Assembly: GCA_021324165.1 (NCBI GenBank) | Contig: JAJPJR010000030.1 | Span: forward strand, 1-64,000 | DNA: 64,000 nucleotides | Source of the DNA: Armatimonadota bacterium | Lineage (GTDB): Bacteria > Armatimonadota > Fimbriimonadia > Fimbriimonadales > ATM1 | Direction: 5' to 3' | In this document: positions 1-64,000 of the stretch, piece by piece | How positions within the stretch are numbered: position 1 is the first letter of the stretch | Layout of the letters: each line of letters opens with the position of its first letter | Notes under the pieces: generated by a model | What the model was told of the DNA's origin: nothing | Database searches by the model: none | Seen by the model: the letters and a program-made list of their open reading frames with translations, nothing else | Translations under genes and position numbers: made by a program

Positions 1-98
1 CCTGAGTTGTGTTCCCGAAGCCGCCTTTCCAGATCGCACGTGTGGCCGATATAATAGCGTCGCGTCGCTTCGCTTCGAAGAACGTAAAACACCCACAT
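1..98 (-). CDS. GIY-YIG nuclease family protein (N-terminal part; runs off the window)
   Basis: The first 32 codons read MWVFYVLRS, then YYIGHT, then DLERRLREHNSG. This is the start of a single-domain GIY-YIG protein of the YhbQ/UvrC-N type: a VYVL-like strand, a Y-x-I-G strand and the conserved R of the following helix. Family members are small DNA nucleases or nuclease-like proteins. The ATG at 98 is the first start after a TGA and lies 10 nt past the CCA end of the upstream tRNA-Val on the same strand, with no clear ribosome binding site. The 3' end is outside the window. Confidence 0.8.
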   Translation of the reverse strand, partial: MWVFYVLRSEATRRYYIGHTCDLERRLREHNS

Positions 99-108
99 CA
101 AAAAACCA

Positions 109-183
109 TGGTGGGCGGTACTGGATTCGAACCAGTGACCCCTTCGGTGTGAACGAAGTGCTCTACCACTGAGCCAACCGCCC
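109..183 (-). tRNA. tRNA-Val (anticodon CAC), CCA encoded
   Basis: The reverse complement folds as a full cloverleaf: acceptor GGGCGGT/ACCGCCC, D arm GCTC/GAGC, anticodon stem CTTCG/CGAAG with loop TTCACAC (anticodon CAC, valine GUG codons), and T arm ACTGG-TTCGAAT-CCAGT. The discriminator base is A, and the 3' CCA is encoded at 109-111. It lies between the MFS gene and the GIY-YIG gene, all on the minus strand. Confidence 0.97.
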
Positions 184-212
184 AAAGACGTCGGAAAAGT
201 GTACCCAGCCGC

Positions 213-1472
213 CTAACCGATCACCGTCTCGGCATCCGCCTCAGAGTGAACGTATCCAACCAAAGCGCGCGACCGCGTCCAGTGCGCCGCAACAAACAAA
301 CACAACACCCCGCCGAGCACGATCGAAACCCTTTCACCCCAAAGCCTCGCCACTGCGCCCGCCTCGAAGTCGCCCAACTGGGGCCCCGAAATATGAAACA
401 GACTGCTCGTGGCGTTCATCCGTCCGCGCATCTCGTCGGGTGTGGACAGCTGCCTGATCGTCTGCCGGAGCACTGTGCTGATCATGTCGGATGCACCGAC
501 CGCCGCCAGACAGACCGCCGCGATCCACAAGTTCCCGGCAAGGCCGAAAAGAATTGTGAACAGCCCGTACAGCGCGATCATGATGACCACAGTCATTCCC
601 TGCCGCTGCACGGTTGGCCGCAAAGAAAGCGTCAGCGCGGCGATGAGCGCGCCAAGCCCGCCAGCCGAGGCCAACACGCCATAGCCCAAAGCGCCCGAAT
701 GCAGAATGTTCTTCGCCATGGCAGGAATCAAAGCGGTGGCGCCCGAAAACAGAGTCGCCCAAAAGTCAATCCACATTGCGCTTCTAACGACAGGTGAATT
801 TGCAACAAAACGCAAGCCGTCGCGGATTCGATCAACCACTTGCGAAAACGATTTCGCACGATCTTGCGCATTTGCGGGGTGGCAGGGTGGAAGAAACCAA
901 ACCGCGACCAGCACAGCAAAAAACGAAACGCAATTCAAAGCGTAGCAAACTGAAAGTCCAAGAACGACGTGAGCACCGAGCACGGCGATGATCACACCCG
1001 CAATCAACGGCCCAAGCACATCGCTAAGCTGCCAAGCGATTCCGTTGATGCTTGCGGCATTCGGAAAGTCGCGCGCAGGCACCAGCGTAACGAACATGGA
1101 TTGACGCGCAGGGCCATCGAATGCGCGTGCAACGGAATGCGCCGCAACAACCAGATACAAAAACCCAACGCCTGCATATCCAGAAACCGTGACAATCGCA
1201 GCCGCCAGCGCAACGAAAGCCATCGCGCTTTGAGAAATCAGCATCATCTTGCGCCTGTCGGTCTGATCTGCCAAAACTCCGCCGTATAAAGTAAAGAACA
1301 AGAGCGGAACGACCCGCACCAGGCCAACCATGCCCACAAAATACGAACTGCCAGTTAGATGATAAATGTGCCACATGATTGCCCACGTCTGCACGCTTGT
1401 TCCGGTGTTCGAAACGAAACTTCCAAACACGTAGTTACGGAAACCGGCGTGACGAAAGGCAGGAAGTCGCAT
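213..1472 (-). CDS. MFS transporter, EntS/MFS_3-like exporter
   Basis: A 419-residue integral membrane protein with about 12 hydrophobic segments. The loop after TM2 has GVLADQTDRRKM, the MFS motif A, and the N-terminus (FRNYVFGSFVSNTGTSVQ) is typical of the MFS_3 / enterobactin-exporter-like group. Such proteins export small molecules or drugs by proton antiport; the substrate cannot be read from sequence. The ATG at 1472 is diverged from the aminotransferase gene by 41 bp. A TACAAT hexamer 12 nt upstream of the ATG could give a very short leader. No ribosome binding site is visible. Confidence 0.85.
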   Translation of the reverse strand: MRLPAFRHAGFRNYVFGSFVSNTGTSVQTWAIMWHIYHLTGSSYFVGMVGLVRVVPLLFFTLYGGVLADQTDRRKMMLISQSAMAFVALAAAIVTVSGYAGVGFLYLVVAAHSVARAFDGPARQSMFVTLVPARDFPNAASINGIAWQLSDVLGPLIAGVIIAVLGAHVVLGLSVCYALNCVSFFAVLVAVWFLPPCHPANAQDRAKSFSQVVDRIRDGLRFVANSPVVRSAMWIDFWATLFSGATALIPAMAKNILHSGALGYGVLASAGGLGALIAALTLSLRPTVQRQGMTVVIMIALYGLFTILFGLAGNLWIAAVCLAAVGASDMISTVLRQTIRQLSTPDEMRGRMNATSSLFHISGPQLGDFEAGAVARLWGERVSIVLGGVLCLFVAAHWTRSRALVGYVHSEADAETVIG

Positions 1473-1484
1473 GGAACCAAGCCG

Positions 1485-1490
1485 ATTGTA
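1485..1490 (-). promoter_or_regulatory. Putative -10 (TACAAT) for the MFS gene
   Basis: TACAAT on the minus strand ends 12 nt before the ATG at 1472, implying a leader of only about 5 nt. No good -35 is visible. It belongs to the repeated TANNNT-near-start pattern in this window. Confidence 0.4.
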
Positions 1491-1513
1491 TCACCTGGCA
1501 AATGAAGTAATCT

Positions 1514-2704
1514 GTGCTCGTGGAAAGGAGATTCTCGCGGCTCTCGGAGGCGTTTGTGTCCCCTGCGCTAAGGCAGATCACGATTGATGTGCAAAAGGTT
1601 GGAGGAATCAACCTTGGACAAGGTGTCTGCCAGCTCCCTGTTCCACCCATCGTGTTGGAAAAAGCGGCGGAAGCCGCACAAAACGGAACCAACCGGTACA
1701 CGAACCCGCGCGGGCTTTTGGCGCTTCGCGAAGCAGTCAGCGAAAAGGCCCGAAGTTTTAACCGGATTGCTGATTGCGATCCTGAACAGAACGTTTTGAT
1801 AACGTGCGGCGCCACCGGCGCATTCGAAGCGGTTTGCGCGGCCTTGCTCGACCCGGGCGATGAGGTGGCGATCTTTGAGCCGTATTATCCTTATCACCTT
1901 CAGGCGCTCCGCCGGTACCAAGCCGATGTCCGCTTCGTTGTCCAGCGTCCGCCGCATTGGGAAGTTGATTTTGACGCCGTACGCAAAGCGGTCAGTCCGC
2001 GCACAAAACTTCTGCTCCTGAACACGCCGGGCAATCCTACAGGAAAAGTTTTCACGCGCACCGAGCTGGAGATGATCGCCGAAACGTTGTCTCATTCCGA
2101 TTGCTTTTTGGTGACCGACGAGATTTATGAATACATGACGTTCGATGGAAAGGAGCATGTTTCTCCTGCGAGCGTGGAATCGTTGCAAGATCGCACAATA
2201 ACTATCAGCGGGCATTCCAAAACGTTCGCGATTACCGGCTGGCGCATCGGCTATGCGATTGCACCCTCTTGGATCGCCGAAAGAATGGCGGCATTTTTGG
2301 ATGCGGTTTATGTGTGCGCGCCGGCTCCACTGCAGCAAGCGGTTGCCGATGGCATTCGGCTGCTTGGCTCCGAGTTTTACGAGCAGCTGCGCAACCAATA
2401 TCAAACGAAGCGCGATCGGTTCGGCGAAGGTTTGCGCGAGGCTGGAATGGAGCCGCTGGTTCCCGAAGGTGCTTACTACATGCTTGGCTCGTTCGAAGGA
2501 GTTTTTCCCGATTTGAACGCTGATGAGTTCGTTCGGCACATGATTCAATCGTGCGGCGTTGGCGCCGTGCCGCCTTGCGACTTCGTGCGCGATGACGCCG
2601 CTGAAAAATGGGTGCGATTCTGTTTGGCGGTCGAAGATTCCGTTTTGGAACAAGCGCTGCGTCGCCTCTTGCACTTGACTACGAAGGGCGCGGTGACGGT
2701 GTAA
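1514..2704 (+). CDS. PLP-dependent class I/II aminotransferase
   Basis: A 396-residue fold-type I aminotransferase. The PLP lysine is K236 in ISGHSKTFAITGWRIGY. NTPGNPTGK at about 170-178 and TDEIYE at about 201-206 are the conserved class I segments (PLP-ring Asp and Tyr). The N-terminal INLGQGVCQLPVP resembles the aspartate, methionine and kynurenine transaminase subgroup. The substrate is not decidable: aspartate/prephenate, branched-chain and methionine transamination all remain possible. The start is GTG at 1514; a second GTG two codons later is an alternative. It ends 1 bp before the carbonic anhydrase ATG, so the two genes are probably co-transcribed. Confidence 0.9.
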   Translation: MLVERRFSRLSEAFVSPALRQITIDVQKVGGINLGQGVCQLPVPPIVLEKAAEAAQNGTNRYTNPRGLLALREAVSEKARSFNRIADCDPEQNVLITCGATGAFEAVCAALLDPGDEVAIFEPYYPYHLQALRRYQADVRFVVQRPPHWEVDFDAVRKAVSPRTKLLLLNTPGNPTGKVFTRTELEMIAETLSHSDCFLVTDEIYEYMTFDGKEHVSPASVESLQDRTITISGHSKTFAITGWRIGYAIAPSWIAERMAAFLDAVYVCAPAPLQQAVADGIRLLGSEFYEQLRNQYQTKRDRFGEGLREAGMEPLVPEGAYYMLGSFEGVFPDLNADEFVRHMIQSCGVGAVPPCDFVRDDAAEKWVRFCLAVEDSVLEQALRRLLHLTTKGAVTV

Positions 2705-2705
2705 C

Positions 2706-3341
2706 ATGCACGGCATCGAGAATCTTTTCGAAAACAATCGCGCGTGGGCAAAAGGGATCACCGAACGCGATCCGGCGTTTTTTGAAAGGCTGTGCGCGCA
2801 GCAATCACCCAAATATCTTTGGATCGGCTGCAGCGACAGTCGAGTGCCCGCAAACGAAATCGTCGGCCTCATGCCCGGAGAGATTTTCGTTCATCGCAAC
2901 ATCGCCAACCTGGTCATTCACACCGATTTCAACTGCCTTTCGGTGATCGAATATGCCGTGGAAGTTTTGAAGGTCAGCGACATTATTGTGTGTGGACATT
3001 ATGGCTGCGGCGGTGTCGCTGCGGCGCTGAAAGATGATTCGCTTGGAATTATTGACAACTGGCTTTGTCATATCCGCGACATCTATGTAAAGCATGAGCA
3101 GAAGTTCGCTTCGGTTGGCGGAGAAAACCGTGTCAACCTGCTTTGCGAACTGAACGTGGCCGAACAGGTTGCCAACGTGTGCCGGACCAGCACTCTTCAG
3201 CGCGCTTGGACCCGGGGAGCAGATGTTTGCGTTCACGGCGTGATCTACGATCTGCGCGACGGGCTTCTGAAGGATTTGGGCCTGCGCGCCGAAAGGATCA
3301 CCGACCTGCAGCCCGCCTATCGGCTGGCGGTTTCGAAATAA
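2706..3341 (+). CDS. can: Beta-class carbonic anhydrase
   Basis: A 211-residue cytosolic zinc enzyme interconverting CO2 and bicarbonate. The metal ligands are C42 (WIGCSDSRVPAN), H98 and C101 (VCGHYGCGG); the D44-R46 dyad of the CSDSR motif is intact. These features match the bacterial Can type, and the length fits the family. The ATG follows the aminotransferase stop by 1 bp. Bicarbonate supply would serve carboxylation steps such as fatty-acid synthesis. Confidence 0.95.
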   Translation: MHGIENLFENNRAWAKGITERDPAFFERLCAQQSPKYLWIGCSDSRVPANEIVGLMPGEIFVHRNIANLVIHTDFNCLSVIEYAVEVLKVSDIIVCGHYGCGGVAAALKDDSLGIIDNWLCHIRDIYVKHEQKFASVGGENRVNLLCELNVAEQVANVCRTSTLQRAWTRGADVCVHGVIYDLRDGLLKDLGLRAERITDLQPAYRLAVSK

Positions 3342-3395
3342 CGCCCGCCCAATCCCACGGTCAATACCTGGTAAATATGCAAGATTGTGTGTGTG

Positions 3396-3424
3396 TTGAC
3401 ATTGCGGCCGGCACCGGCTACACT
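3396..3424 (+). promoter_or_regulatory. Sigma-70-type promoter for the exported-protein cluster
   Basis: TTGACA at 3396-3401 and TACACT at 3419-3424 are separated by exactly 17 bp. This is the best consensus promoter in the window. It lies in the 205-bp gap after the carbonic anhydrase gene, about 120 bp before the first gene of the 3547-6143 run, so the leader is long compared with most genes here. Nothing else is visible in that gap. Confidence 0.65.
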
Positions 3425-3546
3425 TTGATTGAAAACAGGATCACGAAACGAACGATTTTCGCAAGAACCTGGTGGAGCACCCCAGCGAGAGAGCGTCGTT
3501 CAGTTTGCCAACCTGGCCGGTGCACCGTCGGGGGCGGGAGGTCAAG

Positions 3547-3990
3547 ATGCGGTCATTCTGGACCCTCCAACCAACGCGTAGGGTTCGAATTGAGGGATGG
3601 CTGATCTTCGTCGGATTCTTATTCATTTTTTACGGAGTAAGCGGTCCTTTTTTGGCCAAGCCGATCTGGCTTTTTGGTTTTCCAAGCGACCTCGGAACCA
3701 TTCAGGGGGACCGAGATGCGCGAGTGCGCTTCACGGTTTACAATCCACACCTTCGGGCGGTCGAATTGGAATCGGCTCCGCAAGGGTGCGGCTCGAGCGG
3801 AGATAACGAGACGATCCCTCCACTTTTGTGGACGGAAGTTACGGTATACCTCGATGCAACGAGATTGCCGGTTGGGCCTGGGGTTCGGCAGATAGCGATC
3901 AGAGGATTGGTGGGCGGCGAGCCGTTCGAGCGCGTTGTGAACGTTCATTTCACGGTGCAGCGTCCAGAGGTGCAAAATGCGCAGAAGTAA
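3547..3990 (+). CDS. Membrane-anchored DUF1573-like protein
   Basis: A 147-residue protein. A short basic N-terminus is followed by one hydrophobic segment at about 17-36 (EGWLIFVGFLFIFYGVSGPF). The rest is a predicted beta domain with F-x-V-x-N-P (RFTVYNP), a downstream APQGCGSS and later GV-x(5)-RGLVGG, resembling the DUF1573 (Ig/ASPM-like) pattern with only one Cys-Gly. It probably faces the periplasm. The ATG at 3547 was chosen because GGGAGGT lies just upstream; an in-frame upstream ATG at 3472 lacks a ribosome site. It overlaps the pseudopilin gene by 14 nt. Function unknown; DUF1573 assignment is tentative. Confidence 0.6.
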   Translation: MRSFWTLQPTRRVRIEGWLIFVGFLFIFYGVSGPFLAKPIWLFGFPSDLGTIQGDRDARVRFTVYNPHLRAVELESAPQGCGSSGDNETIPPLLWTEVTVYLDATRLPVGPGVRQIAIRGLVGGEPFERVVNVHFTVQRPEVQNAQK

Positions 3991-4723
3991 CACAGGGTAT
4001 ACGCTCATGGAGCTGCTTGTTTCGTGCGGGGTGATCTTGATTCTCGCTGCCGTTTTGTTTCCGGTGATTTCGGCGGCGAAGAAGCGAGCCATGCAAGCAA
4101 GCTGCATGAGTCAAGAAAATCAGATTGCGAAAGCTCTCCTGATGTATCGCGACGATTCTGGGGAGTTTCCAGGCGGAAACTGGTGTTGGCTGATCCAATC
4201 TTATTTGGGCATGAAACAACCAGCCGATCCAGAAATGGAGCGTCATCACGATCGGAGGCCCTGTCCACTGCTCGACATCCCGCTCGATGACTGGATGACG
4301 GTGAATCCCTTCACGGGGTATGCCACAAACGCCTGTCTTTCTGCGCCGGGGCCTGGACTCCTATCAACTGGCTCTTCCACCGTGATGGACGTCGGCAGGA
4401 CGGTCTTGATTGCCGAAACGGGTCCGGCAATGTGTCGCGGCGGGTGGATGATTCATGCCTCGATATGGGCCCCAGATTCTTTCGAAGGACCACTAACCTT
4501 ATGCGGAGGTTTAGATGGGGAGATCATCCCTCCGGCTGGCGACCGGAGACATTACGGTGGCGCAAACTACGTTTTTTTGGACGGCCATTCACATTGGTAC
4601 CGCCCAACTGACTTCATGATTCGAGACACTACTGCAAATGCGTGGGAAACTCCTTGTGCGCCAAAGAAAGTAAGTGGCCGCTCCGACGGACCAACATTTG
4701 CAACTTCGTGGAGGCAACAATGA
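3977..4723 (+). CDS. Type IV pilin-like prepilin with H-X9-DG domain
   Basis: A 248-residue protein. The N-terminus MRRSNTG/YTLMELLVSCG is a prepilin peptidase site with Glu at +5 (Y instead of F at +1), then a hydrophobic alpha-1 helix to about residue 35. Near the C-terminus, H-YGGANYVFL-DG is the H-X9-DG motif found in large prepilin-like families of Planctomycetes and Armatimonadota. These proteins are exported and processed by a type II/IV pilus system whose genes are not in this window. AGAGG precedes the ATG. The stop overlaps the next ATG (ATGA). Its role could be surface display or a minor pseudopilin. Confidence 0.85.
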   Translation: MRRSNTGYTLMELLVSCGVILILAAVLFPVISAAKKRAMQASCMSQENQIAKALLMYRDDSGEFPGGNWCWLIQSYLGMKQPADPEMERHHDRRPCPLLDIPLDDWMTVNPFTGYATNACLSAPGPGLLSTGSSTVMDVGRTVLIAETGPAMCRGGWMIHASIWAPDSFEGPLTLCGGLDGEIIPPAGDRRHYGGANYVFLDGHSHWYRPTDFMIRDTTANAWETPCAPKKVSGRSDGPTFATSWRQQ

Positions 4724-5094
4724 AAACTCGATGGCAGATAGGAGCATTGATCCTGGGGGTAGGCATGTTCCAAACACAAAACGCCCTTGGCGGTCCGTTT
4801 CAATACTGTATTGGACATGAGATTGTCGAAACCGTTCCTGGCTTCAATTGCGAACAGGCTTCATATCCATGTTCTGACACCGACTGCAAGACGCATGCTA
4901 AAGACGATTATGACTGCGGGTTTGGAGGCGAAGGCTGCTACATCAAGACCGATGCTGGCGTAGGGATTGAACGTGTATATCATTGTAAGTCAAATCCAGT
5001 CTCGGTCTGCATTTGCCCATACCAGACGGATCAGCCTATATCCACAAGTACTTATTCAAATATCGAGGAATGGTGCGCAACCCAGCCGTGGTGA
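4720..5094 (+). CDS. Small secreted cysteine-rich protein
   Basis: A 124-residue protein. It has a Sec-type signal peptide (MKTRWQIGALILGVGMFQTQ, likely cleavage near NALGG at about 25), followed by a mature region with ten cysteines, an even number fitting five disulfides. I recognise no family. The ATG overlaps the prepilin stop (ATGA) and has GAGG upstream; its own stop overlaps the next ATG (TGATG). Translation is therefore coupled to both neighbours, suggesting they act together. It could be a cargo, toxin-like or surface protein; none of these can be shown from sequence. Confidence 0.7.
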   Translation: MKTRWQIGALILGVGMFQTQNALGGPFQYCIGHEIVETVPGFNCEQASYPCSDTDCKTHAKDDYDCGFGGEGCYIKTDAGVGIERVYHCKSNPVSVCICPYQTDQPISTSTYSNIEEWCATQPW

Positions 5095-5453
5095 TGCCGA
5101 AGAGGCTGACGCTCCTTTGCTTGTTCGCTTGCAGAATTGCAATGGGCGCAGGCGAACAAGAGCATGTTTTCAACTTGGAAATACAATTTCCGAGCTCATT
5201 TGCAGAATCCGAAGTCGAGTCGCGGACGAACAAGATCATCGAACAAAACCGGCTGGCGGGCCGGTGGACCCAAAAACTCGCGGACATAAACAGGCCGCTC
5301 ATTCGTGCAGCAATGCTCGAGGAAGCGCGGGGCGTCACTCGTTCGGGGACCATCACAATATATGCCGGCAAGTGGGGCGAAGAGGTGCACTCCTTCGTGC
5401 CGATGCTTGGCGTTCCGGGACAAACAACTCCGACGATCGAGATTTGGGATTGA
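5094..5453 (+). CDS. Exported protein, 5' part of a stop-interrupted gene
   Basis: A 119-residue product. The N-terminal signal-like segment is MPKRLTLLCLFACRIAMGAG, followed by a soluble domain rich in charged residues. The ATG overlaps the previous stop. The same reading frame continues past the TGA at 5451-5453 for 16 further sense codons into the 5502-6143 reading frame. The natural product may therefore be one exported protein of about 349 residues, of which this is the N-terminal third. No family recognised. Confidence 0.6.
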   Translation: MPKRLTLLCLFACRIAMGAGEQEHVFNLEIQFPSSFAESEVESRTNKIIEQNRLAGRWTQKLADINRPLIRAAMLEEARGVTRSGTITIYAGKWGEEVHSFVPMLGVPGQTTPTIEIWD

Positions 5454-5501
5454 AACGTTACTTGGCACATTTTTGGGGGCGGCGACAGCAATGAGGGAAA
5501 A

Positions 5502-6143
5502 ATGCCCACTGTTTATGCAGCCGATTTCCGCGAAACGCTCGCAAGACCGGCCGACGTATTCATACTGGCTGGTTGCATGGACCCGAAGTTGAGGCGCGTT
5601 TCGAGCCCGACAATCAGAGACAGGAACGTTACTGAGACGTTTGAGGGAATTGGTCCAAAGTCGCAACTTTGGAGGATGGCATTAACTTGGCGCAAACGAC
5701 CAGGGTGGAAACTCCTTCGTGCGGAATGCCAGTTCAAACGCGATGACAGGTGGCTCAGCGACTCAAAATACGAAATCCTCTCACACGCCGCTGTAGACGG
5801 AAAAATGATTCCAAGCGACGTTTTGATACGCAGGGTTGCAGCTGGAAACTCCTATGTCCCCGTCGAGCGTTATCGGTACGTCGGGATCAAAAGCTGGACG
5901 CCGCCCAAGATGTCGGACTTGATTAAACAAGGGTCGTTCGTGACCGATTACCGGATAGGCTTCGACCGCCCAGCTTCTTACCGCTGGGAAGGCTTCCTTC
6001 CTTCGCGTGCTCAACTGGCTCCTGTCAATCGGTTAGAGAACGCAGTGTCTTACATTGCTGAAGCGCATGTGCTCAGTGTAATTGCGGGAATCTCGATGGC
6101 CGCCATTGGTTTTCGCCGAAGGCGCAAAATTAAAGCTTCTTGA
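5502..6143 (+). CDS. 3' part of the interrupted exported protein, with C-terminal sorting-like tail
   Basis: A 213-residue frame with no signal peptide of its own. It ends in a short hydrophobic helix followed by a basic cluster (VLSVIAGISMAAIGF then RRRRK), the topology of PEP-CTERM-type sorting tails although a PEP motif is missing. It is in the same frame as the upstream 5094-5453 gene, separated only by one TGA and 16 sense codons. An ATG at 5502 with a weak GAGGG could allow separate translation. An exported N-terminus and a sorting-like C-terminus suggest a single protein originally. It overlaps the convergent DUF1080 gene by 14 nt. Confidence 0.55.
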   Translation: MPTVYAADFRETLARPADVFILAGCMDPKLRRVSSPTIRDRNVTETFEGIGPKSQLWRMALTWRKRPGWKLLRAECQFKRDDRWLSDSKYEILSHAAVDGKMIPSDVLIRRVAAGNSYVPVERYRYVGIKSWTPPKMSDLIKQGSFVTDYRIGFDRPASYRWEGFLPSRAQLAPVNRLENAVSYIAEAHVLSVIAGISMAAIGFRRRRKIKAS

Positions 6144-6801
6144 TTTTGATATCTCTAAACCAGACTTTCGCGCCGTGATTTTGCAGCGCGATGTGCCCCG
6201 ATGTTTGAACCCCATATCCGGGCATATCTTTGAACTTGCTTTTGCCAAGGCGGCTGTTCCAATCGTTTGAACCCACGACATAATCTACCACCTTCACACC
6301 GTTCAGATAATGCTCGATGTGCGTTCCACGGGCCACCAGCCGCGCCTCGTTCCATTCACCCGCTTTTTTGCACACGTTTTTCGCGGGTGCATACATGTCG
6401 TAATCCGCACCGGCGCTGTGCAGGGTTGTGCCGTTGTCGTTGTTGCCTTCATTATCCAGAAGTTGGTATTCGGCGCCCGTGCGCCAAGAGGATAACTGCT
6501 CCTCGGTGCAGCGATAAATGATGCCGCTGTTGCCGCCGGGGGCGATCTTCCATTCCAGCCTGAGTTCGAAGTTGGCGAACGTTTCGTTCGTCACCAGATC
6601 GCCGTCATCATCGCCCGGGTCGAGCGCCAACACCCCATCGCGAACAGCCCATCCCGACGTAACCGTGTTTTTCTTATACACGTGCCAATGCTTCGAAACG
6701 CCGCCTTCCAACAACGACGTGAACCGTTCATCAAACTTCATCGGCTCCCAAACGCCTTGTTGAGTAAAGGTGCAAAGCAGAAACGCCGGCGCAAACAGCA
6801 T
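6130..6801 (-). CDS. Exported DUF1080 protein (3-keto-disaccharide hydrolase family)
   Basis: A 223-residue protein with a short signal peptide (MLFAPAFLLCTFTQQG) and a concanavalin-like jelly-roll domain. It has the typical DUF1080 sequence run: GWAVRDGVLAL, FANFELRLEWKI, GNSGIIYR, GAEYQLLDNEG, EWNEARLVARG, then G-I-x-LQNHG-like GHIALQNHGAKVWFRDIKI at the end. Family members act on 3-keto-sugars or bind glycans outside the cytoplasm. It lies directly downstream of a Tat-exported Gfo/Idh/MocA oxidoreductase, a common pairing for sugar oxidation and hydrolysis. The ATG at 6801 was chosen; GTG at 6804 is equally possible. Confidence 0.88.
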   Translation of the reverse strand: MLFAPAFLLCTFTQQGVWEPMKFDERFTSLLEGGVSKHWHVYKKNTVTSGWAVRDGVLALDPGDDDGDLVTNETFANFELRLEWKIAPGGNSGIIYRCTEEQLSSWRTGAEYQLLDNEGNNDNGTTLHSAGADYDMYAPAKNVCKKAGEWNEARLVARGTHIEHYLNGVKVVDYVVGSNDWNSRLGKSKFKDMPGYGVQTSGHIALQNHGAKVWFRDIKIKKL

Positions 6802-6810
6802 CACGCTATT

Positions 6811-8139
6811 TTAGCCCTTGTACATCGGAAGTTTCCAAGGCTTGCGGTATTCGCGCGAATATGCTTGCGTGTCTTTGCCCGCTTTGCCCACGATGTCCAT
6901 CTTCGATTTGTCCCAATACACCGTCTGCCCCGCAAGCAGCGAAGCGTTCGCCAAATGGCAGACAATTGTGGTTTGGGCTACCGAGGCGATGTCGGCAACC
7001 GGCGCTTTGCGCGAAGCCAAACAGTCGAGCCAGTTGCGCCAATGATCGGTCGGCGGCTCGCTGGATTCCTTCGGCATCTCTTTGCCTTCAGGATCGAGAA
7101 CAACCCAGCCGCCGCGCCAAACCCTCAGCGTCCGCCCATCTTCGCTTATAAACTCGGTGCCGTGCCCAGGCTTGCCCGGATGATCGCGCAGCACCGACCA
7201 CTGAAGCGTAAACGTCGGATTTGAAAACAGCATGAGCGTTTCATTCGTGTCATAGGCGGTTCGGTCGTCGTCGGTATACGCCCACTGCCCTCCATGCGAA
7301 GTCACCTCGATCGGCATCACCAAGTCGTTGCCTTTGCTCATTCCCAATAGCGCGATGTCAATCATGTGCACGCCCCAGTCGCCGCTCATTCCGCTGCCGG
7401 TGTTCATAAACCATCGCCAATTGAAGTGCACGTGATTGGGCTTATAGGGCACGAACTTCGCGGGGCCAAGCCAAAAGTCGTAATCCAAACCTTTGGGCAC
7501 AGGCTGAACGGTTTGTCTTCCTGCCTTGAACGTGTCGGTAATCCACGCGCGGCAGCCGGTGATCCTGCCCAGTTTGCCCGCGCGGATGAACGCGATCGCA
7601 TCGGTAAATTCGGGAGTGCTTCGCTGCCAGGTTCCCACTTGAACGATCCGCTTGAAATGCCGAGCCGCGCCCACCATCGCGTTCGCTTCCATGATGTTGT
7701 GCGAGATCGGCTTTTCGCAATACGCATCTTTCCCAGCCTCGCAAGCATGAACAAGGTTCAGGGCGTGCCAATGATCGGGCGTGCCGACAATGATCGCGTT
7801 GATCTCTTTGCGTTCGAGCATTTTTCTGTAATCGTGAAAAACCTCTGGCTTTTTGCCATATTTTTTCTCCACGTCGGCGATGTCGCCTGCCATGCGGTTT
7901 TCATCCACGTCGCACACTGCGGCGACTTCCACCTCGGGGTGCCCCATCAGATTGCGCATGTTGGCGGCTCCCATTCCTCCGCAGCCGATCAGCCCGAGCA
8001 CAATTTTGTCGTTGGCCATCACCCGTCTGCGGGCCGTTTTCGGCTCGGCGAAGGCGCCCAATCCTGTCGAGGCTAAGCCCGCTCCAACCGCCGCCGCTCC
8101 AACCTTTCCCAAAAACTCCCGTCTCGAACTCTTCTTCAT
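6811..8139 (-). CDS. Tat-exported Gfo/Idh/MocA family oxidoreductase
   Basis: A 442-residue protein. The N-terminus MKKSSRREFLGK is a twin-arginine signal, with the hydrophobic stretch to about residue 28. A Rossmann domain follows with GLIGCGGMGAAN for NAD(P), then the conserved EKP triad (CEKPISHN) and the C-terminal alpha/beta substrate domain. Such enzymes oxidise or epimerise sugars in the periplasm with a tightly bound cofactor. An upstream in-frame start would add 42 residues and hide the Tat motif, so ATG 8139 is preferred (GGATG upstream). Nine bases separate its stop from the DUF1080 start, so the pair is probably one operon. Confidence 0.92.
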   Translation of the reverse strand: MKKSSRREFLGKVGAAAVGAGLASTGLGAFAEPKTARRRVMANDKIVLGLIGCGGMGAANMRNLMGHPEVEVAAVCDVDENRMAGDIADVEKKYGKKPEVFHDYRKMLERKEINAIIVGTPDHWHALNLVHACEAGKDAYCEKPISHNIMEANAMVGAARHFKRIVQVGTWQRSTPEFTDAIAFIRAGKLGRITGCRAWITDTFKAGRQTVQPVPKGLDYDFWLGPAKFVPYKPNHVHFNWRWFMNTGSGMSGDWGVHMIDIALLGMSKGNDLVMPIEVTSHGGQWAYTDDDRTAYDTNETLMLFSNPTFTLQWSVLRDHPGKPGHGTEFISEDGRTLRVWRGGWVVLDPEGKEMPKESSEPPTDHWRNWLDCLASRKAPVADIASVAQTTIVCHLANASLLAGQTVYWDKSKMDIVGKAGKDTQAYSREYRKPWKLPMYKG

Positions 8140-8218
8140 GCATCCATAGGTTCGATTCCCAAGTTCGAAATCCCTTTCGGCGTTTAAAGCGGCTCCCAAT
8201 CCGCCGAGAATTAGTACT

Positions 8219-8839
8219 ATGCCTTCTCCAAGGCGGAATTTCGCCCTGGCCGCGGTGGTCGCCATTTGGCTGGCTGCGGTGTGCGCCTACTTCGGCTACC
8301 TTCTCAGGTATTCCTCGTCTCCCGGCACGCCCGAAATGCACCTGCCTGCGGCAACGGGGTTGAACCTAAGGCTCGACGGGAAGACCGCGACGTTGGTTTT
8401 GTTCCTCCATCCCAAATGCCCCTGCTCGCGGGCGACCGTGGGCGAACTCGAAAGACTGTTGTCCCGCTGCCGCGGGCGGCTGATGGCGAAGGCGTTCCTG
8501 GTTGCGCCTGCCGGCGGTCAGGAAGAGTGGGCGGCCACTTGGATGGCAAACGAGCTTCGGACGATGCCCGGAGTCGAACTGCAAATTGACGTGGGCGGCA
8601 GAATCGCCCGTTCGCAAGGGATCGCCACATCGGGCGATACGATTCTTTTTGACAAGTTCGGAAAGCCGCGATTCGAAGGCGGGCTGACCGATTTTCGCGG
8701 CCACGAAGGCACAAGCGCAGGCGCCGACCGCATCATCGAAATTTTGGATGGCAAAGAAACGAAGTTCGTGCGGACGCCTGTGTATGGATGTTCGCTCGGA
8801 GATTTGGGCGCTCAAAACGCTAACGGAGTTAAACAATGA
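8219..8839 (+). CDS. RedB-like membrane-anchored thioredoxin-fold protein
   Basis: A 206-residue protein with one N-terminal TM segment (about 8-28, [20 protein letters not shown]) and a thioredoxin-like domain with the motif HPKCPCSRA, a C-P-C-S redox site as in the RedB group. It is probably periplasmic. The ATG overlaps nothing upstream, but its TGA overlaps the ATG of the histidine kinase gene (ATGA), so the two are made together. That suggests a redox or signal input to the kinase, or maturation of it; this is inference. The 79 bp to the divergent oxidoreductase gene must hold both promoters; no strong consensus is visible. Confidence 0.75.
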
Positions 8840-11103
8840 ACACGGCCATTTTGCATCTGGATTCTGCGCAGCGGCGCATCAATGAGCGCGCCCAACAGAT
8901 TTATGACAAGCAGGTTGATCGCGCGCGCCGCCAAATGGATCGCTTGATGCTGCTTCTGATGCTGCTTCAGTGGATCGCGGGCGTCGCCGCCACTCTTTGG
9001 ATTTCGCCGCACACATGGATCGGATCCATCAGCCAGCCGCACGTTCATCTTGCGGCTTCGATTGTTTTGGGAGGCATGATCAGCGCGCTGCCGGCGCTGT
9101 TCGTTTGGCGCATGCCAGGTAAACCGATCACTCGTCACACGATCGCCGTGAGCCAGATGCTTTGGTCTGCGCTGCTGATCCATTTGTCTGGCGGCCGCAT
9201 CGAAACCCACTTTCACGTTTTCGGCTCGCTTGCGTTTTTGGCGTTCTATCGCGATTGGAAAGTGTTGATCACGGCCACCGTGGTGGTTGCGGCCGATCAT
9301 CTGGTGCGCGGGATTTATATTCCTCAATCGGTGTATGGCGTTTTGGTTGCAAACCAGTGGCGGTTTTTGGAGCATGCAGGCTGGGTGCTGTTCGAAGTTT
9401 CGATTCTTACCGTGGGATGTGTCCGCGGTCTTCGAGAGATGTGGGACGTGGCGCTTCGAAGATCGGAAGTTGAAGAAGCCAAAAGCCTGACCGAAATTGA
9501 AGTTCAAAAACGCACCGAAGAACTTCGGCTTGCCATGGAAGCCTCCGATGCGGCGAACCGCGCGAAATCGGCATTTCTTGCCAACATGAGCCACGAAATA
9601 CGAACTCCGATGAACGGTGTGGTTGGAATGGCCGGACTGCTCAAAGGCACGAACCTTACCGAGGAGCAGGAGGAGTTTGCCGACACGATTATGGCAAGCG
9701 CAACAGGGTTGATGGCGATTCTCAATGACATTCTTGATTTTTCGCGCATCGAGGCCGGCAAACTTCAACTGGATGAAACCGACTTTTCGGTGAACGAAGT
9801 GGTGGAGCAGGTCGTTGGCCTTATGGCAAGCAACGCCGCGAAGAAGAACGTGGAACTGTTGATTGATATTCCGGCGGAGACAATTGCGGTGGTTGGCGAC
9901 TCAGTGCGTTTGCGGCAGATGCTTATGAACCTGGTGAGCAACGCCGTGAAGTTTACGAACGAAGGCGAAGTTTGCGTAAAACTGACGACCACGCAAGAAC
10001 CTGACCAAAAACTGAAACTGCGGTTTGAAGTGCGCGATACGGGAATCGGAATTCCCGAAGACCGGCAGGCGGCCATTTTCGAAAGTTTTGCTCAAGCAGA
10101 CAACTCCACCACGCGCAGGTTCGGCGGTTCGGGTCTGGGGCTCGCCATCACGCGAAGGCTGCTCGAGATATCAAACGGCACCTTCGGCGTGCAAAGCAAA
10201 GTTGGCGAAGGCAGCACGTTTTGGTTCGAACTCACGCTGCCAAAAGGAACGATCGCACCCGAATCCGAACCGATGATCAGCCTCAAAGACGTGAAAGTGT
10301 TGGTTGTGGATGATAACTCAACAAACCGACGCATCGTATCGGCCTGGCTTACGAGTTGGGGAACCAATCTGTGGACGGCGGAATCGGGTTCGGCGGCTCT
10401 TGAAACGTTGGAAGCGCGCAAGGAAGGTTTCGATGTGGTGCTCTTGGACTATCTGATGCCCGGCATGGACGGTATTCGCGTTGCGCAAGCGATTCAAGAA
10501 CGTTTCGGAGAGAACCGGCCGGCGGTCATTCTGCTTTCGTCGGTAGAAAACGAACACAGCCGGGCCGATCACGCTTCTTTTGGTATTGACGCATGGCTCA
10601 CAAAGCCGCTGCAATCGCAAAAGGTGCGGCAGGCGATCGAAAGATGGGTTTCAAAAAACGGCGAGCAGAAATCCAAGCGGAATCAGACGCAAGGCGAACA
10701 AGATTCTCCGCTCAAAGGATTGCGCGTGCTCGTTGCCGAAGACGAAAAGGTGAATCAACGCGTGGCGATGGCCGTTCTCGCGCGGCTTGGATGCGATGCC
10801 GTTCTCGCGGAAAATGGAGATGAAGCCGTTCAGCGGCTTTCCCAGCAGAAATTCGACTTGGTGTTGATGGACGTTCACATGCCGGTGATGGACGGACGCG
10901 AAGCCGCAAGGCGGATTCGCGAACAAGAAGCAGGCACAGGGCGGCACATTCCGATTCTCGCCGTTTCGGCGAGCGCGATGCAGCAGGATGTCGCGCTCTG
11001 TTTGGAAGCGGGAATGGACGCGCATGTAGCCAAGCCGTACACTCCCAGCCAGCTTGTTGAAAAGATCACAACCGCACTCGAACAGTTCGGCGCTGCTGCC
11101 TAA
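8836..11103 (+). CDS. Hybrid sensor histidine kinase with two receiver domains
   Basis: A 755-residue protein. A membrane domain of about five or six TM segments (about 38-198) contains the H-F-H-V-F motif near residue 125-129, an input domain also seen fused to other signalling outputs. A coiled linker (205-240) follows, then HisKA with H253 in [10 protein letters not shown], HATPase_c (N-box near 366-371, DTGIG at 401-405, GSGLGLAI at 431-438), a first receiver with phospho-acceptor D538 and a second with D679. No Hpt domain is present, so a separate phosphotransferase or response regulator is needed. It is coupled to the RedB-like gene and overlaps the convergent VPS10-like gene by 4 nt. 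Confidence 0.93.
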
Positions 11104-13796
11104 CCTTTTGCAAGCCGCGGGTCTTCTTTCACAATGATCGGCATTTCGTAAGCGATTCCGTTTGCGGTAAGCCGCACTTTGTACACGCCCGGTTGAACCA
11201 TCGGCGCACGATTGGCAAACGGAGTGTCTCCGATGACTGCTGTCATAGGAAAGAATCTTGCGGGGCCCGATTCTGAAGGAGCCGATCGCAAATCCCACAC
11301 GAACCGATGCATTCCTTCCGCGGTTGAAAGCCGTTGAAATGGCCGAATCCAATCCGCCGAAATCTGCAGCGCCTTTTCATCAACCGGAGGCGCTTTGTCA
11401 TCGCTCGAAAACCGCCGGATCAGATTGCCGTTTGCATCCAAAATTTCCAACACCAGTTTGGTTACGGGGAGCTTTAACCAGTAATCAATCGGCGCTCCGT
11501 CGGGCGGATTCTTGCCCGCAGGTTCTTCAGGAGGAAGCGGCGTATCGGTATTGCGATTCCATTCGACGCGCAGAGCGGTTTCCGGCGCAAACAGATGCAC
11601 CTGCTCTTCGAGGATTTTGGGCTGAAGTTCGCGCAAAGGAGCGATGTCATCCAAAATCCAAAAACTTCGGCCGTGCGTGCCAACCACCAGATCGCTCTGG
11701 TGGATGACGAGATCGCGAATGGATGTGGCCGGCATGTTCAACCGCAGCGGGTTCCAATGCTCGCCGTCGTCGGTCGAAAAATAGACTGCCCGCTCGGTGC
11801 CGCAAAACAGCAAGCCTTTTCTTTTTGGATCTTCTCTTATCGTTCGCACCGGTTCGCCCTGCGGAATGCCGCGCACAATTTCCGTCCACGTTTTGCCGCC
11901 GTCGTGCGTTTTGTAAATGTGGGGCTGCCAATCATCCAGCCGCATGCGGTCAACGGCCGCATAGCAGGTGTCGTCATCGAAATGACTTGCATCCAGCTGA
12001 GAAACTTTGCTCCACGGAGTGAGGGGCGACGGTGTAACGTTCTGCCAAGTTCTGCCGCCGTCTTTTGTCATCTGAATTAGTCCGTCATCGCTTCCGCACC
12101 AGATTGTGTCGAGGTTTTTACGCGATGGGGCGATTGCATAAATCACTCCCCTTCTTGGCATTGACGCCATCTCTGGTTTTGCGAACACTCCGATGTTTTT
12201 TGGAACGTCATACGTTTCGCGCGTCAGGTCGGGGCTGATCTGCTGCCACGTTTTGGCGCCGTCGGTCGTTTTGAACAAAACTTCGCCCGCGAAATACAGC
12301 ACATGAGGATCAATCTCTGAAAACATGAGCGGAGCCGTGCGCAGATACCGGTGCGGACCCGGCGGCCTGCAGTTTTCCACGACGCCGGTATCTTTGTGAT
12401 ACCGAGTCACGCGTCCGCCATACACGATATTGGGATTCAGCGGATCGGGAGCGATGTACGCATATTCATCGGCGCCAACCGGGTGCCATTCACGAAACGT
12501 GATTTGGCCGTCGTTTCCGCGGCTTGCAATCCCCACAGAACCGCTTTCCTGCTGCCCGCCATAAACGTTGTAAGGAAACTGGTTGTCAGTGATCACATGA
12601 TAAAACTGAGCTGTGGGCTGGTTATACCAACTGCTCCACGTTTCGCCGCCATTGACGCTCACGATCGCGCCTTGATCGGCGCACAGCAGCATCACATCGG
12701 GAAACTTCGGATTGATCCAAAGCGTGTGATAATCATCGCCGCCTGGAGCGCCGCGGATGCACCGAAACGTTTTTGCGCCATCAACGGATTTATAAACGGC
12801 AATCGCGCTGCAATAAACAACGTTTTCATTCCGCGGGTCAACGTCAATCTCCGCAAAATCCGATCCGCGCGCCCACACCCGCGCTTCGCTCGTCGCAAGT
12901 TTCCAATGTTCACCGCCATCGTCCGAACGATAGATGCCGCCTCCAGTGCGCGAATCAACCGTCGCATAAACGACGTTCGAATTCGAAGGCGCGACCGCAA
13001 CGCCGATGCGCCCCAATCCGTCCGAGATTCTTGGAAGCCCGTTCATGATCGCCTTCCAACTTTTGCCAAAATCGGTGGACTTATAAAGCCCTGTTCCTGG
13101 GCCCTGCCATTGACCGTTTTCCCACGGAGCCTGACGCGCCGACCACATCGCCGCATACAAAACGTCCGGATTGTTTGGATCCATCACAATGGCCGATGCG
13201 CCGGTGTCTTCATCAACGAACAAACACCGCTCCCAACTTGTGCCTCCGTCGAACGATCGGAACACGCCGCGCATCGCATTGGGCCCATATGGGTGCCCCA
13301 AAACCGCCGCCGCCACCCGATTTTTGTCCTTCGGATGAACCACGATGCCGGTCATCTGCTGCCCGTCTTGCAGGCCGGTGTTGTGCCAGTTCGCGCCTCC
13401 GTCGGTGGTTTTGTAAACGCCGTCGCCGACGCTCAAATCGGGTCTTTGCAGCCCTTCGCCGCTTCCCACATAAATCGTCTTCGGATCGCTGGGCGCAACG
13501 GCCAAACATCCAACTGAGCCTGTGGGAGCGTTGTCGAAAATCGGCTTCCAAGTGCGGCCATAGTCTGTGGTTTTCCAAACGCCGCCGTTGTTCACGCCGA
13601 TGTACATAACGTTCGGATGCACAGGATCGCCATCGCCGGCAACCGTCCTTCCGCCGCGATGCGGCCCAATGCACCGCCAACTGAGGCCCGAATATGAAGA
13701 TAACGGAAACGATTGAGCAAAACCGGTTCCCCAGATCAGCGAGAAGATCAATAAAGCGCACTTCAAACCCATGAAATAACGGTTCGCCAAAAACAA
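11100..13796 (-). CDS. Exported VPS10/sortilin-like Asp-box beta-propeller protein
   Basis: An 898-residue exported protein with a signal peptide (n-region R/K, core [16 protein letters not shown]) and at least eleven Asp-box (S/T-x-D-x-G-x-x-W) repeats, such as [40 protein letters not shown] and THDGGKTW. This matches bacterial VPS10-domain/BNR glycosyl-hydrolase-like proteins of about 900-1000 residues. The C-terminal 200 residues form a separate beta domain. The start is TTG 13796, because AAGGAG lies 5 nt upstream (13802-13807); the ATG at 13772 also keeps the signal peptide but lacks a ribosome site. Enzymatic activity is unproven for the family. Confidence 0.85.
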
Positions 13797-13830
13797 GCGA
13801 TCTCCTTTCTGCAATGCGACTTTCGGATTC

Positions 13831-14676
13831 TTACACGCAAGCCGACGCCGAGCCGACGTTGTTCGAACTGATCGCAAACCGCCCCTCGTAAACACGCTGT
13901 GCTTTGGCGCTCACCACGAGTCCTTCGTTTTCTCCGCGAGAAACCACGGCTTCGCCGCCTGGGTTTTCGACCGCCAATGCCAGCAGTTTCGGATTGTTTC
14001 GAAACCAAACTGCCGCGGCCGCGGCGCTGCCCGTTCCGCAGCCCAAAGTTTCTCCTACTCCGCGTTCCCAAATTCGAATTCGCACGCTTTTTTCGCCCGT
14101 TGGCCAAGCCCAGATCACCGATGTGCGCATCGGAAACCGCGCATCGTTTTCCAAAATCGGGCTGACGCGCGCAAACTCTTCATCGTCCGGCTCGCGCAAC
14201 CGCTCGATCACGGTGTGGGTGGAGCCCGTGGTCAGTGCGGAAGCCAGCAGTTCGCTCCCCGCAACCTGAATCGTCTGCCTGAACATTTCTGACAAACCGC
14301 ACACCACCGGCACCGAACCCGCATCGAACCGCGCAGCCGGCAGCCCAACATCAATCCATCCGCCCGCAGAAAAAACCGCCGCATTCGATCGTCCGCCATG
14401 CCGAATCTTGATGATCTCTCCAGCCGAGCCGCGCCACAAATGCAGCGCCGCGCACCGAATGCCGTTCCCGCAAAAATCTTCCGAACCATCGGGGTTGAAC
14501 ATCCGCAGTTCATGCTGGCTGTCTTGTTCGGTCAGCACAAGCAGCCCGTCCGAGCCCGCACCGAACCGTCTTGCGCAGATCGCCCGCGCAAAATCTTCGT
14601 AGTTTTCAACCGGCTGATCTATCAGCACAAAATCGTTGCCGATGCTCACATATTTATAAAACTGAATTGCGTTCAT
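13831..14676 (-). CDS. dapF: Diaminopimelate epimerase homologue, divergent substrate site
   Basis: A 281-residue protein of the DapF fold. Both active-site cysteines are present: C69 in DGSEDFCGNGIRC and C213 in ETLGCGTG, with WERG (E204, R205). IGNDF at 12-16 is also kept. However, the usual GNPH segment is GSTH (S152 for Asn), and the later conserved Asn is S186 in RTSVIW. Both positions normally bind the distal carboxylate of diaminopimelate. It may be a relaxed DapF or an epimerase/racemase for another amino acid. The ATG at 14676 overlaps the stop of the 645-residue gene (ATGA). No second dapF is visible in this window. Confidence 0.75.
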   Translation of the reverse strand: MNAIQFYKYVSIGNDFVLIDQPVENYEDFARAICARRFGAGSDGLLVLTEQDSQHELRMFNPDGSEDFCGNGIRCAALHLWRGSAGEIIKIRHGGRSNAAVFSAGGWIDVGLPAARFDAGSVPVVCGLSEMFRQTIQVAGSELLASALTTGSTHTVIERLREPDDEEFARVSPILENDARFPMRTSVIWAWPTGEKSVRIRIWERGVGETLGCGTGSAAAAAVWFRNNPKLLALAVENPGGEAVVSRGENEGLVVSAKAQRVYEGRFAISSNNVGSASACV

Positions 14677-16610
14677 TCCAGCTCTCCCGTCAAAGGTTCG
14701 ATGCGCATTTTTGCCGTCTCCATCAGCGTTTTGAACCATGCGCCATTGGGCGACAGCACAGGAAACCACCATGCCGACGGCCGGCAGTCGGTGCGGCGCA
14801 AACCGTACGCCGTGAGGTATGCGTTCCGAACCACTTTCATGCGCAGTTCGTTTGCGATCTGCTCGATCTGTTTTCTTCTTGTTCTGGTGGATTCATATAC
14901 AGGATCGGCACTGAGGCTCGCCTTTTCGGCTCCAAGCCGAACGAGAGCGGCTTTGAGATCTCTTCGTTCGGCGCGCAAGCGGGATACCGTTTCCATGCAT
15001 ACGTTTCGTTCGTGCATGTTTCCGGATCGGTACATCTGTCCCATTTTGATTTCGGTTTCCTGCCATTCGCGTTTGATCGCTCGAAGCCTGGCGCGCATCT
15101 GCTCTCGTTTTTTGTCGAGTTCCATCTGCTGCTCACGAAGCGGAACAAAACTTTCGTGCAGTTTTTCGTATTCCGCGGCCAAATCTCGAAACTCATCGCC
15201 GGCGATGCAGGTGAGCGCGCAGATCGCCGCGTGCGGGCTCCTCGCTTCGTGCAAACGCTCAAGAATCCTCTCCTGCTCCGAAACCACCTGCCGCCACTTT
15301 TCCGCAAAATCACCGCACGATACTTGCTGTGCGCCAAACCCTTGCTGCAGATGACCCGGCAGGTCGAGGCTTGAATCCACAACCGAGAGCGAATCCCAAG
15401 CGGACAAACTCACGCGCAGAATCGGGTTTACGCGAACGTCAATTCCGTTCTTGATCAGATGGTTGTGCATCGCTCTGGTTCGATGCACATAAGAAGATGC
15501 TGTTTCGTGAAAAGCGAAGATGAACTCCGATGCGAGCATGCTGATGAGCGTTATCGCCTTTCCCACCAACGCGCAGGGCCCAAACCGCGCCTCCACAACC
15601 TTCGCAAGATCGGTTATCGAACGGATTTCGGTTTTCAAGTCCACGAAAATCGGCTCCGGCGTCATGATCACCAACGCATGGGGCGCGAGCCGGATTGTGC
15701 CCCTCCCAACTCCGGGAATCACCAGATCGAACGGAATGGCGCCCGTACCAAATTTATCCAAAGAATACGTGTCCGATCCTTCAACGGCATGGTTGTAGGC
15801 GTCAATCGCAACCGTTCGTGTTGATGGATTGGTGAAAAGGTCAACGAATTGAAACCGCTTCTGATTGCATGTCCGCTCCGAAAAAGAGAGCAGCGTTGAA
15901 GTCCTGGTGATCTCCGAAGCCACATTCTTTCCTGCAACCAGTTTGTGAAAATCCGAAAGCAGACACTCGTAAAACGTTGCGAGTGTCTGCCCCATACAGC
16001 TCTCGCGGGTGTCGCACATCAAAGTGTGAATTGAATCGCCCGCAGCGATCGCAGAATCCCGAACGCTTTCCGTGCCGATCGTTTTCACCGTTTCGTTCAA
16101 AGCCCAATGAAACGTCTGCTGCAAAACTGGAAAGATCGGTTCCAAACTCAGTTCGCTGGTAACTTGCGCTCGCGGATCGCGCGCCGCAATCCCCCGCCAG
16201 CCATACGCTTCGGTGATGTGATCAATGAAAGCGGGCTCGTGCTGAGACAGTTTTTCGATCGGAACTCCCGCCTTGCTGAACGCCTCGCGCGGAACTGTTG
16301 CTTCGCTGCCGAAAAGAGCGCTGAATTCTCCCGCCGCCGACCAGAAGTTCTTCGTTGCGCCGTCGTTTTTTGGAAGCGCGCTGAATTGGCTCTGCGACGC
16401 AACTCCGCCAGGCAGTTTGGCGAAATAGTCCGTGTCGTGAATCCCCGCAACCAGGTCAACGCTCAAACCCACCTGCTCCCCGATCAGCGGAAGCATCGCC
16501 TTCAAAGGCTCGTCCCAAAACACCGTCTGCCCCAGAGCCAGCATGGGCGTACCTGGAGATGTGTCTCGAAGATGCTCGAGACAGGCCCTCACGGATGGAT
16601 CGAACGACAC
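14673..16610 (-). CDS. Conserved-looking protein of unknown function with C-terminal coiled coil
   Basis: A 645-residue soluble protein without signal or TM segments; I do not recognise a family. The N-terminal region has a patterned TPMLALGQTVFWDEP and DLVAGIHDTDYFAKLPGG. The middle has VIPGVGRGTIRL, a His-rich FHETASSYVHRTRAMHNHL, and a hydrophobic strand set suggesting an alpha/beta enzyme-like core. Residues about 470-590 are heptad-like and charged (coiled coil). It is translationally coupled to the divergent DapF homologue downstream. The GTG start at 16610 has no ribosome site but a TACAAT 7 nt upstream, so it is likely leaderless with its own promoter. Confidence 0.7.
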   Translation of the reverse strand: MSFDPSVRACLEHLRDTSPGTPMLALGQTVFWDEPLKAMLPLIGEQVGLSVDLVAGIHDTDYFAKLPGGVASQSQFSALPKNDGATKNFWSAAGEFSALFGSEATVPREAFSKAGVPIEKLSQHEPAFIDHITEAYGWRGIAARDPRAQVTSELSLEPIFPVLQQTFHWALNETVKTIGTESVRDSAIAAGDSIHTLMCDTRESCMGQTLATFYECLLSDFHKLVAGKNVASEITRTSTLLSFSERTCNQKRFQFVDLFTNPSTRTVAIDAYNHAVEGSDTYSLDKFGTGAIPFDLVIPGVGRGTIRLAPHALVIMTPEPIFVDLKTEIRSITDLAKVVEARFGPCALVGKAITLISMLASEFIFAFHETASSYVHRTRAMHNHLIKNGIDVRVNPILRVSLSAWDSLSVVDSSLDLPGHLQQGFGAQQVSCGDFAEKWRQVVSEQERILERLHEARSPHAAICALTCIAGDEFRDLAAEYEKLHESFVPLREQQMELDKKREQMRARLRAIKREWQETEIKMGQMYRSGNMHERNVCMETVSRLRAERRDLKAALVRLGAEKASLSADPVYESTRTRRKQIEQIANELRMKVVRNAYLTAYGLRRTDCRPSAWWFPVLSPNGAWFKTLMETAKMRIEPLTGELE

Positions 16611-16617
16611 TTGACTG

Positions 16618-16623
16618 ATTGTA
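16618..16623 (-). promoter_or_regulatory. Putative leaderless -10 (TACAAT) for the 645-residue protein gene
   Basis: TACAAT ends 7 nt before the GTG at 16610. It abuts the TAG stop of the thioesterase gene, giving the downstream pair a possible independent promoter. Confidence 0.5.
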
Positions 16624-17022
16624 CTAATCTTCGAGTTTTGCGCGCAGTTCCCCAGGAACCGCCACCGCCTTCCGTTCGGGGCCCATCGTAACGTGCCAAC
16701 TGAACCCTTCGGTCAGCAGCGCGTCTTCGCCCGCCCTGCGAATCTCGTACTCGAACTTGATTGAAGCCCGCTTGATCTCGGCGATGCGCGTGCGCACGAT
16801 CAGTTCATCGTCATACCGAATCTCTCCTCGATATTTCACACCCACCTCGACAACAGGCAGAAAAAGCCCTTCGGCTTCCAAACTTTTGTAGGTAAACCCT
16901 TTCGACCGGCAGAACTCTCCTCGGGCAACCTCAAACCAATAAAGGTAGTTCGCATAATATGCGTGGCCCATCTGATCGGTCTCGCCATACCGCACTCGAA
17001 TCCGCGTTTCCACCCACTGCAT
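16624..17022 (-). CDS. Acyl-CoA thioesterase, YbgC/4HBT hotdog family
   Basis: A 132-residue single hotdog domain. The N-terminal VRYGETDQMGHAYYANYL and the helix FEVARGEF carry the catalytic Asp (ETDQMG) and typical spacing of YbgC/FadM-like thioesterases, which hydrolyse acyl-CoA or acyl-ACP. The length matches the family when ATG 17022 is used; upstream ATGs at 17055-17058 would overlap the divergent gene and add unrelated residues. No Shine-Dalgarno sequence is present; TAAACT lies 7 nt upstream. The divergent GNAT start is only 22 bp away. Confidence 0.85.
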   Translation of the reverse strand: MQWVETRIRVRYGETDQMGHAYYANYLYWFEVARGEFCRSKGFTYKSLEAEGLFLPVVEVGVKYRGEIRYDDELIVRTRIAEIKRASIKFEYEIRRAGEDALLTEGFSWHVTMGPERKAVAVPGELRAKLED

Positions 17023-17029
17023 CGAGGGT

Positions 17030-17035
17030 AGTTTA
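17030..17035 (-). promoter_or_regulatory. Putative leaderless -10 (TAAACT) for the thioesterase gene
   Basis: TAAACT on the minus strand ends 7 nt before ATG 17022. It overlaps by two bases the -10-like TACAAT of the divergent gene (17034-17039), forming a compact bidirectional promoter. Confidence 0.5.
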
Positions 17036-17039
17036 CAAT
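17034..17039 (+). promoter_or_regulatory. Putative leaderless -10 (TACAAT) for the GNAT gene at 17045
   Basis: TACAAT ends 5 nt before the GTG at 17045, and no Shine-Dalgarno sequence exists in the 22-bp intergenic space. It overlaps the divergent -10-like element. Confidence 0.5.
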
Positions 17040-17044
17040 GCGTT

Positions 17045-17509
17045 GTGGCAGCCATCATTCTCGCCGATGATTCCGACCGACTCGACCAGATTCGGCGGCT
17101 GTTTCGAGAATACGAAGCGTGGCTGGAAATCAGCCTTTGCTTTCAAGATTTCGAACAGGAGTTGGCAAACCTTCCAGGAAAGTACGCCCCGCCGAAAGGG
17201 CGGCTCTATCTGCTCGAGGCTGACCAACAGTTCGTCGGATGTGCCGCTCTCCGGCCCCTCGATGAAATCACCGCCGAAGTCAAGCGGCTTTACGTGAATC
17301 CGAACTACCGAAACAGATCGTTCGGAAAAATGTTGATGAACAAACTGATCGCCGAAGCCGGATTCATCGGTTATCACCGTTTGGTGTTGGACACCCTCCC
17401 AAAAATGTCAGCCGCCATCCAACTTTACCGCTCGCTCGGTTTTCGCGACACCCTGCCGTACTATGACAATCCCGTCGAAGGCGTGGTCTACATGGAACTC
17501 GCCCTATGA
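17045..17509 (+). CDS. GNAT family N-acetyltransferase
   Basis: A 154-residue GNAT domain. Motif A is [20 protein letters not shown]: the beta-4 strand ends in RLYV, and the pyrophosphate loop R-N-R-S-F-G-K is a slightly degenerate R/Q-x-x-G-x-G/A. A later [11 protein letters not shown] is motif B. It resembles the PhnO/RimI-like small acetyltransferases; the substrate is unknown. It starts at GTG 17045 and its stop overlaps the next ATG (ATGA), so it is coupled to the alkyltransferase-like gene. Confidence 0.85.
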
Positions 17510-17808
17510 TCGAAAAGAACCTCGATGCCCTTTGGAAAATCGTTTCAAAAATCCCGAAAGGCAAAGTCATGTCCTATGGGGATGTTGGGAAGCTTCTGCC
17601 CTACCCAGCTTCGGGCTTTCAGGTGGGCAGATGGATGGCCCGATGCCCAGACGGGGTGCCTTGGTGGAGGGTTGTGGCAAAAACCGGCAGCCTGCCTATA
17701 GGCAAACGCGCTCACCATCTCCACCGCGAGCAGATGCGCAGACTGAAGGCAGAAGGGGTCGGCATCAGCGCCGATGGCGTGGTGAATATGGCAAAGCACA
17801 GGGTGTGA
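17506..17808 (+). CDS. Alkyltransferase-like (ATL) DNA damage-recognition protein
   Basis: A 100-residue MGMT-type DNA-binding domain. It has [11 protein letters not shown] at about 18-28 and VGRWMAR (helix with the arginine finger) at about 40-46. The active-site segment, normally PCHRV, reads PWWRVV at 52-57. Trp in place of the acceptor Cys is the hallmark of ATL proteins, which bind O6-alkylguanine without repairing it and hand it to nucleotide excision repair. It is translationally coupled to the GNAT gene. Confidence 0.9.
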
Positions 17809-17867
17809 TCACCGGGCAAATCGGCCCAATCGCCCGCGAAAAGGTGTGCCGACGCCCGATCGCGGCG

Positions 17868-17873
17868 TATAAT
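17868..17873 (+). promoter_or_regulatory. Putative -10 (TATAAT) for tatA
   Basis: A perfect TATAAT lies 24 nt before the GTG of tatA, in the 89-bp gap after the ATL gene. The -35 at the 17-bp distance (TGTGCC) is poor. The implied leader contains the AGGAG ribosome site. Confidence 0.5.
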
Positions 17874-17897
17874 CTGTTTACAGGAGCAGATTCAACA

Positions 17898-18116
17898 GTG
17901 CACACAGTATTTCCGGTTGCTTGGCTGAACGGCTGGGAACTGCCGGCGATTATCGTCGTCATCCTCTTGCTGTTCGGTGGAACCAAAATCCCCCAACTTA
18001 TGCGCGGGCTCGGGCGCGGCGTAGGCGAGTTCAAAAAAGGCATCGAGGAGGGCCGTTCGATGCTCGAGAACTCCGTAGAAGAGTTGGACGAAAAGCAGCA
18101 GCCCAAGCAGCCCTAA
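17898..18116 (+). CDS. tatA: Sec-independent translocase subunit TatA/TatE
   Basis: A 72-residue protein. It has a short N-terminus with a G-W-E turn, a single TM helix ([14 protein letters not shown]), then the amphipathic [20 protein letters not shown] and an acidic tail. This is the TatA/E pattern (F-G-x-x-K-x-P). It would form the protein-conducting part of the Tat pathway with TatC (not in this window), consistent with the Tat substrate at 6811-8139. The start is GTG 17898 with AGGAG upstream at 17882-17886. It is 12 bp before the next gene. Confidence 0.9.
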
Positions 18117-18128
18117 GCCCGATGCGCC

Positions 18129-18905
18129 ATGTTTGCCTGGCAGGGTTTCGCGTTTCCCCTGGGCGACCGGTGGCGGCCGTCCGTTCTTAGCGGGGCGTAC
18201 CAGCAGGGATACGTCTGCCTGGAAAGCGACGACGAGCTGATCTGGCAGATCAGGTGGAAGCAAGGCAGGCCGCCCGCATCGCTTGGCGCTCGCGCCAATG
18301 AATACCTTTCAAAAATCGAGCGCGTGGCAAAACGACGGAAACAACAGTTCAGCTCCATCGTGCACGAATCCGATAACCGTGCCGACTACGAGTGGCACGC
18401 CGATCACAAAGGGTACGGAACCGTGCGTTATGAACCCCAAACGCGCCGCGTGTTCATGATCGAACTTTCCGGCAGAAAACAGGAATCTCTCAAACGGGAG
18501 ATGCGATCCTCGCTTTCCGAATTCGAGGACATCGGGGGCGCAACGCTCCCCTGGTCGGTTCTCGGATTAAGAATCGCTTTGCCAAAAACCTTCAAACTCC
18601 ATTCATGGAAAATGGTCAGCGGCAGAATCTCCCTAAACTTTCGCTCGCGCGGCTGGTCGCTTCAGGCCGAACGCTGGGCGTTTGCAAACCAACTGGTTCA
18701 AAAGCACGGGCTGCAACACTGGAGCATGGAGGCCGCAGAGATTCGCCATTGCGTGGAACATCCCCTAGGCATCGAGCTCAAAGAACACAAACTTTTCGGG
18801 CAGCGCAGCGCCCTGGTGCGCCACTTTCCCGATTCCAACAAAATCATTCTGATCAAAGCGCGGCATCCAAAAGGGTGCTGTTTGGAATGGGACTGGATCC
18901 CGTGA
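18129..18905 (+). CDS. Protein of unknown function, first gene of the PqqD-like/ABC unit
   Basis: A 258-residue soluble, basic, Trp-rich protein with no signal peptide; no family recognised. Notable segments are LESDDELIWQIRWKQG at about 31-46, a KIERVAKRRKQQ helix near 62-73, LPWSVLGLRIALPKTFKL near 139-156 and a C-terminal KGCCLEWDWIP. Strand-rich halves suggest a duplicated beta/alpha fold. It follows tatA by 12 bp, and its TGA overlaps the GTG of the PqqD-like gene (GTGA). Tight coupling with a PqqD-like protein and an ABC exporter suggests a role in handling the same substrate; this is inference. Confidence 0.65.
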   Translation: MFAWQGFAFPLGDRWRPSVLSGAYQQGYVCLESDDELIWQIRWKQGRPPASLGARANEYLSKIERVAKRRKQQFSSIVHESDNRADYEWHADHKGYGTVRYEPQTRRVFMIELSGRKQESLKREMRSSLSEFEDIGGATLPWSVLGLRIALPKTFKLHSWKMVSGRISLNFRSRGWSLQAERWAFANQLVQKHGLQHWSMEAAEIRHCVEHPLGIELKEHKLFGQRSALVRHFPDSNKIILIKARHPKGCCLEWDWIP

Positions 18906-19282
18906 AACTGTTTCAACGCAAGCCGACGCCGAGCAAAAAGCAGATTCGCAAACTCAAGCCCGTGCGCAACCCAACGGTCGGATTCGAATCGAACGACGAC
19001 GGCGGCATCATGTTGATGGTCCCCATGACCCATGCAAAGCCGCTCATCAGAGCGCTGGCCAAATGGTCGAACGCCCCAGCCGAGAGACAGGTGGAACTCG
19101 AACCGGTGGGAGCAGCCGTGTGGCAGATGTGCGACGGCAAACACACGATCGAAATGATCGCCAAATCGCTCTGCGCGCAGTTTGGATTAACCCCCGCCGA
19201 AGCTGAAGCGTCGCTTCTGGCGTTTCTCGACACACTTTCAAAACGCAGGTATTTAACTTGGCAAAACCCGAAAGGCAGATGA
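18902..19282 (+). CDS. PqqD-like protein
   Basis: A 126-residue protein. The C-terminal 70 residues match the PqqD winged-helix pattern: VELEPVGAAVWQMCDGKHT, then IEMIAKSLCAQFGLTPAEAE and FLDTLSKRRYL. In RiPP and cofactor pathways this fold is a peptide recognition element that delivers a precursor to a maturase. The N-terminal ~55 residues are basic and uncharacterised. GTG 18902 gives a GTGA overlap; ATG 18887 (five residues longer) is also possible. No radical SAM gene or precursor peptide is visible nearby. Confidence 0.75.
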   Translation: MKLFQRKPTPSKKQIRKLKPVRNPTVGFESNDDGGIMLMVPMTHAKPLIRALAKWSNAPAERQVELEPVGAAVWQMCDGKHTIEMIAKSLCAQFGLTPAEAEASLLAFLDTLSKRRYLTWQNPKGR

Positions 19283-19866
19283 CCCAGCGCGATCCTTCCA
19301 TTCGCGTTGCTTTTTCGCAAGCCGCTAAAGGCGTTTTGCATCGGCCCGCGCGGCAGCTCGCGGCGGCTTTGGGCGTTGTGCTCGCGATTGCGCTGTTCGC
19401 TTATGTCCGCACCAGTCAGATGCTCGCGTCAGCACACGCTGCCGAGCCCGACGCGATCGAAGCGGCAAATCGCATCCGATGGCTCACCGCTCTCTCCCTG
19501 CTCATCTGCTTCACGGGAATCATGAATGCGATGCTGATGAGCGTTACTGAGCGGTTTCGAGAGATCGGCACAATGAAATGTCTCGGTGCAACCAACGGGT
19601 TTGTTCTAAAACTGTTTTTCGTAGAAGCGGCGATGATCGGCATCAGCGCTTCGCTGGCAGGAGGACTGCTCGGTGTTCTCGCAGCCGCACTGATGCACGC
19701 CGCATCCGATGGAATCGGCGCATTCGGAGCGGCGGCGCTCGCCGCGCCATCCGTTTTTGGCGCGTCTTGTCTGCTGGGCACAGGGCTCACCGTGATTGCG
19801 GCATTGGCTCCTGCACTTCAAGCCGCCAAAATGCCCCCCGTTGCCGCGTTGAGGGTCGAAATATGA
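19279..19866 (+). CDS. Minimal FtsX/MacB-type ABC transporter permease
   Basis: A 195-residue membrane protein. TM1 is at about 23-41; three more TM segments cover about 69-88, 115-137 and 158-180. The FtsX signature is complete: TERFREIGTMKCLGAT near 90-105, and APALQAAKMPPVAALR at the end. The large periplasmic domain normally found between TM1 and TM2 (about 200 residues in MacB) is replaced by a loop of about 27 residues. ATG 19279 overlaps the PqqD-like stop, and the stop overlaps the ATPase ATG. It is likely to act as a dimer with the ATPase at 19863. Confidence 0.85.
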   Translation: MTQRDPSIRVAFSQAAKGVLHRPARQLAAALGVVLAIALFAYVRTSQMLASAHAAEPDAIEAANRIRWLTALSLLICFTGIMNAMLMSVTERFREIGTMKCLGATNGFVLKLFFVEAAMIGISASLAGGLLGVLAAALMHAASDGIGAFGAAALAAPSVFGASCLLGTGLTVIAALAPALQAAKMPPVAALRVEI

Positions 19867-20609
19867 ACGAACTCGTCGTTAGGACGCGCGATCTGTCCAA
19901 GCATTACAGCCTCGGCGATTCGGTTGTCAAAGCCCTCGACGGCGTTACGCTCGATGTACGCCGGACCGAATATGTGAGCATCATGGGGCCGAGCGGAAGT
20001 GGAAAGAGCACGCTGTTCAACATGATCGGTGGATTGGATGCACCGACGTCGGGCAGTGTTTACATCAACGAAGTAGATATCGCGCAGCTCACACCCAACG
20101 AACTCGCGTATCTAAGAAACCGCACCATCGGATACATTTTCCAAACGTTCAACTTGATTCAGGTGCGCACGGCGCTCGAAAACGTAACGCTGCCGATGCT
20201 GTTTGCCGGCCTTTCGCCCGAAGAAGCCGACGAAAGAGCCATCGCGCTGCTCGAACGAGTCGGCCTTGGGGACCGGCTTCATCACCGCCCGCACGAACTT
20301 TCCGGAGGCCAGCAGCAGCGGGTGGCGATCGCGAGGTCGCTTGCCAACAATCCTGCAATCGTTTTGGCAGACGAGCCCACCGGAAATCTTGACCTGAAAA
20401 CCGGCAAAGAGATCATTGACTTGATGAAAAGGTTGAACCAAGAACAGGGTGTAACGGTGATTTCGGCCACCCACGATCTGAAAATGGTGGATGTGAGCGA
20501 CCGGATCGTGTATGTGCGGGACGGCCGGATTGCCAACATCGAAACCCGCTCCGACCTTCGCTTAGCGGTGGGCGAAGTGGTCGGCCTGAGCGACGATCTG
20601 CAGGCATGA
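19863..20609 (+). CDS. ABC transporter ATP-binding protein, LolD/MacB type
   Basis: A 248-residue ATPase. Walker A is GPSGSGKST near 41-49, the Q-loop lies in FQTFNL, the signature is LSGGQQQRVAIARSL, Walker B is IVLADEPTGNLD, and the switch His is in SATHDLKMV. DEPTGNLD and the overall length place it with the LolD/MacB/FtsE group that energises type VII ABC systems. The C-terminal extension (about 225-248) is a short acidic tail. It is coupled on both sides by ATGA overlaps and pairs with the minimal permease. Confidence 0.93.
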   Translation: MNELVVRTRDLSKHYSLGDSVVKALDGVTLDVRRTEYVSIMGPSGSGKSTLFNMIGGLDAPTSGSVYINEVDIAQLTPNELAYLRNRTIGYIFQTFNLIQVRTALENVTLPMLFAGLSPEEADERAIALLERVGLGDRLHHRPHELSGGQQQRVAIARSLANNPAIVLADEPTGNLDLKTGKEIIDLMKRLNQEQGVTVISATHDLKMVDVSDRIVYVRDGRIANIETRSDLRLAVGEVVGLSDDLQA

Positions 20610-21325
20610 GCAATCGGATCGGAATCATCGGCGCTGGAAGCCGCCGCTGCGGCGGGGCGGTTCTGGCGGGTCTGTTTGCAAATCCAAGCCCGATCAACGA
20701 ACTTGTGCTGTTCGACGCGCATCTCGAAGCGCTCGATCTTTTCGATCGCGTAGCGCGGGCATTTGCGCGCGAATCCGATTTTGAACCCACCATTCGGTGC
20801 GCCGAATCACTCGAGGACGCGATCAAGAACAAAGATTATCTGATTCTGGCGGTCGGGCTTGGGCAGGAAACCGCGTTCGTCGAAAGCATCCATGCCGAGT
20901 TCTCGAGCTCCGATCTCACCCATGAGACCCGAGACTTGATCCGGTGCCTTGCATTGAGCCCGCTTTTCGAAGAGATTAACGAAACCGTTTACCGCGAGGC
21001 GCCCGGCACGAAGACGATCAACCTAACAAGGCCGACACGACTGACTGGCAAGCTGCTGTCGGTGCCTGCGGTTCATTTGGATTGGCCTGAGATCTTGTCG
21101 CCGAATGCAAAGGTTGCGGCAGCGCATCAGGCGCTTCGGTGGGCTCGAAGCGAAGATTACGCTCAGATCGAACTCGCCAGGCATGCGCAGAGCCCGTTGA
21201 TTGCCGCCATGACGCAGTGGGAAACGTTGAGCGAAAACCGATTTGATTCACGCGCGGCCGCAGGTTGGATCGCTTCGCTCGAAAGCGTGAGTCAAGGCTT
21301 GGGCGCACGCCTTCGCGTGCGCTGA
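20606..21325 (+). CDS. GH4-like NAD-binding protein, short
   Basis: A 239-residue protein with an N-terminal Rossmann pattern (IGIIGAGSRRCGGAV), a strand ELVLFDAHLEAL and DYLILAVGLGQ, resembling the NAD domain of glycoside hydrolase family 4 enzymes; later NLTRPTRLTGKLL recalls the GH4 N-P motif. GH4 enzymes are about 430 residues with a metal-binding Cys/His pair, and I see no equivalent here. It may be a reduced or repurposed member. Its ATG overlaps the ATPase stop, and it ends directly against the convergent membrane protein gene. Confidence 0.55.
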   Translation: MSNRIGIIGAGSRRCGGAVLAGLFANPSPINELVLFDAHLEALDLFDRVARAFARESDFEPTIRCAESLEDAIKNKDYLILAVGLGQETAFVESIHAEFSSSDLTHETRDLIRCLALSPLFEEINETVYREAPGTKTINLTRPTRLTGKLLSVPAVHLDWPEILSPNAKVAAAHQALRWARSEDYAQIELARHAQSPLIAAMTQWETLSENRFDSRAAAGWIASLESVSQGLGARLRVR

Positions 21326-21733
21326 TTAGTGGCGCAGCGAATCCAAAATCGCCGACCAAAGCCGATAATCCCGCACCGAGACGATGAACGACAAGAAGCA
21401 GATGGTGGAGGTTGCCACCGCCAAGATTCGTGAAACCCGCATCGAAGCCTCCGCTGCGGCGCTCTCGGGCGAATCGGCGACCGTGGCATACATCCATCGC
21501 GTGGTCAATGCCACCTGCAAAAGCGCGAAACAGGAATAGCCAATGAGGATCATGCAGTACGCAAACAGCAGCGGAACCTGTTTGTCATAAAAGAAAAACG
21601 GCCGATCGGGCGCGGTTCTGGTGTAAATCGGAACATACGCCGAAAACGCGATCGCCGCCAAATTGAGCACGTTCAGCACCCAGCCCGTCGCGAAAACAAC
21701 CCTCGCCTTCGATTGACTCCGCTGTTCAACCAT
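21326..21733 (-). CDS. Small membrane protein downstream of fabF
   Basis: A 135-residue protein with three or four hydrophobic segments (about 13-32, 48-70 and 104-119) and a short Arg/Asp-rich C-terminus. I recognise no family. ATG 21733 overlaps the fabF stop by 8 nt; a second ATG four codons upstream is possible. Its position at the end of the fab operon suggests membrane-lipid-related expression, without evidence for function. Confidence 0.6.
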   Translation of the reverse strand: MVEQRSQSKARVVFATGWVLNVLNLAAIAFSAYVPIYTRTAPDRPFFFYDKQVPLLFAYCMILIGYSCFALLQVALTTRWMYATVADSPESAAAEASMRVSRILAVATSTICFLSFIVSVRDYRLWSAILDSLRH

Positions 21734-22982
21734 CGTATCTCGCAAAGATCAGCGTCGCGTTGTGCCCCCCGAAGCCGAACGAGTTTTTCATCGCCGTTCG
21801 AATGGGCGCCTCGCGTGCGGCATTGGGAACATAGTCCAGGTCGCATTCCGGATCGGGGTTTTCATAATTGATCGTCGGCGGAATCGTGCCCGTTTCGATC
21901 GCCTTGATGCAGGCGATGGATTCGATCGCGCCAGCCGCACCAAGAGTGTGCCCGATCATGGACTTGGTGCTGCTAACCGCCAACTTGTGCGCGTGCTCGC
22001 CGAACACGCGGTGAATCGCTTTGGTTTCCAGGCGGTCGTTATACGGCGTGCTGGTTCCGTGCGCGTTGATGTAATCAATATCGGCTGGCTGCAGATTCGC
22101 CGATTTCAATGCCAAAGACATGGATCTCCGCGCTCCGTCGGCGTCCGGATCAGGCTGGGTGATATGAAACGCGTCGGCGGACATCGCGTATCCAACCAGT
22201 TCGGCATGAATCCGGGCCTGCCGGCTTAGGGCGTGCTCCAAACTCTCGAGCACCAACACGCCTGCGCCTTCGGCAATCAGAAACCCGTCGCGCTCGGCAT
22301 CGAACGGTCTGCTCGCGCGGGTTGGATCGTCGTTTCGTGTGGTAACCGCGCGCGCCGACGCGAACCCCGCAACCCCGATTTCGGTAATGGGGGCTTCGCA
22401 TCCGCCCGCGAGCATCACGTCCGCCTCGCCTCTACAGATGATCTGTGCAGCATCGCCGATGGCGTTTGCGCCAGTGGAGCAGGCTGTTACGACGCAGGTG
22501 TTCGGACCTTTCAGTCCGTGCCGAATCGAAACGAATCCGCTGGCCATGTCGGGGATCATGAACGGAACCAAGAACGGAGAGACCTTGTCCGGCCCGCCGG
22601 AAAAAAGCCTTCGAAGTTGATCGGTTAGGATGTCCAACCCGCCGATCCCCGATCCGATCAGCACGCCGATCCGGTCTCGATCCTCGGATTCGAACTGCAG
22701 ACACGCGTCTTCGATCGCCATGTCGGCCGCCACAACCGCGAACTGCAAAAATCGAGTCAGACGCTTCGCGTCTTTTCGATCCATATGTTTTTCGGGATCG
22801 AACCCCCGCACTTCGCCCGCGATCTGGGTGCCGTAGCCGCTCGCATCGAACAACGTGATTCTGCCCGCTCCGCTGACACCCGAGACCGCGTTGCGCCAAA
22901 ACTCGGCCGCCGTGTTGCCGATTGGCGTGATCGCACCGAGACCGGTGATCACAACACGTTGACCGGACCCGCCTAAACTCAT
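21726..22982 (-). CDS. fabF: 3-oxoacyl-[acyl-carrier-protein] synthase II
   Basis: A 418-residue thiolase-fold condensing enzyme that extends acyl-ACP with malonyl-ACP. The catalytic residues are C168 (VVTACSTGANA), H308 (NAHGTSTPYND), K340 and H345 (STKSMIGHTLGAAG). The C-terminal GFGGHNATLIF is standard. The length fits FabF. It is 6 bp after acpP in the order fabD-fabG-acpP-fabF, a classic elongation operon; fabH and plsX, often present upstream, are absent here. Confidence 0.97.
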   Translation of the reverse strand: MSLGGSGQRVVITGLGAITPIGNTAAEFWRNAVSGVSGAGRITLFDASGYGTQIAGEVRGFDPEKHMDRKDAKRLTRFLQFAVVAADMAIEDACLQFESEDRDRIGVLIGSGIGGLDILTDQLRRLFSGGPDKVSPFLVPFMIPDMASGFVSIRHGLKGPNTCVVTACSTGANAIGDAAQIICRGEADVMLAGGCEAPITEIGVAGFASARAVTTRNDDPTRASRPFDAERDGFLIAEGAGVLVLESLEHALSRQARIHAELVGYAMSADAFHITQPDPDADGARRSMSLALKSANLQPADIDYINAHGTSTPYNDRLETKAIHRVFGEHAHKLAVSSTKSMIGHTLGAAGAIESIACIKAIETGTIPPTINYENPDPECDLDYVPNAAREAPIRTAMKNSFGFGGHNATLIFARYDG

Positions 22983-22988
22983 GGATCG

Positions 22989-23249
22989 CTACGCAACGGT
23001 TTCTTCAATCTTCTTCGAAATATATTCGACTGCGTCTTTTACCGACCGAATCTGCTCGACGTCGTCGTCGGGAATGTCAATCCCAAACTCATCCTCCAGC
23101 GTCATCACGAACTGGACAAGATCGAGCGAGTCGGCGCCGTAATCTTCTTGGAAACGGTCCTCCAGCCGAATCTCTTCGTTTTTCTTGCCGAGTTCGGCCT
23201 CGATCACTTTCTTGATTCTTGCGAATACGTCTTGATTCACTTCGCTCAT
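22989..23249 (-). CDS. acpP: Acyl carrier protein
   Basis: An 86-residue acidic four-helix protein. The phosphopantetheine serine is S41 in YGADSLDLVQF. The sequence DRFQEDYGADSLDLVQFVM and the following DEFGIDIPDDD are typical of AcpP. GAGGTGA precedes the ATG. It lies between fabG (48 bp) and fabF (6 bp) on the minus strand and carries the acyl chains these enzymes work on. Confidence 0.97.
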   Translation of the reverse strand: MSEVNQDVFARIKKVIEAELGKKNEEIRLEDRFQEDYGADSLDLVQFVMTLEDEFGIDIPDDDVEQIRSVKDAVEYISKKIEETVA

Positions 23250-23297
23250 TCGATCACCTCAATCTCATAGTTTGAACGGCACGCGCGGCCCGGCGCA

Positions 23298-24032
23298 CTA
23301 CAAACTCAGCCCGCCATCCACCACGATCACCTGTCCAGTGATGTAAGCCGAGGCATCGGACGCCAAAAACACCGCGACGTCTGCTACGTCGGTTGGTTGG
23401 CCAAGCCTACCCAGAGGCGCCGTCTTGATGACTGATTCACGCATCTGTTCCGAAAGGGTTTCCGTCATATCGGTTTCGATGAACCCGGGCGCGATCACAT
23501 TGCAGGTAATTCCCCGCGATCCAAACTCTTTGGCCACACTTTTGGTTAGACCCACTAACCCCGCTTTCGATGCCGCGTAGTTCGCCTGCCCGGCCTGCCC
23601 CGAAAGCCCCACAATGCTCGCAATGTTCACAATCCGGCCAGCCCGCTGTTTCAGCATCGGCTTGGCAGCCACGCGGGTCATGTAAAACGCTCCCGTTAGG
23701 TTCACCTCCAGCACACGATGCCACGCTTCGTCCGACATCTTCAACAGAAGGCCGTCCTGGGTGATTCCGGCGTTGTTGACCAGAATATCGAGCCTCCCGA
23801 ACTTTGTCACAACCACGTCCACGGCGAACTCGGCGTCAGCGGGAGAACTCACGTCGCCCGCGATTTCCACCGCCCGGCCCCCTGCCCGTTCGATCTCTGC
23901 CACCGTGTCGGCTGGAGGCTTGGTCGCCAAGCACCCCACTGCCGCTCCTTCCGAAGCAAAACTGACAGCGATCGCTCTGCCGATTCCCCTGCTGGCCCCC
24001 GTTACGAGCGCAACTTTGCCTTCGAGCCTCAT
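23298..24032 (-). CDS. fabG: 3-oxoacyl-[acyl-carrier-protein] reductase
   Basis: A 244-residue short-chain dehydrogenase. The NADPH site is [10 protein letters not shown] at 11-20. The catalytic S139, Y152 and K156 lie in VNIASIVG and NYAASKAG, and NNAG is at 86-89. The C-terminus [15 protein letters not shown] is typical of FabG. It reduces 3-oxoacyl-ACP. It overlaps fabD by 4 nt and precedes acpP by 48 bp. Confidence 0.96.
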
Positions 24033-24970
24033 CCGACCGCCTCCACGACCGCTTCCAGGTCACTCGGCTCGCGGAGAGGGACGGCTTTCACTTCGGGCGC
24101 GATCCGCCTGATCAGCCCGCACAAAACTTCGCCCGGCCCGCACTCGATGAACAGTTCGATTCCAGATTCAACCATGCTTTTGACGCTTTGCGACCACCTT
24201 ACCGCCGATGCCAGCTGCCTTTCGAGCAGCCCCGGCCAGGAAAGGGGATCAGGTTCGAACTGCCCCGTTACGTTGCTCCAAATCGGAATTTCGGGCTGCG
24301 AAAACTGCACTTCCCGCAAGGATTCTGCCAAGCGCCGGGCCGAATCCGCCATCAACGGACTGTGAAACGCCCCGCTCACATTCAGGCGGATCACCCGCTT
24401 CACCCCTTTTTCCGAGAGCAGCCGCGCGGCCTCATCTACGCCGGCAGCGTCTCCTGAGATCACAACCTGGCCGGGGCTGTTATAGTTTGCAACGACGACC
24501 TCGGCGCCCGGCTTTGAGGCTTCCGAACAGACCGTTTCGACCAGGGCGTCATCCGCCCCGATCACAGCGGCCATCGTACCAGGCCTCGATCTGCCCGCTT
24601 CGGCCATCAGCCTGCCGCGTGCCGCAACAAGGCGGGCGCCGTCGTCGGCTGTCATCGCTCCCGCCGCCGCAAGAGCCGCGTATTCTCCCACGCTGTGTCC
24701 CGCAACGCCGGATGGGAATTCCTTCACGACTGCCCGAAGCGCCTGTAAAGCCAGCAGCCCAGCGGAATATAAAGCGGGCTGAGCGTTCTCGGTTTGTCGA
24801 AGGGTGTGTTCGTCGGAGCCGAAACAGATCGCCTTCAAATCAATTCCGGAAGCGGTGGAAAGCGATTCGATCAGCCCCCGCGCCGAATCATCTGCTTCAT
24901 AAAAACCGAGCCCCATCCCCGGTTTTTGCGACCCCTGACCCGGAAACACCAAAGCGAACTTGCGACTCAC
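24029..24970 (-). CDS. fabD: Malonyl CoA-acyl carrier protein transacylase
   Basis: A 313-residue transacylase that loads malonyl groups onto ACP. The nucleophile is S93 in [10 protein letters not shown], with H203 in GAFHSPLM; the oxyanion segment is FPGQGSQ at 9-15 and R118 lies in VAARGRLM. The start is GTG 24970 without a Shine-Dalgarno sequence, with TAGAAT 8 nt upstream, suggesting a leaderless mRNA. It is the first gene of fabD-fabG-acpP-fabF-21733 and is divergent from mutS2 by 45 bp. Confidence 0.96.
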
Positions 24971-24978
24971 AGGTGCCG

Positions 24979-24984
24979 ATTCTA
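24979..24984 (-). promoter_or_regulatory. Putative leaderless -10 (TAGAAT) for the fab operon
   Basis: TAGAAT on the minus strand lies 8 nt before the GTG of fabD. It forms an exact inverted repeat (GATTCTA/TAGAATC, 24978-24984 and 25001-25007) with the -10-like element of mutS2. Confidence 0.55.
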
Positions 24985-25000
24985 CTATCGCAGAGGGTGT

Positions 25001-25006
25001 TAGAAT
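25001..25006 (+). promoter_or_regulatory. Putative leaderless -10 (TAGAAT) for mutS2
   Basis: TAGAAT lies 9 nt before the GTG of mutS2, with no Shine-Dalgarno sequence. It is the mirror image of the fabD element across a 16-bp spacer. Confidence 0.55.
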
Positions 25007-25015
25007 CCTTGATTA

Positions 25016-27361
25016 GTGAATCGAAGCGCAGAACAGGTTTTGGAGTTTCCTGCCGTGTTGGAAACGATCCGCTCCCGGTGCCGATCCACTTTGGGAGAAG
25101 AGAGCGCAATGCGCATCGTGCCGAGTTTTGACGCGCAGATCATCGCCAAAAGGATTGACGAGACCTTTGAAGCGCTTGAACTGCTTCGAAAATCGCTCCC
25201 ACCTGAAATCGGCGGCCTGCGCGACGTTCGCGAACCGGTCTCTTTAGCCGCAAAAGGCGCGCAGATTTCGGGGCAGGAACTGTTTCGGGTTTTCGAAAGC
25301 CTGGATGCGATGGCGAGGATGCGGAAGTATCTTCTGCCGCTGAAAACTACCGGCCCGCGGATTTGGAATTACGGCGAGCGGCTCCCTTATCTTTTGCCTC
25401 TGGCCGAACGTTTGCAGCATTCGATCGCGCCCGATGGCGAACTACTCGACACCGCCAGCGAAGAGCTGCGCAAAGCCCGCACTCAAATTCGAACCCAGCA
25501 AAACCGAATCACAACCAAACTGCAGGCGCTGATCTCGGGCCGTTTGCGATCTTGTCTTCAAGATCCTATTTTCACCCAGCGCTCTGGAAGATATGTGATT
25601 CCTGTGAAGGCTCAGTTCCGAAACCGCGTGCCGGGAATCGTGCACGATGCGAGCGCGAGCGGACAAACGCTGTTCATCGAGCCGCAGGAAATCATCGAGG
25701 CCGACGACAAGCTTCGGCAGTTGGAATCCATCGAAAGAGAAGAGGCGCAACGGATCCTTGCGCAGTTGAGCGCCGAGGTGGGTGCGCACGCTGCGGAGAT
25801 TTCCGACGGGCTCGATGCGATCGCCGAAATTGACGTGCTTTTTGCCAAAGCGCGCCACGCACAAGATTTTCACTGCGAAAAACCGGTTTTGGTGCGTGAA
25901 CCGTGTTTGTTTCTGCGGTCGGCCCATCACCCGCTGATAGATAGAACGGCGTCTGTGCCGATCACCGTTTCAGTCGGCGGGAAGTTTGGTTCGATGCTCA
26001 TCACAGGCCCAAACACCGGCGGCAAAACGGTAACGCTCAAAATCATCGGGCTGTATGCATTGATGATCGGAGCCGGAATTTTTCCTCCGGCAGATGCGGT
26101 GACGTACGGCCCGTTCGCGGGTGTGCGCGCCGACATCGGCGATGAGCAAAGCCTTCAGCAATCGCTATCCACGTTCAGCGGGCATCTGAAGAACTTGGCG
26201 CACGCACTAAAAACCGCAGAGCGCGGAACCTTGGTGCTGATTGACGAGGTCGGAGCAGGCACCGACCCCAAAGAAGGAGCCGCGCTCGGCAGAGCGATTC
26301 TTGAAAAACTTGCCGACAAAGGAGCGATCGCGGCGGCGTCCACGCATTTTGGAGAGCTCAAACAGTTTGCGCAATCCGACCCACGGTTTTTTTGCGCCGC
26401 GATGGAGTTCGATGCGGAAACCCTGAGGCCGACGTTTCGCTTGCAGCCCGGCGCAGCCGGAGCGAGCCACGCGCTCGAAATCGCGCTTCGTTACGGAATC
26501 CCCAGCGATGTGATTGACCGGGCGGAAACGCACATGGGAGACGAAGCGGTTTCGGATCGAAAAATCTCCTCGGAACTGGACTTGGCGTTGAAGCAGGCAC
26601 GCGAAGAAAGGGAACAGGCGGCGATGATCACGCGCAACTTAGAAGCGCAGGAGCGCAAACTTCAAACCGAACGCGACGAATGGAAAGACCGGCTGCACAA
26701 ATCCAAAATGCAGCTGGAAGAAAAGATTTCTAACGCGATTCTCGAAACCAAAAACAGATACACCGAACTTTTGGAGCACCTGAACTCCTTATCCGAACAA
26801 GCCGCCGTTTCCGATGCCGACCGCGAAGAGATGATCAAAGCCGCGCAGCAGATTCAACTTGATCTCGAAGCGGTGCGCGATGAATTGCGAGGCGGGTTGT
26901 CCGCGCCGCAAGAGTTATTCAAAGTCGGCGATCACGTAACTTTAAAAAGTTCGAATCAATTTGGGCGGGTTGTTAAAATCGGATCGAATGACAAAATCAC
27001 CGTGCAAGTCGGCGTGATGAAACTTCAGGTTTCTGCCGACGACATTCGAAAATCTGAGCAAAAACAGGCGCCGCCGACCTCGACGGGCACGCGCGTGCGG
27101 ATCGCCGCCAAAATGGATGCCGCAACCGAACTGCACCTGCGGCATCGCCGAGCCGAAGAGGCGGTCGAAATGCTGGAAAAGTTCTTCGACGAAGCATCGC
27201 TCGCGGGTTTGCACACGGTAAGAATCATTCATGGAAAAGGTGAAGGAGTGCTGAAAAAAGTCGTGCGAACGTTTCTTAGCAAACGAAGCGACGTTTCAAG
27301 TTTCCGGGAAGGCGGCCCGGGCGAAGGCGGGTCGGGCGCGACCGTGGTTTATTTCAAGTGA
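25016..27361 (+). CDS. mutS2: MutS2 family ATPase with C-terminal Smr domain
   Basis: A 781-residue protein: core and lever helices (about 1-320), MutS ATPase with Walker A GPNTGGKTV near 336-344 and Walker B LVLIDEVGAGTDP near 407, a long coiled coil (about 520-640), a KOW/SH3-like region (GDHVTLKSSNQFGRVVKI), and an Smr domain at the C-terminus. MutS2 acts on branched DNA or, as shown in Bacillus, on collided ribosomes. The Smr HGKGEG is intact, but the LDLRG-type motif reads LHLRHRR. The start is GTG 25016. Its stop overlaps the cdd start (GTGA). Confidence 0.93.
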   Translation: MNRSAEQVLEFPAVLETIRSRCRSTLGEESAMRIVPSFDAQIIAKRIDETFEALELLRKSLPPEIGGLRDVREPVSLAAKGAQISGQELFRVFESLDAMARMRKYLLPLKTTGPRIWNYGERLPYLLPLAERLQHSIAPDGELLDTASEELRKARTQIRTQQNRITTKLQALISGRLRSCLQDPIFTQRSGRYVIPVKAQFRNRVPGIVHDASASGQTLFIEPQEIIEADDKLRQLESIEREEAQRILAQLSAEVGAHAAEISDGLDAIAEIDVLFAKARHAQDFHCEKPVLVREPCLFLRSAHHPLIDRTASVPITVSVGGKFGSMLITGPNTGGKTVTLKIIGLYALMIGAGIFPPADAVTYGPFAGVRADIGDEQSLQQSLSTFSGHLKNLAHALKTAERGTLVLIDEVGAGTDPKEGAALGRAILEKLADKGAIAAASTHFGELKQFAQSDPRFFCAAMEFDAETLRPTFRLQPGAAGASHALEIALRYGIPSDVIDRAETHMGDEAVSDRKISSELDLALKQAREEREQAAMITRNLEAQERKLQTERDEWKDRLHKSKMQLEEKISNAILETKNRYTELLEHLNSLSEQAAVSDADREEMIKAAQQIQLDLEAVRDELRGGLSAPQELFKVGDHVTLKSSNQFGRVVKIGSNDKITVQVGVMKLQVSADDIRKSEQKQAPPTSTGTRVRIAAKMDAATELHLRHRRAEEAVEMLEKFFDEASLAGLHTVRIIHGKGEGVLKKVVRTFLSKRSDVSSFREGGPGEGGSGATVVYFK

Positions 27362-27741
27362 ACACTGAAAACCTGATCGAAGCGGCGCGTGCAGCGCGGA
27401 CGCATGCGTACTGTCCCTATTCCGGATATGCCGTGGGCGCTGCGGTTCTGGGAACGAACGGACGCATCTATTCCGGCTGCAACGTCGAGAATGCATCGTA
27501 TGGCCTCACGATTTGCGCAGAAAGAAATGCGGTTGCCAGCATGGTTTCGGATGGGTGCACATCGGCATCGGCACTCGCGCTTGTCACGGCGAACGGCGCT
27601 CCGCCATGCGGCGCATGTTTGCAGGTGCTTTCAGAATTTGCGGATGATTCAATCGGTTTCGAAATCGTGTGCGCAACCGAAGCCGGACAAAGCGCCGTGC
27701 ACACACTCAGCGAACTTTTTCCCAGCAGATTTCGATTATAA
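27358..27741 (+). CDS. cdd: Cytidine deaminase
   Basis: A 127-residue zinc deaminase of the small tetrameric type. The Zn ligands are C53 (GLTICAERNAV), C84 and C87 (PPCGACLQVL), and the catalytic Glu is E55. CNVENASYG at 41-49 forms the nucleoside site. It converts cytidine or deoxycytidine to the uridine form in pyrimidine salvage. GTG 27358 overlaps the mutS2 stop; the 3' end overlaps the convergent reductase gene by 6 nt. Confidence 0.95.
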   Translation: MNTENLIEAARAARTHAYCPYSGYAVGAAVLGTNGRIYSGCNVENASYGLTICAERNAVASMVSDGCTSASALALVTANGAPPCGACLQVLSEFADDSIGFEIVCATEAGQSAVHTLSELFPSRFRL

Positions 27742-28593
27742 ATCGGCTTCTTCGTTCACGAAACGCGCGACCGCATCGCGCCAATCGGGCATCGGTTTCA
27801 GGCCGAGACTTGCATACTTGGAGCAGTCGAGCACCGAGAACCGCGGCCTCCTAGCCGCAGCCGGCCATTCATGCGTGGCAATCGGCACAACTTCTGCCCG
27901 AATGCCTGCTTGGTTCAGACATTCCACCGCAAGGTCATGCCAACTCGCCCGTCCTGCATTCGCCACATGATACATGCCGCCTTCGACGCTGGCAGATGCC
28001 AATGAAACGATTGCGGCGGCGAGGTCTTTAGCATAGGTCGGACTTCCGATCTGATCGTTCACCACGTGCAGCGGTTTGCCCTGTTTGGCGGCGCGCATCA
28101 CGGTTTTTGGAAAGCAGTTTCCGCTGGTGCCAAACAGCCACGATGTGCGGACGATGATCGCTTTCGGAAACTTATCCATGACGAGCGTTTCACCATGCAG
28201 CTTGCTTTCGCCATAAACAGAGATCGGATGCGTTGGGTCGTTTTCGCGATACGGTTGATCGGTTTCTCCATCGAACACGAAATCGGTGCTCAAATGAATC
28301 AGTTTCATTCCCCGCCAAGTGCAATAACGCGCGATGTTGAATGCGGCGCCTGCATTCAAAGCGAACGCTGCATCGCGCTCGGTTTCGGCGGCATCTACTT
28401 TTGTATAGGCCGCACAGTTCACCACGATCGAGGCTTGGGTGTGCAAAAAATATGGATGCAGATCAAGATCGTTGGTTACATCAACTTCCCGCTTGTCGGG
28501 AGCCTCGACACCAAACCCGCACGCTTCGAACTGCTTGCGGACTTCCGTCCCCAAAAGGCCGTGCGCGCCCAAAACCAAGGCGGTTTCGCTCAT
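27736..28593 (-). CDS. dTDP-4-dehydrorhamnose reductase-like protein (RmlD family)
   Basis: A 285-residue extended SDR. The nucleotide site is LGAHGLLGTEV at 8-18, the catalytic segment is STDFVFDG with Y-x-x-x-K in YGESKLHGE, and VNCAAYTKVDAAE follows the RmlD pattern. RmlD makes dTDP-L-rhamnose; members of the family also serve as the MAT2B-like or other sugar reductases. No rmlA, rmlB or rmlC is in this window, so the substrate is unproven. A CGGAG ribosome site precedes the ATG. It is divergent from the GNAT gene at 28626. Confidence 0.85.
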   Translation of the reverse strand: MSETALVLGAHGLLGTEVRKQFEACGFGVEAPDKREVDVTNDLDLHPYFLHTQASIVVNCAAYTKVDAAETERDAAFALNAGAAFNIARYCTWRGMKLIHLSTDFVFDGETDQPYRENDPTHPISVYGESKLHGETLVMDKFPKAIIVRTSWLFGTSGNCFPKTVMRAAKQGKPLHVVNDQIGSPTYAKDLAAAIVSLASASVEGGMYHVANAGRASWHDLAVECLNQAGIRAEVVPIATHEWPAAARRPRFSVLDCSKYASLGLKPMPDWRDAVARFVNEEADL

Positions 28594-28613
28594 GACTCCG
28601 TGTGCCCAAAAGG

Positions 28614-28619
28614 TAGCAT
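28614..28619 (+). promoter_or_regulatory. Putative leaderless -10 (TAGCAT) for the GNAT gene at 28626
   Basis: TAGCAT ends 6 nt before the GTG at 28626; no ribosome binding site is present in the short intergenic region. Confidence 0.45.
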
Positions 28620-28625
28620 CGGTGC

Positions 28626-29129
28626 GTGCAAGAATACATCATTCGACCTTATGAGCCGGGAGATGATGAGGCGGTTTCGGAAGTGGTGAGACAGGTGTTC
28701 GAAGAGTACGGCTTTCCGTGGCAGCCCGAAAGATACAACGCCGACACCGCCGACATCCAAACGCACTATCTGGCTAAGGGCGGCGCATTTTGGGTTGCCG
28801 CATTCAACGAAGCGATTGTCGGCGCGGGAGGTTTTCTGCCGAAGTGTGACCAGCGCTGCGAACTTCACAGACTGTATTTTTTGAAAGAACATCGAGGCAA
28901 AGGCATCGGCGGAAAAATGCTCAGAACCATCGCCGAGGAAGCGCGCCGAAGAGGCTTTACGCAGATGGAGTTTTGGTCGGACAAACTTTTGACGACCGCA
29001 CACAAGGTTTACGAAAGATACGGCGCAAAACTGATCGCCGAACGGCGTGTGGAAGACCCAGATTACGCTTCTTATGACGAATGGGGATATGTTCTTGATC
29101 TCGATGCGTTTTTGAATCAACCCGGTTGA
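28626..29129 (+). CDS. GNAT family N-acetyltransferase
   Basis: A 167-residue GNAT. Motif A is CELHRLYFLKEHRGKGIGGKML with the canonical R-G-K-G-I-G acetyl-CoA loop. The following TIAEEARRRGF and VYERYGAKLI match motif B. The substrate is unknown; the RimI/PanM-like size suggests protein N-terminal or small amine acetylation. The start is GTG 28626. The 3' end overlaps the convergent J-domain gene by 13 nt. Confidence 0.87.
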   Translation: MQEYIIRPYEPGDDEAVSEVVRQVFEEYGFPWQPERYNADTADIQTHYLAKGGAFWVAAFNEAIVGAGGFLPKCDQRCELHRLYFLKEHRGKGIGGKMLRTIAEEARRRGFTQMEFWSDKLLTTAHKVYERYGAKLIAERRVEDPDYASYDEWGYVLDLDAFLNQPG

Positions 29130-30283
29130 GGCGCCGCTCCGACTTCCACGCTCCAAATCGAAACCGCGCGGTCTAATCCCCCAGTTGCAAGCCACCTGCC
29201 ATCAGGCGAAAACGCCACGGACTTAATCGGGCCATTGTGTCCCGTGAGTTTGTTCAGAAGCCTGCCTCCCAACACGTTCCACAGGCGGGTTTCGCCCTTA
29301 CGGCAGGCGCTGGCCAAAAGCCATCCCGAGGGATGAAACGCGATGGATTCGATCGGTTTTTCGTGCCCCCAAAGCGATTTGAGAGATTCCCCGGTTTTCA
29401 GCGCATAAACCCGAATCGTCCGGTCGGCAAGAGCCACACCCAACATCCGGTCGCGCGCATCGAAAGCGATTTGAACCGGCGATGCGCCGACGGGACGAAG
29501 CATCGCATATTCCAAACCGGTTTCGGCTTCATAGAGAACTACCGCCTCGTCGCCGCCGCCCGTTGCGATCAGCCGGCCGTCTGAACTGTACGCAACGGCA
29601 GAGATCGGGCTTTCGTGACGCCTTCGCATGTAAACCGTTCTGCCTGATCTGCGCTCGATGACCACCAACGAACGGTGCACCGAACCGAGAGCGATGCGCT
29701 TGCCGTCGGGGCTGATCGCAAGTTGAGAAACCCATTCTGCTTTTTTGGATTTTGATTCGGTTACCCGCCCGTGGGAAACGTTCCAGGTGTATACAGATCG
29801 GTCGCTTTCGCCCGCAGCAACGATCCGGTCGTTGCTGATCCATCGCATGTCGGTCAACGAACCTCCCTGCAGTTCCAGCTCGATGAGTGGGTTCGCTTTT
29901 TTCACCGAAATGACGCGGAGAACGTTATCGAAACAACCGATGGCGAGTTTGCGAGAGTTAGGCGAGAACGCGACGCAGTAAACCGGCGACGGAACGTTCG
30001 TAATCGTGTACGCATGCTCGATCAGCAGCTCGCCAGCGACGGTGGGAGGAGGCGGAGCGTCCACGACGCTCGAGCGGCGTGCAGCATCGTACTCTGCACG
30101 AAGATCTGGATCAATCAGCACCCGATACGCTTCGTTCAATTCGGCCATCTGTCTCTGCGCGTTTTTTGCGCGGTTGACGTCAGGATGCAGCTTGCGGGCA
30201 AGCCGGCGATAGGCGCGCTTGACATCGGCAGAAGACGCCGTGGGCACAAGTCCCAGCGATTCATAGTGGTTCACAACTTTCAC
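29117..30283 (-). CDS. DnaJ-domain/WD40-repeat fusion protein
   Basis: A 388-residue protein. Residues about 4-68 form a J domain with the essential H33-P34-D35 (LARKLHPDVNRA) and a regular helix III/IV (YRVLIDPDLRAEYD). A Pro-rich linker (DAPPPPTV) follows, then about seven WD40 blades with repeats such as VAFSPNSRKLAIG, LAISPDGKRIALG, AYSSDGRLIATGG, AFHPSGWLLASA and AFSPDGRWLATGG. It would recruit an Hsp70 to targets chosen by the propeller. The ATG overlaps the der stop by 4 nt, so it is made with the ribosome-assembly GTPase. The substrate is unknown. Confidence 0.88.
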   Translation of the reverse strand: MKVVNHYESLGLVPTASSADVKRAYRRLARKLHPDVNRAKNAQRQMAELNEAYRVLIDPDLRAEYDAARRSSVVDAPPPPTVAGELLIEHAYTITNVPSPVYCVAFSPNSRKLAIGCFDNVLRVISVKKANPLIELELQGGSLTDMRWISNDRIVAAGESDRSVYTWNVSHGRVTESKSKKAEWVSQLAISPDGKRIALGSVHRSLVVIERRSGRTVYMRRRHESPISAVAYSSDGRLIATGGGDEAVVLYEAETGLEYAMLRPVGASPVQIAFDARDRMLGVALADRTIRVYALKTGESLKSLWGHEKPIESIAFHPSGWLLASACRKGETRLWNVLGGRLLNKLTGHNGPIKSVAFSPDGRWLATGGLDRAVSIWSVEVGAAPQPG

Positions 30284-31668
30284 GCGACCCCTGCCTTCGA
30301 CTTTTCGTGACTCGATCGAAACATTAACCGGATGGGAGCACCTTCCAAAGGAAACTGTTTTCGGATGGAGTTGAGCAGATACCTTTCATAGCTGAAATGC
30401 ACCAAATCGGGATCGTTGCAAAACAAAGTAAACGTGGGCGGCGCGGTTCCTGACTGCGTGGCGTAATAGATTTTGAAACTCTTGCCTTTGCGCGTAAGCG
30501 GCCTTTCGAACACCGCTTCGCGAATCAGCCGATTGAGTGCGCCCGTGGGAATGCGAAACTGTTGATTTTCGGCGCCTTCCAAACACGCCTCCACGGCGGC
30601 TTTGAGCCCGGTTGCATGCGCAGCGCTCACGAAGCAGATCGGCGCATAACCCACTTCGGGAAGCTGGTCTCTCAGGTCGTTTGCGAACCGTTTTTTGGCT
30701 TGCGAGCGGCGCTGTGGCAGCCCGTCGGGCGGTTCGACCAGGTCCCATTTGTTCACGCACAAAACGCACGCCTTTCCCAAGTCGTGTGCCGCTTTTGCGA
30801 TTCGCTTGTCACCATCGGCAACGTGTTCGCTTCCATTTAGAACGATCATCGCAACATCGGATCGCTGCATGGCGCGTTCGGCCCTCAGCACCATGTAATA
30901 CTCGACCGAACCTTGAATTTTTCCGCGCCTTCTGATTCCCGCGGTATCTACAAGCACCACAGGTTCGCCGCAGATTTCGATCTGCATGTCAACGGCGTCT
31001 CGCGTGGTTCCGGGAATCTCGCTCACGATGACACGCTGTTGGCCCGAAAGGGCGTTGAGGATGGACGACTTGCCGACGTTCGGTCTGCCTACGATTGCGA
31101 TCCGCACCGCAGAGCGTTCCGAATCATCCTGCGGCGTCGTCTCGGCGGGAAGCCTTTCGCTGATCTTATCGAGCAGCTGCGCGATGCCGCGATTGTGAAG
31201 AGCGCTGATGGGGAATACCTCTCCGATTCCAAGCCGATAAAAGTCGGTTGCCAAAGCGTCGCGCTCTGCGCTGTCTGATTTGTTAACTGCAACCAAAACC
31301 GGCGCCTCGATCGAACGCAGCGCCTCGGCGAGTTGTTCATCGGGCGGAACAACTCCATCTACGGCGTCCACAACAAACACCACAACATCGGCTTCGGACA
31401 GCGCGATCTCGGCCTGCACGCGAATCTGTTCGACCAGGGGGTCATCATCGCCAAAGAGGATGCCTCCCGTATCAACGATTTCGAATCGGCGGCCGTTCCA
31501 TTCTGCTTGTTCATACAGCCGGTCTCGCGTGATGCCGGGCTTTTCTTGAACCACCGCCACACGTTTGCCCGCGATGCGGTTGAACAGACTGGATTTGCCA
31601 ACGTTCGGCCTTCCCACGATCACAACGCGTGGGAGCTTGAATCTATGCTCTCGTAAACCTGTTTCCAT
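30280..31668 (-). CDS. der: Ribosome-assembly GTPase Der (EngA)
   Basis: A 462-residue protein with two tandem TrmE-Era-EngA GTPase domains. The P-loops are GRPNVGKSSLFN and GRPNVGKSSILN, the Switch II motifs are DTGG and DTAG, and the NKSD and NKWD specificity motifs are present; a KH-like C-terminal domain follows. Der is needed for 50S subunit maturation. ATG 31668 was chosen because the family starts just before LPRVVIVG; longer frames add unrelated residues. It is coupled to the DnaJ-WD40 gene downstream and divergent from cdaA by 62 bp. Confidence 0.95.
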   Translation of the reverse strand: METGLREHRFKLPRVVIVGRPNVGKSSLFNRIAGKRVAVVQEKPGITRDRLYEQAEWNGRRFEIVDTGGILFGDDDPLVEQIRVQAEIALSEADVVVFVVDAVDGVVPPDEQLAEALRSIEAPVLVAVNKSDSAERDALATDFYRLGIGEVFPISALHNRGIAQLLDKISERLPAETTPQDDSERSAVRIAIVGRPNVGKSSILNALSGQQRVIVSEIPGTTRDAVDMQIEICGEPVVLVDTAGIRRRGKIQGSVEYYMVLRAERAMQRSDVAMIVLNGSEHVADGDKRIAKAAHDLGKACVLCVNKWDLVEPPDGLPQRRSQAKKRFANDLRDQLPEVGYAPICFVSAAHATGLKAAVEACLEGAENQQFRIPTGALNRLIREAVFERPLTRKGKSFKIYYATQSGTAPPTFTLFCNDPDLVHFSYERYLLNSIRKQFPLEGAPIRLMFRSSHEKSKAGVA

Positions 31669-31730
31669 TTTGGGCAGCCTTCGATTCGGCCCTGCAAACC
31701 GCTCCGCCGGTAGACTATGCGCACAACACA

Positions 31731-32579
31731 GTGCGCGACTGGTTTGAGTACTCCAACGACGCCACATCTTTGACGATTCAGTTCGTTGATGTGCTGATTG
31801 TCGCGTACTTGGCTTATCGGCTCCTGACGGCAGTCCGCGGCTCACGCACGTGGCGCATCATCGGCGGGGTTTCGATCTACTTGGTTGTTTGGTACCTCAG
31901 CGACTTATTGGGTTTGCGCACTTTGCATTTTATCCTGGATCGCGCTTTGGCGCTCGGCCCGGTGGCTCTGGTGATCCTGCTCCTGCCCGAAATGCGCTCG
32001 GCCCTGGAGGGGATCGGCAAACTCGGGTTTTGGCCCGAAAGGCTGGGAGGCGGAGAAGCCGAAATGCACGAAGATACGATCGCCGAGATTGTGGCGGCCG
32101 CAGCCGACTTGAGCAAAACCCGCACGGGAGCGATTTTGGTGATCGAGCGCAGCAAGCGGCTTCCCGAGATCGAAGCGAACGGAGTGACGGTGCTTGCGCG
32201 GGTCAGCGCGCCTTTGTTGGTGCAGCTGTTCACGGGATCGGGCCCGACCCACGACGGAGCGGTGATCATTCGGGGCAACACCGTGATTGCCGCGGCCTGT
32301 TATCTGCCCCTGAGCGCCGCGCCGATCGGGCCGCACATGCACCTTCGGCACCGTGCCTCGGCAGGCGTTACCGAAGAGAGCGACGCGCTTTCGATTGTGA
32401 TTTCGGAACAGCGGGGCACGATTTCGGTAGCAGAAAACGGAAAAATCAAAGAGGGGTTTACTCCTGACCTTTTGCAATCGTATCTGTCAGAAAAACTGAT
32501 TGCGCCGAAGCGATCCAAACGCAGCAACGCAGACGCCAAAACCCAGAAGGAGCGGACGGATGAAGTGGCTGTTCAATAA
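31731..32579 (+). CDS. cdaA: Diadenylate cyclase CdaA
   Basis: A 282-residue membrane-bound enzyme making c-di-AMP from two ATP. There are three TM segments (about 18-36, 43-59 and 68-85) and a DAC domain with THDGAVII (DGA) and LRHRASAGVTEES (RHR). It has a basic C-terminal tail (KRSKRSNADAK). It starts at GTG 31731; a TAGACT lies 14 nt upstream. It overlaps the YbbR/CdaR gene by 20 nt, the usual pairing for regulation of the cyclase. glmM, which often follows, is replaced here by a GNAT gene. Confidence 0.94.
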   Translation: MRDWFEYSNDATSLTIQFVDVLIVAYLAYRLLTAVRGSRTWRIIGGVSIYLVVWYLSDLLGLRTLHFILDRALALGPVALVILLLPEMRSALEGIGKLGFWPERLGGGEAEMHEDTIAEIVAAAADLSKTRTGAILVIERSKRLPEIEANGVTVLARVSAPLLVQLFTGSGPTHDGAVIIRGNTVIAAACYLPLSAAPIGPHMHLRHRASAGVTEESDALSIVISEQRGTISVAENGKIKEGFTPDLLQSYLSEKLIAPKRSKRSNADAKTQKERTDEVAVQ

Positions 32580-33510
32580 CTGGCCGCAAAAAATCGGTTC
32601 GCTGCTTTTGGCGATTCTGCTTTGGCAGCTCGTGGTGCGCATCGAGGAACCCACGCTTCGCAGCACGTTCAACAACATCACGATTGATTATCGCAACCGC
32701 CCGCAAGACCTCGCGATTACAAAAGGGCCGACCACTGTGACGGTCGAGGTCAGCGCGCTTGGAAGCGAACTGCCGCGTGTGAAAGCCGAAGATGTGACGG
32801 CGTGGGTTGATTTGAGCAAGGCCGACGCCTCGACTTCGTCCTATCGAGTTCACGTTACGGTCCCCAACGAGGTTTTGACCAAAGCCAAGGTGGTTCCGAG
32901 GCCCGAATTCGTTGCGGTTACCTTGCAAAAAGTTGTTTCAAGAGTGTTGAAACTCGCTCCACCGCAATACGTCGGCACCAGCGAACGGTACGTTTTGGGA
33001 AACGATTATAAGTTCACGCCCGACGAAGTGGTGATTTCCGGGCCGCAGGCCAGCGTGATGCGCGCGCGTACCGCCCAAATCACCGTAGATATCGGCAAAC
33101 TGGAACCCGGCGTTGCTTACGAACGGCCCGTTTCCGTTTTGGATGAAGACGGGCTCGCTGTGGTCGGGCTCAGTATTTCGCCATCCAAAGTCACTTTCAG
33201 CCCCTCGCTCGCCCCAACTCCGCAAGAAAAAAACCTTCTGATTTCGCCCGTTTGGAACGGATCACCCGCACCTGGATTTCGCGTCATCCGATATGAACTT
33301 ATTCCGAATCAGATTAAAGTGAGCGGCGACGCCAAACTTTTGGCAGGCACTTATACGCTGGATACTGCGCCCATTGATATCAACGGCATTTCCGAAACCA
33401 CGCAGTATCAAACCGCGGTTGTGATGCCAAAAGGACTTACGGCAAAACAGAGAACCGTTACGGTGCGCGTGTACGTCGAACGCAATCCTATCGCACCGGC
33501 GGGGGGTTGA
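32560..33510 (+). CDS. cdaR: YbbR/CdaR-like protein
   Basis: A 316-residue protein with one N-terminal TM helix (IGSLLLAILLWQLVVRI) and an extracytoplasmic region of about three YbbR repeats (for example TTVTVEVSALGSELPRV and VVISGPQASVMRARTAQITVD). CdaR controls CdaA in Firmicutes. ATG 32560 has AAGGAG upstream; an in-frame upstream ATG has none. It overlaps cdaA by 20 nt and the next gene by 1 nt (TGATG). Confidence 0.9.
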   Translation: MKWLFNNWPQKIGSLLLAILLWQLVVRIEEPTLRSTFNNITIDYRNRPQDLAITKGPTTVTVEVSALGSELPRVKAEDVTAWVDLSKADASTSSYRVHVTVPNEVLTKAKVVPRPEFVAVTLQKVVSRVLKLAPPQYVGTSERYVLGNDYKFTPDEVVISGPQASVMRARTAQITVDIGKLEPGVAYERPVSVLDEDGLAVVGLSISPSKVTFSPSLAPTPQEKNLLISPVWNGSPAPGFRVIRYELIPNQIKVSGDAKLLAGTYTLDTAPIDINGISETTQYQTAVVMPKGLTAKQRTVTVRVYVERNPIAPAGG

Positions 33511-34259
33511 TGACCGAAATCCGAACCATCCGCGACGACGAAGCTGAGACGTTTCTTAGGCTTTTGTGCGACGTGTTCGATCTCGATTTCGAAAGGGCAA
33601 AAACCGTGTTTCGCCGCGAACCTTTTTTCAACGTCAAATGCAAATGGGCGGCTTTCGAAGACGGACGCATGGCGGCATGTCTCACCACCGTGCCGATTCG
33701 ATTCGGCGAACTCGACGGCATCGGCATCGCAGGCGTGGCGACACTGCCGGATTTTCGACGAAGAGGACTCGCCGAATCGTTAATTAACGCCGCGGCGCCC
33801 AAGCCCACGCCAGCGCTGCTGTTCGCCACCGATGAGCGGCTTTATCGCCGCATCGGGTTTCAATCAGTGGATGAAGTCATCTCCTGCCCGCTGCCCACCA
33901 CGCCGGAGCGCACCGCCGAACCGGCTGCCGAGCCGTTCGTGCGGGAACAGTACCAACAGTGGGCCTCCAAAGACCCGCGGCGCTTGGCCCGCGATGCCAA
34001 AAGGTGGGAATATTGGGGATTCACGATGAAATCTCCCATCGGAATTAGAGGCGGCTACGCCGTGCTGGAAAAAGAACGAGTGCGGGAACTGCTTCCTGAG
34101 TTTCAACCCGTACCTGCCCAAACTCCGGTCGAATGGCTCGGGCTTCGATCTATGGCAGAACACCTTCAGATACCGGTTGAAAACGAACAGGTGACGATGA
34201 CCTTGATGGCTCGCAGCCTCGGGTTTTTGCCGCAGATGTTTCTTACCGATCAGTTTTGA
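33510..34259 (+). CDS. GNAT family acetyltransferase, Eis-like
   Basis: A 249-residue protein. The N-terminal GNAT domain has VATLPDFRRRGLAESL (motif A, R-R-R-G-L-A) and LYRRIGFQSV (motif B). A second degenerate domain follows, as in Eis-like aminoglycoside or protein acetyltransferases, though it is shorter than the usual 400 residues. The ATG overlaps the cdaR stop (TGATG). The substrate is unknown; its coupling to cdaA-cdaR may be only operon membership. Confidence 0.75.
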   Translation: MTEIRTIRDDEAETFLRLLCDVFDLDFERAKTVFRREPFFNVKCKWAAFEDGRMAACLTTVPIRFGELDGIGIAGVATLPDFRRRGLAESLINAAAPKPTPALLFATDERLYRRIGFQSVDEVISCPLPTTPERTAEPAAEPFVREQYQQWASKDPRRLARDAKRWEYWGFTMKSPIGIRGGYAVLEKERVRELLPEFQPVPAQTPVEWLGLRSMAEHLQIPVENEQVTMTLMARSLGFLPQMFLTDQF

Positions 34260-34293
34260 TTCGGCAGAGGGCGGTAGCCTTAAGCAGCGCAAA

Positions 34294-36606
34294 GTGCCGG
34301 CCGGAGATAGACTCGAAAACCTTCGCGCGCTCAGAATCGCGAATTTCGATCTGGCGTTCGCCACGATGTTCGGCGCGCTGGTTGCCGGCAATTTCTACAG
34401 CGAATTCATCATCCGGCTGACTCCCGATTCGCGCCTTCGGGCGTTTATTTTCGCGCTTTCGGCCCTGTTGGGCGTGCTTCAAATTCCGGGAAGCATTCTG
34501 GGCCAAAGGTTTCCACGATACAAAAAGTATGTGGGTGTCGGAGGGTTCTTTTGGCGGTTTTGGTGGATTCCGATCGCGTTTCTGCCCCTGATGCCAGCCC
34601 ATTGGCCGCGTCTCGAAATCTTTCTGAGTTGCGTCGCACTGCAGGCGATCTCGATTTTCATGATTCAACCCACCTACAACGAATGGCTCACGAAACTGGT
34701 GCCGGTGAGTCACCGCGCGTGGTACTTTTCGCGCCGCGCGGCTTATGCGGTCGCTTTTGCGGCGGTCGTCGGATTTCCTGCCAGCCGGTTCATGGACTTC
34801 ATGCGCGCGCGCGGCCAAACCGATCTCGGTTTGTGCATCACGTTCTCGGCCGGAGTGCTTCTTGGGTTTGTGAGTTTTTATTTCTTTATGCGCATGCCCG
34901 ACACCGTGCGCGACCCCGAACCTGCCGAATCTCATCAGCCCAAGTCGCTGCTGGTTGCGCTCGAACACAAGCCGCTGAAAAGACTCCTGATCTTTCTTGC
35001 CGTTTTTACTGTAGGCCAGACTGTGGCCGCGCCGTTCTTCTTTCCTTATGCAAGGGAAGTTTTGAACCTTAACCTGCTCACGCTGCAGCTGCTTGCGGCA
35101 TGCATGGCGATTGCGAGCGTCGCGTCGGCGCGGCTCTGGCGATATTTAGGCGAAAAATACGGCAACAAACCGATACTTTTCATCGCGGGAGTTTTGATTT
35201 TTGGCGGGCCGGCATGTTGGGCGCTCACCTATCCAGGCAAGGATGTTTGGAACATCTCGATTCTTGTGCTTGGTCACATCTGCGCAGGAGTCGCATGGAC
35301 GGGAGTCAACGCAGGCCAGTTTAACTTCACCCTTGCCGTTACGAAACCTGAGCACCGCGCGCAGGCGCTCGGCCTGACACAAGCCGTTTCGGCGGTCGTA
35401 TCGGGCATTGCACCTTTGGCGGCCGGCTATTGGCTGAATGCGGTTTCGGGAGAATCCCCCAGCCGCACGTTTTATGTTGCGCTGTTTGCCGCAAACGCCG
35501 CGATCCGATTGGTCGCCGTGTTGTTTCTTATCGGAATCGTTGATCCCAGTTCATCGAGCATTCGAGGGTTTTTGCGCCAAGTGGCAGGTGTGAGGCCGCG
35601 CGGAGTTCTTGCCATGAAAAACTTGCAAAAAGCCGCAAGCGCTCAAGAAAAACAGCGGGCCGTTAGAACGTTAGGTGAATCCAAAATGACTTTCGCCGAA
35701 ACCGAAGTCGCGCAGCTGCTCAACGATCCGTCTCCGATCGTGCGCCGAGAAGCCGCTATGGCTTTGTCAAAGTTCGGCGGCGAAGAAGCGGTTGCGGCGC
35801 TCACGAATCTCATCCAGAAAAATCCGCACGCCGTGGATGAAGAGATGATTGAAGCCCTCGCCGCGCTCGACGACGAATCAGCCGTGCCGGCGCTTGTTTC
35901 CCTGCTTCAAAACCCTTCGTCGGCACTGAGACGTTCAAGCGCACGGGCGTTGGGCAAGCTGCGATCTCGAAAAGCGCTGGGGCCGCTGATGGAGGCCGCC
36001 TCGAACACCGAAGATGCCGAACTTCGGCGCGCAGCGATTCAGGCTCTGAGGCTCGTGGGTGATCCGGTGTGCGAGCCGGTCATCTCCTGGGCGCTGCACG
36101 ACGCATACCCATCGGTACGCATCGCCGCTGCCGAGGCTTGCGCCGAACTGAAACTCGCAAGCGCCGCCGACTCTCTCAGGACGCTGCTGAAAGAAAAACC
36201 GGACGAATCATCGGCGGAACTGGCGTACGCGCTTGGATCGGTAGGAAACGAACACGATCTGCAAACCTTGCTGTGCGTTGCAAGACAGATGGATTCGAGC
36301 GTAGCCAGACGGCGCTGCCTGCTCGCCGCAGCTCGGCTTCTGAACGTCGAACGCGAGTTCTACCGCTTTCTGCTGTTCGACCCGGTTTCGCGCGATGAAC
36401 TGTTTTTGGAATTCGCTGCCGCCGACAAACGCGGCGTTTTTCGGCGGGCGATCTCCTTGTACCATTCTGGAAAAGAAGAGGATGCGCTGGCGCTGCTTGC
36501 AAGAAAACTGAACGATCATCGCATCGCGATCATCTCGGAATGCGGGCCGAAGGAGGGTTTTCTTTTGGCGATCACATTGCTGCGTCAATCGCGGCTTTCA
36601 TCGTAA
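34294..36606 (+). CDS. MFS-like transporter fused to HEAT repeats
   Basis: A 770-residue protein. Residues about 15-425 form 10-12 TM segments of an MFS fold. From about 445 to 760 it consists of HEAT/PBS-like alpha-helical repeats, for example DPSPIVRREAAMALSKFG, PSSALRRSSARALGKL and DAYPSVRIAAAEACAEL. The soluble repeat region is likely cytoplasmic and could dock a partner or regulate transport. It starts at GTG 34294; a TAGCCT 13 nt upstream is a weak -10. The 3' end overlaps the convergent isochorismatase gene by 22 nt. The substrate is unknown. Confidence 0.83.
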   Translation: MPAGDRLENLRALRIANFDLAFATMFGALVAGNFYSEFIIRLTPDSRLRAFIFALSALLGVLQIPGSILGQRFPRYKKYVGVGGFFWRFWWIPIAFLPLMPAHWPRLEIFLSCVALQAISIFMIQPTYNEWLTKLVPVSHRAWYFSRRAAYAVAFAAVVGFPASRFMDFMRARGQTDLGLCITFSAGVLLGFVSFYFFMRMPDTVRDPEPAESHQPKSLLVALEHKPLKRLLIFLAVFTVGQTVAAPFFFPYAREVLNLNLLTLQLLAACMAIASVASARLWRYLGEKYGNKPILFIAGVLIFGGPACWALTYPGKDVWNISILVLGHICAGVAWTGVNAGQFNFTLAVTKPEHRAQALGLTQAVSAVVSGIAPLAAGYWLNAVSGESPSRTFYVALFAANAAIRLVAVLFLIGIVDPSSSSIRGFLRQVAGVRPRGVLAMKNLQKAASAQEKQRAVRTLGESKMTFAETEVAQLLNDPSPIVRREAAMALSKFGGEEAVAALTNLIQKNPHAVDEEMIEALAALDDESAVPALVSLLQNPSSALRRSSARALGKLRSRKALGPLMEAASNTEDAELRRAAIQALRLVGDPVCEPVISWALHDAYPSVRIAAAEACAELKLASAADSLRTLLKEKPDESSAELAYALGSVGNEHDLQTLLCVARQMDSSVARRRCLLAAARLLNVEREFYRFLLFDPVSRDELFLEFAAADKRGVFRRAISLYHSGKEEDALALLARKLNDHRIAIISECGPKEGFLLAITLLRQSRLSS

Positions 36607-37154
36607 CGCTTTACAATTTCAAGCGCCCGCTTGAACTCAGAGGATTCTGCGGTTGAAAGCCACTCATAGCAGACCGATTCGGTGTGCGTAATGATGCATC
36701 CTGCGGATGCGAGCCGCGCCAACGCGATTTCATGCGCAAGCCGCGATCGCGCACCGACGGCATCCGCGCAAACGAACACCTGCCAGCCTGCTTCGTGCAG
36801 ATCGAGCGCAGTCTGAGCCACGCAGATGTGCGTTTCGATTCCCCCAAGCACCAGTTGGGGCTTGCGCAACCCGCTGAGGGCTGATCGAAACGGATCGCTT
36901 TTCGCGCACGAAAAACAGAGTTTATCAAACCGCTGGCACTCCGGGCCAAGCGCATCGAGAACTTCGGCAGTGGTCACTCCCATGCGGGAAGCGTACTGTT
37001 CGGTTGCCAAGATGGGAACCGAAAGCAGTTTTGCGTTTTCAATCAGAAACTTCGTGCGAGAAATGATCCGCGCTTTGTCCGCCACAGGAGCCAAGAACGC
37101 ATCTTGAACGTCAATCACGATGAAAGCCGAATCTAACCGAGAAACGGTGTTCAT
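36585..37154 (-). CDS. Isochorismatase-family cysteine hydrolase
   Basis: A 189-residue protein of the isochorismatase-like hydrolase fold. The catalytic triad is D15 (FIVIDVQDAF), K78 (FDKLCFSC) and C111 (GGIETHICVAQTA). The ETHICV segment with a preceding Gly-Gly matches YcaC/nicotinamidase-like members. The substrate is undetermined. Its ATG overlaps the stop of the secreted hydrolase gene by 4 nt. Confidence 0.9.
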   Translation of the reverse strand: MNTVSRLDSAFIVIDVQDAFLAPVADKARIISRTKFLIENAKLLSVPILATEQYASRMGVTTAEVLDALGPECQRFDKLCFSCAKSDPFRSALSGLRKPQLVLGGIETHICVAQTALDLHEAGWQVFVCADAVGARSRLAHEIALARLASAGCIITHTESVCYEWLSTAESSEFKRALEIVKRYDESRD

Positions 37155-38551
37155 TTTGTGATCTTCAGAATCCAGTTGGCAATCGTTTCAAGAACCTCGG
37201 GGGCGATGGTCTGTTCAATCTCGCCATATTCGGCAGGCGCTCCCGTTTTTGAAGTTTGAAAAAGGTGGTTGAGGCCCGGAAACCGCTTTACAGTGTACGC
37301 TTTGCTGCCCGCTTCCTTCAAGCATTTTTCAATCGCCGGGACGTTTTGATCGGCGATGACTTGCAGGTCGTTTTCGCCGTTTAGTATCAACGCGGGCACT
37401 TTGACTTTCACCCAAAACTCCGAAGGGTCCAACACCAAGAACTCCCGGAACCACGCCGTCGCCGCGGGGCCTGCGACAGCGGCAGCGTAGCCTTCTTTCG
37501 ATCCAAACGCTTTTTGTTCCGGCTCCGAAAGGCTCGCCCAGTTCGATTTGGCGAGTTCGATCGCCTTAGTCTTCGCCTCGTCATCGGGAATTTCATCGGT
37601 GAGGATATCGAACAGTTTCTTTCGGAAAGCCGCGTCTTTTGCGATCTTTTCTTCTTCGACTCCCATCGCCTTGGCGATGCGCGCGGACTGTTCCACAATC
37701 ACGTCCTCTCCAGGCACGCCCGTTCCCGCCATCGAAACGATGAACGCAACGTCGCGCGATCTGGATGCGGCGATCGCGCAGATCAGTCCGCCTTCGCTGT
37801 GTCCGATGATTCCGATCTTTTGTGGATTCACATCTTTTCGTGATTTCAAAAACCGAACGGCGCAAAGCGCGTCGTCGGTGAAATCCAATGTGGTTGCCTT
37901 GGTTCGATCCCCCGTGGATTTTGCGACGCCCCGATCGTCGTATCGCAAAACCGCAATGCCGTGCCGCGACAGATAGTCGGCGATCACCCAAAAAGGCTTA
38001 TGCCCCAACAAAGTTTCATCGCGGTCTTGGCCGCCGGAACCCGTCACCATCACCACCACCGGAGGTTTGACCGCCGATTTTGGAATCGTGAGCGTTCCGG
38101 CAAACACCGCCTTGGCAGCGGGGTTTTCGAACTTAACCTCGATGGAGTCATACGGAAAAGGCGGCTTGGGTTCTTGTGGACGATTCGGCCCGACGATCCG
38201 ATCGGTTTTTGCGAGCAACAGCGGCAGCGCGGCTCCCCCTTGGGTCCACGATCCTGAGATGGATTTTTCATCGGCTGCGATTCTGCCTTCGAATTTTGCG
38301 TTCAGGTTTTTGAATTCGATGATCAGATTGCTGCCGTCGAGCCGCACCGAATCCGCATCGAACGTTTGAGTCGTTTGGTCGGGACTTTCCAAAACCGCTT
38401 TTAGCATCCCATTTTCCTGCCGAATGCGAATGACGATGCGAAGGGAGATCGCGCCCGTATCGAGCTTGCCCGTCCAAATGCCCACAGCCGGCTGAGCCGG
38501 GAGTGATAAACAGACAGCAAGCGCAAGCCCAACGGGCAATAACTTCCTCAT
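37151..38551 (-). CDS. Exported alpha/beta hydrolase
   Basis: A 466-residue protein with a signal peptide (MRKLLPVGLALAVCLSLPAQP), an N-terminal beta domain (about 25-125), then an alpha/beta hydrolase with the oxyanion region VTGSGGQDRD, nucleophile in IGHSEGG, acid in ILNGENDLQV and His in FPGLNHLFQ. This matches the exported dienelactone-hydrolase/prolyl-oligopeptidase-like group (YqeG/S9-like). The ATG at 38551 has TATCTT 8 nt upstream and no ribosome site. It is coupled to the isochorismatase gene. Confidence 0.87.
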   Translation of the reverse strand: MRKLLPVGLALAVCLSLPAQPAVGIWTGKLDTGAISLRIVIRIRQENGMLKAVLESPDQTTQTFDADSVRLDGSNLIIEFKNLNAKFEGRIAADEKSISGSWTQGGAALPLLLAKTDRIVGPNRPQEPKPPFPYDSIEVKFENPAAKAVFAGTLTIPKSAVKPPVVVMVTGSGGQDRDETLLGHKPFWVIADYLSRHGIAVLRYDDRGVAKSTGDRTKATTLDFTDDALCAVRFLKSRKDVNPQKIGIIGHSEGGLICAIAASRSRDVAFIVSMAGTGVPGEDVIVEQSARIAKAMGVEEEKIAKDAAFRKKLFDILTDEIPDDEAKTKAIELAKSNWASLSEPEQKAFGSKEGYAAAVAGPAATAWFREFLVLDPSEFWVKVKVPALILNGENDLQVIADQNVPAIEKCLKEAGSKAYTVKRFPGLNHLFQTSKTGAPAEYGEIEQTIAPEVLETIANWILKITK

Positions 38552-38559
38552 AATGAGGA

Positions 38560-38565
38560 AAGATA
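38560..38565 (-). promoter_or_regulatory. Putative leaderless -10 (TATCTT) for the exported hydrolase
   Basis: TATCTT ends 8 nt before ATG 38551. It sits in the 15-bp gap after the clpB stop. Confidence 0.45.
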
Positions 38566-38566
38566 C

Positions 38567-41173
38567 CTACGATTCGGTGCGCACCGGAGATTTGGGTGAG
38601 AAGCGGAACTGACCGTCGCTGAAATCAACGAACACCGAATCGCCGTCGCGCACGGCACCCTCAAGAATCTGCTTCGCCAGTGGGTTCAGCACTTTGTTCT
38701 GAATCACGCGTTTCAGAGGCCTTGCGCCATATGCGGGGTCGAACCCTTCGGCCGCCAGCTCGCTTTCGGCGGTTTCGCTCAGCTCGATCGAAATGTTTCG
38801 TTCTTTCAACCGTTTTGCCAGCAGCCGGATTTGAAGGCTGACAATCTGTCGAATATCGTTCGATCCGAGCGCATGGAAAACCACAATCTCATCAATTCGA
38901 TTCAAAAACTCTGGACGGAAAAATGAGCGCACGTGCTCGAGCACGCGTTCGCGCACGCCTTCTTCGCCGAAGGCGGCTTCGCCGAATTCCGACGAACCCA
39001 GATTGCTCGTCATGATGACAAGGGTGTTTTTGAAATCCACGGTTCTGCCTTGACCATCTGTCAGGCGTCCATCGTCAATCAACTGCAGCAGCACGTTGAA
39101 AACTTCAGGGTGGGCCTTTTCAATTTCATCGAGCAGCACAACGCTGTACGGTCTTCGGCGCACGGCTTCGGTCAGCTGCCCGCCCTCTTCGTAGCCCACA
39201 TAGCCAGGCGGTGCGCCGATCAGACGCGCCACCGTGTGCCGCTCCTGATATTCGCTCATGTCAATGCGCACGAGGTTGCGCTCATCGTCGAACAAAAACT
39301 CTGCGAGCGCACGCGCGAGTTCGGTTTTGCCGACGCCGGTTGGCCCCAGAAACAGAAACGAACCCATCGGCCTGTTCGGGTCGGAAATTCCAGAACGCGA
39401 ACGGCGAATCGCATCGGAGACCGCTCGGATCGCCTCGTCTTGGCCGATCACCCGTTCGTGAAGGCGGTCTTCCATTTGAATGAGTTTGGCAATTTCGCCT
39501 TCCACCAAACGACTGATCGGGATGCCCGTCCATTTCGAAACCACCTCGGCGATGTCATCCTCATCCACCACCTCTTTGAGCATTTTTCCGGCAGCTTGCA
39601 GCCGAGAAAGCTCGTCCTCCAGCTGATTGATCTGCTTTTGAAGGCTTGGAATTTCGCCATGCTGAATCTGTGCGGCTTTTTCCCAATCCGATTCGCGCGT
39701 TGCCTGTTCAAGGGCGATTTTTTTCTGATCCACCTTTTCTTTCAATGCGCGGATTTCGGTGATTTTTTCTTTCTCCTGCTGCCAATGTGCGGCAAGCCGT
39801 GAACGCTCTTCGTTCAGTTCGCTCAATTCGCGTTCGAGCTTTTCAAGACGCTCTTTGCTTGCGGCATCGTCCTCTTTTTTCAGCGCCTGTCTTTCGATTT
39901 CTAATTGGCGCAACCGCCCGTCAATCGTGTCTATTTCGATCGGCACGCTGTCAATTTCGATGCGCAACCGACTCGCGGCCTCGTCAATCAGATCAATCGC
40001 CTTGTCAGGAAGAAACCGATCACTGATGTAGCGGCTGCTGAGAACGGCGGCCGCAACGATCGCGCTGTCTGAAATTCTTACTCCGTGATGCAGTTCGTAC
40101 CTTTCTTTCAGGCCGCGAAGGATCGCAATCGTGTCTTCGGTGCTCGGCTCATCCACGTATACCGGTTGAAACCGTCTTTCGAGCGCGGCATCCTTTTCGA
40201 TGTATTTGCGGTACTCATCCAACGTTGTTGCGCCCACACAACGAAGTTCACCGCGCGCCAGCATCGGCTTGAGCATGTTCGCGGCGTCCATGCTCCCTTC
40301 CGCACGCCCCGCGCCCACTAACGTGTGCATCTCATCAATGAACAAAACGATGCCGCCGTCGGAGTTTTTGATCTCCTCTAACACTGCCTTCAAACGCTCT
40401 TCGAATTCGCCGCGGAATTTCGCACCGGCAACCAAGGCGCCCATGTCGAGAGCAACCACCGACTTGTCGCGCAGCGATTCCGGCACGTCTCCCGCCACGA
40501 TCCTTTGAGCCAGCCCTTCCACTATCGCCGTTTTTCCCACTCCGGGTTCACCAATCAAAACGGGGTTGTTCTTGGTTCTTCGGCTGAGCACTTGAATCAC
40601 GCGGCGAATCTCTTCGTCGCGACCGATCACCGGATCGAGCCCGCCCTGCCTCGCGGCTTTCGTCAGGTCGCGGCCGTATTTTTCGAGCGCCTGATACTTC
40701 TCCTCCGGGTTTTGATCGGTTACCCGTCTGCCGCCGCGCACCGATTCGATGGCGCGAAGCAGCACCTTCTGATCGAGCCCGGCCGCACGCAGAATCCTCC
40801 CCGCGGCGCTCTTGGTTTCCATCGCAATTCCAACCAGAAGGTGCTCCGTGGAGACGTACTCATCCCCCATCTTCTCGGCTGCATCGAACGCGTCATCGAG
40901 ACACCGCTTCAGCGAGGGACTGACGCTCGAACCGTAACTCGAAGCGCCCTCGACCTTCGCCATGCGAGCAAGTTCCGAATCCACTTGGGAACGCAAACTC
41001 ATCGGCGAAGCCCCAGCCTTTTCGACCAACGGCCCCGTAACCCCATCCTCCTGCACCAGAAGCGCCTTCAGCAGATGCTCGGGCTCGATGTTCGTGTGAT
41101 GATGCCGCTCGGCCTCGGACTGTGCCGCCTGGATCGCATCCTGCGCCTTTAATGTAAACCGGTCAAATCTCAT
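38567..41173 (-). CDS. clpB: ATP-dependent chaperone ClpB
   Basis: An 868-residue disaggregase: Clp N-domain (1-145), AAA1 with GEPGVGKTA, a middle coiled-coil domain (about 410-530), AAA2 with GPTGVGKTE, and the D2-small domain. The full-length M-domain distinguishes ClpB from ClpC/ClpA. It works with Hsp70 to rescue aggregated proteins. The 5' region holds a TACAAT -10 and a near-perfect 27-bp palindrome at 41185-41211, a probable stress operator. No dnaK or grpE is in the window. Confidence 0.97.
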
Positions 41174-41184
41174 TTCTTTAGCCT

Positions 41185-41211
41185 AATAGACTCAAGTTGC
41201 TTGCGTCTATT
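41185..41211 (-). promoter_or_regulatory. Palindromic operator-like element upstream of clpB
   Basis: Two 12-bp arms (AATAGACTCAAG and CTTGCGTCTATT, one mismatch) flank a 3-bp centre (TTG). It starts 11 bp before the clpB ATG and touches the -10 hexamer, so it spans the predicted transcription start and leader. A repressor bound here would block clpB. It is not a CIRCE; part of each arm (ACTCAAG/CTTGAGT) resembles a HAIR half-site, but in the opposite arrangement. Confidence 0.55.
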
Positions 41212-41214
41212 GTA
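41209..41214 (-). promoter_or_regulatory. Putative clpB -10 (TACAAT)
   Basis: TACAAT on the minus strand, 35 nt before ATG 41173. The -35 at 17 bp is poor (CCAAAA), which would fit a stress sigma factor or activator. It overlaps the edge of the palindrome. Confidence 0.45.
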
Positions 41215-41251
41215 CACCATAAACGAACGCTTTTTGGATTCATTCGGTTCC

Positions 41252-41292
41252 AAAAGGAAAACGGCTGGCCCGTGGTTCGCACGCGCCAGCCG
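41252..41292 (-). terminator. Rho-independent terminator of the 46211-to-41318 gene run
   Basis: On the minus strand, stem CGGCTGGC/GCCAGCCG (8 bp; 41262-41269 with 41285-41292) has a 15-nt loop and is followed by TTTTCCTTTT. It lies about 25 bp after the stop at 41318, so it closes the transcript containing pepC, trpE, trpG and the two secreted paralogues before clpB. Confidence 0.75.
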
Positions 41293-41317
41293 AAGGAAGT
41301 TGAGGGGCAGAGAGTGT

Positions 41318-42010
41318 CTAAGCCGACTTCTTGCGTTCCACTTTCATTGTGGCGTCGGCGGGGGGCATCCCTTCCTGCCATACCACGTTTTTGTACTCAC
41401 CGTTCCACTTAACCATGTCGCCGGTATCGGTTGCGAGCCATGCGGTGCATTTGACCGACATCGGTGCGTCTCCCGACAGCTCTTTGAACTCAACTTTCAC
41501 TTTGTGGCATTTGGTTCCCGACACGTCCTCAAGGCCGGCGTAGGTGAAGGTGGTTTTGCTTGCGGGCACGGCATCTTTGCCTTTGAACTCTCGGGTCCAG
41601 GTGAGGCCCAGCTTGGCTTCTTCGGTGGGATACAAAAACACCAAGGTTTGGATAAGGCGGGGGTTGCCGTCATCACCCGCTTCGAGCAGTTCGCCGTTGC
41701 TCGCGAACACGGTGGTTACGGCCTGGTCGCCGTTGTCTCCAAGATCGCCCAAGTCTTGACCGTTCACCACGATCTTGATGTTTTTCATTCGTGTTTCTTG
41801 GGTGATTTTGCCTCCTTCGACTTTGGTGCACTTCACCACCTGGTCGGCCTTGAAATTGACGGTCATTCCGGTGGAATCCTTCGAATCTGCCTGGATGGCG
41901 TATTCGAGCGTGGCGCCCACTTTCGGGTTCCAGGCAAGTTTGGGTGTGGATTGGGTTGCCAAAGCGAGGGACGCGAGGCAAACGACGGCGAGAACGGTTT
42001 TTGCTTTCAT
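41318..42010 (-). CDS. Secreted protein, paralogue of the adjacent 42027-42722 product
   Basis: A 230-residue protein with a signal peptide (MKAKTVLAVVCLASLALATQ) and a beta-rich mature domain with repeats of the type TWTREFKGKDAVPASKTTF, resembling DUF6263-like exported proteins. The end GMPPADATMKVERK aligns with [14 protein letters not shown] of the neighbour, so the pair arose by duplication. Probable function is extracytoplasmic binding; unknown. It has its own -10 (TACAAT, 42029-42034) and AGGAA before the ATG. Confidence 0.7.
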   Translation of the reverse strand: MKAKTVLAVVCLASLALATQSTPKLAWNPKVGATLEYAIQADSKDSTGMTVNFKADQVVKCTKVEGGKITQETRMKNIKIVVNGQDLGDLGDNGDQAVTTVFASNGELLEAGDDGNPRLIQTLVFLYPTEEAKLGLTWTREFKGKDAVPASKTTFTYAGLEDVSGTKCHKVKVEFKELSGDAPMSVKCTAWLATDTGDMVKWNGEYKNVVWQEGMPPADATMKVERKKSA

Positions 42011-42026
42011 ATGGTTTTCCTGAGTG

Positions 42027-42722
42027 CTATTGTAGACGGGTCAGCCTGACTGTGGCGTCGGCAGCCTTCAAACCTTGGCCGAAGTCCACGTTTTTCAAAC
42101 GGTATTCGGCTTTGAGTTCTATGCCGTCTTGCTGATCCAGCCAAACCGTCCCCGTGGAACTGACGCCCGAAGAACCCGCGGTCTGACGGTGAACCAGCGT
42201 TATCTTGTACGCCTTTCGACCCTCGACGGTTTCACTCCCCTCGAATTTGAATGTGGATTCCCAGCCTGATGTGCCCCATTCGGCGTTGGCAGGCCTTGAA
42301 ACTTTCCACGTTTCACCCTTGGCAACGGGAGTTTGCGGGTACAGGGTTCGCATTGCGGCGGCGAGTTCCAGCTCGTTGGGTGTGGGCAGCACCGATCCCG
42401 ACAGCCCCACCGCTTCGCCGAACTTTGTGTATTCGATGCTCAAGACGCCCTGCGGAGGCGGCTGATTGATATTCTGTCCACCCACCGCAACGATCAGATC
42501 CATCTGCCGGACTTCGACGGTCACGTTTCCGTTTGACTTTACATCCACACATTTTCGCTCGTTTGTGCTGGTTACAGTAAGCGTTGCGAAATCTCCGCCC
42601 GATTGAAGGTTAGCCTGGAGCACCATTTTCTGCTTCACGACGGCGCCTTTGACCGGCTTCCATTCAATGGCGGTTTTGTCGGTTTGAATCGAAAGAATCA
42701 AGAAGGAGATCGGCGCGATCAT
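42027..42722 (-). CDS. Exported beta-domain protein, paralogue of the 41318-42010 product
   Basis: A 231-residue protein with a short hydrophobic N-terminus ([13 protein letters not shown]) and a beta-rich domain. Segments [18 protein letters not shown]-like ([16 protein letters not shown]), GETWKVSRP and [19 protein letters not shown] parallel the downstream secreted protein. No family is firmly recognised (DUF6263-like). Its ATG overlaps the trpG stop by 4 nt, so an exported protein is coupled to tryptophan biosynthesis genes. Confidence 0.65.
42029..42034 (-). promoter_or_regulatory. Putative -10 (TACAAT) for the secreted paralogue at 41318
   Basis: TACAAT lies 18 nt upstream of ATG 42010, inside the last codons of the 42027 gene; the leader contains an AGGAA ribosome site. 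It would allow separate expression of the last gene of the run. Confidence 0.45.
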
Positions 42723-43324
42723 GGACGTTCCTTTGAGGTTTCGCCGAAGCGTGGGTTGGTAGAAGCCAGCCAGTTTTTGAGGAGCATTTTACCGTGCTCG
42801 CTGAGCGCGCTTTCGGGGTGGAACTGCACGCCCTCAACATTGTGCGTTTTGTGCCGAACGCCCATGATTTCGCCGTCGTCGCTTGTTGCGGTTACTTGCA
42901 GGCAGTCGGGCAGGCTGGCCTGTTCGATGACAAGGCTGTGATACCGAATCGCCTCGAATTCATTGGGCAGCGAGCGGAACGCACCCTCGCCTGAATGATG
43001 GATTTTGCTGGCTTTTCCGTGCATGATCTTTTTGGCTCGAGTGATTTTGCCGCCGAACGCTTCGCCGATCGCCTGCATTCCCAGGCACACCCCAAAAATC
43101 GGCAGTTCGCCCGCAAATTCCAAGATGAGCGACTCGATCTGGCCGGCTTTGTCAGGAGTCCCTGGTCCGGGGCTCAGAACGATGCCTTCCGGCTGCATCC
43201 GGCGGATGAACTCCGCGTTCACTTCATCGTTTCTCTTGACGATCACATCGGCTCCAAGTTCCTGCATGTATTGCACGATGTTATAAGTGAACGAATCGTA
43301 ATTGTCAATAACAAGATAACTCAT
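42719..43324 (-). CDS. trpG: Anthranilate synthase glutamine amidotransferase subunit (TrpG/PabA)
   Basis: A 201-residue class I glutamine amidotransferase. The nucleophile Cys is in [10 protein letters not shown], and the His-Glu pair is in [16 protein letters not shown] is the typical loop. It supplies ammonia for anthranilate synthesis, and such subunits often also serve 4-aminobenzoate synthesis. ATG 43324 overlaps the trpE stop (ATGA); longer starts are not supported. The 3' end is coupled to a secreted protein gene. Confidence 0.93.
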
Positions 43325-44793
43325 GAAAACCCTTTGTGGGCCATTTCCACAGCCAAGAAGACTCCTTCGGCTTTGTTGCGGCACTCCTGCCACTCGTTTT
43401 CGGGCACCGAATCATATACGATTCCAGCGCCGGCCTGGATGTAGGCAATGCCGTTCTTGATCAGAATGGTTCTGATGGCGATCGCCATATCCATTTCGCC
43501 ATCGAATCCGAAGTAGCCCACAGCGCCCGCATACAGCCCGCGCCGAGAGGTTTCGAGTTCGTCTATGATCTCCATCGCCCGCACTTTTGGGGCTCCAGAA
43601 ACCGTTCCTGCTGGAAAGCACGCCTTGAACACATCGAAGCAGTTCGCATCCTCGCGAACTTCCCCTGAAACATCGCTCACAATGTGCATCACGTGCGAGT
43701 ATTTTTCTATCGTCATGAATTCGTTGAGGCGGACGCCTCCCGGCTTCGCGATTCTGCCCAAATCGTTCCGCCCCAAATCCACGAGCATGATGTGTTCGGC
43801 GCGTTCTTTTTCATCGCTGAGCAGTTCGCATGCCAAACGCTGATCGTCGGCATCCGAACTGCCCCGCCGTCTTGTCCCGGCGATGGGCCGCACTCGCGCG
43901 ATGCCGCGTTCATAGGAAACCAAGATTTCGGGCGACGCTCCCACAATCTGCGTTGCGTTCAAATTCAGCAGATACATGTAAGGCGACGGGTTGATGGATC
44001 GCAACGCTCGATAGATGGATATGGGCGGCGCGCCGCTTCGCGAAGAAAACCGCTGGCTGAGAACAAACTGCACGCCTTCGCCCATTGCGATTCGGTTGAC
44101 CGCTTCACGAACCGCATCTTCATACTGTTGTTTGGTCATGTTCGATTCGAACGCAGGAACCTGATCGGACGGCTTGGAAGGCAGATCGGGCAGCGGTCTT
44201 CGAAGTTTTTCTACGACTTCTTGAATGCGGCGGACGGCCAAGTCGTATTCCCCTTGCAACGCATTTGAGATCACCAAAATCCGATTTTGAGCATGATCGA
44301 ATGCCACGACCGTTGGGCAAAGCATGAAGCAGAGATCGTCGCAGCGCAGATCGTCGGGGTTCTTGTCTGGCAGACGTTCGAAATGGCGCACAAGATCATA
44401 AGATGCAAACCCAACGGCGCCGCCGATGAACTTGGGCAGTTTCGGGTTGTGCGCGTAAGGCTTTTCGAGAAGATGCGATGCCAAAACATCAAGAACGCTC
44501 TCGTCATTTGTGAGGGTTCGGGCTTCGCTTTGTTTATTGTCCGGCGAAACAACTTCCACCTTTTGGCCCGCTGCACGGATGATGCAATCGGGATCTGCGC
44601 CGATGAAACTGTATCGTGCAAGGTGTTCGCCGCCCGTCACCGATTCCAAAAGAAACGACCAGTTCGATTCGTGTGCAAGCTTCCAATACGCGGTGACTGG
44701 GGTTTCCAAATCGGCGAGAATCTCGGCATAAACTGGAACGCGCGCGCCGTTTTGTGCCAAATGGTCGAACTGTTCGCGCTGCGTTACGATCAT
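43321..44793 (-). CDS. trpE: Anthranilate synthase component I
   Basis: A 490-residue chorismate-utilising enzyme. The C-terminal domain has the conserved [31 protein letters not shown] and [18 protein letters not shown] motifs. The N-terminal LLES segment ([10 protein letters not shown]) belongs to the Trp-feedback site. It makes anthranilate with TrpG. ATG 44793 overlaps the stop of the upstream peptidase gene by 4 nt; no attenuator-like leader is visible because the peptidase frame runs into trpE. Confidence 0.95.
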
Positions 44794-46211
44794 CCTGAGC
44801 GCGCCAAAGTGCCCATCGGATCCCAAGGGTGCAGTTTCACCGGGGCGGTTTTCAAAACGGCAAGGATCTTTTGTGAGACATACTTTTTCTGCACAACCAC
44901 TTCGTACATATATTCGTCGAACCACCTGTCGGTCATAATCAAAAACCCTTTATCCCCGATTTTTTCGCCCCAGCTGTTTTCCACCCTCCATTTCCTCGGC
45001 TTGCCCGATGCGTCCAAATCTACTCCCGAAAACACCATGGCGTGGGTCATGCAGCTTTGTCCATAATCCAACCGCTGCGCCTTGTCGAGTTCGGGCTTGG
45101 TTCCGTAAACAAGTTCGTAATCGTAAACATTCATATCCAAAATGCCCAGGTCTCGATCCAGCATTTTGCCCACATCGCAGCCAAACCAGACCGATTCTCC
45201 GGCAACGATCTGCTTCACGGCAGCGGCTTTCATCACATCCATCTCAACGTTCAGATATCGTATTGGATGTCCGCCGACCATGTTGCCCAAAAACTCCACC
45301 GTATACAGCGTGTTGTATCTCTTTGTCTTTTGAGGGCAGTTGATCAGACAAACGTAATCGTCGAGATCAATTCCCACATGGTTTTTGTAAAACTGCTTCG
45401 GTGTTACGTTTCCATCACGGTGAAATTTCTGTTTTTTGTCGCGCCACTGCCATTCGAAATGAGTCGGAGGCTCTCCCAAATGAATGCACAGCATGCGATA
45501 AATCACCGACATGAACTCATCCTTCATCTGTTCGAGTTCGGCGGGCGTGGACGATCGGCTCGCATCGCGCAGTTTGCATGCGAATTCGCGGAGTTTGGCA
45601 GTAATGATGCCGTTCATCAATGCAGTGTTGCTGCTGCTGTCGGTTTCGGGCATCACCGATTTTGGAACCACACCGTATTTGTTGATGAGATTTACGAACA
45701 TATCCCACTGCCCGCCATCCTGAATCGGACTGGTCAAAAGCCAATCGAGCAATCGGCTGCCAACGGGTTCATCCAGCGTGCAAAGAATGTTGTGCAGAAA
45801 ATAGTTCGCCTTTTCCAGCTTGTCCCAAAACATCAGATACGACTGCGAAAGTTCGAACTTCTCGTCCAGGTTCATGCTCTTGATCGCAGCCACGCGCATC
45901 ACATTGAGGCCTGCAAACAGCCAGCACCTTCCGCTCATGTTTTGGCTTGTTGCGGCCCCAACATTCAGATGATGCGAAAACGTGTGGCGCGCACCGGCGA
46001 CCACCGGCCGCGATTTTGCCACCGAATGAACCGAACTGTTGGCAACCGCATTGCGCGCAAGCAAAAACCTCGGTTCCTGCTGCATCTCGCGATGATAGCG
46101 GGCGATATCTTCGTGGGTAAGACCGAGCGCACGCGCCACCGGCTTGCGCTTTCGGGCTCCGTTTTTGCCCGCATGAATTGCTGAGGGTTTTTGTCGCGAC
46201 TTTATGCTCAT
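44790..46211 (-). CDS. pepC: Aminopeptidase C / bleomycin hydrolase (C1B peptidase)
   Basis: A 473-residue papain-fold peptidase of the homohexameric bleomycin hydrolase type. The oxyanion Q90 and nucleophile C96 lie in TSQNMSGRCWLFAGLN, His in MTHAMVFSGVD, Asn in RVENSWGE. It has a basic N-terminal extension of about 25 residues (HAGKNGARKRKP) beyond most relatives. It is cytosolic and trims peptides from the N-terminus. The start has TAGAAT 12 nt upstream. The stop overlaps trpE (ATGA), an unusual partner. Confidence 0.93.
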   Translation of the reverse strand: MSIKSRQKPSAIHAGKNGARKRKPVARALGLTHEDIARYHREMQQEPRFLLARNAVANSSVHSVAKSRPVVAGARHTFSHHLNVGAATSQNMSGRCWLFAGLNVMRVAAIKSMNLDEKFELSQSYLMFWDKLEKANYFLHNILCTLDEPVGSRLLDWLLTSPIQDGGQWDMFVNLINKYGVVPKSVMPETDSSSNTALMNGIITAKLREFACKLRDASRSSTPAELEQMKDEFMSVIYRMLCIHLGEPPTHFEWQWRDKKQKFHRDGNVTPKQFYKNHVGIDLDDYVCLINCPQKTKRYNTLYTVEFLGNMVGGHPIRYLNVEMDVMKAAAVKQIVAGESVWFGCDVGKMLDRDLGILDMNVYDYELVYGTKPELDKAQRLDYGQSCMTHAMVFSGVDLDASGKPRKWRVENSWGEKIGDKGFLIMTDRWFDEYMYEVVVQKKYVSQKILAVLKTAPVKLHPWDPMGTLARSG

Positions 46212-46223
46212 AAACTGCCTGAC

Positions 46224-46229
46224 ATTCTA
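46224..46229 (-). promoter_or_regulatory. Putative -10 (TAGAAT) for pepC-trpEG
   Basis: TAGAAT ends 12 nt before ATG 46211, implying a leader of about 5 nt. It overlaps the stop region of the upstream aldolase/dehydrogenase gene. Confidence 0.4.
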
Positions 46230-48233
46230 CCGAAGATACGCGCTTGATACTCCCGCATCCACGGTCAGCGCCGCTCCAGTGGTTTTTGAAGAGCGGTCCG
46301 AGGCAAAGAAAAGCACCGCTTCGGCGATGTCCTTTGGATAAACGTTGCGCTTGAGCGTCGTGCGCTTGCGATAGAACTCTTCCAACTCTTCGGGTTGAAT
46401 TCCGTACGCTTCGGCGCGCTGTTTTCGCCACGCGCTCCCCCAAATCGAAGAGCCTTGCAGCACTGCATCAGGCATCACGCAGTTCACGCGAATTCCGTGT
46501 GCGCCTCCCTCTTCTGCAAGGCACCTTGCAAGATGCTGCTCTGCGGCTTTGGCCGCCGAATAGGCGCCGGCGTTTTTGCCCGCCGCAACGGCGTTTTTGC
46601 TGGTAACGAACACCAGCGACCCGCCGATGTTCTGCCGCTTCCAGATGCGAAACGCTTCGCGCGATGCAAGAAAATAACCCCGCCCCAAAACCGCAAAGTT
46701 CCGTTCCCATTCCGCAAGTTCGGTGTCTTCGATCGCTGCCGAACTCGCGATCCCTGCGCTGCAAACCAGAATGTCGAGCCCTCCCCATCGGTTGACGCAC
46801 GCTTTGAAAACATCAACCACTTCGGTTTCGTTCGTCACATCGGCCTTCACCGCAAATGCGCGCGTGCCGATTTCATCCGCAGCGCGCTGCGCGTTTTCCA
46901 AAACGATGTCGGCAATGCACACGTGCGCGCCTTCCTCGGCCAATCTTTTGGCACTCGCCAAACCGATCCCGCTGCCGCCTCCGGTTACGACGGCAATGCG
47001 CCCTGCCAGCTCTTTTTCGGGCGGCCTTTGGCTGAGTTTGTAAAGTTCCAGCGGCCAGTATTCGATTCCAAACGCTTCGGCGGGAGTCAGGCTCTCGTAG
47101 CCGCCCAAAACTTCGGCTCCTTCGATCACCTCGACCGCGCGATGATACAGCTGGCGCGGAACGTCGGCAAGCCTTTCGTCGCGGCCCGCCGCAGCCAGAC
47201 CGAATCCCGGAATCAAGCAGCAGCGGGGCGCCGAATCGAACATCTTATCGCCTTCCGCGCGGTGCGCTTCGAAATACGATTCATACGCTGCCCGATATTC
47301 GTCTACGGCGTTGCGGATGGCTTCGTCATTTTCGGTTGATTCCAAATACAACGGATTGCGTTTCACGTGCACAAGATGGTCGGGGCATGCCGCACCGATC
47401 TGCGAAAGCGTTTTGGCGCTCGGAGTGTTTGCCATGCTGACAATCCGTTCAGATTGGTCAACTGCCAAAACGTGATGACGATTTTTTGAGATCGCGCCGC
47501 GCAGCACAGGAAGCCACACATAACTGTTTTTGTTCACCGGATTCGATGCGCCTGTCCAAACGCGTTTGTCTGCTTCTTTAATTGCGGCTTCGGCTTCCGA
47601 AATAATCCGAATGGTGTTGTCATACGACTCTTTTGCGCTCGTGCCCCAAGTGACTAAGCCGTGTTTTCCCATCACCACGCACTCCGCGCGGGGGTTTTGC
47701 GCAACCGCTTCGGCGATTCGCTTTGAAAGCAAAAATCCGGGCCGGATGTAATCAACCCAAGACATTCTTTCGCCAAACACCTCATTTGCGGCATCTCTTC
47801 CGCGGCGGGTGCAAGCCAACGCGATCACCGCGTCGGGATGGGTGTGATCCACTTCGGGAAACGGCAGAAAGGCGTGGAGCAGAGTTTCGATGGACTGCCG
47901 GGGCCTGCCGGGTTCGAAACTGCATCTTGCAAGGTACGCGACCATCTGCTCGTCGGTCATCTCGTCTCTGCGCATCAGCGGAAGGATTTCATCCAGCCTC
48001 AGCCCGGCAAAATCGGCGCCGGTGCAATCGGCCATGTCCGAACCGCTGCCCTTCACCCAAAGAACCGTGACTTGGCGGTTCAGGTGATCGTGTTCGCGCA
48101 GTTTGCTGCTGGTGTTGCCCCCAAAAACGTTGATCACACTCCGGTCGGAAGCAAGCAGGCGCGAACGGTATGCTAACAGTTCGAGACCCGAAATTGCATT
48201 TGCCTGTTGATCGTTCCACTGGTTTTTTGGCAC
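46227..48233 (-). CDS. Bifunctional aldolase/short-chain dehydrogenase (RhaD/YuxG type)
   Basis: A 668-residue fusion. The N-terminal class II aldolase domain has GGNTSSK, VKGSGSD and the Zn motif VDHTHPDAV, later MGKHGLVTWG. The C-terminal SDR domain from about 415 has VTGGGSGIGLAS, CSAGIASS and YSAAKAAEQ (Y-x-x-x-K). Such fusions cleave rhamnulose-1-phosphate and oxidise lactaldehyde, or act on related sugars. The GTG at 48233 matches the usual N-terminus (PKNQWND); it lacks a ribosome site. Its start is only 5 bp from the divergent lipoprotein start. Confidence 0.9.
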   Translation of the reverse strand: MPKNQWNDQQANAISGLELLAYRSRLLASDRSVINVFGGNTSSKLREHDHLNRQVTVLWVKGSGSDMADCTGADFAGLRLDEILPLMRRDEMTDEQMVAYLARCSFEPGRPRQSIETLLHAFLPFPEVDHTHPDAVIALACTRRGRDAANEVFGERMSWVDYIRPGFLLSKRIAEAVAQNPRAECVVMGKHGLVTWGTSAKESYDNTIRIISEAEAAIKEADKRVWTGASNPVNKNSYVWLPVLRGAISKNRHHVLAVDQSERIVSMANTPSAKTLSQIGAACPDHLVHVKRNPLYLESTENDEAIRNAVDEYRAAYESYFEAHRAEGDKMFDSAPRCCLIPGFGLAAAGRDERLADVPRQLYHRAVEVIEGAEVLGGYESLTPAEAFGIEYWPLELYKLSQRPPEKELAGRIAVVTGGGSGIGLASAKRLAEEGAHVCIADIVLENAQRAADEIGTRAFAVKADVTNETEVVDVFKACVNRWGGLDILVCSAGIASSAAIEDTELAEWERNFAVLGRGYFLASREAFRIWKRQNIGGSLVFVTSKNAVAAGKNAGAYSAAKAAEQHLARCLAEEGGAHGIRVNCVMPDAVLQGSSIWGSAWRKQRAEAYGIQPEELEEFYRKRTTLKRNVYPKDIAEAVLFFASDRSSKTTGAALTVDAGVSSAYLR

Positions 48234-48238
48234 GAGCG

Positions 48239-48607
48239 ATGTTGTACCGGATATCGCTGATTGCGGCGGCGGTTTGGATCGCCGGATGCGCGAAGACCAC
48301 ACCGAAGACCGTGGACCTGACCGGACGCTGGGTGAGCATCGAGCGGCAGGACACGCTGTTCATGATCGAATTCGATCGCGATCATCGTTTCGTTCGAAGG
48401 TTTGCCAACCCGCACGGATCGTATCTGACTGTCGGAGAGTACGAAGCCACGGAGAAATCCGTCCGGCTGTTCAACGTGAGCGAAGGCACCACCGCATCAA
48501 GAGAGCCCGTTTCCGGCCGGTTCCTGATTCCGTATTCGCTTAGGGGAGATCAGCTTGTTCTGTATCCGGGAACGTCTCGGCAGCAGGTGCTGATCAGGGC
48601 GCGATAG
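48239..48607 (+). CDS. Small lipoprotein
   Basis: A 122-residue protein with a lipoprotein signal (MLYRISLIAAAVWIAGCAKT; lipobox I-A-G-C, Cys17). The mature part has DLTGRWVSIERQ, a lipocalin-like strand start, and further beta strands of about 90 residues. I recognise no specific family. It would be anchored in a membrane facing the periplasm or outside. The ATG at 48239 was chosen for the signal sequence. It ends 3 bp before the xerC stop on the other strand. Confidence 0.7.
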   Translation: MLYRISLIAAAVWIAGCAKTTPKTVDLTGRWVSIERQDTLFMIEFDRDHRFVRRFANPHGSYLTVGEYEATEKSVRLFNVSEGTTASREPVSGRFLIPYSLRGDQLVLYPGTSRQQVLIRAR

Positions 48608-48610
48608 GGC

Positions 48611-49480
48611 TCAGGTTCGCTTTCCTCCGCGGGGGTGGCTTTTGGCCACCACTTCGCGCAGACGCTCCACCGAAACATGCGTATAGATCTGCGTGGTTGC
48701 GAGGTTTTCGTGACCCAGCAGCTGCTGAACGGTCTTCAGGTCGGCCCCTCCGCTGAGCATGTGAGTGGCGAACGAGTGCCTTAGCGAGTGAGGAGTAACC
48801 GTGCTGCTGAGCCCTGCCAGAGCCCGCCTTCGAGCCACGACCCTTTGCAAGGTGCGGGTCGAGAGCCGTTCGCCTGAACTGTTCACAAACAGCGCGCGGG
48901 ATTCGGTTGTGGGGCGCTCGCGTGAAAGGTATTCGGCCACGGCCTCTGCCGCGGGCTCTCCGATCGCCACGAACCTTTGTTTGCTGCCTTTTCCCATCAC
49001 CTTCAATCGGCGTTCCTGCAGATCGAGGTCGCCGATATTGATTCCGATGAGCTCCGAAGCCCGGATGCCGGCTCCGTACAGGAGTTCGAGCATCGCCCGG
49101 TCGCGGAGCGGCGTGGTTCCGACCGCGGCTTCCACCAGGCTTGCCGCCTGTTCGGGAGTGAGGTCGTTGGGAAGGGGTTTTCGCCTGATCGGGGCTTCCA
49201 GAGGGTGCGTGGGGTCGTGCTCGATATGTCCTGCCTGTCTGAGGTACTTGCAAAACGACTTGACCGCCGAAAGTTTTCGGGCGCGGGTTACGGGGGTCAG
49301 GGATCGGCGTCTGAGCCAGTCGCGGATGGCGGTTGTGGTGAGGCTGTTGGCGCGGGGCCCTGAAAGCGATTTCAGAAGCTGGGTGAGGTCGCTTCGATAG
49401 GCGCGGACGGTGTGGCCCGACCTTCCGGGGGCCATCTGGCCTAAGAACTCATTCAGAAGGTCGGCAAGCGTTGGCTTCAC
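48611..49480 (-). CDS. xerC: Tyrosine recombinase XerC/XerD
   Basis: A 289-residue tyrosine recombinase. The N-terminal SAM-like core-binding domain covers 1-90. Catalytic residues are R140 (GAGIRASEL), K164, H231-x-x-R234 (PHSLRHSFATH), H257 (GHENL) and Y266 (TQIYTHV). It resembles chromosome-dimer resolution enzymes more than phage integrases; no attachment site or mobile genes are nearby. XerC versus XerD cannot be decided from the sequence. The start GTG 49480 is divergent from secDF. Confidence 0.9.
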   Translation of the reverse strand: MKPTLADLLNEFLGQMAPGRSGHTVRAYRSDLTQLLKSLSGPRANSLTTTAIRDWLRRRSLTPVTRARKLSAVKSFCKYLRQAGHIEHDPTHPLEAPIRRKPLPNDLTPEQAASLVEAAVGTTPLRDRAMLELLYGAGIRASELIGINIGDLDLQERRLKVMGKGSKQRFVAIGEPAAEAVAEYLSRERPTTESRALFVNSSGERLSTRTLQRVVARRRALAGLSSTVTPHSLRHSFATHMLSGGADLKTVQQLLGHENLATTQIYTHVSVERLREVVAKSHPRGGKRT

Positions 49481-49526
49481 ACCGAGATTTTGACGGATGC
49501 CGAAGGTGAGGCGGGGGCTCGGAGTG

Positions 49527-49532
49527 TATAAT
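49527..49532 (+). promoter_or_regulatory. Putative -10 (TATAAT) for secDF
   Basis: A perfect TATAAT lies 51 nt before the secDF ATG in the intergenic region with xerC. A -35 at 17 bp is poor. The predicted start falls at the base of the hairpin at 49538-49558. Confidence 0.5.
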
Positions 49533-49537
49533 CCGCC

Positions 49538-49558
49538 CGTTCCGAGCCGTTCGGAACG
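49538..49558 (+). promoter_or_regulatory. Stem-loop at the 5' end of the secDF leader
   Basis: CGTTCCGA and TCGGAACG form a perfect 8-bp stem around a 5-nt loop (GCCGT). It begins about 5 nt after the TATAAT, so it would be the extreme 5' end of the transcript. It could be an operator or a stabilising leader hairpin; no U-tract follows, so it is not a terminator. Confidence 0.5.
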
Positions 49559-49582
49559 AGTGATCCTTCACTTCCCGCTCCG

Positions 49583-52216
49583 ATGAGCGTTTTTGGTGGG
49601 CCGAATTTGCGAAACAGAGGTCTTTGGTTTTTAGTACTCATTCTCGCGCTGGTGGCGATCTCGCTTGCGATCGCAACGCCGATTTTCAGCCGGGTGCCGG
49701 GCTTGAAGGAGCTCCAGAAGAAGCCGAAATACGGCTTGGATGTCGCAGGAGGCATCCGGTTTACGTTCAAGGCGAATCTCGACCAGCTCACTCCGCAGGA
49801 GCGTGCCGATTGGCCCACAAAATACGTGCCCCAAACGTTGAAAACGCTTGAGGACAGGGCGGCTCGGAACCTGGGCGTGGTGGAAGCAAACGTTTACTTG
49901 AAAGGCGACGACCGGTTCGTGGTGGAACTTCCGGGGTTCACGAACGTTGACGAGGCTCGCCGCGTGATGAGCCGAACCGCCCGATTGGAGTTTTGGTGGG
50001 CCCGCAACGTGGGCAACCCTTATAACGAAGCGAAGCCATATGTCGAGAGCGAAGACCCTTCTCGGCCCGAGGGATATCGGTCGGTGTTTCGCAAAGCGAT
50101 AGCCGCTCCGGATGAACCCCCGATCGAGCCGGGAAGCGACGAGTGGAAGCGGATGGTTTCGGGATGGAGACTCTTGACCACGGGCGATACACTGCAATCT
50201 GCTGAAGTGGCTTCGCTGGGGACGGGAAACGCCAACATCGTGATTCAGTTCAACCCAGAGGGCACGCGCGTGATTCACCGGTGGGCGATCAGCGAGGCAG
50301 TTCTGAACAAGAAGCAGAACTTGGCGATCATGCTGGAAGGCCGCGTGATTAGTTTTGCTTATGTAAAAGACGGAAACACGTTTCAAGACGGCGGCTCGAC
50401 GATCGAAGGGCATTTCAGCTTGTCGGAAGCGCAGACGATCGTGGACCTGCTGAGATCTGGCGCTTTGAAGACCGACTTGGTTGAAGAAGATGTCAAGACG
50501 CTTGAACCGAGCGTTGGGCAGACGGCTCTGCACCAGATTCTGATCGCAGGCTTCTCTTCATTTGCGATTGTGTCGCTGTTTTTGATCGTTTACTATCTGT
50601 TCCCCGGTTTGCTTGCGTTTTTGGCGCTGTGTTGTTACACGCTGTTTTGTTATTCGATTTTCAACTGGATCGGCGTAACGTTTTCGCTTGCGGCGATTGC
50701 CGGTTTTATTCTTTCGATCGGCATGGCCGTGGATGCGAACATTTTGATCTTCGAACGGATGAAAGAGGAGCTGCGCCACGGCCGGTCGCTGCTTACCTCG
50801 ATTGACCTGGGGTTCAAGCGCGCGTTCCCAGCGATTTTGGATTCGAACGTGTGCACGATCATCACCTGTGTGGTGCTTGCGAACGTAGGCACCGGGCCGG
50901 TAAAAGGTTTTGCGGTTACGCTGATGACCGGCGTGCTGATCAGCCTTTTTACTGCGATCACGATCACCCGTTCGCTTTTGAAACTTACGCAGGGCTGGGG
51001 GATCGCTCAAAACCCGATGATGTTCGGCGCGGGCCGCGGCTGGTTCGGCGAACGGCTGGAAGCCGAGGCGAACGATCGTCCGCTGCAGATCATGAAGAAC
51101 ATGAAGATCTACTTCGCGCTGTCGCTGGCGTTGATCGTTCCCGGAGTGATCTTTATGGGGTTGGGCGGACTGAAATACAACGTTGAGTTCTTGGGCGGCG
51201 TCGAGGCGTTGGTTGCGCTGCCTCCCGGCGCTCCAACTTCCTCGAAAGCGTTGAACGATATGCTCGAGGCTAAAGGGCTGCACAGCCCTAACACCAAAAT
51301 CACTGCCGGGCCGAACGGATACGAAGCATCAATCACGCTCCCGCTCAAGCCGATCAACCCCGATTTGGCTGCGTTGGTGGATTCGTCCAACACCGAAGAC
51401 AAACTTAAGGCGCAAGTGATGATCGCATCGGCAGTCGGGGCGGATTCTTCGATTGTTGAAAAGCAGATCGGCACCGGAGCGGCGTCGCGCACGGTCAAAA
51501 GCATTCTTGGATTTGAACACGCAAGCGAAACGGTTCGCAAAGAGACTTGGCTGGGCGCGATTTGGGGCGTGATCTTTTCATCGGTGCTGATCGTTTTGTG
51601 GCTCACGATTCGGTTTGCGATGAGCGGCTGGATTGCGGGCCTAAGGTTCGGATTCAGTGCGATTGTCGCTCTGCTGCACGACGTGTTGGTTGTGCTTGGC
51701 CTTGCCGCGATCATGGGCTATTTTGTGAATTGGGAGATCAGCCAGCTGACGATTACCGCCATGCTCACCGTGATCGGCTTTTCGGTGCACGACACCATTG
51801 TGATTTTTGATAGGATTCGTGAAAACCTGCGCAGACCTTTAACGGGAGAGGATTTCGACCATTTGGTGGACCGTTCCATCACCCAAAGTTTCGCGCGCTC
51901 GATCAACACAAGCGCCACGGTCATCGTAACGCTCGCGATTCTGGTTGCATTCAGCGCCACGCCCGATCTTCGGCACTTCACCTTGGCGATGCTGGTAGGA
52001 ATCGTGTCGGGAACCTACTCGTCCATTTTCAACGCGTCGCCGATTTTGGCTCTTCTGGAACGGCGGGTTTTGAAACGCAAAGGCCCTTCCGCAACTCTTC
52101 TGCACACGCAAAAAGCGCACGAGCCCGAGCCTGATGTCATTCTGCGCCGCAAAGGAGGCGATGACGGAGAGGCCCCGGTGGACGAGCGGTTTGGTCAAAC
52201 CAAACGAAAACGATAA
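49583..52216 (+). CDS. secDF: Fused protein-export membrane protein SecDF
   Basis: An 877-residue fusion. The SecD half has TM1 (about 14-34), a large periplasmic domain containing YGLDVAGGIRFTF and the head region (130-300), then five TMs with SIGMAVDANILIFERMKEEL. The SecF half (from about 505) has YNVEFLGGVE and TVIGFSVHDTIVIFDRIRENLR. Twelve TMs in total. It uses the proton gradient to complete Sec-dependent export. The ATG lacks a Shine-Dalgarno sequence but has a structured leader. YajC is not adjacent. It is followed at 12 bp by a small protein gene. Confidence 0.95.
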   Translation: MSVFGGPNLRNRGLWFLVLILALVAISLAIATPIFSRVPGLKELQKKPKYGLDVAGGIRFTFKANLDQLTPQERADWPTKYVPQTLKTLEDRAARNLGVVEANVYLKGDDRFVVELPGFTNVDEARRVMSRTARLEFWWARNVGNPYNEAKPYVESEDPSRPEGYRSVFRKAIAAPDEPPIEPGSDEWKRMVSGWRLLTTGDTLQSAEVASLGTGNANIVIQFNPEGTRVIHRWAISEAVLNKKQNLAIMLEGRVISFAYVKDGNTFQDGGSTIEGHFSLSEAQTIVDLLRSGALKTDLVEEDVKTLEPSVGQTALHQILIAGFSSFAIVSLFLIVYYLFPGLLAFLALCCYTLFCYSIFNWIGVTFSLAAIAGFILSIGMAVDANILIFERMKEELRHGRSLLTSIDLGFKRAFPAILDSNVCTIITCVVLANVGTGPVKGFAVTLMTGVLISLFTAITITRSLLKLTQGWGIAQNPMMFGAGRGWFGERLEAEANDRPLQIMKNMKIYFALSLALIVPGVIFMGLGGLKYNVEFLGGVEALVALPPGAPTSSKALNDMLEAKGLHSPNTKITAGPNGYEASITLPLKPINPDLAALVDSSNTEDKLKAQVMIASAVGADSSIVEKQIGTGAASRTVKSILGFEHASETVRKETWLGAIWGVIFSSVLIVLWLTIRFAMSGWIAGLRFGFSAIVALLHDVLVVLGLAAIMGYFVNWEISQLTITAMLTVIGFSVHDTIVIFDRIRENLRRPLTGEDFDHLVDRSITQSFARSINTSATVIVTLAILVAFSATPDLRHFTLAMLVGIVSGTYSSIFNASPILALLERRVLKRKGPSATLLHTQKAHEPEPDVILRRKGGDDGEAPVDERFGQTKRKR

Positions 52217-52228
52217 GGAGCAGCCGTT

Positions 52229-52471
52229 ATGCCCCGCCCCGAAGATTTCGCCACATTGAGACTCGTTCGAAAAGAGCTCGCGCGCAAACCGATTGACACC
52301 TCGCTGATGCAGATTTATGTGATGCACGGGATCGTGTACTTTCGAGGACAGGTCAAGGCGACACGCGGGCATCAGATTGACCTGAAAACCGAGATGGAAA
52401 AAATCGGCACCATTTTGCGAACCAAGCAGGAGATTCGCGACGTGGTGATTGACGTGATCTATCGCACTTAG
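52229..52471 (+). CDS. Small BON-like domain protein
   Basis: An 80-residue soluble protein with the strand-helix-strand layout of a BON domain (MQIYVMHGIVYFRGQVKA, then EMEKIGTILRTKQEIRDVVIDVIY), where the central V-x-F-x-G-x-V is the key feature. No signal peptide is present, unlike many exported BON proteins. AAGGAG precedes the ATG, and it follows secDF by 12 bp, so it is likely in that operon. Function unknown. Confidence 0.55.
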   Translation: MPRPEDFATLRLVRKELARKPIDTSLMQIYVMHGIVYFRGQVKATRGHQIDLKTEMEKIGTILRTKQEIRDVVIDVIYRT

Positions 52472-52475
52472 CCGT

Positions 52476-53030
52476 TTACGGTTTCCATTTGATGCTGCAG
52501 CCCATGCTCGGCTGTTGATTTTCGTCGGGCTTTTCTCCTGCAAGCAGCGCGTCCAGGGCTCGGCGAACGTCTTTGCCCGTTACCGGAACGCCGTTGGTGG
52601 GACGGCTTTCATCGAGTTGGCCCCGATACGCCAGTTTGCGCTGCGCATCATAAATGAACGTGTCGGGCGTGCAGGCGGCCTTGTACGCCTTAGCAACTTG
52701 CTGGCTCTCATCGAACAGATACGGGAACTTCCATCCCCAATCGCGCGCTTTCTGCCGCATGTTTTCGGGTGAATCTTCTGGGTACGCATCCACATCGTTC
52801 GGGTTGATCGCAACGATTGCGACTCCTTTGGCATGGTAGTCATCGTACAGTTTTCGAAGCTCGTCTTTGACATGCACCACGAACGGGCAGTGGTTGCACA
52901 CAAACGTCACAAGCAGCACGGGCGAGGAGGCGAAGTCGGAGAGGCTCACCATGCTGCCATCAATATTGGGCAGGTTGAAGTCGGGCGCGGGAACCCCGAG
53001 CGGCACCATGTTCGAACTTGCAGGAGGCAT
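52476..53030 (-). CDS. AhpC/TSA-type thioredoxin-fold protein
   Basis: A 184-residue redoxin. The active site is CNHCP (FVCNHCPFVVHVKDEL) near 44-49, a C-x-x-C redox pair. GVPAPDFNLPNIDG opens the domain, and TPDTFIYDAQRKL with the cis-Pro (CTPDTF) closes it. This is the cytosolic TlpA/redoxin-like group with CxxCP found widely in bacteria; it likely reduces disulfides or peroxides. The ATG at 53030 has TAAGAT 6 nt upstream. No signal peptide is seen. Confidence 0.9.
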   Translation of the reverse strand: MPPASSNMVPLGVPAPDFNLPNIDGSMVSLSDFASSPVLLVTFVCNHCPFVVHVKDELRKLYDDYHAKGVAIVAINPNDVDAYPEDSPENMRQKARDWGWKFPYLFDESQQVAKAYKAACTPDTFIYDAQRKLAYRGQLDESRPTNGVPVTGKDVRRALDALLAGEKPDENQQPSMGCSIKWKP

Positions 53031-53036
53031 GATTTG

Positions 53037-53042
53037 ATCTTA
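53037..53042 (-). promoter_or_regulatory. Putative leaderless -10 (TAAGAT) for the redoxin gene
   Basis: TAAGAT ends 6 nt before ATG 53030. A second candidate, TAGGAT, lies 5 nt further upstream. Confidence 0.45.
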
Positions 53043-53089
53043 TCCTAAAGCGAAAACGCAAAACCTGGTAACTAATAGACTGAGTTTTC

Positions 53090-53206
53090 AGGCCGACAGC
53101 ATATTCTTGCGAAGGCGAGATCATTCAGAAGCGGCTGCACAATCCGAACCTCGACCAGGTGTTTCCTACTTATTCGCCGGTGTTCCGCGGACTGTTTCCC
53201 GATTGA
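53090..53206 (+). pseudogene. Possible 3' remnant of a decayed gene
   Basis: In the 176-bp gap between the redoxin and M28 genes one plus-strand frame reads 38 codons from a TGA to the TGA at 53204, with protein-like composition (for example EGEIIQKRLHNPNLDQVF then PTYSPVFRGLFPD). It has no ATG at its start and no ribosome site. It may be the end of a deleted gene; chance is not excluded. Confidence 0.25.
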
Positions 53207-54607
53207 TCACCCGCCGGAAGGCTGCCGCGGCAGAAGCGTGTCGGCACAAGCCAGATTGAACGCGGTAACGGCGTGCGCAACGCTCGACTGCACAAGATAC
53301 TTTTCAATGGCGGCTTCCAAACGGTCATGCTGAGTGTGGTGCACATACGGGTAGTTGGATACGCCGGTTTCCGTCCAAAAAAACCCTGGCACTCCCGCTT
53401 GATTGAACGAAGCGTGATCGCTGCCGCCGCCGCGAGGCATCCTTTCCTGCACCGTTACTTTCACAGGCATGTCAGGAAACGCCGTGTTCAAAACGTCGGT
53501 CGCCGCTTTGAGCATCGGCTCCATCGAGGCGATGCAGACCAAACCTCCGCTGTAGTTGGTTCCACCGTCATCCACCAGCACGGCCGAGATTTTTGGAAGT
53601 TCGTCTTTGTGTGCTTGCACATAAGCGCGCGAGCCGAGCAGGCCTTGTTCTTCGCCCGTCCACAAAATAAACCGAATCGTGCGCTTCGGCTTGGCGCCGG
53701 CCGCCATCAGAATTCGCGCGGCTTCCATCGCGGTGCAGGTGCCGGTGCCGTTGTCCAGCGCACCTTGAGAGCCGGGGCCGTCCCAGCTGTCCAAATGCCC
53801 GCTGACGATCACCACCTCATCGGGTTTTTCTGTGCCGGGGATTTCGGCCACCACGTTATACACTTTCACCGGGCCTTTTTCGAATCTGTTGTCCATATCG
53901 AATTCCAGTTCGGTTTTTTTGCCCGCATTGACGCTGTCAACGATCGCCGCATAATCGCTTGCTCGAACCGTGATGTCAACGTCTTTGGGGAGTTTGTCCC
54001 ACGAAAGGTTTTGAAACGATCCGCTGGTAATGACCAGTTCGTTTCTCGATCCGGAGATGGTGCCGAGCGCGCCCGCGTCGCGAAGCGCTGTTCGGAATGC
54101 GGTTCGTTGTTCCTGCGTCATCGGCTGCTGTCCCTGCGGCACGATTTTCATCACAACCCATTTTTTGCGGAAATCGTTTTTGTGCGCAGCGATCTGTTCA
54201 ACCGAATCGGGCGCGAGCACCGCTTGGCCCCGCACCAAGCCGTTGGTTCCGGCCGTCCACGATCGCGTCGTGAATTCAAGGATTCGTTCGGTTGGAGAGA
54301 TCATTCTGCCAAGCTGGCGTTTTCCTCGCAAAAAGCCTACGGGAATTTCGCCCCACTGCTCCAGATGGCAGTTTTGCAAACCGAATGATTGAAATTTTGC
54401 GAGCGCCCAATCGCACGCTTGCTGCAGGCGGGACGAACCGGTAAGGCGCGAACCGATTTGAATGGTGAGGTCTTCCAGATGACGCATCACCTGGTTTCGA
54501 GATTTTCCTTCATCCAAAATCTTTTCGATGACGGCGGGATCGCCCTGCGCATGGGCAAGCGAACCCAACGCCAAAATGCACAACATCATCAACGGTTTCA
54601 AACGCAT
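53207..54607 (-). CDS. Exported M28 family metallopeptidase (carboxypeptidase Q-like)
   Basis: A 466-residue protein with a signal peptide (MRLKPLMMLCILALGSLAHAQ). The peptidase domain has zinc and catalytic motifs SGHLDSWDGPGSQGALDNG (H, D), WTGEEQGLLGS (E), VDDGGTNYSGG and YVHHTQHD, in the M28 order. A PA-like insert lies between about 120 and 240. It removes N- or C-terminal residues from peptides outside the cytoplasm. It ends directly against fpg (0 bp), and both are on the minus strand, fpg upstream. Confidence 0.9.
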   Translation of the reverse strand: MRLKPLMMLCILALGSLAHAQGDPAVIEKILDEGKSRNQVMRHLEDLTIQIGSRLTGSSRLQQACDWALAKFQSFGLQNCHLEQWGEIPVGFLRGKRQLGRMISPTERILEFTTRSWTAGTNGLVRGQAVLAPDSVEQIAAHKNDFRKKWVVMKIVPQGQQPMTQEQRTAFRTALRDAGALGTISGSRNELVITSGSFQNLSWDKLPKDVDITVRASDYAAIVDSVNAGKKTELEFDMDNRFEKGPVKVYNVVAEIPGTEKPDEVVIVSGHLDSWDGPGSQGALDNGTGTCTAMEAARILMAAGAKPKRTIRFILWTGEEQGLLGSRAYVQAHKDELPKISAVLVDDGGTNYSGGLVCIASMEPMLKAATDVLNTAFPDMPVKVTVQERMPRGGGSDHASFNQAGVPGFFWTETGVSNYPYVHHTQHDRLEAAIEKYLVQSSVAHAVTAFNLACADTLLPRQPSGG

Positions 54608-55510
54608 TCAACCCTCCTTCGGCTGCTCGCTGGTCATCTCTTCTAATGTTCTGGGCCAATCGGATTTCAAAAGTCGAGATAAAGCGCGATCGGCCAACAG
54701 CCGGCCCTCATTTTGGCACTTGGCGCAGTAGTTTGTCTCATTTTCTGCGTACCGGATTCGCTGAATCGGCGCGCCGCAAACGGGACAAGGTCGGCCGAAT
54801 TTTCCGTGAACGGCATGCTCTTCGCGAAAGGCCGTGATGTCGCCGCGGCCCGGAAAACGGCCCCCGAACTTTGCCCGCAGCGTGGCTATCGCGTTTTTCA
54901 AAGTGCGGACCGCGGCTCTTTGCAGCGCCGAGACCTCCTTCGGCGAAAGGGATCGGGTCAGCCGCACCGGAGACAGCCGCGCGGCGTGCAGAATCTCGTC
55001 GGAATACGCATTGCCGATTCCGCTGAACAGCTGAGGGCTTGTGAGAGCGCGCTTGAGCGTCCGGTTTTCTTTTCTGATCGCATCTTCGAACTGCTTCTTG
55101 CTGGAGTGTAGGATATCGAGGCCGCCGGAATCGAGAGCATCGAGGTTTTTACGGCCTTCCACCAGATGAATCGAGGCGCGCTTTTTTGGCGCGGCTTCGG
55201 TCAGCGTCAGCTTGTGCCCATCGAATTCGAAAGCCGCAAGGAGCACCTTCCCTGAGGCGTCCTGCTCCCAAAGCAGCCTGCCCGCAATCATCAGGTGAAT
55301 CACCATGAACAGTTCATGTTCGAAGCCGATCACGATCCGCTTTCCCATCCGGTGCACAGTTTCAACCTTCAATCCGACAAACTTCGAAAGGGGCGGCACA
55401 ACGGTGCGCAAAGTGAAAGGCGAACGAATGACCGCGCTGCCAAGCCGAGCACCCGCAATGCGCTCGCGCAACGCCGCAACATAGATTTCGACATCCGGCA
55501 GTTCCGGCAT
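54608..55510 (-). CDS. Formamidopyrimidine-DNA glycosylase family protein
   Basis: A 300-residue DNA glycosylase. The N-terminal P2-E3 (PELPDVE), the H2TH helix pair near GIGNAYSDEIL, and the C-terminal zinc finger with CPVCGAPIQRI and NYCAKCQ are intact; the lysine of the active loop is in FEFDG-x-K. This family cuts oxidised bases (8-oxoG or pyrimidines); Fpg/MutM versus Nei cannot be separated by eye. TAAACT lies 10 nt before the ATG. It is adjacent to the M28 peptidase. Confidence 0.9.
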   Translation of the reverse strand: MPELPDVEIYVAALRERIAGARLGSAVIRSPFTLRTVVPPLSKFVGLKVETVHRMGKRIVIGFEHELFMVIHLMIAGRLLWEQDASGKVLLAAFEFDGHKLTLTEAAPKKRASIHLVEGRKNLDALDSGGLDILHSSKKQFEDAIRKENRTLKRALTSPQLFSGIGNAYSDEILHAARLSPVRLTRSLSPKEVSALQRAAVRTLKNAIATLRAKFGGRFPGRGDITAFREEHAVHGKFGRPCPVCGAPIQRIRYAENETNYCAKCQNEGRLLADRALSRLLKSDWPRTLEEMTSEQPKEG

Positions 55511-55520
55511 GGAACGAAGG

Positions 55521-55526
55521 AGTTTA
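55521..55526 (-). promoter_or_regulatory. Putative -10 (TAAACT) for the glycosylase gene
   Basis: TAAACT ends 10 nt before ATG 55510, giving a leader of about 3 nt. It lies in the 42-bp divergent gap with the GH2 gene. Confidence 0.4.
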
Positions 55527-55552
55527 TCTAAGAACGGCGAATCTCAAGCGGT

Positions 55553-57730
55553 ATGTGGTTGTGGTTGGGAATCAGTTGTATGGCACTGCTCGCGGTTGCG
55601 CCCGCTGAACAGAGCTCGCCGCTGCTCACGCGGTGGTCGAAAAAAGTTAATCAGGAGCATCCGCACGGCGAGTATCCGCGCCCACAGATGGTGCGCGCTG
55701 AGTGGCTGAACCTGAACGGCAAATGGAGATTTGAAAAAAACGGATCGCAAACAAGGAAGATTTTGGTTCCGTTTCCTCCTGAATCATATCTTTCCGGCAT
55801 CCGCGAAATCACCCAGCCTGAAGATGCCATCGTTTACTCGCGCTCGTTCGATCTCCCCCGCAGTTATCGCGGCAATAAAATCCTGCTGCATTTCGGAGCC
55901 GTTGACTGGCGATGCGAGGTTTTCATCAACCGTCAAAGAATCGGCGAGCACTTGGGCGGATATGCGCCGTTTTCTTTCGACATCACCAAAGCGCTTTCTG
56001 ACGACGATCGCCAAGAGATCAAAGTTGTCGCATCCGACCCGACGGACAAAGGCACCCAGCCGCGCGGCAAGCAGGTTTTGAATCCCAGCGGGATCTGGTA
56101 CACGCCGACCTCGGGCATTTGGCAGACGGTTTGGCTCGAGCCGGTGCCGCTCCAACACATCCGCAATCTGAAAATCGAGCCCAATATTGATGCGAAATCT
56201 GTTTCGATCTCTGCCGATTTCGACGGCGAATTCACCGTCAGAATCAGTTTTTTGGGCAGGCCGATCGGCGAAGCAAAAGGGAAACAGAAGGTAACGGTTC
56301 CGATTTCGAATCCAACCTTGTGGACTCCGGAAAACCCCGCGTTATATGATCTTGAAATCAGCGCGGGCAAGGACAAAATCCGATCCTATTTCGCCATGCG
56401 AAAAATATCCCTTGGCAAAGACGGCCGGGGACGAACGCGCATCTGCCTCAACAACAAACCGTATTTCATGATCGGCACTTTGGATCAAGGCTTCTGGCCG
56501 GATGGCATTTACACCGCGCCCACGGACGAAGCGATGCGTTTCGACATCGAAGCGCTGAAAAAAATGGGGTTCAACTGTCTGCGAAAGCATGTGAAAGTGG
56601 AGCCAGATCGGTACTACTACTGGTGCGACAAACTCGGAATGTTGGTTTGGCAGGATATGCCAAGCGGCGACGGATTCATCGGCGGCAGCGATCCCGACTT
56701 AAATCGAACTCCGCAATCCGCAAAGCAGTATCGCAGCGAGCTCACCCAGATCATCGAAGCGCTGCGCAATCACCCGTGCATCGTTATTTGGGTTCCGTTC
56801 AACGAAGGGTGGGGACAGTTCGAAACCGCCGCGATCACCGAACAGATTCGGAAACTCGACCCCAGCCGTTTGGTTGATTCGGCCAGCGGATGGACGGATA
56901 GAAAAACCGGCGACATGCACGACTGGCACGTGTATCCGGGGCCGGGTTCTCCCGTGCCGGAACCCAACAGGGCGGCGGTTCTGGGTGAATTCGGCGGCCT
57001 GGGGCTTGCGCTTCCCGGTCATTTGTGGCACGAAGACAAGAACTGGGGCTATCGAACGATGAAAGACCGAACCGAGCTGACATCGCGCTTGGAAGAGCTG
57101 ATGGGGAACGTTCGGCTGCTTCAGGCCGAACCAGGACTCAGCGCCGCAATTTACACACAAACCACCGACGTCGAGAACGAAGTCAACGGCCTGATGACCT
57201 ATGACCGCGAGCTGATCAAGCCCGATGCAAAACGCCTTCGCGCGGCAAATCTCGCCGCTTCCGGTCCGCCTCCTATCTTTGAATTCGTTGTGCCGTGTGC
57301 GGCCAGCGGCAAAAACGTCGAATGGCGGTATTCGGAACAACAACCCGCATCAAACTGGATGAAGTCTGAGTTTGACAATTCAAGTTGGAAACGAGGAATC
57401 GGCGGGTTCGGAACGCAAGGTACACCCGGCGCGATTGTCGGCACGGTTTGGTCAAGTTCGGACATCTGGCTTCGGCGGGAGTTTGTGCTGAACGAACCGG
57501 CATCGAGCGATCTGTACTTATGGATTCATCACGATGAAGATGCGGAGATCTATCTTGACGGTGTGCTGGTGATGACGCTGGATGGGTACACAACATCTTA
57601 TATTGCAAAGAGCATCCCTCCATCCGCACGAAAGATTCTCTCAAAAGGAAAGCACACGCTTGCGATTCATTGCAAGCAGACCGCCGGTGGTCAATACATT
57701 GACGCGGGCATCGTGAGAATATCGAAATAA
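55553..57730 (+). CDS. Exported glycoside hydrolase family 2 enzyme
   Basis: A 725-residue protein. The signal peptide is MWLWLGISCMALLAVAPA. The GH2 sugar-binding jelly roll (about 50-215), Ig-like domain (220-300) and TIM barrel follow. The acid/base Glu is in WVPFNEGWGQF; the nucleophile Glu is in VLGEFGGLG. A C-terminal domain of about 120 residues (from about 600) with WIHHDEDAEIYLDGV resembles a GH2-associated carbohydrate-binding module. Candidates are beta-galactosidase, beta-glucuronidase or mannosidase-like activity. ATG 55553 has a weak ribosome site. It abuts a tRNA gene. Confidence 0.9.
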   Translation: MWLWLGISCMALLAVAPAEQSSPLLTRWSKKVNQEHPHGEYPRPQMVRAEWLNLNGKWRFEKNGSQTRKILVPFPPESYLSGIREITQPEDAIVYSRSFDLPRSYRGNKILLHFGAVDWRCEVFINRQRIGEHLGGYAPFSFDITKALSDDDRQEIKVVASDPTDKGTQPRGKQVLNPSGIWYTPTSGIWQTVWLEPVPLQHIRNLKIEPNIDAKSVSISADFDGEFTVRISFLGRPIGEAKGKQKVTVPISNPTLWTPENPALYDLEISAGKDKIRSYFAMRKISLGKDGRGRTRICLNNKPYFMIGTLDQGFWPDGIYTAPTDEAMRFDIEALKKMGFNCLRKHVKVEPDRYYYWCDKLGMLVWQDMPSGDGFIGGSDPDLNRTPQSAKQYRSELTQIIEALRNHPCIVIWVPFNEGWGQFETAAITEQIRKLDPSRLVDSASGWTDRKTGDMHDWHVYPGPGSPVPEPNRAAVLGEFGGLGLALPGHLWHEDKNWGYRTMKDRTELTSRLEELMGNVRLLQAEPGLSAAIYTQTTDVENEVNGLMTYDRELIKPDAKRLRAANLAASGPPPIFEFVVPCAASGKNVEWRYSEQQPASNWMKSEFDNSSWKRGIGGFGTQGTPGAIVGTVWSSSDIWLRREFVLNEPASSDLYLWIHHDEDAEIYLDGVLVMTLDGYTTSYIAKSIPPSARKILSKGKHTLAIHCKQTAGGQYIDAGIVRISK

Positions 57731-57732
57731 AC

Positions 57733-57807
57733 TGGTGGGCGAAGAGGGAATCGAACCCACGACATCCTCCTTGTAAGGGAGGCGCTCTACCGCTGAGCTA
57801 TTCGCCC
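57733..57807 (-). tRNA. tRNA-Val (anticodon TAC), CCA encoded
   Basis: Cloverleaf on the minus strand: acceptor GGGCGAA/TTCGCCC, D arm GCTC/GAGC, anticodon stem CCTCC/GGAGG with loop CTTACAA (anticodon TAC, valine GUA codons), T arm GTGGG-TTCGATT-CCCTC. The T stem has one T-T mismatch (position 50 with 64). CCA is encoded at 57733-57735. It sits 2 bp from the GH2 stop and 13 bp from the ADP-ribosylglycohydrolase-like stop. Confidence 0.94.
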
Positions 57808-57820
57808 GCCTTCTAAGTTT

Positions 57821-59575
57821 TTACCCCGTGCCGGGCTGCCTGCTTGCTCTCGGCCTCATCACCCTGCCGTCTTCATTCAAAAAATAGAGAACGACCGGCG
57901 GCAGCGGCGAACTGTTCCGCACAAGCTTGATCAGAAACTTCGTCCAGCCCGCCGTTTCGAACGAAATCGCATAAGGTGCCTCGGGCTTGGCGCACGGAAT
58001 GTGGGTGTTTTGATACCAGGCGCGTTTTTCTCCGCCGATCCACACAACCTGCCCAACTCCCGACTCGATTACCGCCGTATGTTTTCCTGGATCGAACAGA
58101 AACTCCGCTCCGACATACGCCACGCCGGGAGCGTCAATGAAATGCGGTTCCACATCCAGTTCCGATCCACAAAACAGAACGCGATTCCACCTAATCACGA
58201 TTCCCGACCGCCCTTTGTACGCAGCGTTCGGGCTCTGATCAATTTCGGGAGCAAAAACCTGCTCATAGCCAAGCTGCTCGCGATTGTCGAATGGAGAAGC
58301 AACCCAAACGTAAAGCGCCGGAATCATCGGCGCCGGTGCTTCCAGACCGCCCGCTTTCAAACGGAGGTTTGCGTTTTCGATCAGTTCTCCTGCCTGAACG
58401 ATCACCGGCACAAATGAACTGCTGCCGGGCTCGATGCGAACGCGGCGTGCACGGTGCGCAACGGTGCAGCCTTCGGCCTCGATGATCGGCTCGAGCTCAA
58501 TCGGTGCGTTTGATCGGTTTTGAATGCGAAAAGCAACGGCGTGGGAAGCGGCTGGATCGCGGCAGACACCGTTGGGGAACGAAACCGCCGCACGCACGTC
58601 CGCTCCATCGAACACGCTCTCTTGAAACGTTTGCTCAAAACATTCAGCAGCCGCGGAAAAATCGTCGAGGCAGGTTTTGTCGGGCGGCGCGGGTGATTGA
58701 CCTTCTGCTGCGGCCGCGACAGTCGGCTCAAAGATCGGCCGCAGACGGTCGTCTTCCAACTCCGTACCGATTTCGAAACTGTTCAGGTGCGAAATCGGCC
58801 TCAACCACTCTTCGGGAACTGTGCCGTTCACTGCCGCGACCAGAGCGCCGACAACCCCGGCCTGCGCCGAAGCGCATCCTCCGCAACCCGCCGCAATGCA
58901 GATTGATTTGGCGAAATCGCCTTCTCCATATAGACACGCAAGATAAGCAAACCCGAACGCCGCGCGGATGTCCTCCGGAGTTGCGGACAACCATTCTAAA
59001 AGCCTGCCGCGCGTCTCCTGCCACGAGCAGCCTGCGCGCTTTGCATCCGAAACGCCTTTCGGAATCTTTCTCAATGCGCTGGAACCGGGAAGTGCCTTTT
59101 CGGCCCGAAGAAAGCACGCTGCGGCCGAATCCTCAAAGCCGGCGCTCGCGATGGCCGCAGCCCAAAACATCGCTCCATAAACCGCTTCGCCCGCATGACA
59201 CGCCGAGGCCGACGAAAACGCTCTTTCTGCCGCCTCGCCAGGAAGAACGCCCGCTCCGATCGCTGAGTAAAGGCTTGTTCCCGATTCGCGAAGCGGGTTT
59301 GAAAAACTTCCGGAAAGAGGAGCGCGCAGGCCGATTTTGACGTTCGCGGCAGCGAACGACGCGGCGCCGAACCTCGGCAGACCGGTTACGATTCCGTTGC
59401 GAAGGTTCTGCACGAAAACCGCTTGGGGCGGGAGTTCGGCTTTTGGGTTCGCCGGGTCGTAGAAGGTCACCGATGTCCAATCGGTTTTGCCATCGTGCGG
59501 AGCGCCGAGAATCCATCCTGCCAGCGCTCCCGCATACCCGGCCCGGATTTTCGACGCGGCCTCATCGCGAGTCAC
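57821..59575 (-). CDS. ADP-ribosylglycohydrolase-like protein lacking metal-site aspartates
   Basis: A 584-residue soluble protein. The start AGYAGALAGWILGAPHDGK and the segment IAAGCGGCASAQAGVVGAL, then NGTVPEEW, follow the all-alpha ADP-ribosylglycohydrolase (DraG/ARH) fold. The canonical G-G-D-x-D-T metal motif is here GGCASA, so both Asp are lost. Residues about 375-584 are a beta-rich domain. It may be a pseudo-enzyme or sugar-binding protein. GTG 59575 has CATAAT 6 nt upstream. Planctomycete homologues are often annotated as ADP-ribosylglycohydrolase. Confidence 0.65.
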   Translation of the reverse strand: MTRDEAASKIRAGYAGALAGWILGAPHDGKTDWTSVTFYDPANPKAELPPQAVFVQNLRNGIVTGLPRFGAASFAAANVKIGLRAPLSGSFSNPLRESGTSLYSAIGAGVLPGEAAERAFSSASACHAGEAVYGAMFWAAAIASAGFEDSAAACFLRAEKALPGSSALRKIPKGVSDAKRAGCSWQETRGRLLEWLSATPEDIRAAFGFAYLACLYGEGDFAKSICIAAGCGGCASAQAGVVGALVAAVNGTVPEEWLRPISHLNSFEIGTELEDDRLRPIFEPTVAAAAEGQSPAPPDKTCLDDFSAAAECFEQTFQESVFDGADVRAAVSFPNGVCRDPAASHAVAFRIQNRSNAPIELEPIIEAEGCTVAHRARRVRIEPGSSSFVPVIVQAGELIENANLRLKAGGLEAPAPMIPALYVWVASPFDNREQLGYEQVFAPEIDQSPNAAYKGRSGIVIRWNRVLFCGSELDVEPHFIDAPGVAYVGAEFLFDPGKHTAVIESGVGQVVWIGGEKRAWYQNTHIPCAKPEAPYAISFETAGWTKFLIKLVRNSSPLPPVVLYFLNEDGRVMRPRASRQPGTG

Positions 59576-59581
59576 AAACCG

Positions 59582-59587
59582 ATTATG
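59582..59587 (-). promoter_or_regulatory. Putative leaderless -10 (CATAAT) for the ADP-ribosylglycohydrolase-like gene
   Basis: CATAAT ends 6 nt before GTG 59575. It is the only promoter-like sequence in the 13-bp divergent gap. Confidence 0.35.
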
Positions 59588-59588
59588 G

Positions 59589-60176
59589 ATGGCAGAGCCG
59601 TATACTTGCCTTGTGTTGGGCCCATGGGACGCCGCCTTGTTTTTGTTGATCAACGGCCGGCTGTCGTGCCCTTTTTTGGATTGGGTGATGGTTACGTTCA
59701 GCCAGATCACCTTGGTGCTGTGGGCTCGCATTTTCATCGTCATCGCGATTGCATGGTGCCTGATGTTCCGCCCGAACTTTCGCACTCCTATTGTTATAGG
59801 AATCATCGCATTTCTGGCTGCTAACGGGTTTTCTGATCTGATGAAGAACCTGTTTCAATGCAACAGACCTGCGGCGGACGGCGTGCCGATTCATTCCGTT
59901 TTTGATTTTGTGGCCACGCACAAGTTTTTGGCGTACCGATCGTATGGCACGATCTCTGCGCACGCGACGAACACGGCCGCGATTGCCGCAGTGATGGGTT
60001 TGCATTTTCATCGGCGCGCGGCGGTCTGGTTCGCGCTGAGCCTGATCACCGGAATTTCACGGGTTTATGTCGGCGCTCACTATCCTTCTCAGGTGATGCT
60101 CGGCTGGCTCGGAGGAGCCGTAATCGGCTGGGCGCTCGTGATATTCTGGCGGCGGATGCGCCGCGCGAAAGGATAG
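59589..60176 (+). CDS. PAP2 superfamily phosphatase-like membrane protein
   Basis: A 195-residue protein with five or six TM segments. The PAP2 motifs are K-x(6)-RP in MKNLFQCNRP, S-x-H in ISAHATNTA, and SR-x(5)-H in SRVYVGAHYPSQV. The final Asp of motif 3 is Gln (HYPSQ instead of HYPSD), as in some glucose-6-phosphatase-type members. It may remove phosphate from lipids such as undecaprenyl pyrophosphate. ATG 59589 is chosen; no ribosome site is seen, so a later GTG may be used. The metallo-beta-lactamase gene follows at 11 bp. Confidence 0.75.
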   Translation: MAEPYTCLVLGPWDAALFLLINGRLSCPFLDWVMVTFSQITLVLWARIFIVIAIAWCLMFRPNFRTPIVIGIIAFLAANGFSDLMKNLFQCNRPAADGVPIHSVFDFVATHKFLAYRSYGTISAHATNTAAIAAVMGLHFHRRAAVWFALSLITGISRVYVGAHYPSQVMLGWLGGAVIGWALVIFWRRMRRAKG

Positions 60177-60179
60177 AAT
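60174..60179 (+). promoter_or_regulatory. Putative leaderless -10 (TAGAAT) for the beta-CASP gene
   Basis: TAGAAT ends 8 nt before TTG 60188 and overlaps the TAG stop of the PAP2 gene. Confidence 0.45.
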
Positions 60180-60187
60180 CTCTCACC

Positions 60188-61573
60188 TTGGCCATCACCA
60201 TTCAGTTCTTAGGCGCTGCCGAAACGGTAACCGGCTCCAAATATCTGCTGACCGTTGACAACACCAGGTTCCTTATTGATTGCGGTCTGTTTCAAGGTTC
60301 CGAACAGCTTAAGCAGCGGAACTGGGCGCCGCTTCCGATTCCTGCGCAATCCGTTGACACGGTTTTGATCACGCACGCACACCTCGATCATGTGGGATGG
60401 CTCCCGAGGTTGTGGTCGCAGGGTTATCGCTCGCAAGTGATCTGCACATCGGCAACCGATGAGATCGCGCGTCTCAGCCTTGCTGACAGCGGAAGACTTC
60501 AAGAGGAGTATGCGCATTACGCAAACAAAAAAGGTTTTTCGAGGCACAAGCCTGCGCTGCCGCTGTATACCGAGAACGACGCGAGGGAAGCGTGCGCACT
60601 TTTTCAACCGCAAAAGTTCGGCGATCTGTTCGAGCTTGCCGCCGGCTGTTCGGCTCGCTTTCTTACGGCGGGCCATATCCTCGGATCGGGGTTCATCGAG
60701 TTTTGGCTGCCGACGGGACAAAAAATTCTGTTCAGCGGCGATCTCGGCCGCCCGAATCAGCCGATCATTCCCGATCCCACCATCGTAACCGCCGCGGATT
60801 ATCTGCTGATCGAAAGCACCTATGGCGATCGCGTTCATCCTTCCGAAAACCCCGAAGATGCACTGCTCAAAATCATTCAGAGGGCCCAAGCGCAAAAAGG
60901 GGTCATTCTTGTGCCGGCGTTTGCGATTGGCAGAACTCAAGATCTGCTCTATTATCTTCACAACCTTCGCAAGTCAGGAAGATGCCAAGAGATTCCGATT
61001 TATGTGGACAGTCCGATGGGTGTTGATGCGACGGGGATTTACGCGCGGCATCACGAAGATCATGACTTGGAGATGGAGAAATTGGAAAGCAGCGACAGCA
61101 ACCCTTTGCGTCCGGCGGAGCTCACGCTGATCAAATCTCCCGATCAATCTAAGGCGCTGAACAACTTGGAAGGCCCCGCAATGATCATCGCCAGCAGCGG
61201 AATGGCGACCGGAGGCCGCATCGTGCATCACCTCGCCCAACGGTTGAAAAACCCGCAGGATATTGTGGTGTTCGTGGGGTTTCAGGCCGAAGGAACTTTG
61301 GGAAGAGACCTGGTTGAAAAACGATCGCCGGTAAATGTGATGGGCATGCAAATCGAAGTGAGGGCGGAGATTGAATCCATCGGCTCGCTCTCGGCGCACG
61401 CCGATTCCAATGAGATCATCCAATGGATGCGGGGAATCACCACGAAGCCGAAACAGACGTTCATCGTGCACGGCGAACCTCCCGCACAGGCTGCGATCAA
61501 ACAGCGCATTCAGAACGAACTCGGGTTTCAGGCGGTGATTCCGAAGTACTTGGAAACGTTTGAGCTTCACTAA
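60188..61573 (+). CDS. Metallo-beta-lactamase/beta-CASP family protein (YsmJ/CPSF-like)
   Basis: A 461-residue protein. The metallo-beta-lactamase motif is THAHLDHVG at 62-70, with later metal ligands in AGHILGSGFIEF and FSGDLGR, then the beta-CASP domain with ESTYGDR, VDSPMG and SSGMATGGR, and the final H-x-x-H-A-D segment (SAHADSNE). Family members are RNA nucleases related to CPSF-73. No KH domain is present, unlike archaeal versions. It starts at TTG 60188 with TAGAAT 8 nt upstream. Confidence 0.88.
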   Translation: MAITIQFLGAAETVTGSKYLLTVDNTRFLIDCGLFQGSEQLKQRNWAPLPIPAQSVDTVLITHAHLDHVGWLPRLWSQGYRSQVICTSATDEIARLSLADSGRLQEEYAHYANKKGFSRHKPALPLYTENDAREACALFQPQKFGDLFELAAGCSARFLTAGHILGSGFIEFWLPTGQKILFSGDLGRPNQPIIPDPTIVTAADYLLIESTYGDRVHPSENPEDALLKIIQRAQAQKGVILVPAFAIGRTQDLLYYLHNLRKSGRCQEIPIYVDSPMGVDATGIYARHHEDHDLEMEKLESSDSNPLRPAELTLIKSPDQSKALNNLEGPAMIIASSGMATGGRIVHHLAQRLKNPQDIVVFVGFQAEGTLGRDLVEKRSPVNVMGMQIEVRAEIESIGSLSAHADSNEIIQWMRGITTKPKQTFIVHGEPPAQAAIKQRIQNELGFQAVIPKYLETFELH

Positions 61574-61671
61574 ATCAGGCGAGAAATTCTGCCGATCATA
61601 GGGAACAGGATTGCCGCCGAGACCGAACCAACGGGCGGGCGCAATCGTCAAACCGGCGCAGGGAAAAACAG

Positions 61672-62001
61672 TTGATTCATCAACAAAACGTGGACACAAG
61701 GGCGATCGAACAGCCCCTACTGGGACTGGAACAGGAGTTTCCAGAAAGCCTGCACCTGTTATATCACCCGGCTTCGGATCGGTACGGCTGCTACCGCTAC
61801 GACGGCATTCACGGTTTGGCCTGCTTCAGCGACGAGGCGGGCGCGTTTCGGTTTGCCGAGTTTATTGACCTGAGCGGCATGACCACCAAGAAAGTCTCAT
61901 TCGAAGAGGCGCGGGAAATCGCAAAAGACCGCCCAAAGCCGGTTGTTGCGCTGATGCTGCTGGATGACATGGCAGCGCCTCTGATTCATTACGTTAAATA
62001 A
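61672..62001 (+). CDS. Small DUF3110-like protein
   Basis: A 109-residue soluble protein. The core LYHPASDRYGCYRYDGIHGLACFSDEAGAFRFAEF (cited in parts: HPASDRYGCYRY, DEAGAFRFAEF) resembles DUF3110 of cyanobacteria and relatives, which has a strand-loop-strand and an F-x-x-x-x-x-A-x-R-F-A pattern. TTG 61672 has AGGGA upstream; GTG six codons later is an alternative. It overlaps the convergent M24 gene by 8 nt. The 98-bp gap before it shows nothing else. Function unknown. Confidence 0.5.
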   Translation: MIHQQNVDTRAIEQPLLGLEQEFPESLHLLYHPASDRYGCYRYDGIHGLACFSDEAGAFRFAEFIDLSGMTTKKVSFEEAREIAKDRPKPVVALMLLDDMAAPLIHYVK

Positions 62002-63175
62002 GCCAGATCTCGGTTTGAGGAGCGCTGAGGTATTCGCACCCGTTGCGGGTGATCAAAACCATCTCTTCGATTCCCAAATATCCTTTCCCAGGAACATTGA
62101 CTCCCAGTTCCAAAGTGTAAATCTGATCTTGTTCAACTTTCTGCAGCGGGGTTGTTCCATAACGCGGCCATTTCGGGCCGAGCAGCGTGCCGCCGTCATG
62201 CGCAACTCGGCCGACCTGATGTCCCGTTGCGTGCAGATACTCTTCATATCGCAACTCTTGAATTTTTGCCCGCGCTGCCGCGTCAACCTTCCAGCCTTCG
62301 ATTCCAGGCGCCAAAACGCTCTTTGCCGATTCGATCGCTTCCAACACCGCCCTGAATGCGCGTTCGACATCTTCGGGCACGGCCGCTCCCACAAACCAAC
62401 ACCGCTGAAGGTCGGAGCAGTAGCCGCGCGTTTTCACACCCAAATCCATGTGCACGATATGCCCGGGCTGAACGGTGATGCCTGCGGAAGGAAGTCCGTG
62501 GCCGGCCATAGAATCGGGGCCCGAATTGACGATCGGGTTATGCGCTTCATCCCACGCGAACCCCAAACCTTTCGCCCGCATTTCGTCTTGCACCAGGTTG
62601 AAAATCTGCTGCTCGCTCATCCCCGGCTTGATTTGCGTCGAAGCGGATGCGAACAACTCTTCGGTGGCGCGGATCGCATCTTTCACTTTGGAGATTTCAG
62701 TTGCGGTTTTTCGGGAGCGCACGGCTTGCACGATCGGCTCTGCCGAGACCAGCGAATTTCGGAACCGCGTTCCGCCAAGAAGTTCGACCAGCAGCAAGTA
62801 CATGCCGTGCGAAAGCCCATCCGCTTTGCTGTCGCTGACCGAATAGTTGACCGCTATTTTCGGATCGCTTACACCGTGAAGTTCTTTTTCGAGGAGTTCG
62901 ACCAGCGGCTGACGGATGCCTTCTACATACGGCACCACTTGGTGCCAGTGACCCGAGGCGCTTACCGCCTCCGCATCGAGGTTTCCGACCACGGCGATGC
63001 GTCTGCCCGTGGCGAACACCATGAGGGCGCTCGCCCACGTCAGCCCTCCGCGAAGCAGAAACTCGAGCGCAGGATCGGCTGATTCTGAGGTTTCTCGAAC
63101 GATGGTGAGCCAAACATCGGCGCCCGAATCGCGGACGATCGCCGCGGCCTGTTCGAGTTTTTCCTGAATCGGCAC
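61994..63175 (-). CDS. M24 family metallopeptidase (Xaa-Pro aminopeptidase-like)
   Basis: A 393-residue protein with a creatinase-like N-domain (about 1-165) and a pita-bread domain. The dimetal ligands are in MDLGVKTRGYCSD (two Asp), HATGHQVG (His), LELGV (Glu) and GIEEMV (Glu). It cleaves N-terminal residues before proline or acts on related substrates. It overlaps the DUF3110-like gene at its 3' end and lies 4 bp after the leuA-like stop on the same strand, so they may be co-transcribed. Confidence 0.93.
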   Translation of the reverse strand: MPIQEKLEQAAAIVRDSGADVWLTIVRETSESADPALEFLLRGGLTWASALMVFATGRRIAVVGNLDAEAVSASGHWHQVVPYVEGIRQPLVELLEKELHGVSDPKIAVNYSVSDSKADGLSHGMYLLLVELLGGTRFRNSLVSAEPIVQAVRSRKTATEISKVKDAIRATEELFASASTQIKPGMSEQQIFNLVQDEMRAKGLGFAWDEAHNPIVNSGPDSMAGHGLPSAGITVQPGHIVHMDLGVKTRGYCSDLQRCWFVGAAVPEDVERAFRAVLEAIESAKSVLAPGIEGWKVDAAARAKIQELRYEEYLHATGHQVGRVAHDGGTLLGPKWPRYGTTPLQKVEQDQIYTLELGVNVPGKGYLGIEEMVLITRNGCEYLSAPQTEIWLI

Positions 63176-63179
63176 GAAC

Positions 63180-64000
63180 TTATTTCACGGTTTCGACCAG
63201 CCGCCGCAAATCCTCGGCCGTGACTTCGTCCTTCTGATCGGCGATGTGAAGAAACTGCTCATAAATCTTTTCGAAACGATCGTCGGTAAAACTAAATCCG
63301 ATTTCGTTGAGACGATGCTTCACGCCATGCCTGCCCGATCTCGCCGTTAGAATGATCTCGCTCTTTTCGGCTCCCACCATGTGCGGGTCAATGATTTCAT
63401 AGGTTGTGCGCTCTTTCAGCACACCATCTTGGTGAATGCCGCTGCTGTGAGCATACGCATTCGCGCCCACGACGGCTTTGTTGCGCTGCACAACCATTCC
63501 GGTAAGTTTGCTTACCAAGCGGCTTACCGACAGCAGTTTGTGCGTGTCAATTCCGGTATCGCAGCCAAACAGATCGTGCCGGATTTTCAGCGCCACGACC
63601 ACCTCTTCGAGCGATGTGTTTCCCGCACGTTCGCCGATGCCGTTCACTGTAACTTCCACCTGACGCGCGCCCCCAAGCACTCCGGCGAGCGTGTTTGCCG
63701 TTGCCATTCCAAGATCGTTGTGGCAATGGCAAGAGAAGATCGCTTTGTGACTGTTGGGCACGTTTTCGATAATCCCTTGAATCAACGAGCCGTATTCGGT
63801 GGGATAGGTGTAGCCGGTTGTGTCGGGCACGTTCACCACGGTCGCTCCCGCTTCGATTACCGCTTCCACCACCTGATACACATAGGCGCGGTCGGCGCGG
63901 CCTGAATCTTCCATGAAATACTCGACGTCGGGCACGAAGTTCCGGGCGAGCCGCACGGCTTTCACTCCAGCCTCCAACGCCTGCTCGCGGGTCATACGCA
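63180..64000 (-). CDS. 2-isopropylmalate synthase-type enzyme, short form (5' part outside the window)
   Basis: The last 270 or so residues of a HMGL-like TIM barrel enzyme. Visible are the SCHCHNDLGMATANT metal His pair, VNGIGERAGNTS and GANAYAHSSGIHQDG, which are typical of LeuA and related Claisen-type synthases. It ends soon after LHIADQKDEVTAEDLRRLVETVK (end KDEVTAEDLRRL), without the C-terminal leucine-binding regulatory domain. It may be LeuA, citramalate or homocitrate synthase. The 5' end lies beyond base 64000. Confidence 0.85.
   Translation of the reverse strand, partial: RMTREQALEAGVKAVRLARNFVPDVEYFMEDSGRADRAYVYQVVEAVIEAGATVVNVPDTTGYTYPTEYGSLIQGIIENVPNSHKAIFSCHCHNDLGMATANTLAGVLGGARQVEVTVNGIGERAGNTSLEEVVVALKIRHDLFGCDTGIDTHKLLSVSRLVSKLTGMVVQRNKAVVGANAYAHSSGIHQDGVLKERTTYEIIDPHMVGAEKSEIILTARSGRHGVKHRLNEIGFSFTDDRFEKIYEQFLHIADQKDEVTAEDLRRLVETVK

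Follow-up and report, generated by a model that had tools for sequence, protein, structure and literature searches.

A second DapF-like protein of Armatimonadota with a changed distal pocket and a constant partner gene: a candidate racemase for an amino acid other than diaminopimelate

In solved diaminopimelate (DAP) epimerases, DapF, the distal carboxylate of the substrate is bound by the side chains of Asn64, Asn157 and Asn190 together with Arg209, and the distal amine by Glu208 (H. influenzae numbering, PMC8225329; Anabaena, PMC12039745). The same fold, with a cofactor-free pair of catalytic cysteines, also serves other amino acids in the O-ureidoserine racemase DcsC and in the histidine racemases CntK and HisR; CntK adjoins CntL and lies beside an enzyme that uses its product. 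The 2,4-diaminobutyrate racemase PddB acts on a substrate that lacks a distal carboxylate, and its homologues adjoin the gene for poly-D-Dab synthetase (PMC8225329). DapF of C. trachomatis, a bifunctional DapF/glutamate racemase of the kind described by NF038284, is a working DAP epimerase with Val145 at the position of Asn157, an assignment in our own numbering counted from H147, which is given as the conserved His in PMC5885031. In the open-licence literature Armatimonadota was not found together with diaminopimelate epimerase, nor Armatimonadetes with peptidoglycan and glutamate racemase, nor Fimbriimonas with diaminopimelic acid; the 12 best of 122 papers in a wider search did not mention Armatimonadetes either.

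The DapF2 gene and the canonical dapF of the same genome

The window (the whole stretch of 64,000 nucleotides of Armatimonadota DNA that was analyzed) holds on its minus strand, at 13831..14676, a gene for a 281-aa protein that is predicted from its open reading frame, profile matches, structural model and alignment to be a DapF-fold amino-acid racemase or epimerase. It is called DapF2 here, which is our own label for the paralogue family. An earlier note on this DNA had described a DapF homologue with both catalytic cysteines, and these are indeed present as C69 (in a CGNG motif) and C213 (in a CGTG motif). The replacement of GNPH by GSTH (residues 151–154, with S152) and of the later conserved Asn by S186 (in RTSVIW, residues 184–189), described in the same note, is found likewise, and the role it gave the two missing Asn residues, holding the distal carboxylate, agrees with the solved DapFs (PMC12039745, PMC8225329). 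DapF2 therefore lacks the full distal-carboxylate set of DapF (Asn64, Asn157, Asn190, Arg209), having Ser for the Asn157 and Asn190 equivalents, and keeps N61, E204 and R205, which correspond to Asn64, Glu208 and Arg209. PddB is similar in being DapF-like, in having lost distal-carboxylate Asn residues and in standing beside a gene that uses its product (PMC8225329); in PddB, however, the three Asn and also the Arg have been replaced, whereas DapF2 retains Asn61 and Arg205.

DapF2 scores 147.9 bits with TIGR00652, the NCBIfam DapF equivalog, and thus passes the cut-off of 114.65; 30/30 members of the DapF2 alignment (A2) match this model. With NF038284 it reaches 48.9 bits against a curated cut-off of 350. 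The AlphaFold model (mean pLDDT 92.9) has the two-domain DapF fold with paired cysteines, and its Foldseek matches extend down to E 1.9e-25; in the PDB the DAP epimerases come first (the solved DapFs closest in structure are 28–29% identical to DapF2), followed by O-ureidoserine racemase at rank 14 and the histidine racemases at ranks 28 (CntK) and 48. The likeness to DcsC, CntK and HisR is one of fold and of paired cysteines, and the gene neighbors of CntK and HisR differ from those of DapF2.

The earlier note had raised the possibility that this gene might be the organism's only, unusual DapF, and had proposed a search of the rest of the genome for another. A PF01678 search of the genome that contains the window, which is 2.33 Mb in size and 97% complete, gave one further protein beyond DapF2, encoded on contig C33; it has 284 aa, carries GNPH as well as the second Asn (RVN), and scores 291 bits with the DapF model, against 147.9 for DapF2. 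Next to it lies a gene that we take, from its sequence, to be miaA-like. The window copy is therefore a paralogue, freed by the canonical dapF from the lysine/DAP task, and the notion of a sole DapF is refuted.

DapF2 is preceded on the same strand by a gene for a protein of 645 aa (14673..16610, minus), for which open reading frame, profiles and model give no Pfam model and predict a Rossmann/class I synthetase-like core with a coiled coil at ~459–609. The end of this ORF and the start of DapF2 share the four bases ATGA (14673..14676, minus strand), an overlap that suggests translational coupling and accords with the coupling of the two genes stated earlier. Just upstream of the pair, a profile match identifies a YbgC/FadM acyl-CoA thioesterase (16624..17058, minus). 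Following DapF2 on the same strand is a Sortilin/VPS10 and BNR-repeat protein (11100–13895, minus; 931 aa from the first start), which matches NF045728 below the cut-off.

Conservation, spread and ancestry of the DapF2 family

For comparison, 65 DapF2 sequences (64 once near-copies at 95% identity were removed) were set against 82 other DapFs. These comprise 17 canonical Armatimonadota copies, obtained without residue patterns, and 65 DapFs of other loci. The latter were retrieved with patterns in which residues ~63–70 and ~203–210 are fixed, so that the comparison with them is fair only outside those positions. Position 152 is S/T in 65/65 DapF2 proteins and N in 80/82 of the others (15/17 canonical Armatimonadota copies, the rest having Ala, and 65/65 from other loci). 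At position 186, 64 of the DapF2 proteins have S and one has T, against N in 82/82 others (17/17 and 65/65). S152 and S186 are therefore not the result of chance or of sequencing error. The two canonical copies with Ala at the Asn157 position belong to genomes of family f2 (L185 in G034 and L189 in G012), read GAPH, and keep the second Asn.

Further differences surround these residues. From N61 to C69 there are 9 residues in 65/65 DapF2 proteins as against 10 in 82/82 others, 65 of which had been chosen by patterns fixing ~63–70, and position 67 is Asp in every DapF2; in Anabaena DapF a Glu in the matching loop pairs with the Arg (PMC12039745). Neighbors in the pocket are changed as well, from Met to Thr and from Phe to Trp. 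By contrast with these substitutions, both cysteines, Asn14, Asn61, Glu204, Arg205 and His154 are invariant in 65/65 DapF2 proteins, which indicates that catalysis is under selection. Relative to DapF as defined by TIGR00652, DapF2 thus shares the fold, the catalytic cysteines, the proximal-end residues and Asn61/Glu204/Arg205, and differs at the two Asn positions, in the shorter loop with its invariant Asp67, in forming a clade of its own, and in its fixed partner.

The sources of the 65 aligned sequences are exclusively Armatimonadota or unassigned bins, and a scan of GTDB genomes likewise placed the best matches of DapF2 in Armatimonadota, Fimbriimonadia included. With the window protein as query, 50/61 genomes of the order gave a match at E <= 3.6e-47, the next match being at 1.2e-38; four of the 11 genomes without such a match (G009, G030, G031, G042) carry partial or split copies. 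The S/T and S residues recur in 29/29 relatives aligned within the order and in 20/20 second DapF copies fetched from other families of the phylum. In a quick maximum-likelihood tree a single branch (SH-aLRT 95, length 0.16) parts the 65 DapF2 from the 82 other DapFs, so that DapF2 does not fall among DapF sequences. This topology makes a single ancient duplication likely and not proven, because the branch is short and the tree method quick. The DapF variant seen in the window is thus genuine, old and fixed, and it is accompanied by a constant partner that lacks a known family.

Co-occurrence, neighborhood and fold of the 645-residue partner

The 645-aa family is present in 56/61 genomes of the order and in 195/291 genomes of the phylum sample. 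Its association with DapF2 was evaluated between two classes of genomes. The 157 clear DapF2 genomes are those in which the best match of A2 (DapF2) has an E-value near 3e-79 or lower, with no limit on completeness; the 53 clear negatives were selected as genomes with one match, at E about 1e-68 or worse, and at least 90% completeness (some, such as G242 and G271, fall slightly to either side of the limit). Neither class includes partial copies or genomes whose E-value fell between about 1e-68 and 1e-78. The partner gene occurs in 152/157 genomes of the first class, the exceptions (G032, G082, G102, G209, G211) being 64–88% complete, and in 12/53 of the second, each ~90% complete or more (Fisher p 3e-27, a value that, like the counts, takes no account of kinship among these related genomes). 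The partner therefore does not always need DapF2. Genomes that keep the 645-aa gene and lack DapF2 include three of genus g20 (G025, G027 and G167, the last of which has MurI) and G159.

In 76 of the 120 genomes examined for gene order, a part of those listed, the partner immediately precedes DapF2 in the same orientation, and in 74 of these adjacent pairs the genes are -6 to +44 bases apart. This arrangement reaches the distant families f10 (G070, G078, G079) and f24 (G202, G203); in the genomes read from f11, f12, f13 and f19 the two genes are not adjacent. No other neighbor is general enough to serve as a clue to the pathway. The thioesterase occurs near DapF2 in 4/36 contexts, and it is probably not part of the module because it is found near it in only three loci besides the window. 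A gene that we take from its sequence to be TlpA-like thioredoxin is seen in 8/36 contexts, and presumed TlpA/thioredoxin-like genes recur near DapF2 in loci of the f2 type (L073–L075, L078, L156–L158, L165), where the 645-aa gene is elsewhere. Presumed F-type ATP synthase genes (5/35 contexts) mark the f13-type loci L076, L082, L239, L241 and L250, in which the stretch holds no 645-aa gene, and genes that appear to us riboflavin-like occur in 3/35. The matches listed in a protein-mode plasmid search were all below 60% identity, ten of them at about 30%.

Pfam searches with 30 members of the 645-aa family returned nothing more than weak coiled-coil matches and others of low score. With the model of the partner (pLDDT 92.0, pTM 0.84), Foldseek finds class I LysRS (1irx) at E 4.4e-4. 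VIA-align puts BshC (4wbd) first, with Z 13.8 and rmsd 11.9 over 429 aligned residues, and 1irx second, with Z 13.0 and rmsd 4.0 over 280; further matches have Z <= 11.6 and lie mostly over the coiled coil. BshC is absent among the 50 Foldseek matches listed. When the partner profile was run against the sequences of solved structures, the matches were weak, to adaptin and mostly to coiled coils (best E 0.013), and PADLOC gave weak matches only (best E 0.0089).

BshC of a bacillithiol-like pathway was considered as an identity for the partner. The two proteins share a helical coiled-coil region beside an alpha/beta core, and by eye we take a GQ...P..K / HDxD motif of the partner to resemble BshC. 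The identity was rejected nonetheless: PF10079 (BshC) was found in 0/61 genomes and in none of the Pfam matches of the 30 partner members; hhalign of whole and cut profiles gave no kinship (probability 0.42, with only four BshC rows and thin profiles); and BshA was over its cut-off in 0/61 genomes. The likeness of the partner to class I LysRS and to BshC is thus confined to the fold. With no profile kinship to BshC and no BshA over its cut-off in the order, a ligase or activating role is read from the fold; the partner would most likely activate or ligate the amino acid handled by DapF2.

Probable change of substrate in DapF2 and its meaning for the phylum

The reading that we hold to be somewhat better than even is that DapF2 is a specialized Armatimonadota paralogue that would invert an amino acid other than free L,L-DAP, acting with a ligase-like partner. 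From the conserved residues, the fold and the gene context we infer an enzymatic activity, a change of substrate and a ligase role for the partner. Inversion at the alpha-carbon would proceed by the cofactor-free mechanism, with proton transfer by the two cysteines, as the conserved residues and fold imply. The rebuilt distal pocket (two Asn-to-Ser changes, a loop one residue shorter, Met-to-Thr and Phe-to-Trp) would accept a substrate other than L,L-DAP, whose distal group would still be polar or charged but placed differently; an amino and/or acidic group is probable there, given that DapF2 retains the Arg, the Glu and the first Asn with which DapF binds it. The upstream protein would then activate or ligate the same amino acid. 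A racemase beside an enzyme that uses its product is the favored model because PddB and CntK lie beside such enzymes. This reading is supported by the canonical dapF in the same genome, by S/T at both Asn positions in every DapF2 and in 0/82 others, and by the separate clade, the shorter loop and the biased distribution of the partner. Against it stand the genomes in which the two genes are apart, those that have the partner without DapF2, and the derivation of the ligase role from fold resemblance, the profile comparison with BshC having come out empty.

The main competing view, to which we give a clearly smaller though real chance, is that DapF2 is still a DAP epimerase, either as an isoenzyme or acting on a DAP derivative such as a DAP-containing peptide or amide, the serines replacing two of several hydrogen bonds with the substrate unchanged. 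The TIGR00652 score of DapF2 and the matches of the 30 A2 members to that model favor this view, and the retained Asn61, Glu204 and Arg205 would fit DAP or a DAP-like substrate. Moreover, G016 (98% complete), G156 (93%) and G024 (91%) show no DapF match besides DapF2. Had both substitutions been known in a proven DapF, the earlier note's suggestion of a different amino acid would have been undermined; PMC5885031 supplies half of this precedent, since Asn157 is replaced in the working C. trachomatis enzyme (as it is, by Ala, in two canonical Armatimonadota copies) and its Asn190 equivalent is kept (N179). Position 186, which is Asn in every other DapF compared and never in DapF2, speaks against an unchanged substrate, as do the canonical copy in this genome and the loop deletion with its fixed partner gene. 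The suggestion of a different amino acid accordingly gains from the separate clade, remodeled pocket and fixed partner, and is tempered by the chlamydial Asn157 precedent.

An improbable alternative is that DapF2 is a glutamate racemase which stands in for MurI and makes the D-Glu of peptidoglycan. The scarcity of MurI in the order prompted this idea: MurI (TIGR00067) is over its cut-off in 2/61 genomes (this one and 60 relatives) and absent from this genome, the broader PF01177 is found in 6/61, D-amino-acid transaminase (Dat) is over its cut-off in 0/61, and here the aminotransferase of class IV is IlvE. C. trachomatis DapF offers a parallel, being DapF-like, with its Asn157 equivalent replaced, in genomes without MurI, and racemizing Glu (PMC5885031). 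Unlike that enzyme, DapF2 scores far below the NF038284 cut-off, has a canonical dapF elsewhere in its genome, and occurs with MurI in 55/157 clear DapF2 genomes, a proportion like that of the clear negatives (20/53; Fisher p 0.74). Neither MurI nor DapF2 is present in 33/53 negatives, including G025 and G027 of the same order. Replacement of MurI thus looked strong within the order, and the phylum sample showed no anticorrelation. In most of the 61 Fimbriimonadales genomes D-glutamate is accounted for neither by MurI nor by Dat over its cut-off, and the 33 DapF2-lacking genomes without MurI pose the same puzzle. That DapF2 has ceased to be an enzyme and now serves the 645-aa protein as a structural or regulatory subunit is very improbable: the fixed neighbor in many genomes and pocket changes common to the whole clade would suit it, but the cysteine pair and proximal-end residues, invariant in 65/65, would be needless in a dead subunit.

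If DapF2 is, as preferred here, a racemase for another amino acid, a bolder and distinctly tentative extension is that it forms with its partner a hitherto undescribed pathway of two enzymes, inherited from an ancestor of much of Armatimonadota, in which a D- or meso-amino acid would be ligated to a small molecule or cell-wall precursor to give a phylum-specific metabolite.

Since DapF2 lies over the DAP epimerase cut-off, automatic annotation would call it a DAP epimerase, yet all members examined differ from DapF in the pocket. Reconstructions of lysine or cell-wall synthesis should accordingly treat a 'second dapF' in Armatimonadota with caution. If the substrate does differ, DapF2 would add to the few characterized DapF-derived racemases one with a co-occurring partner of no known family, and would open a practicable route to the biochemistry of a phylum that has been little studied.
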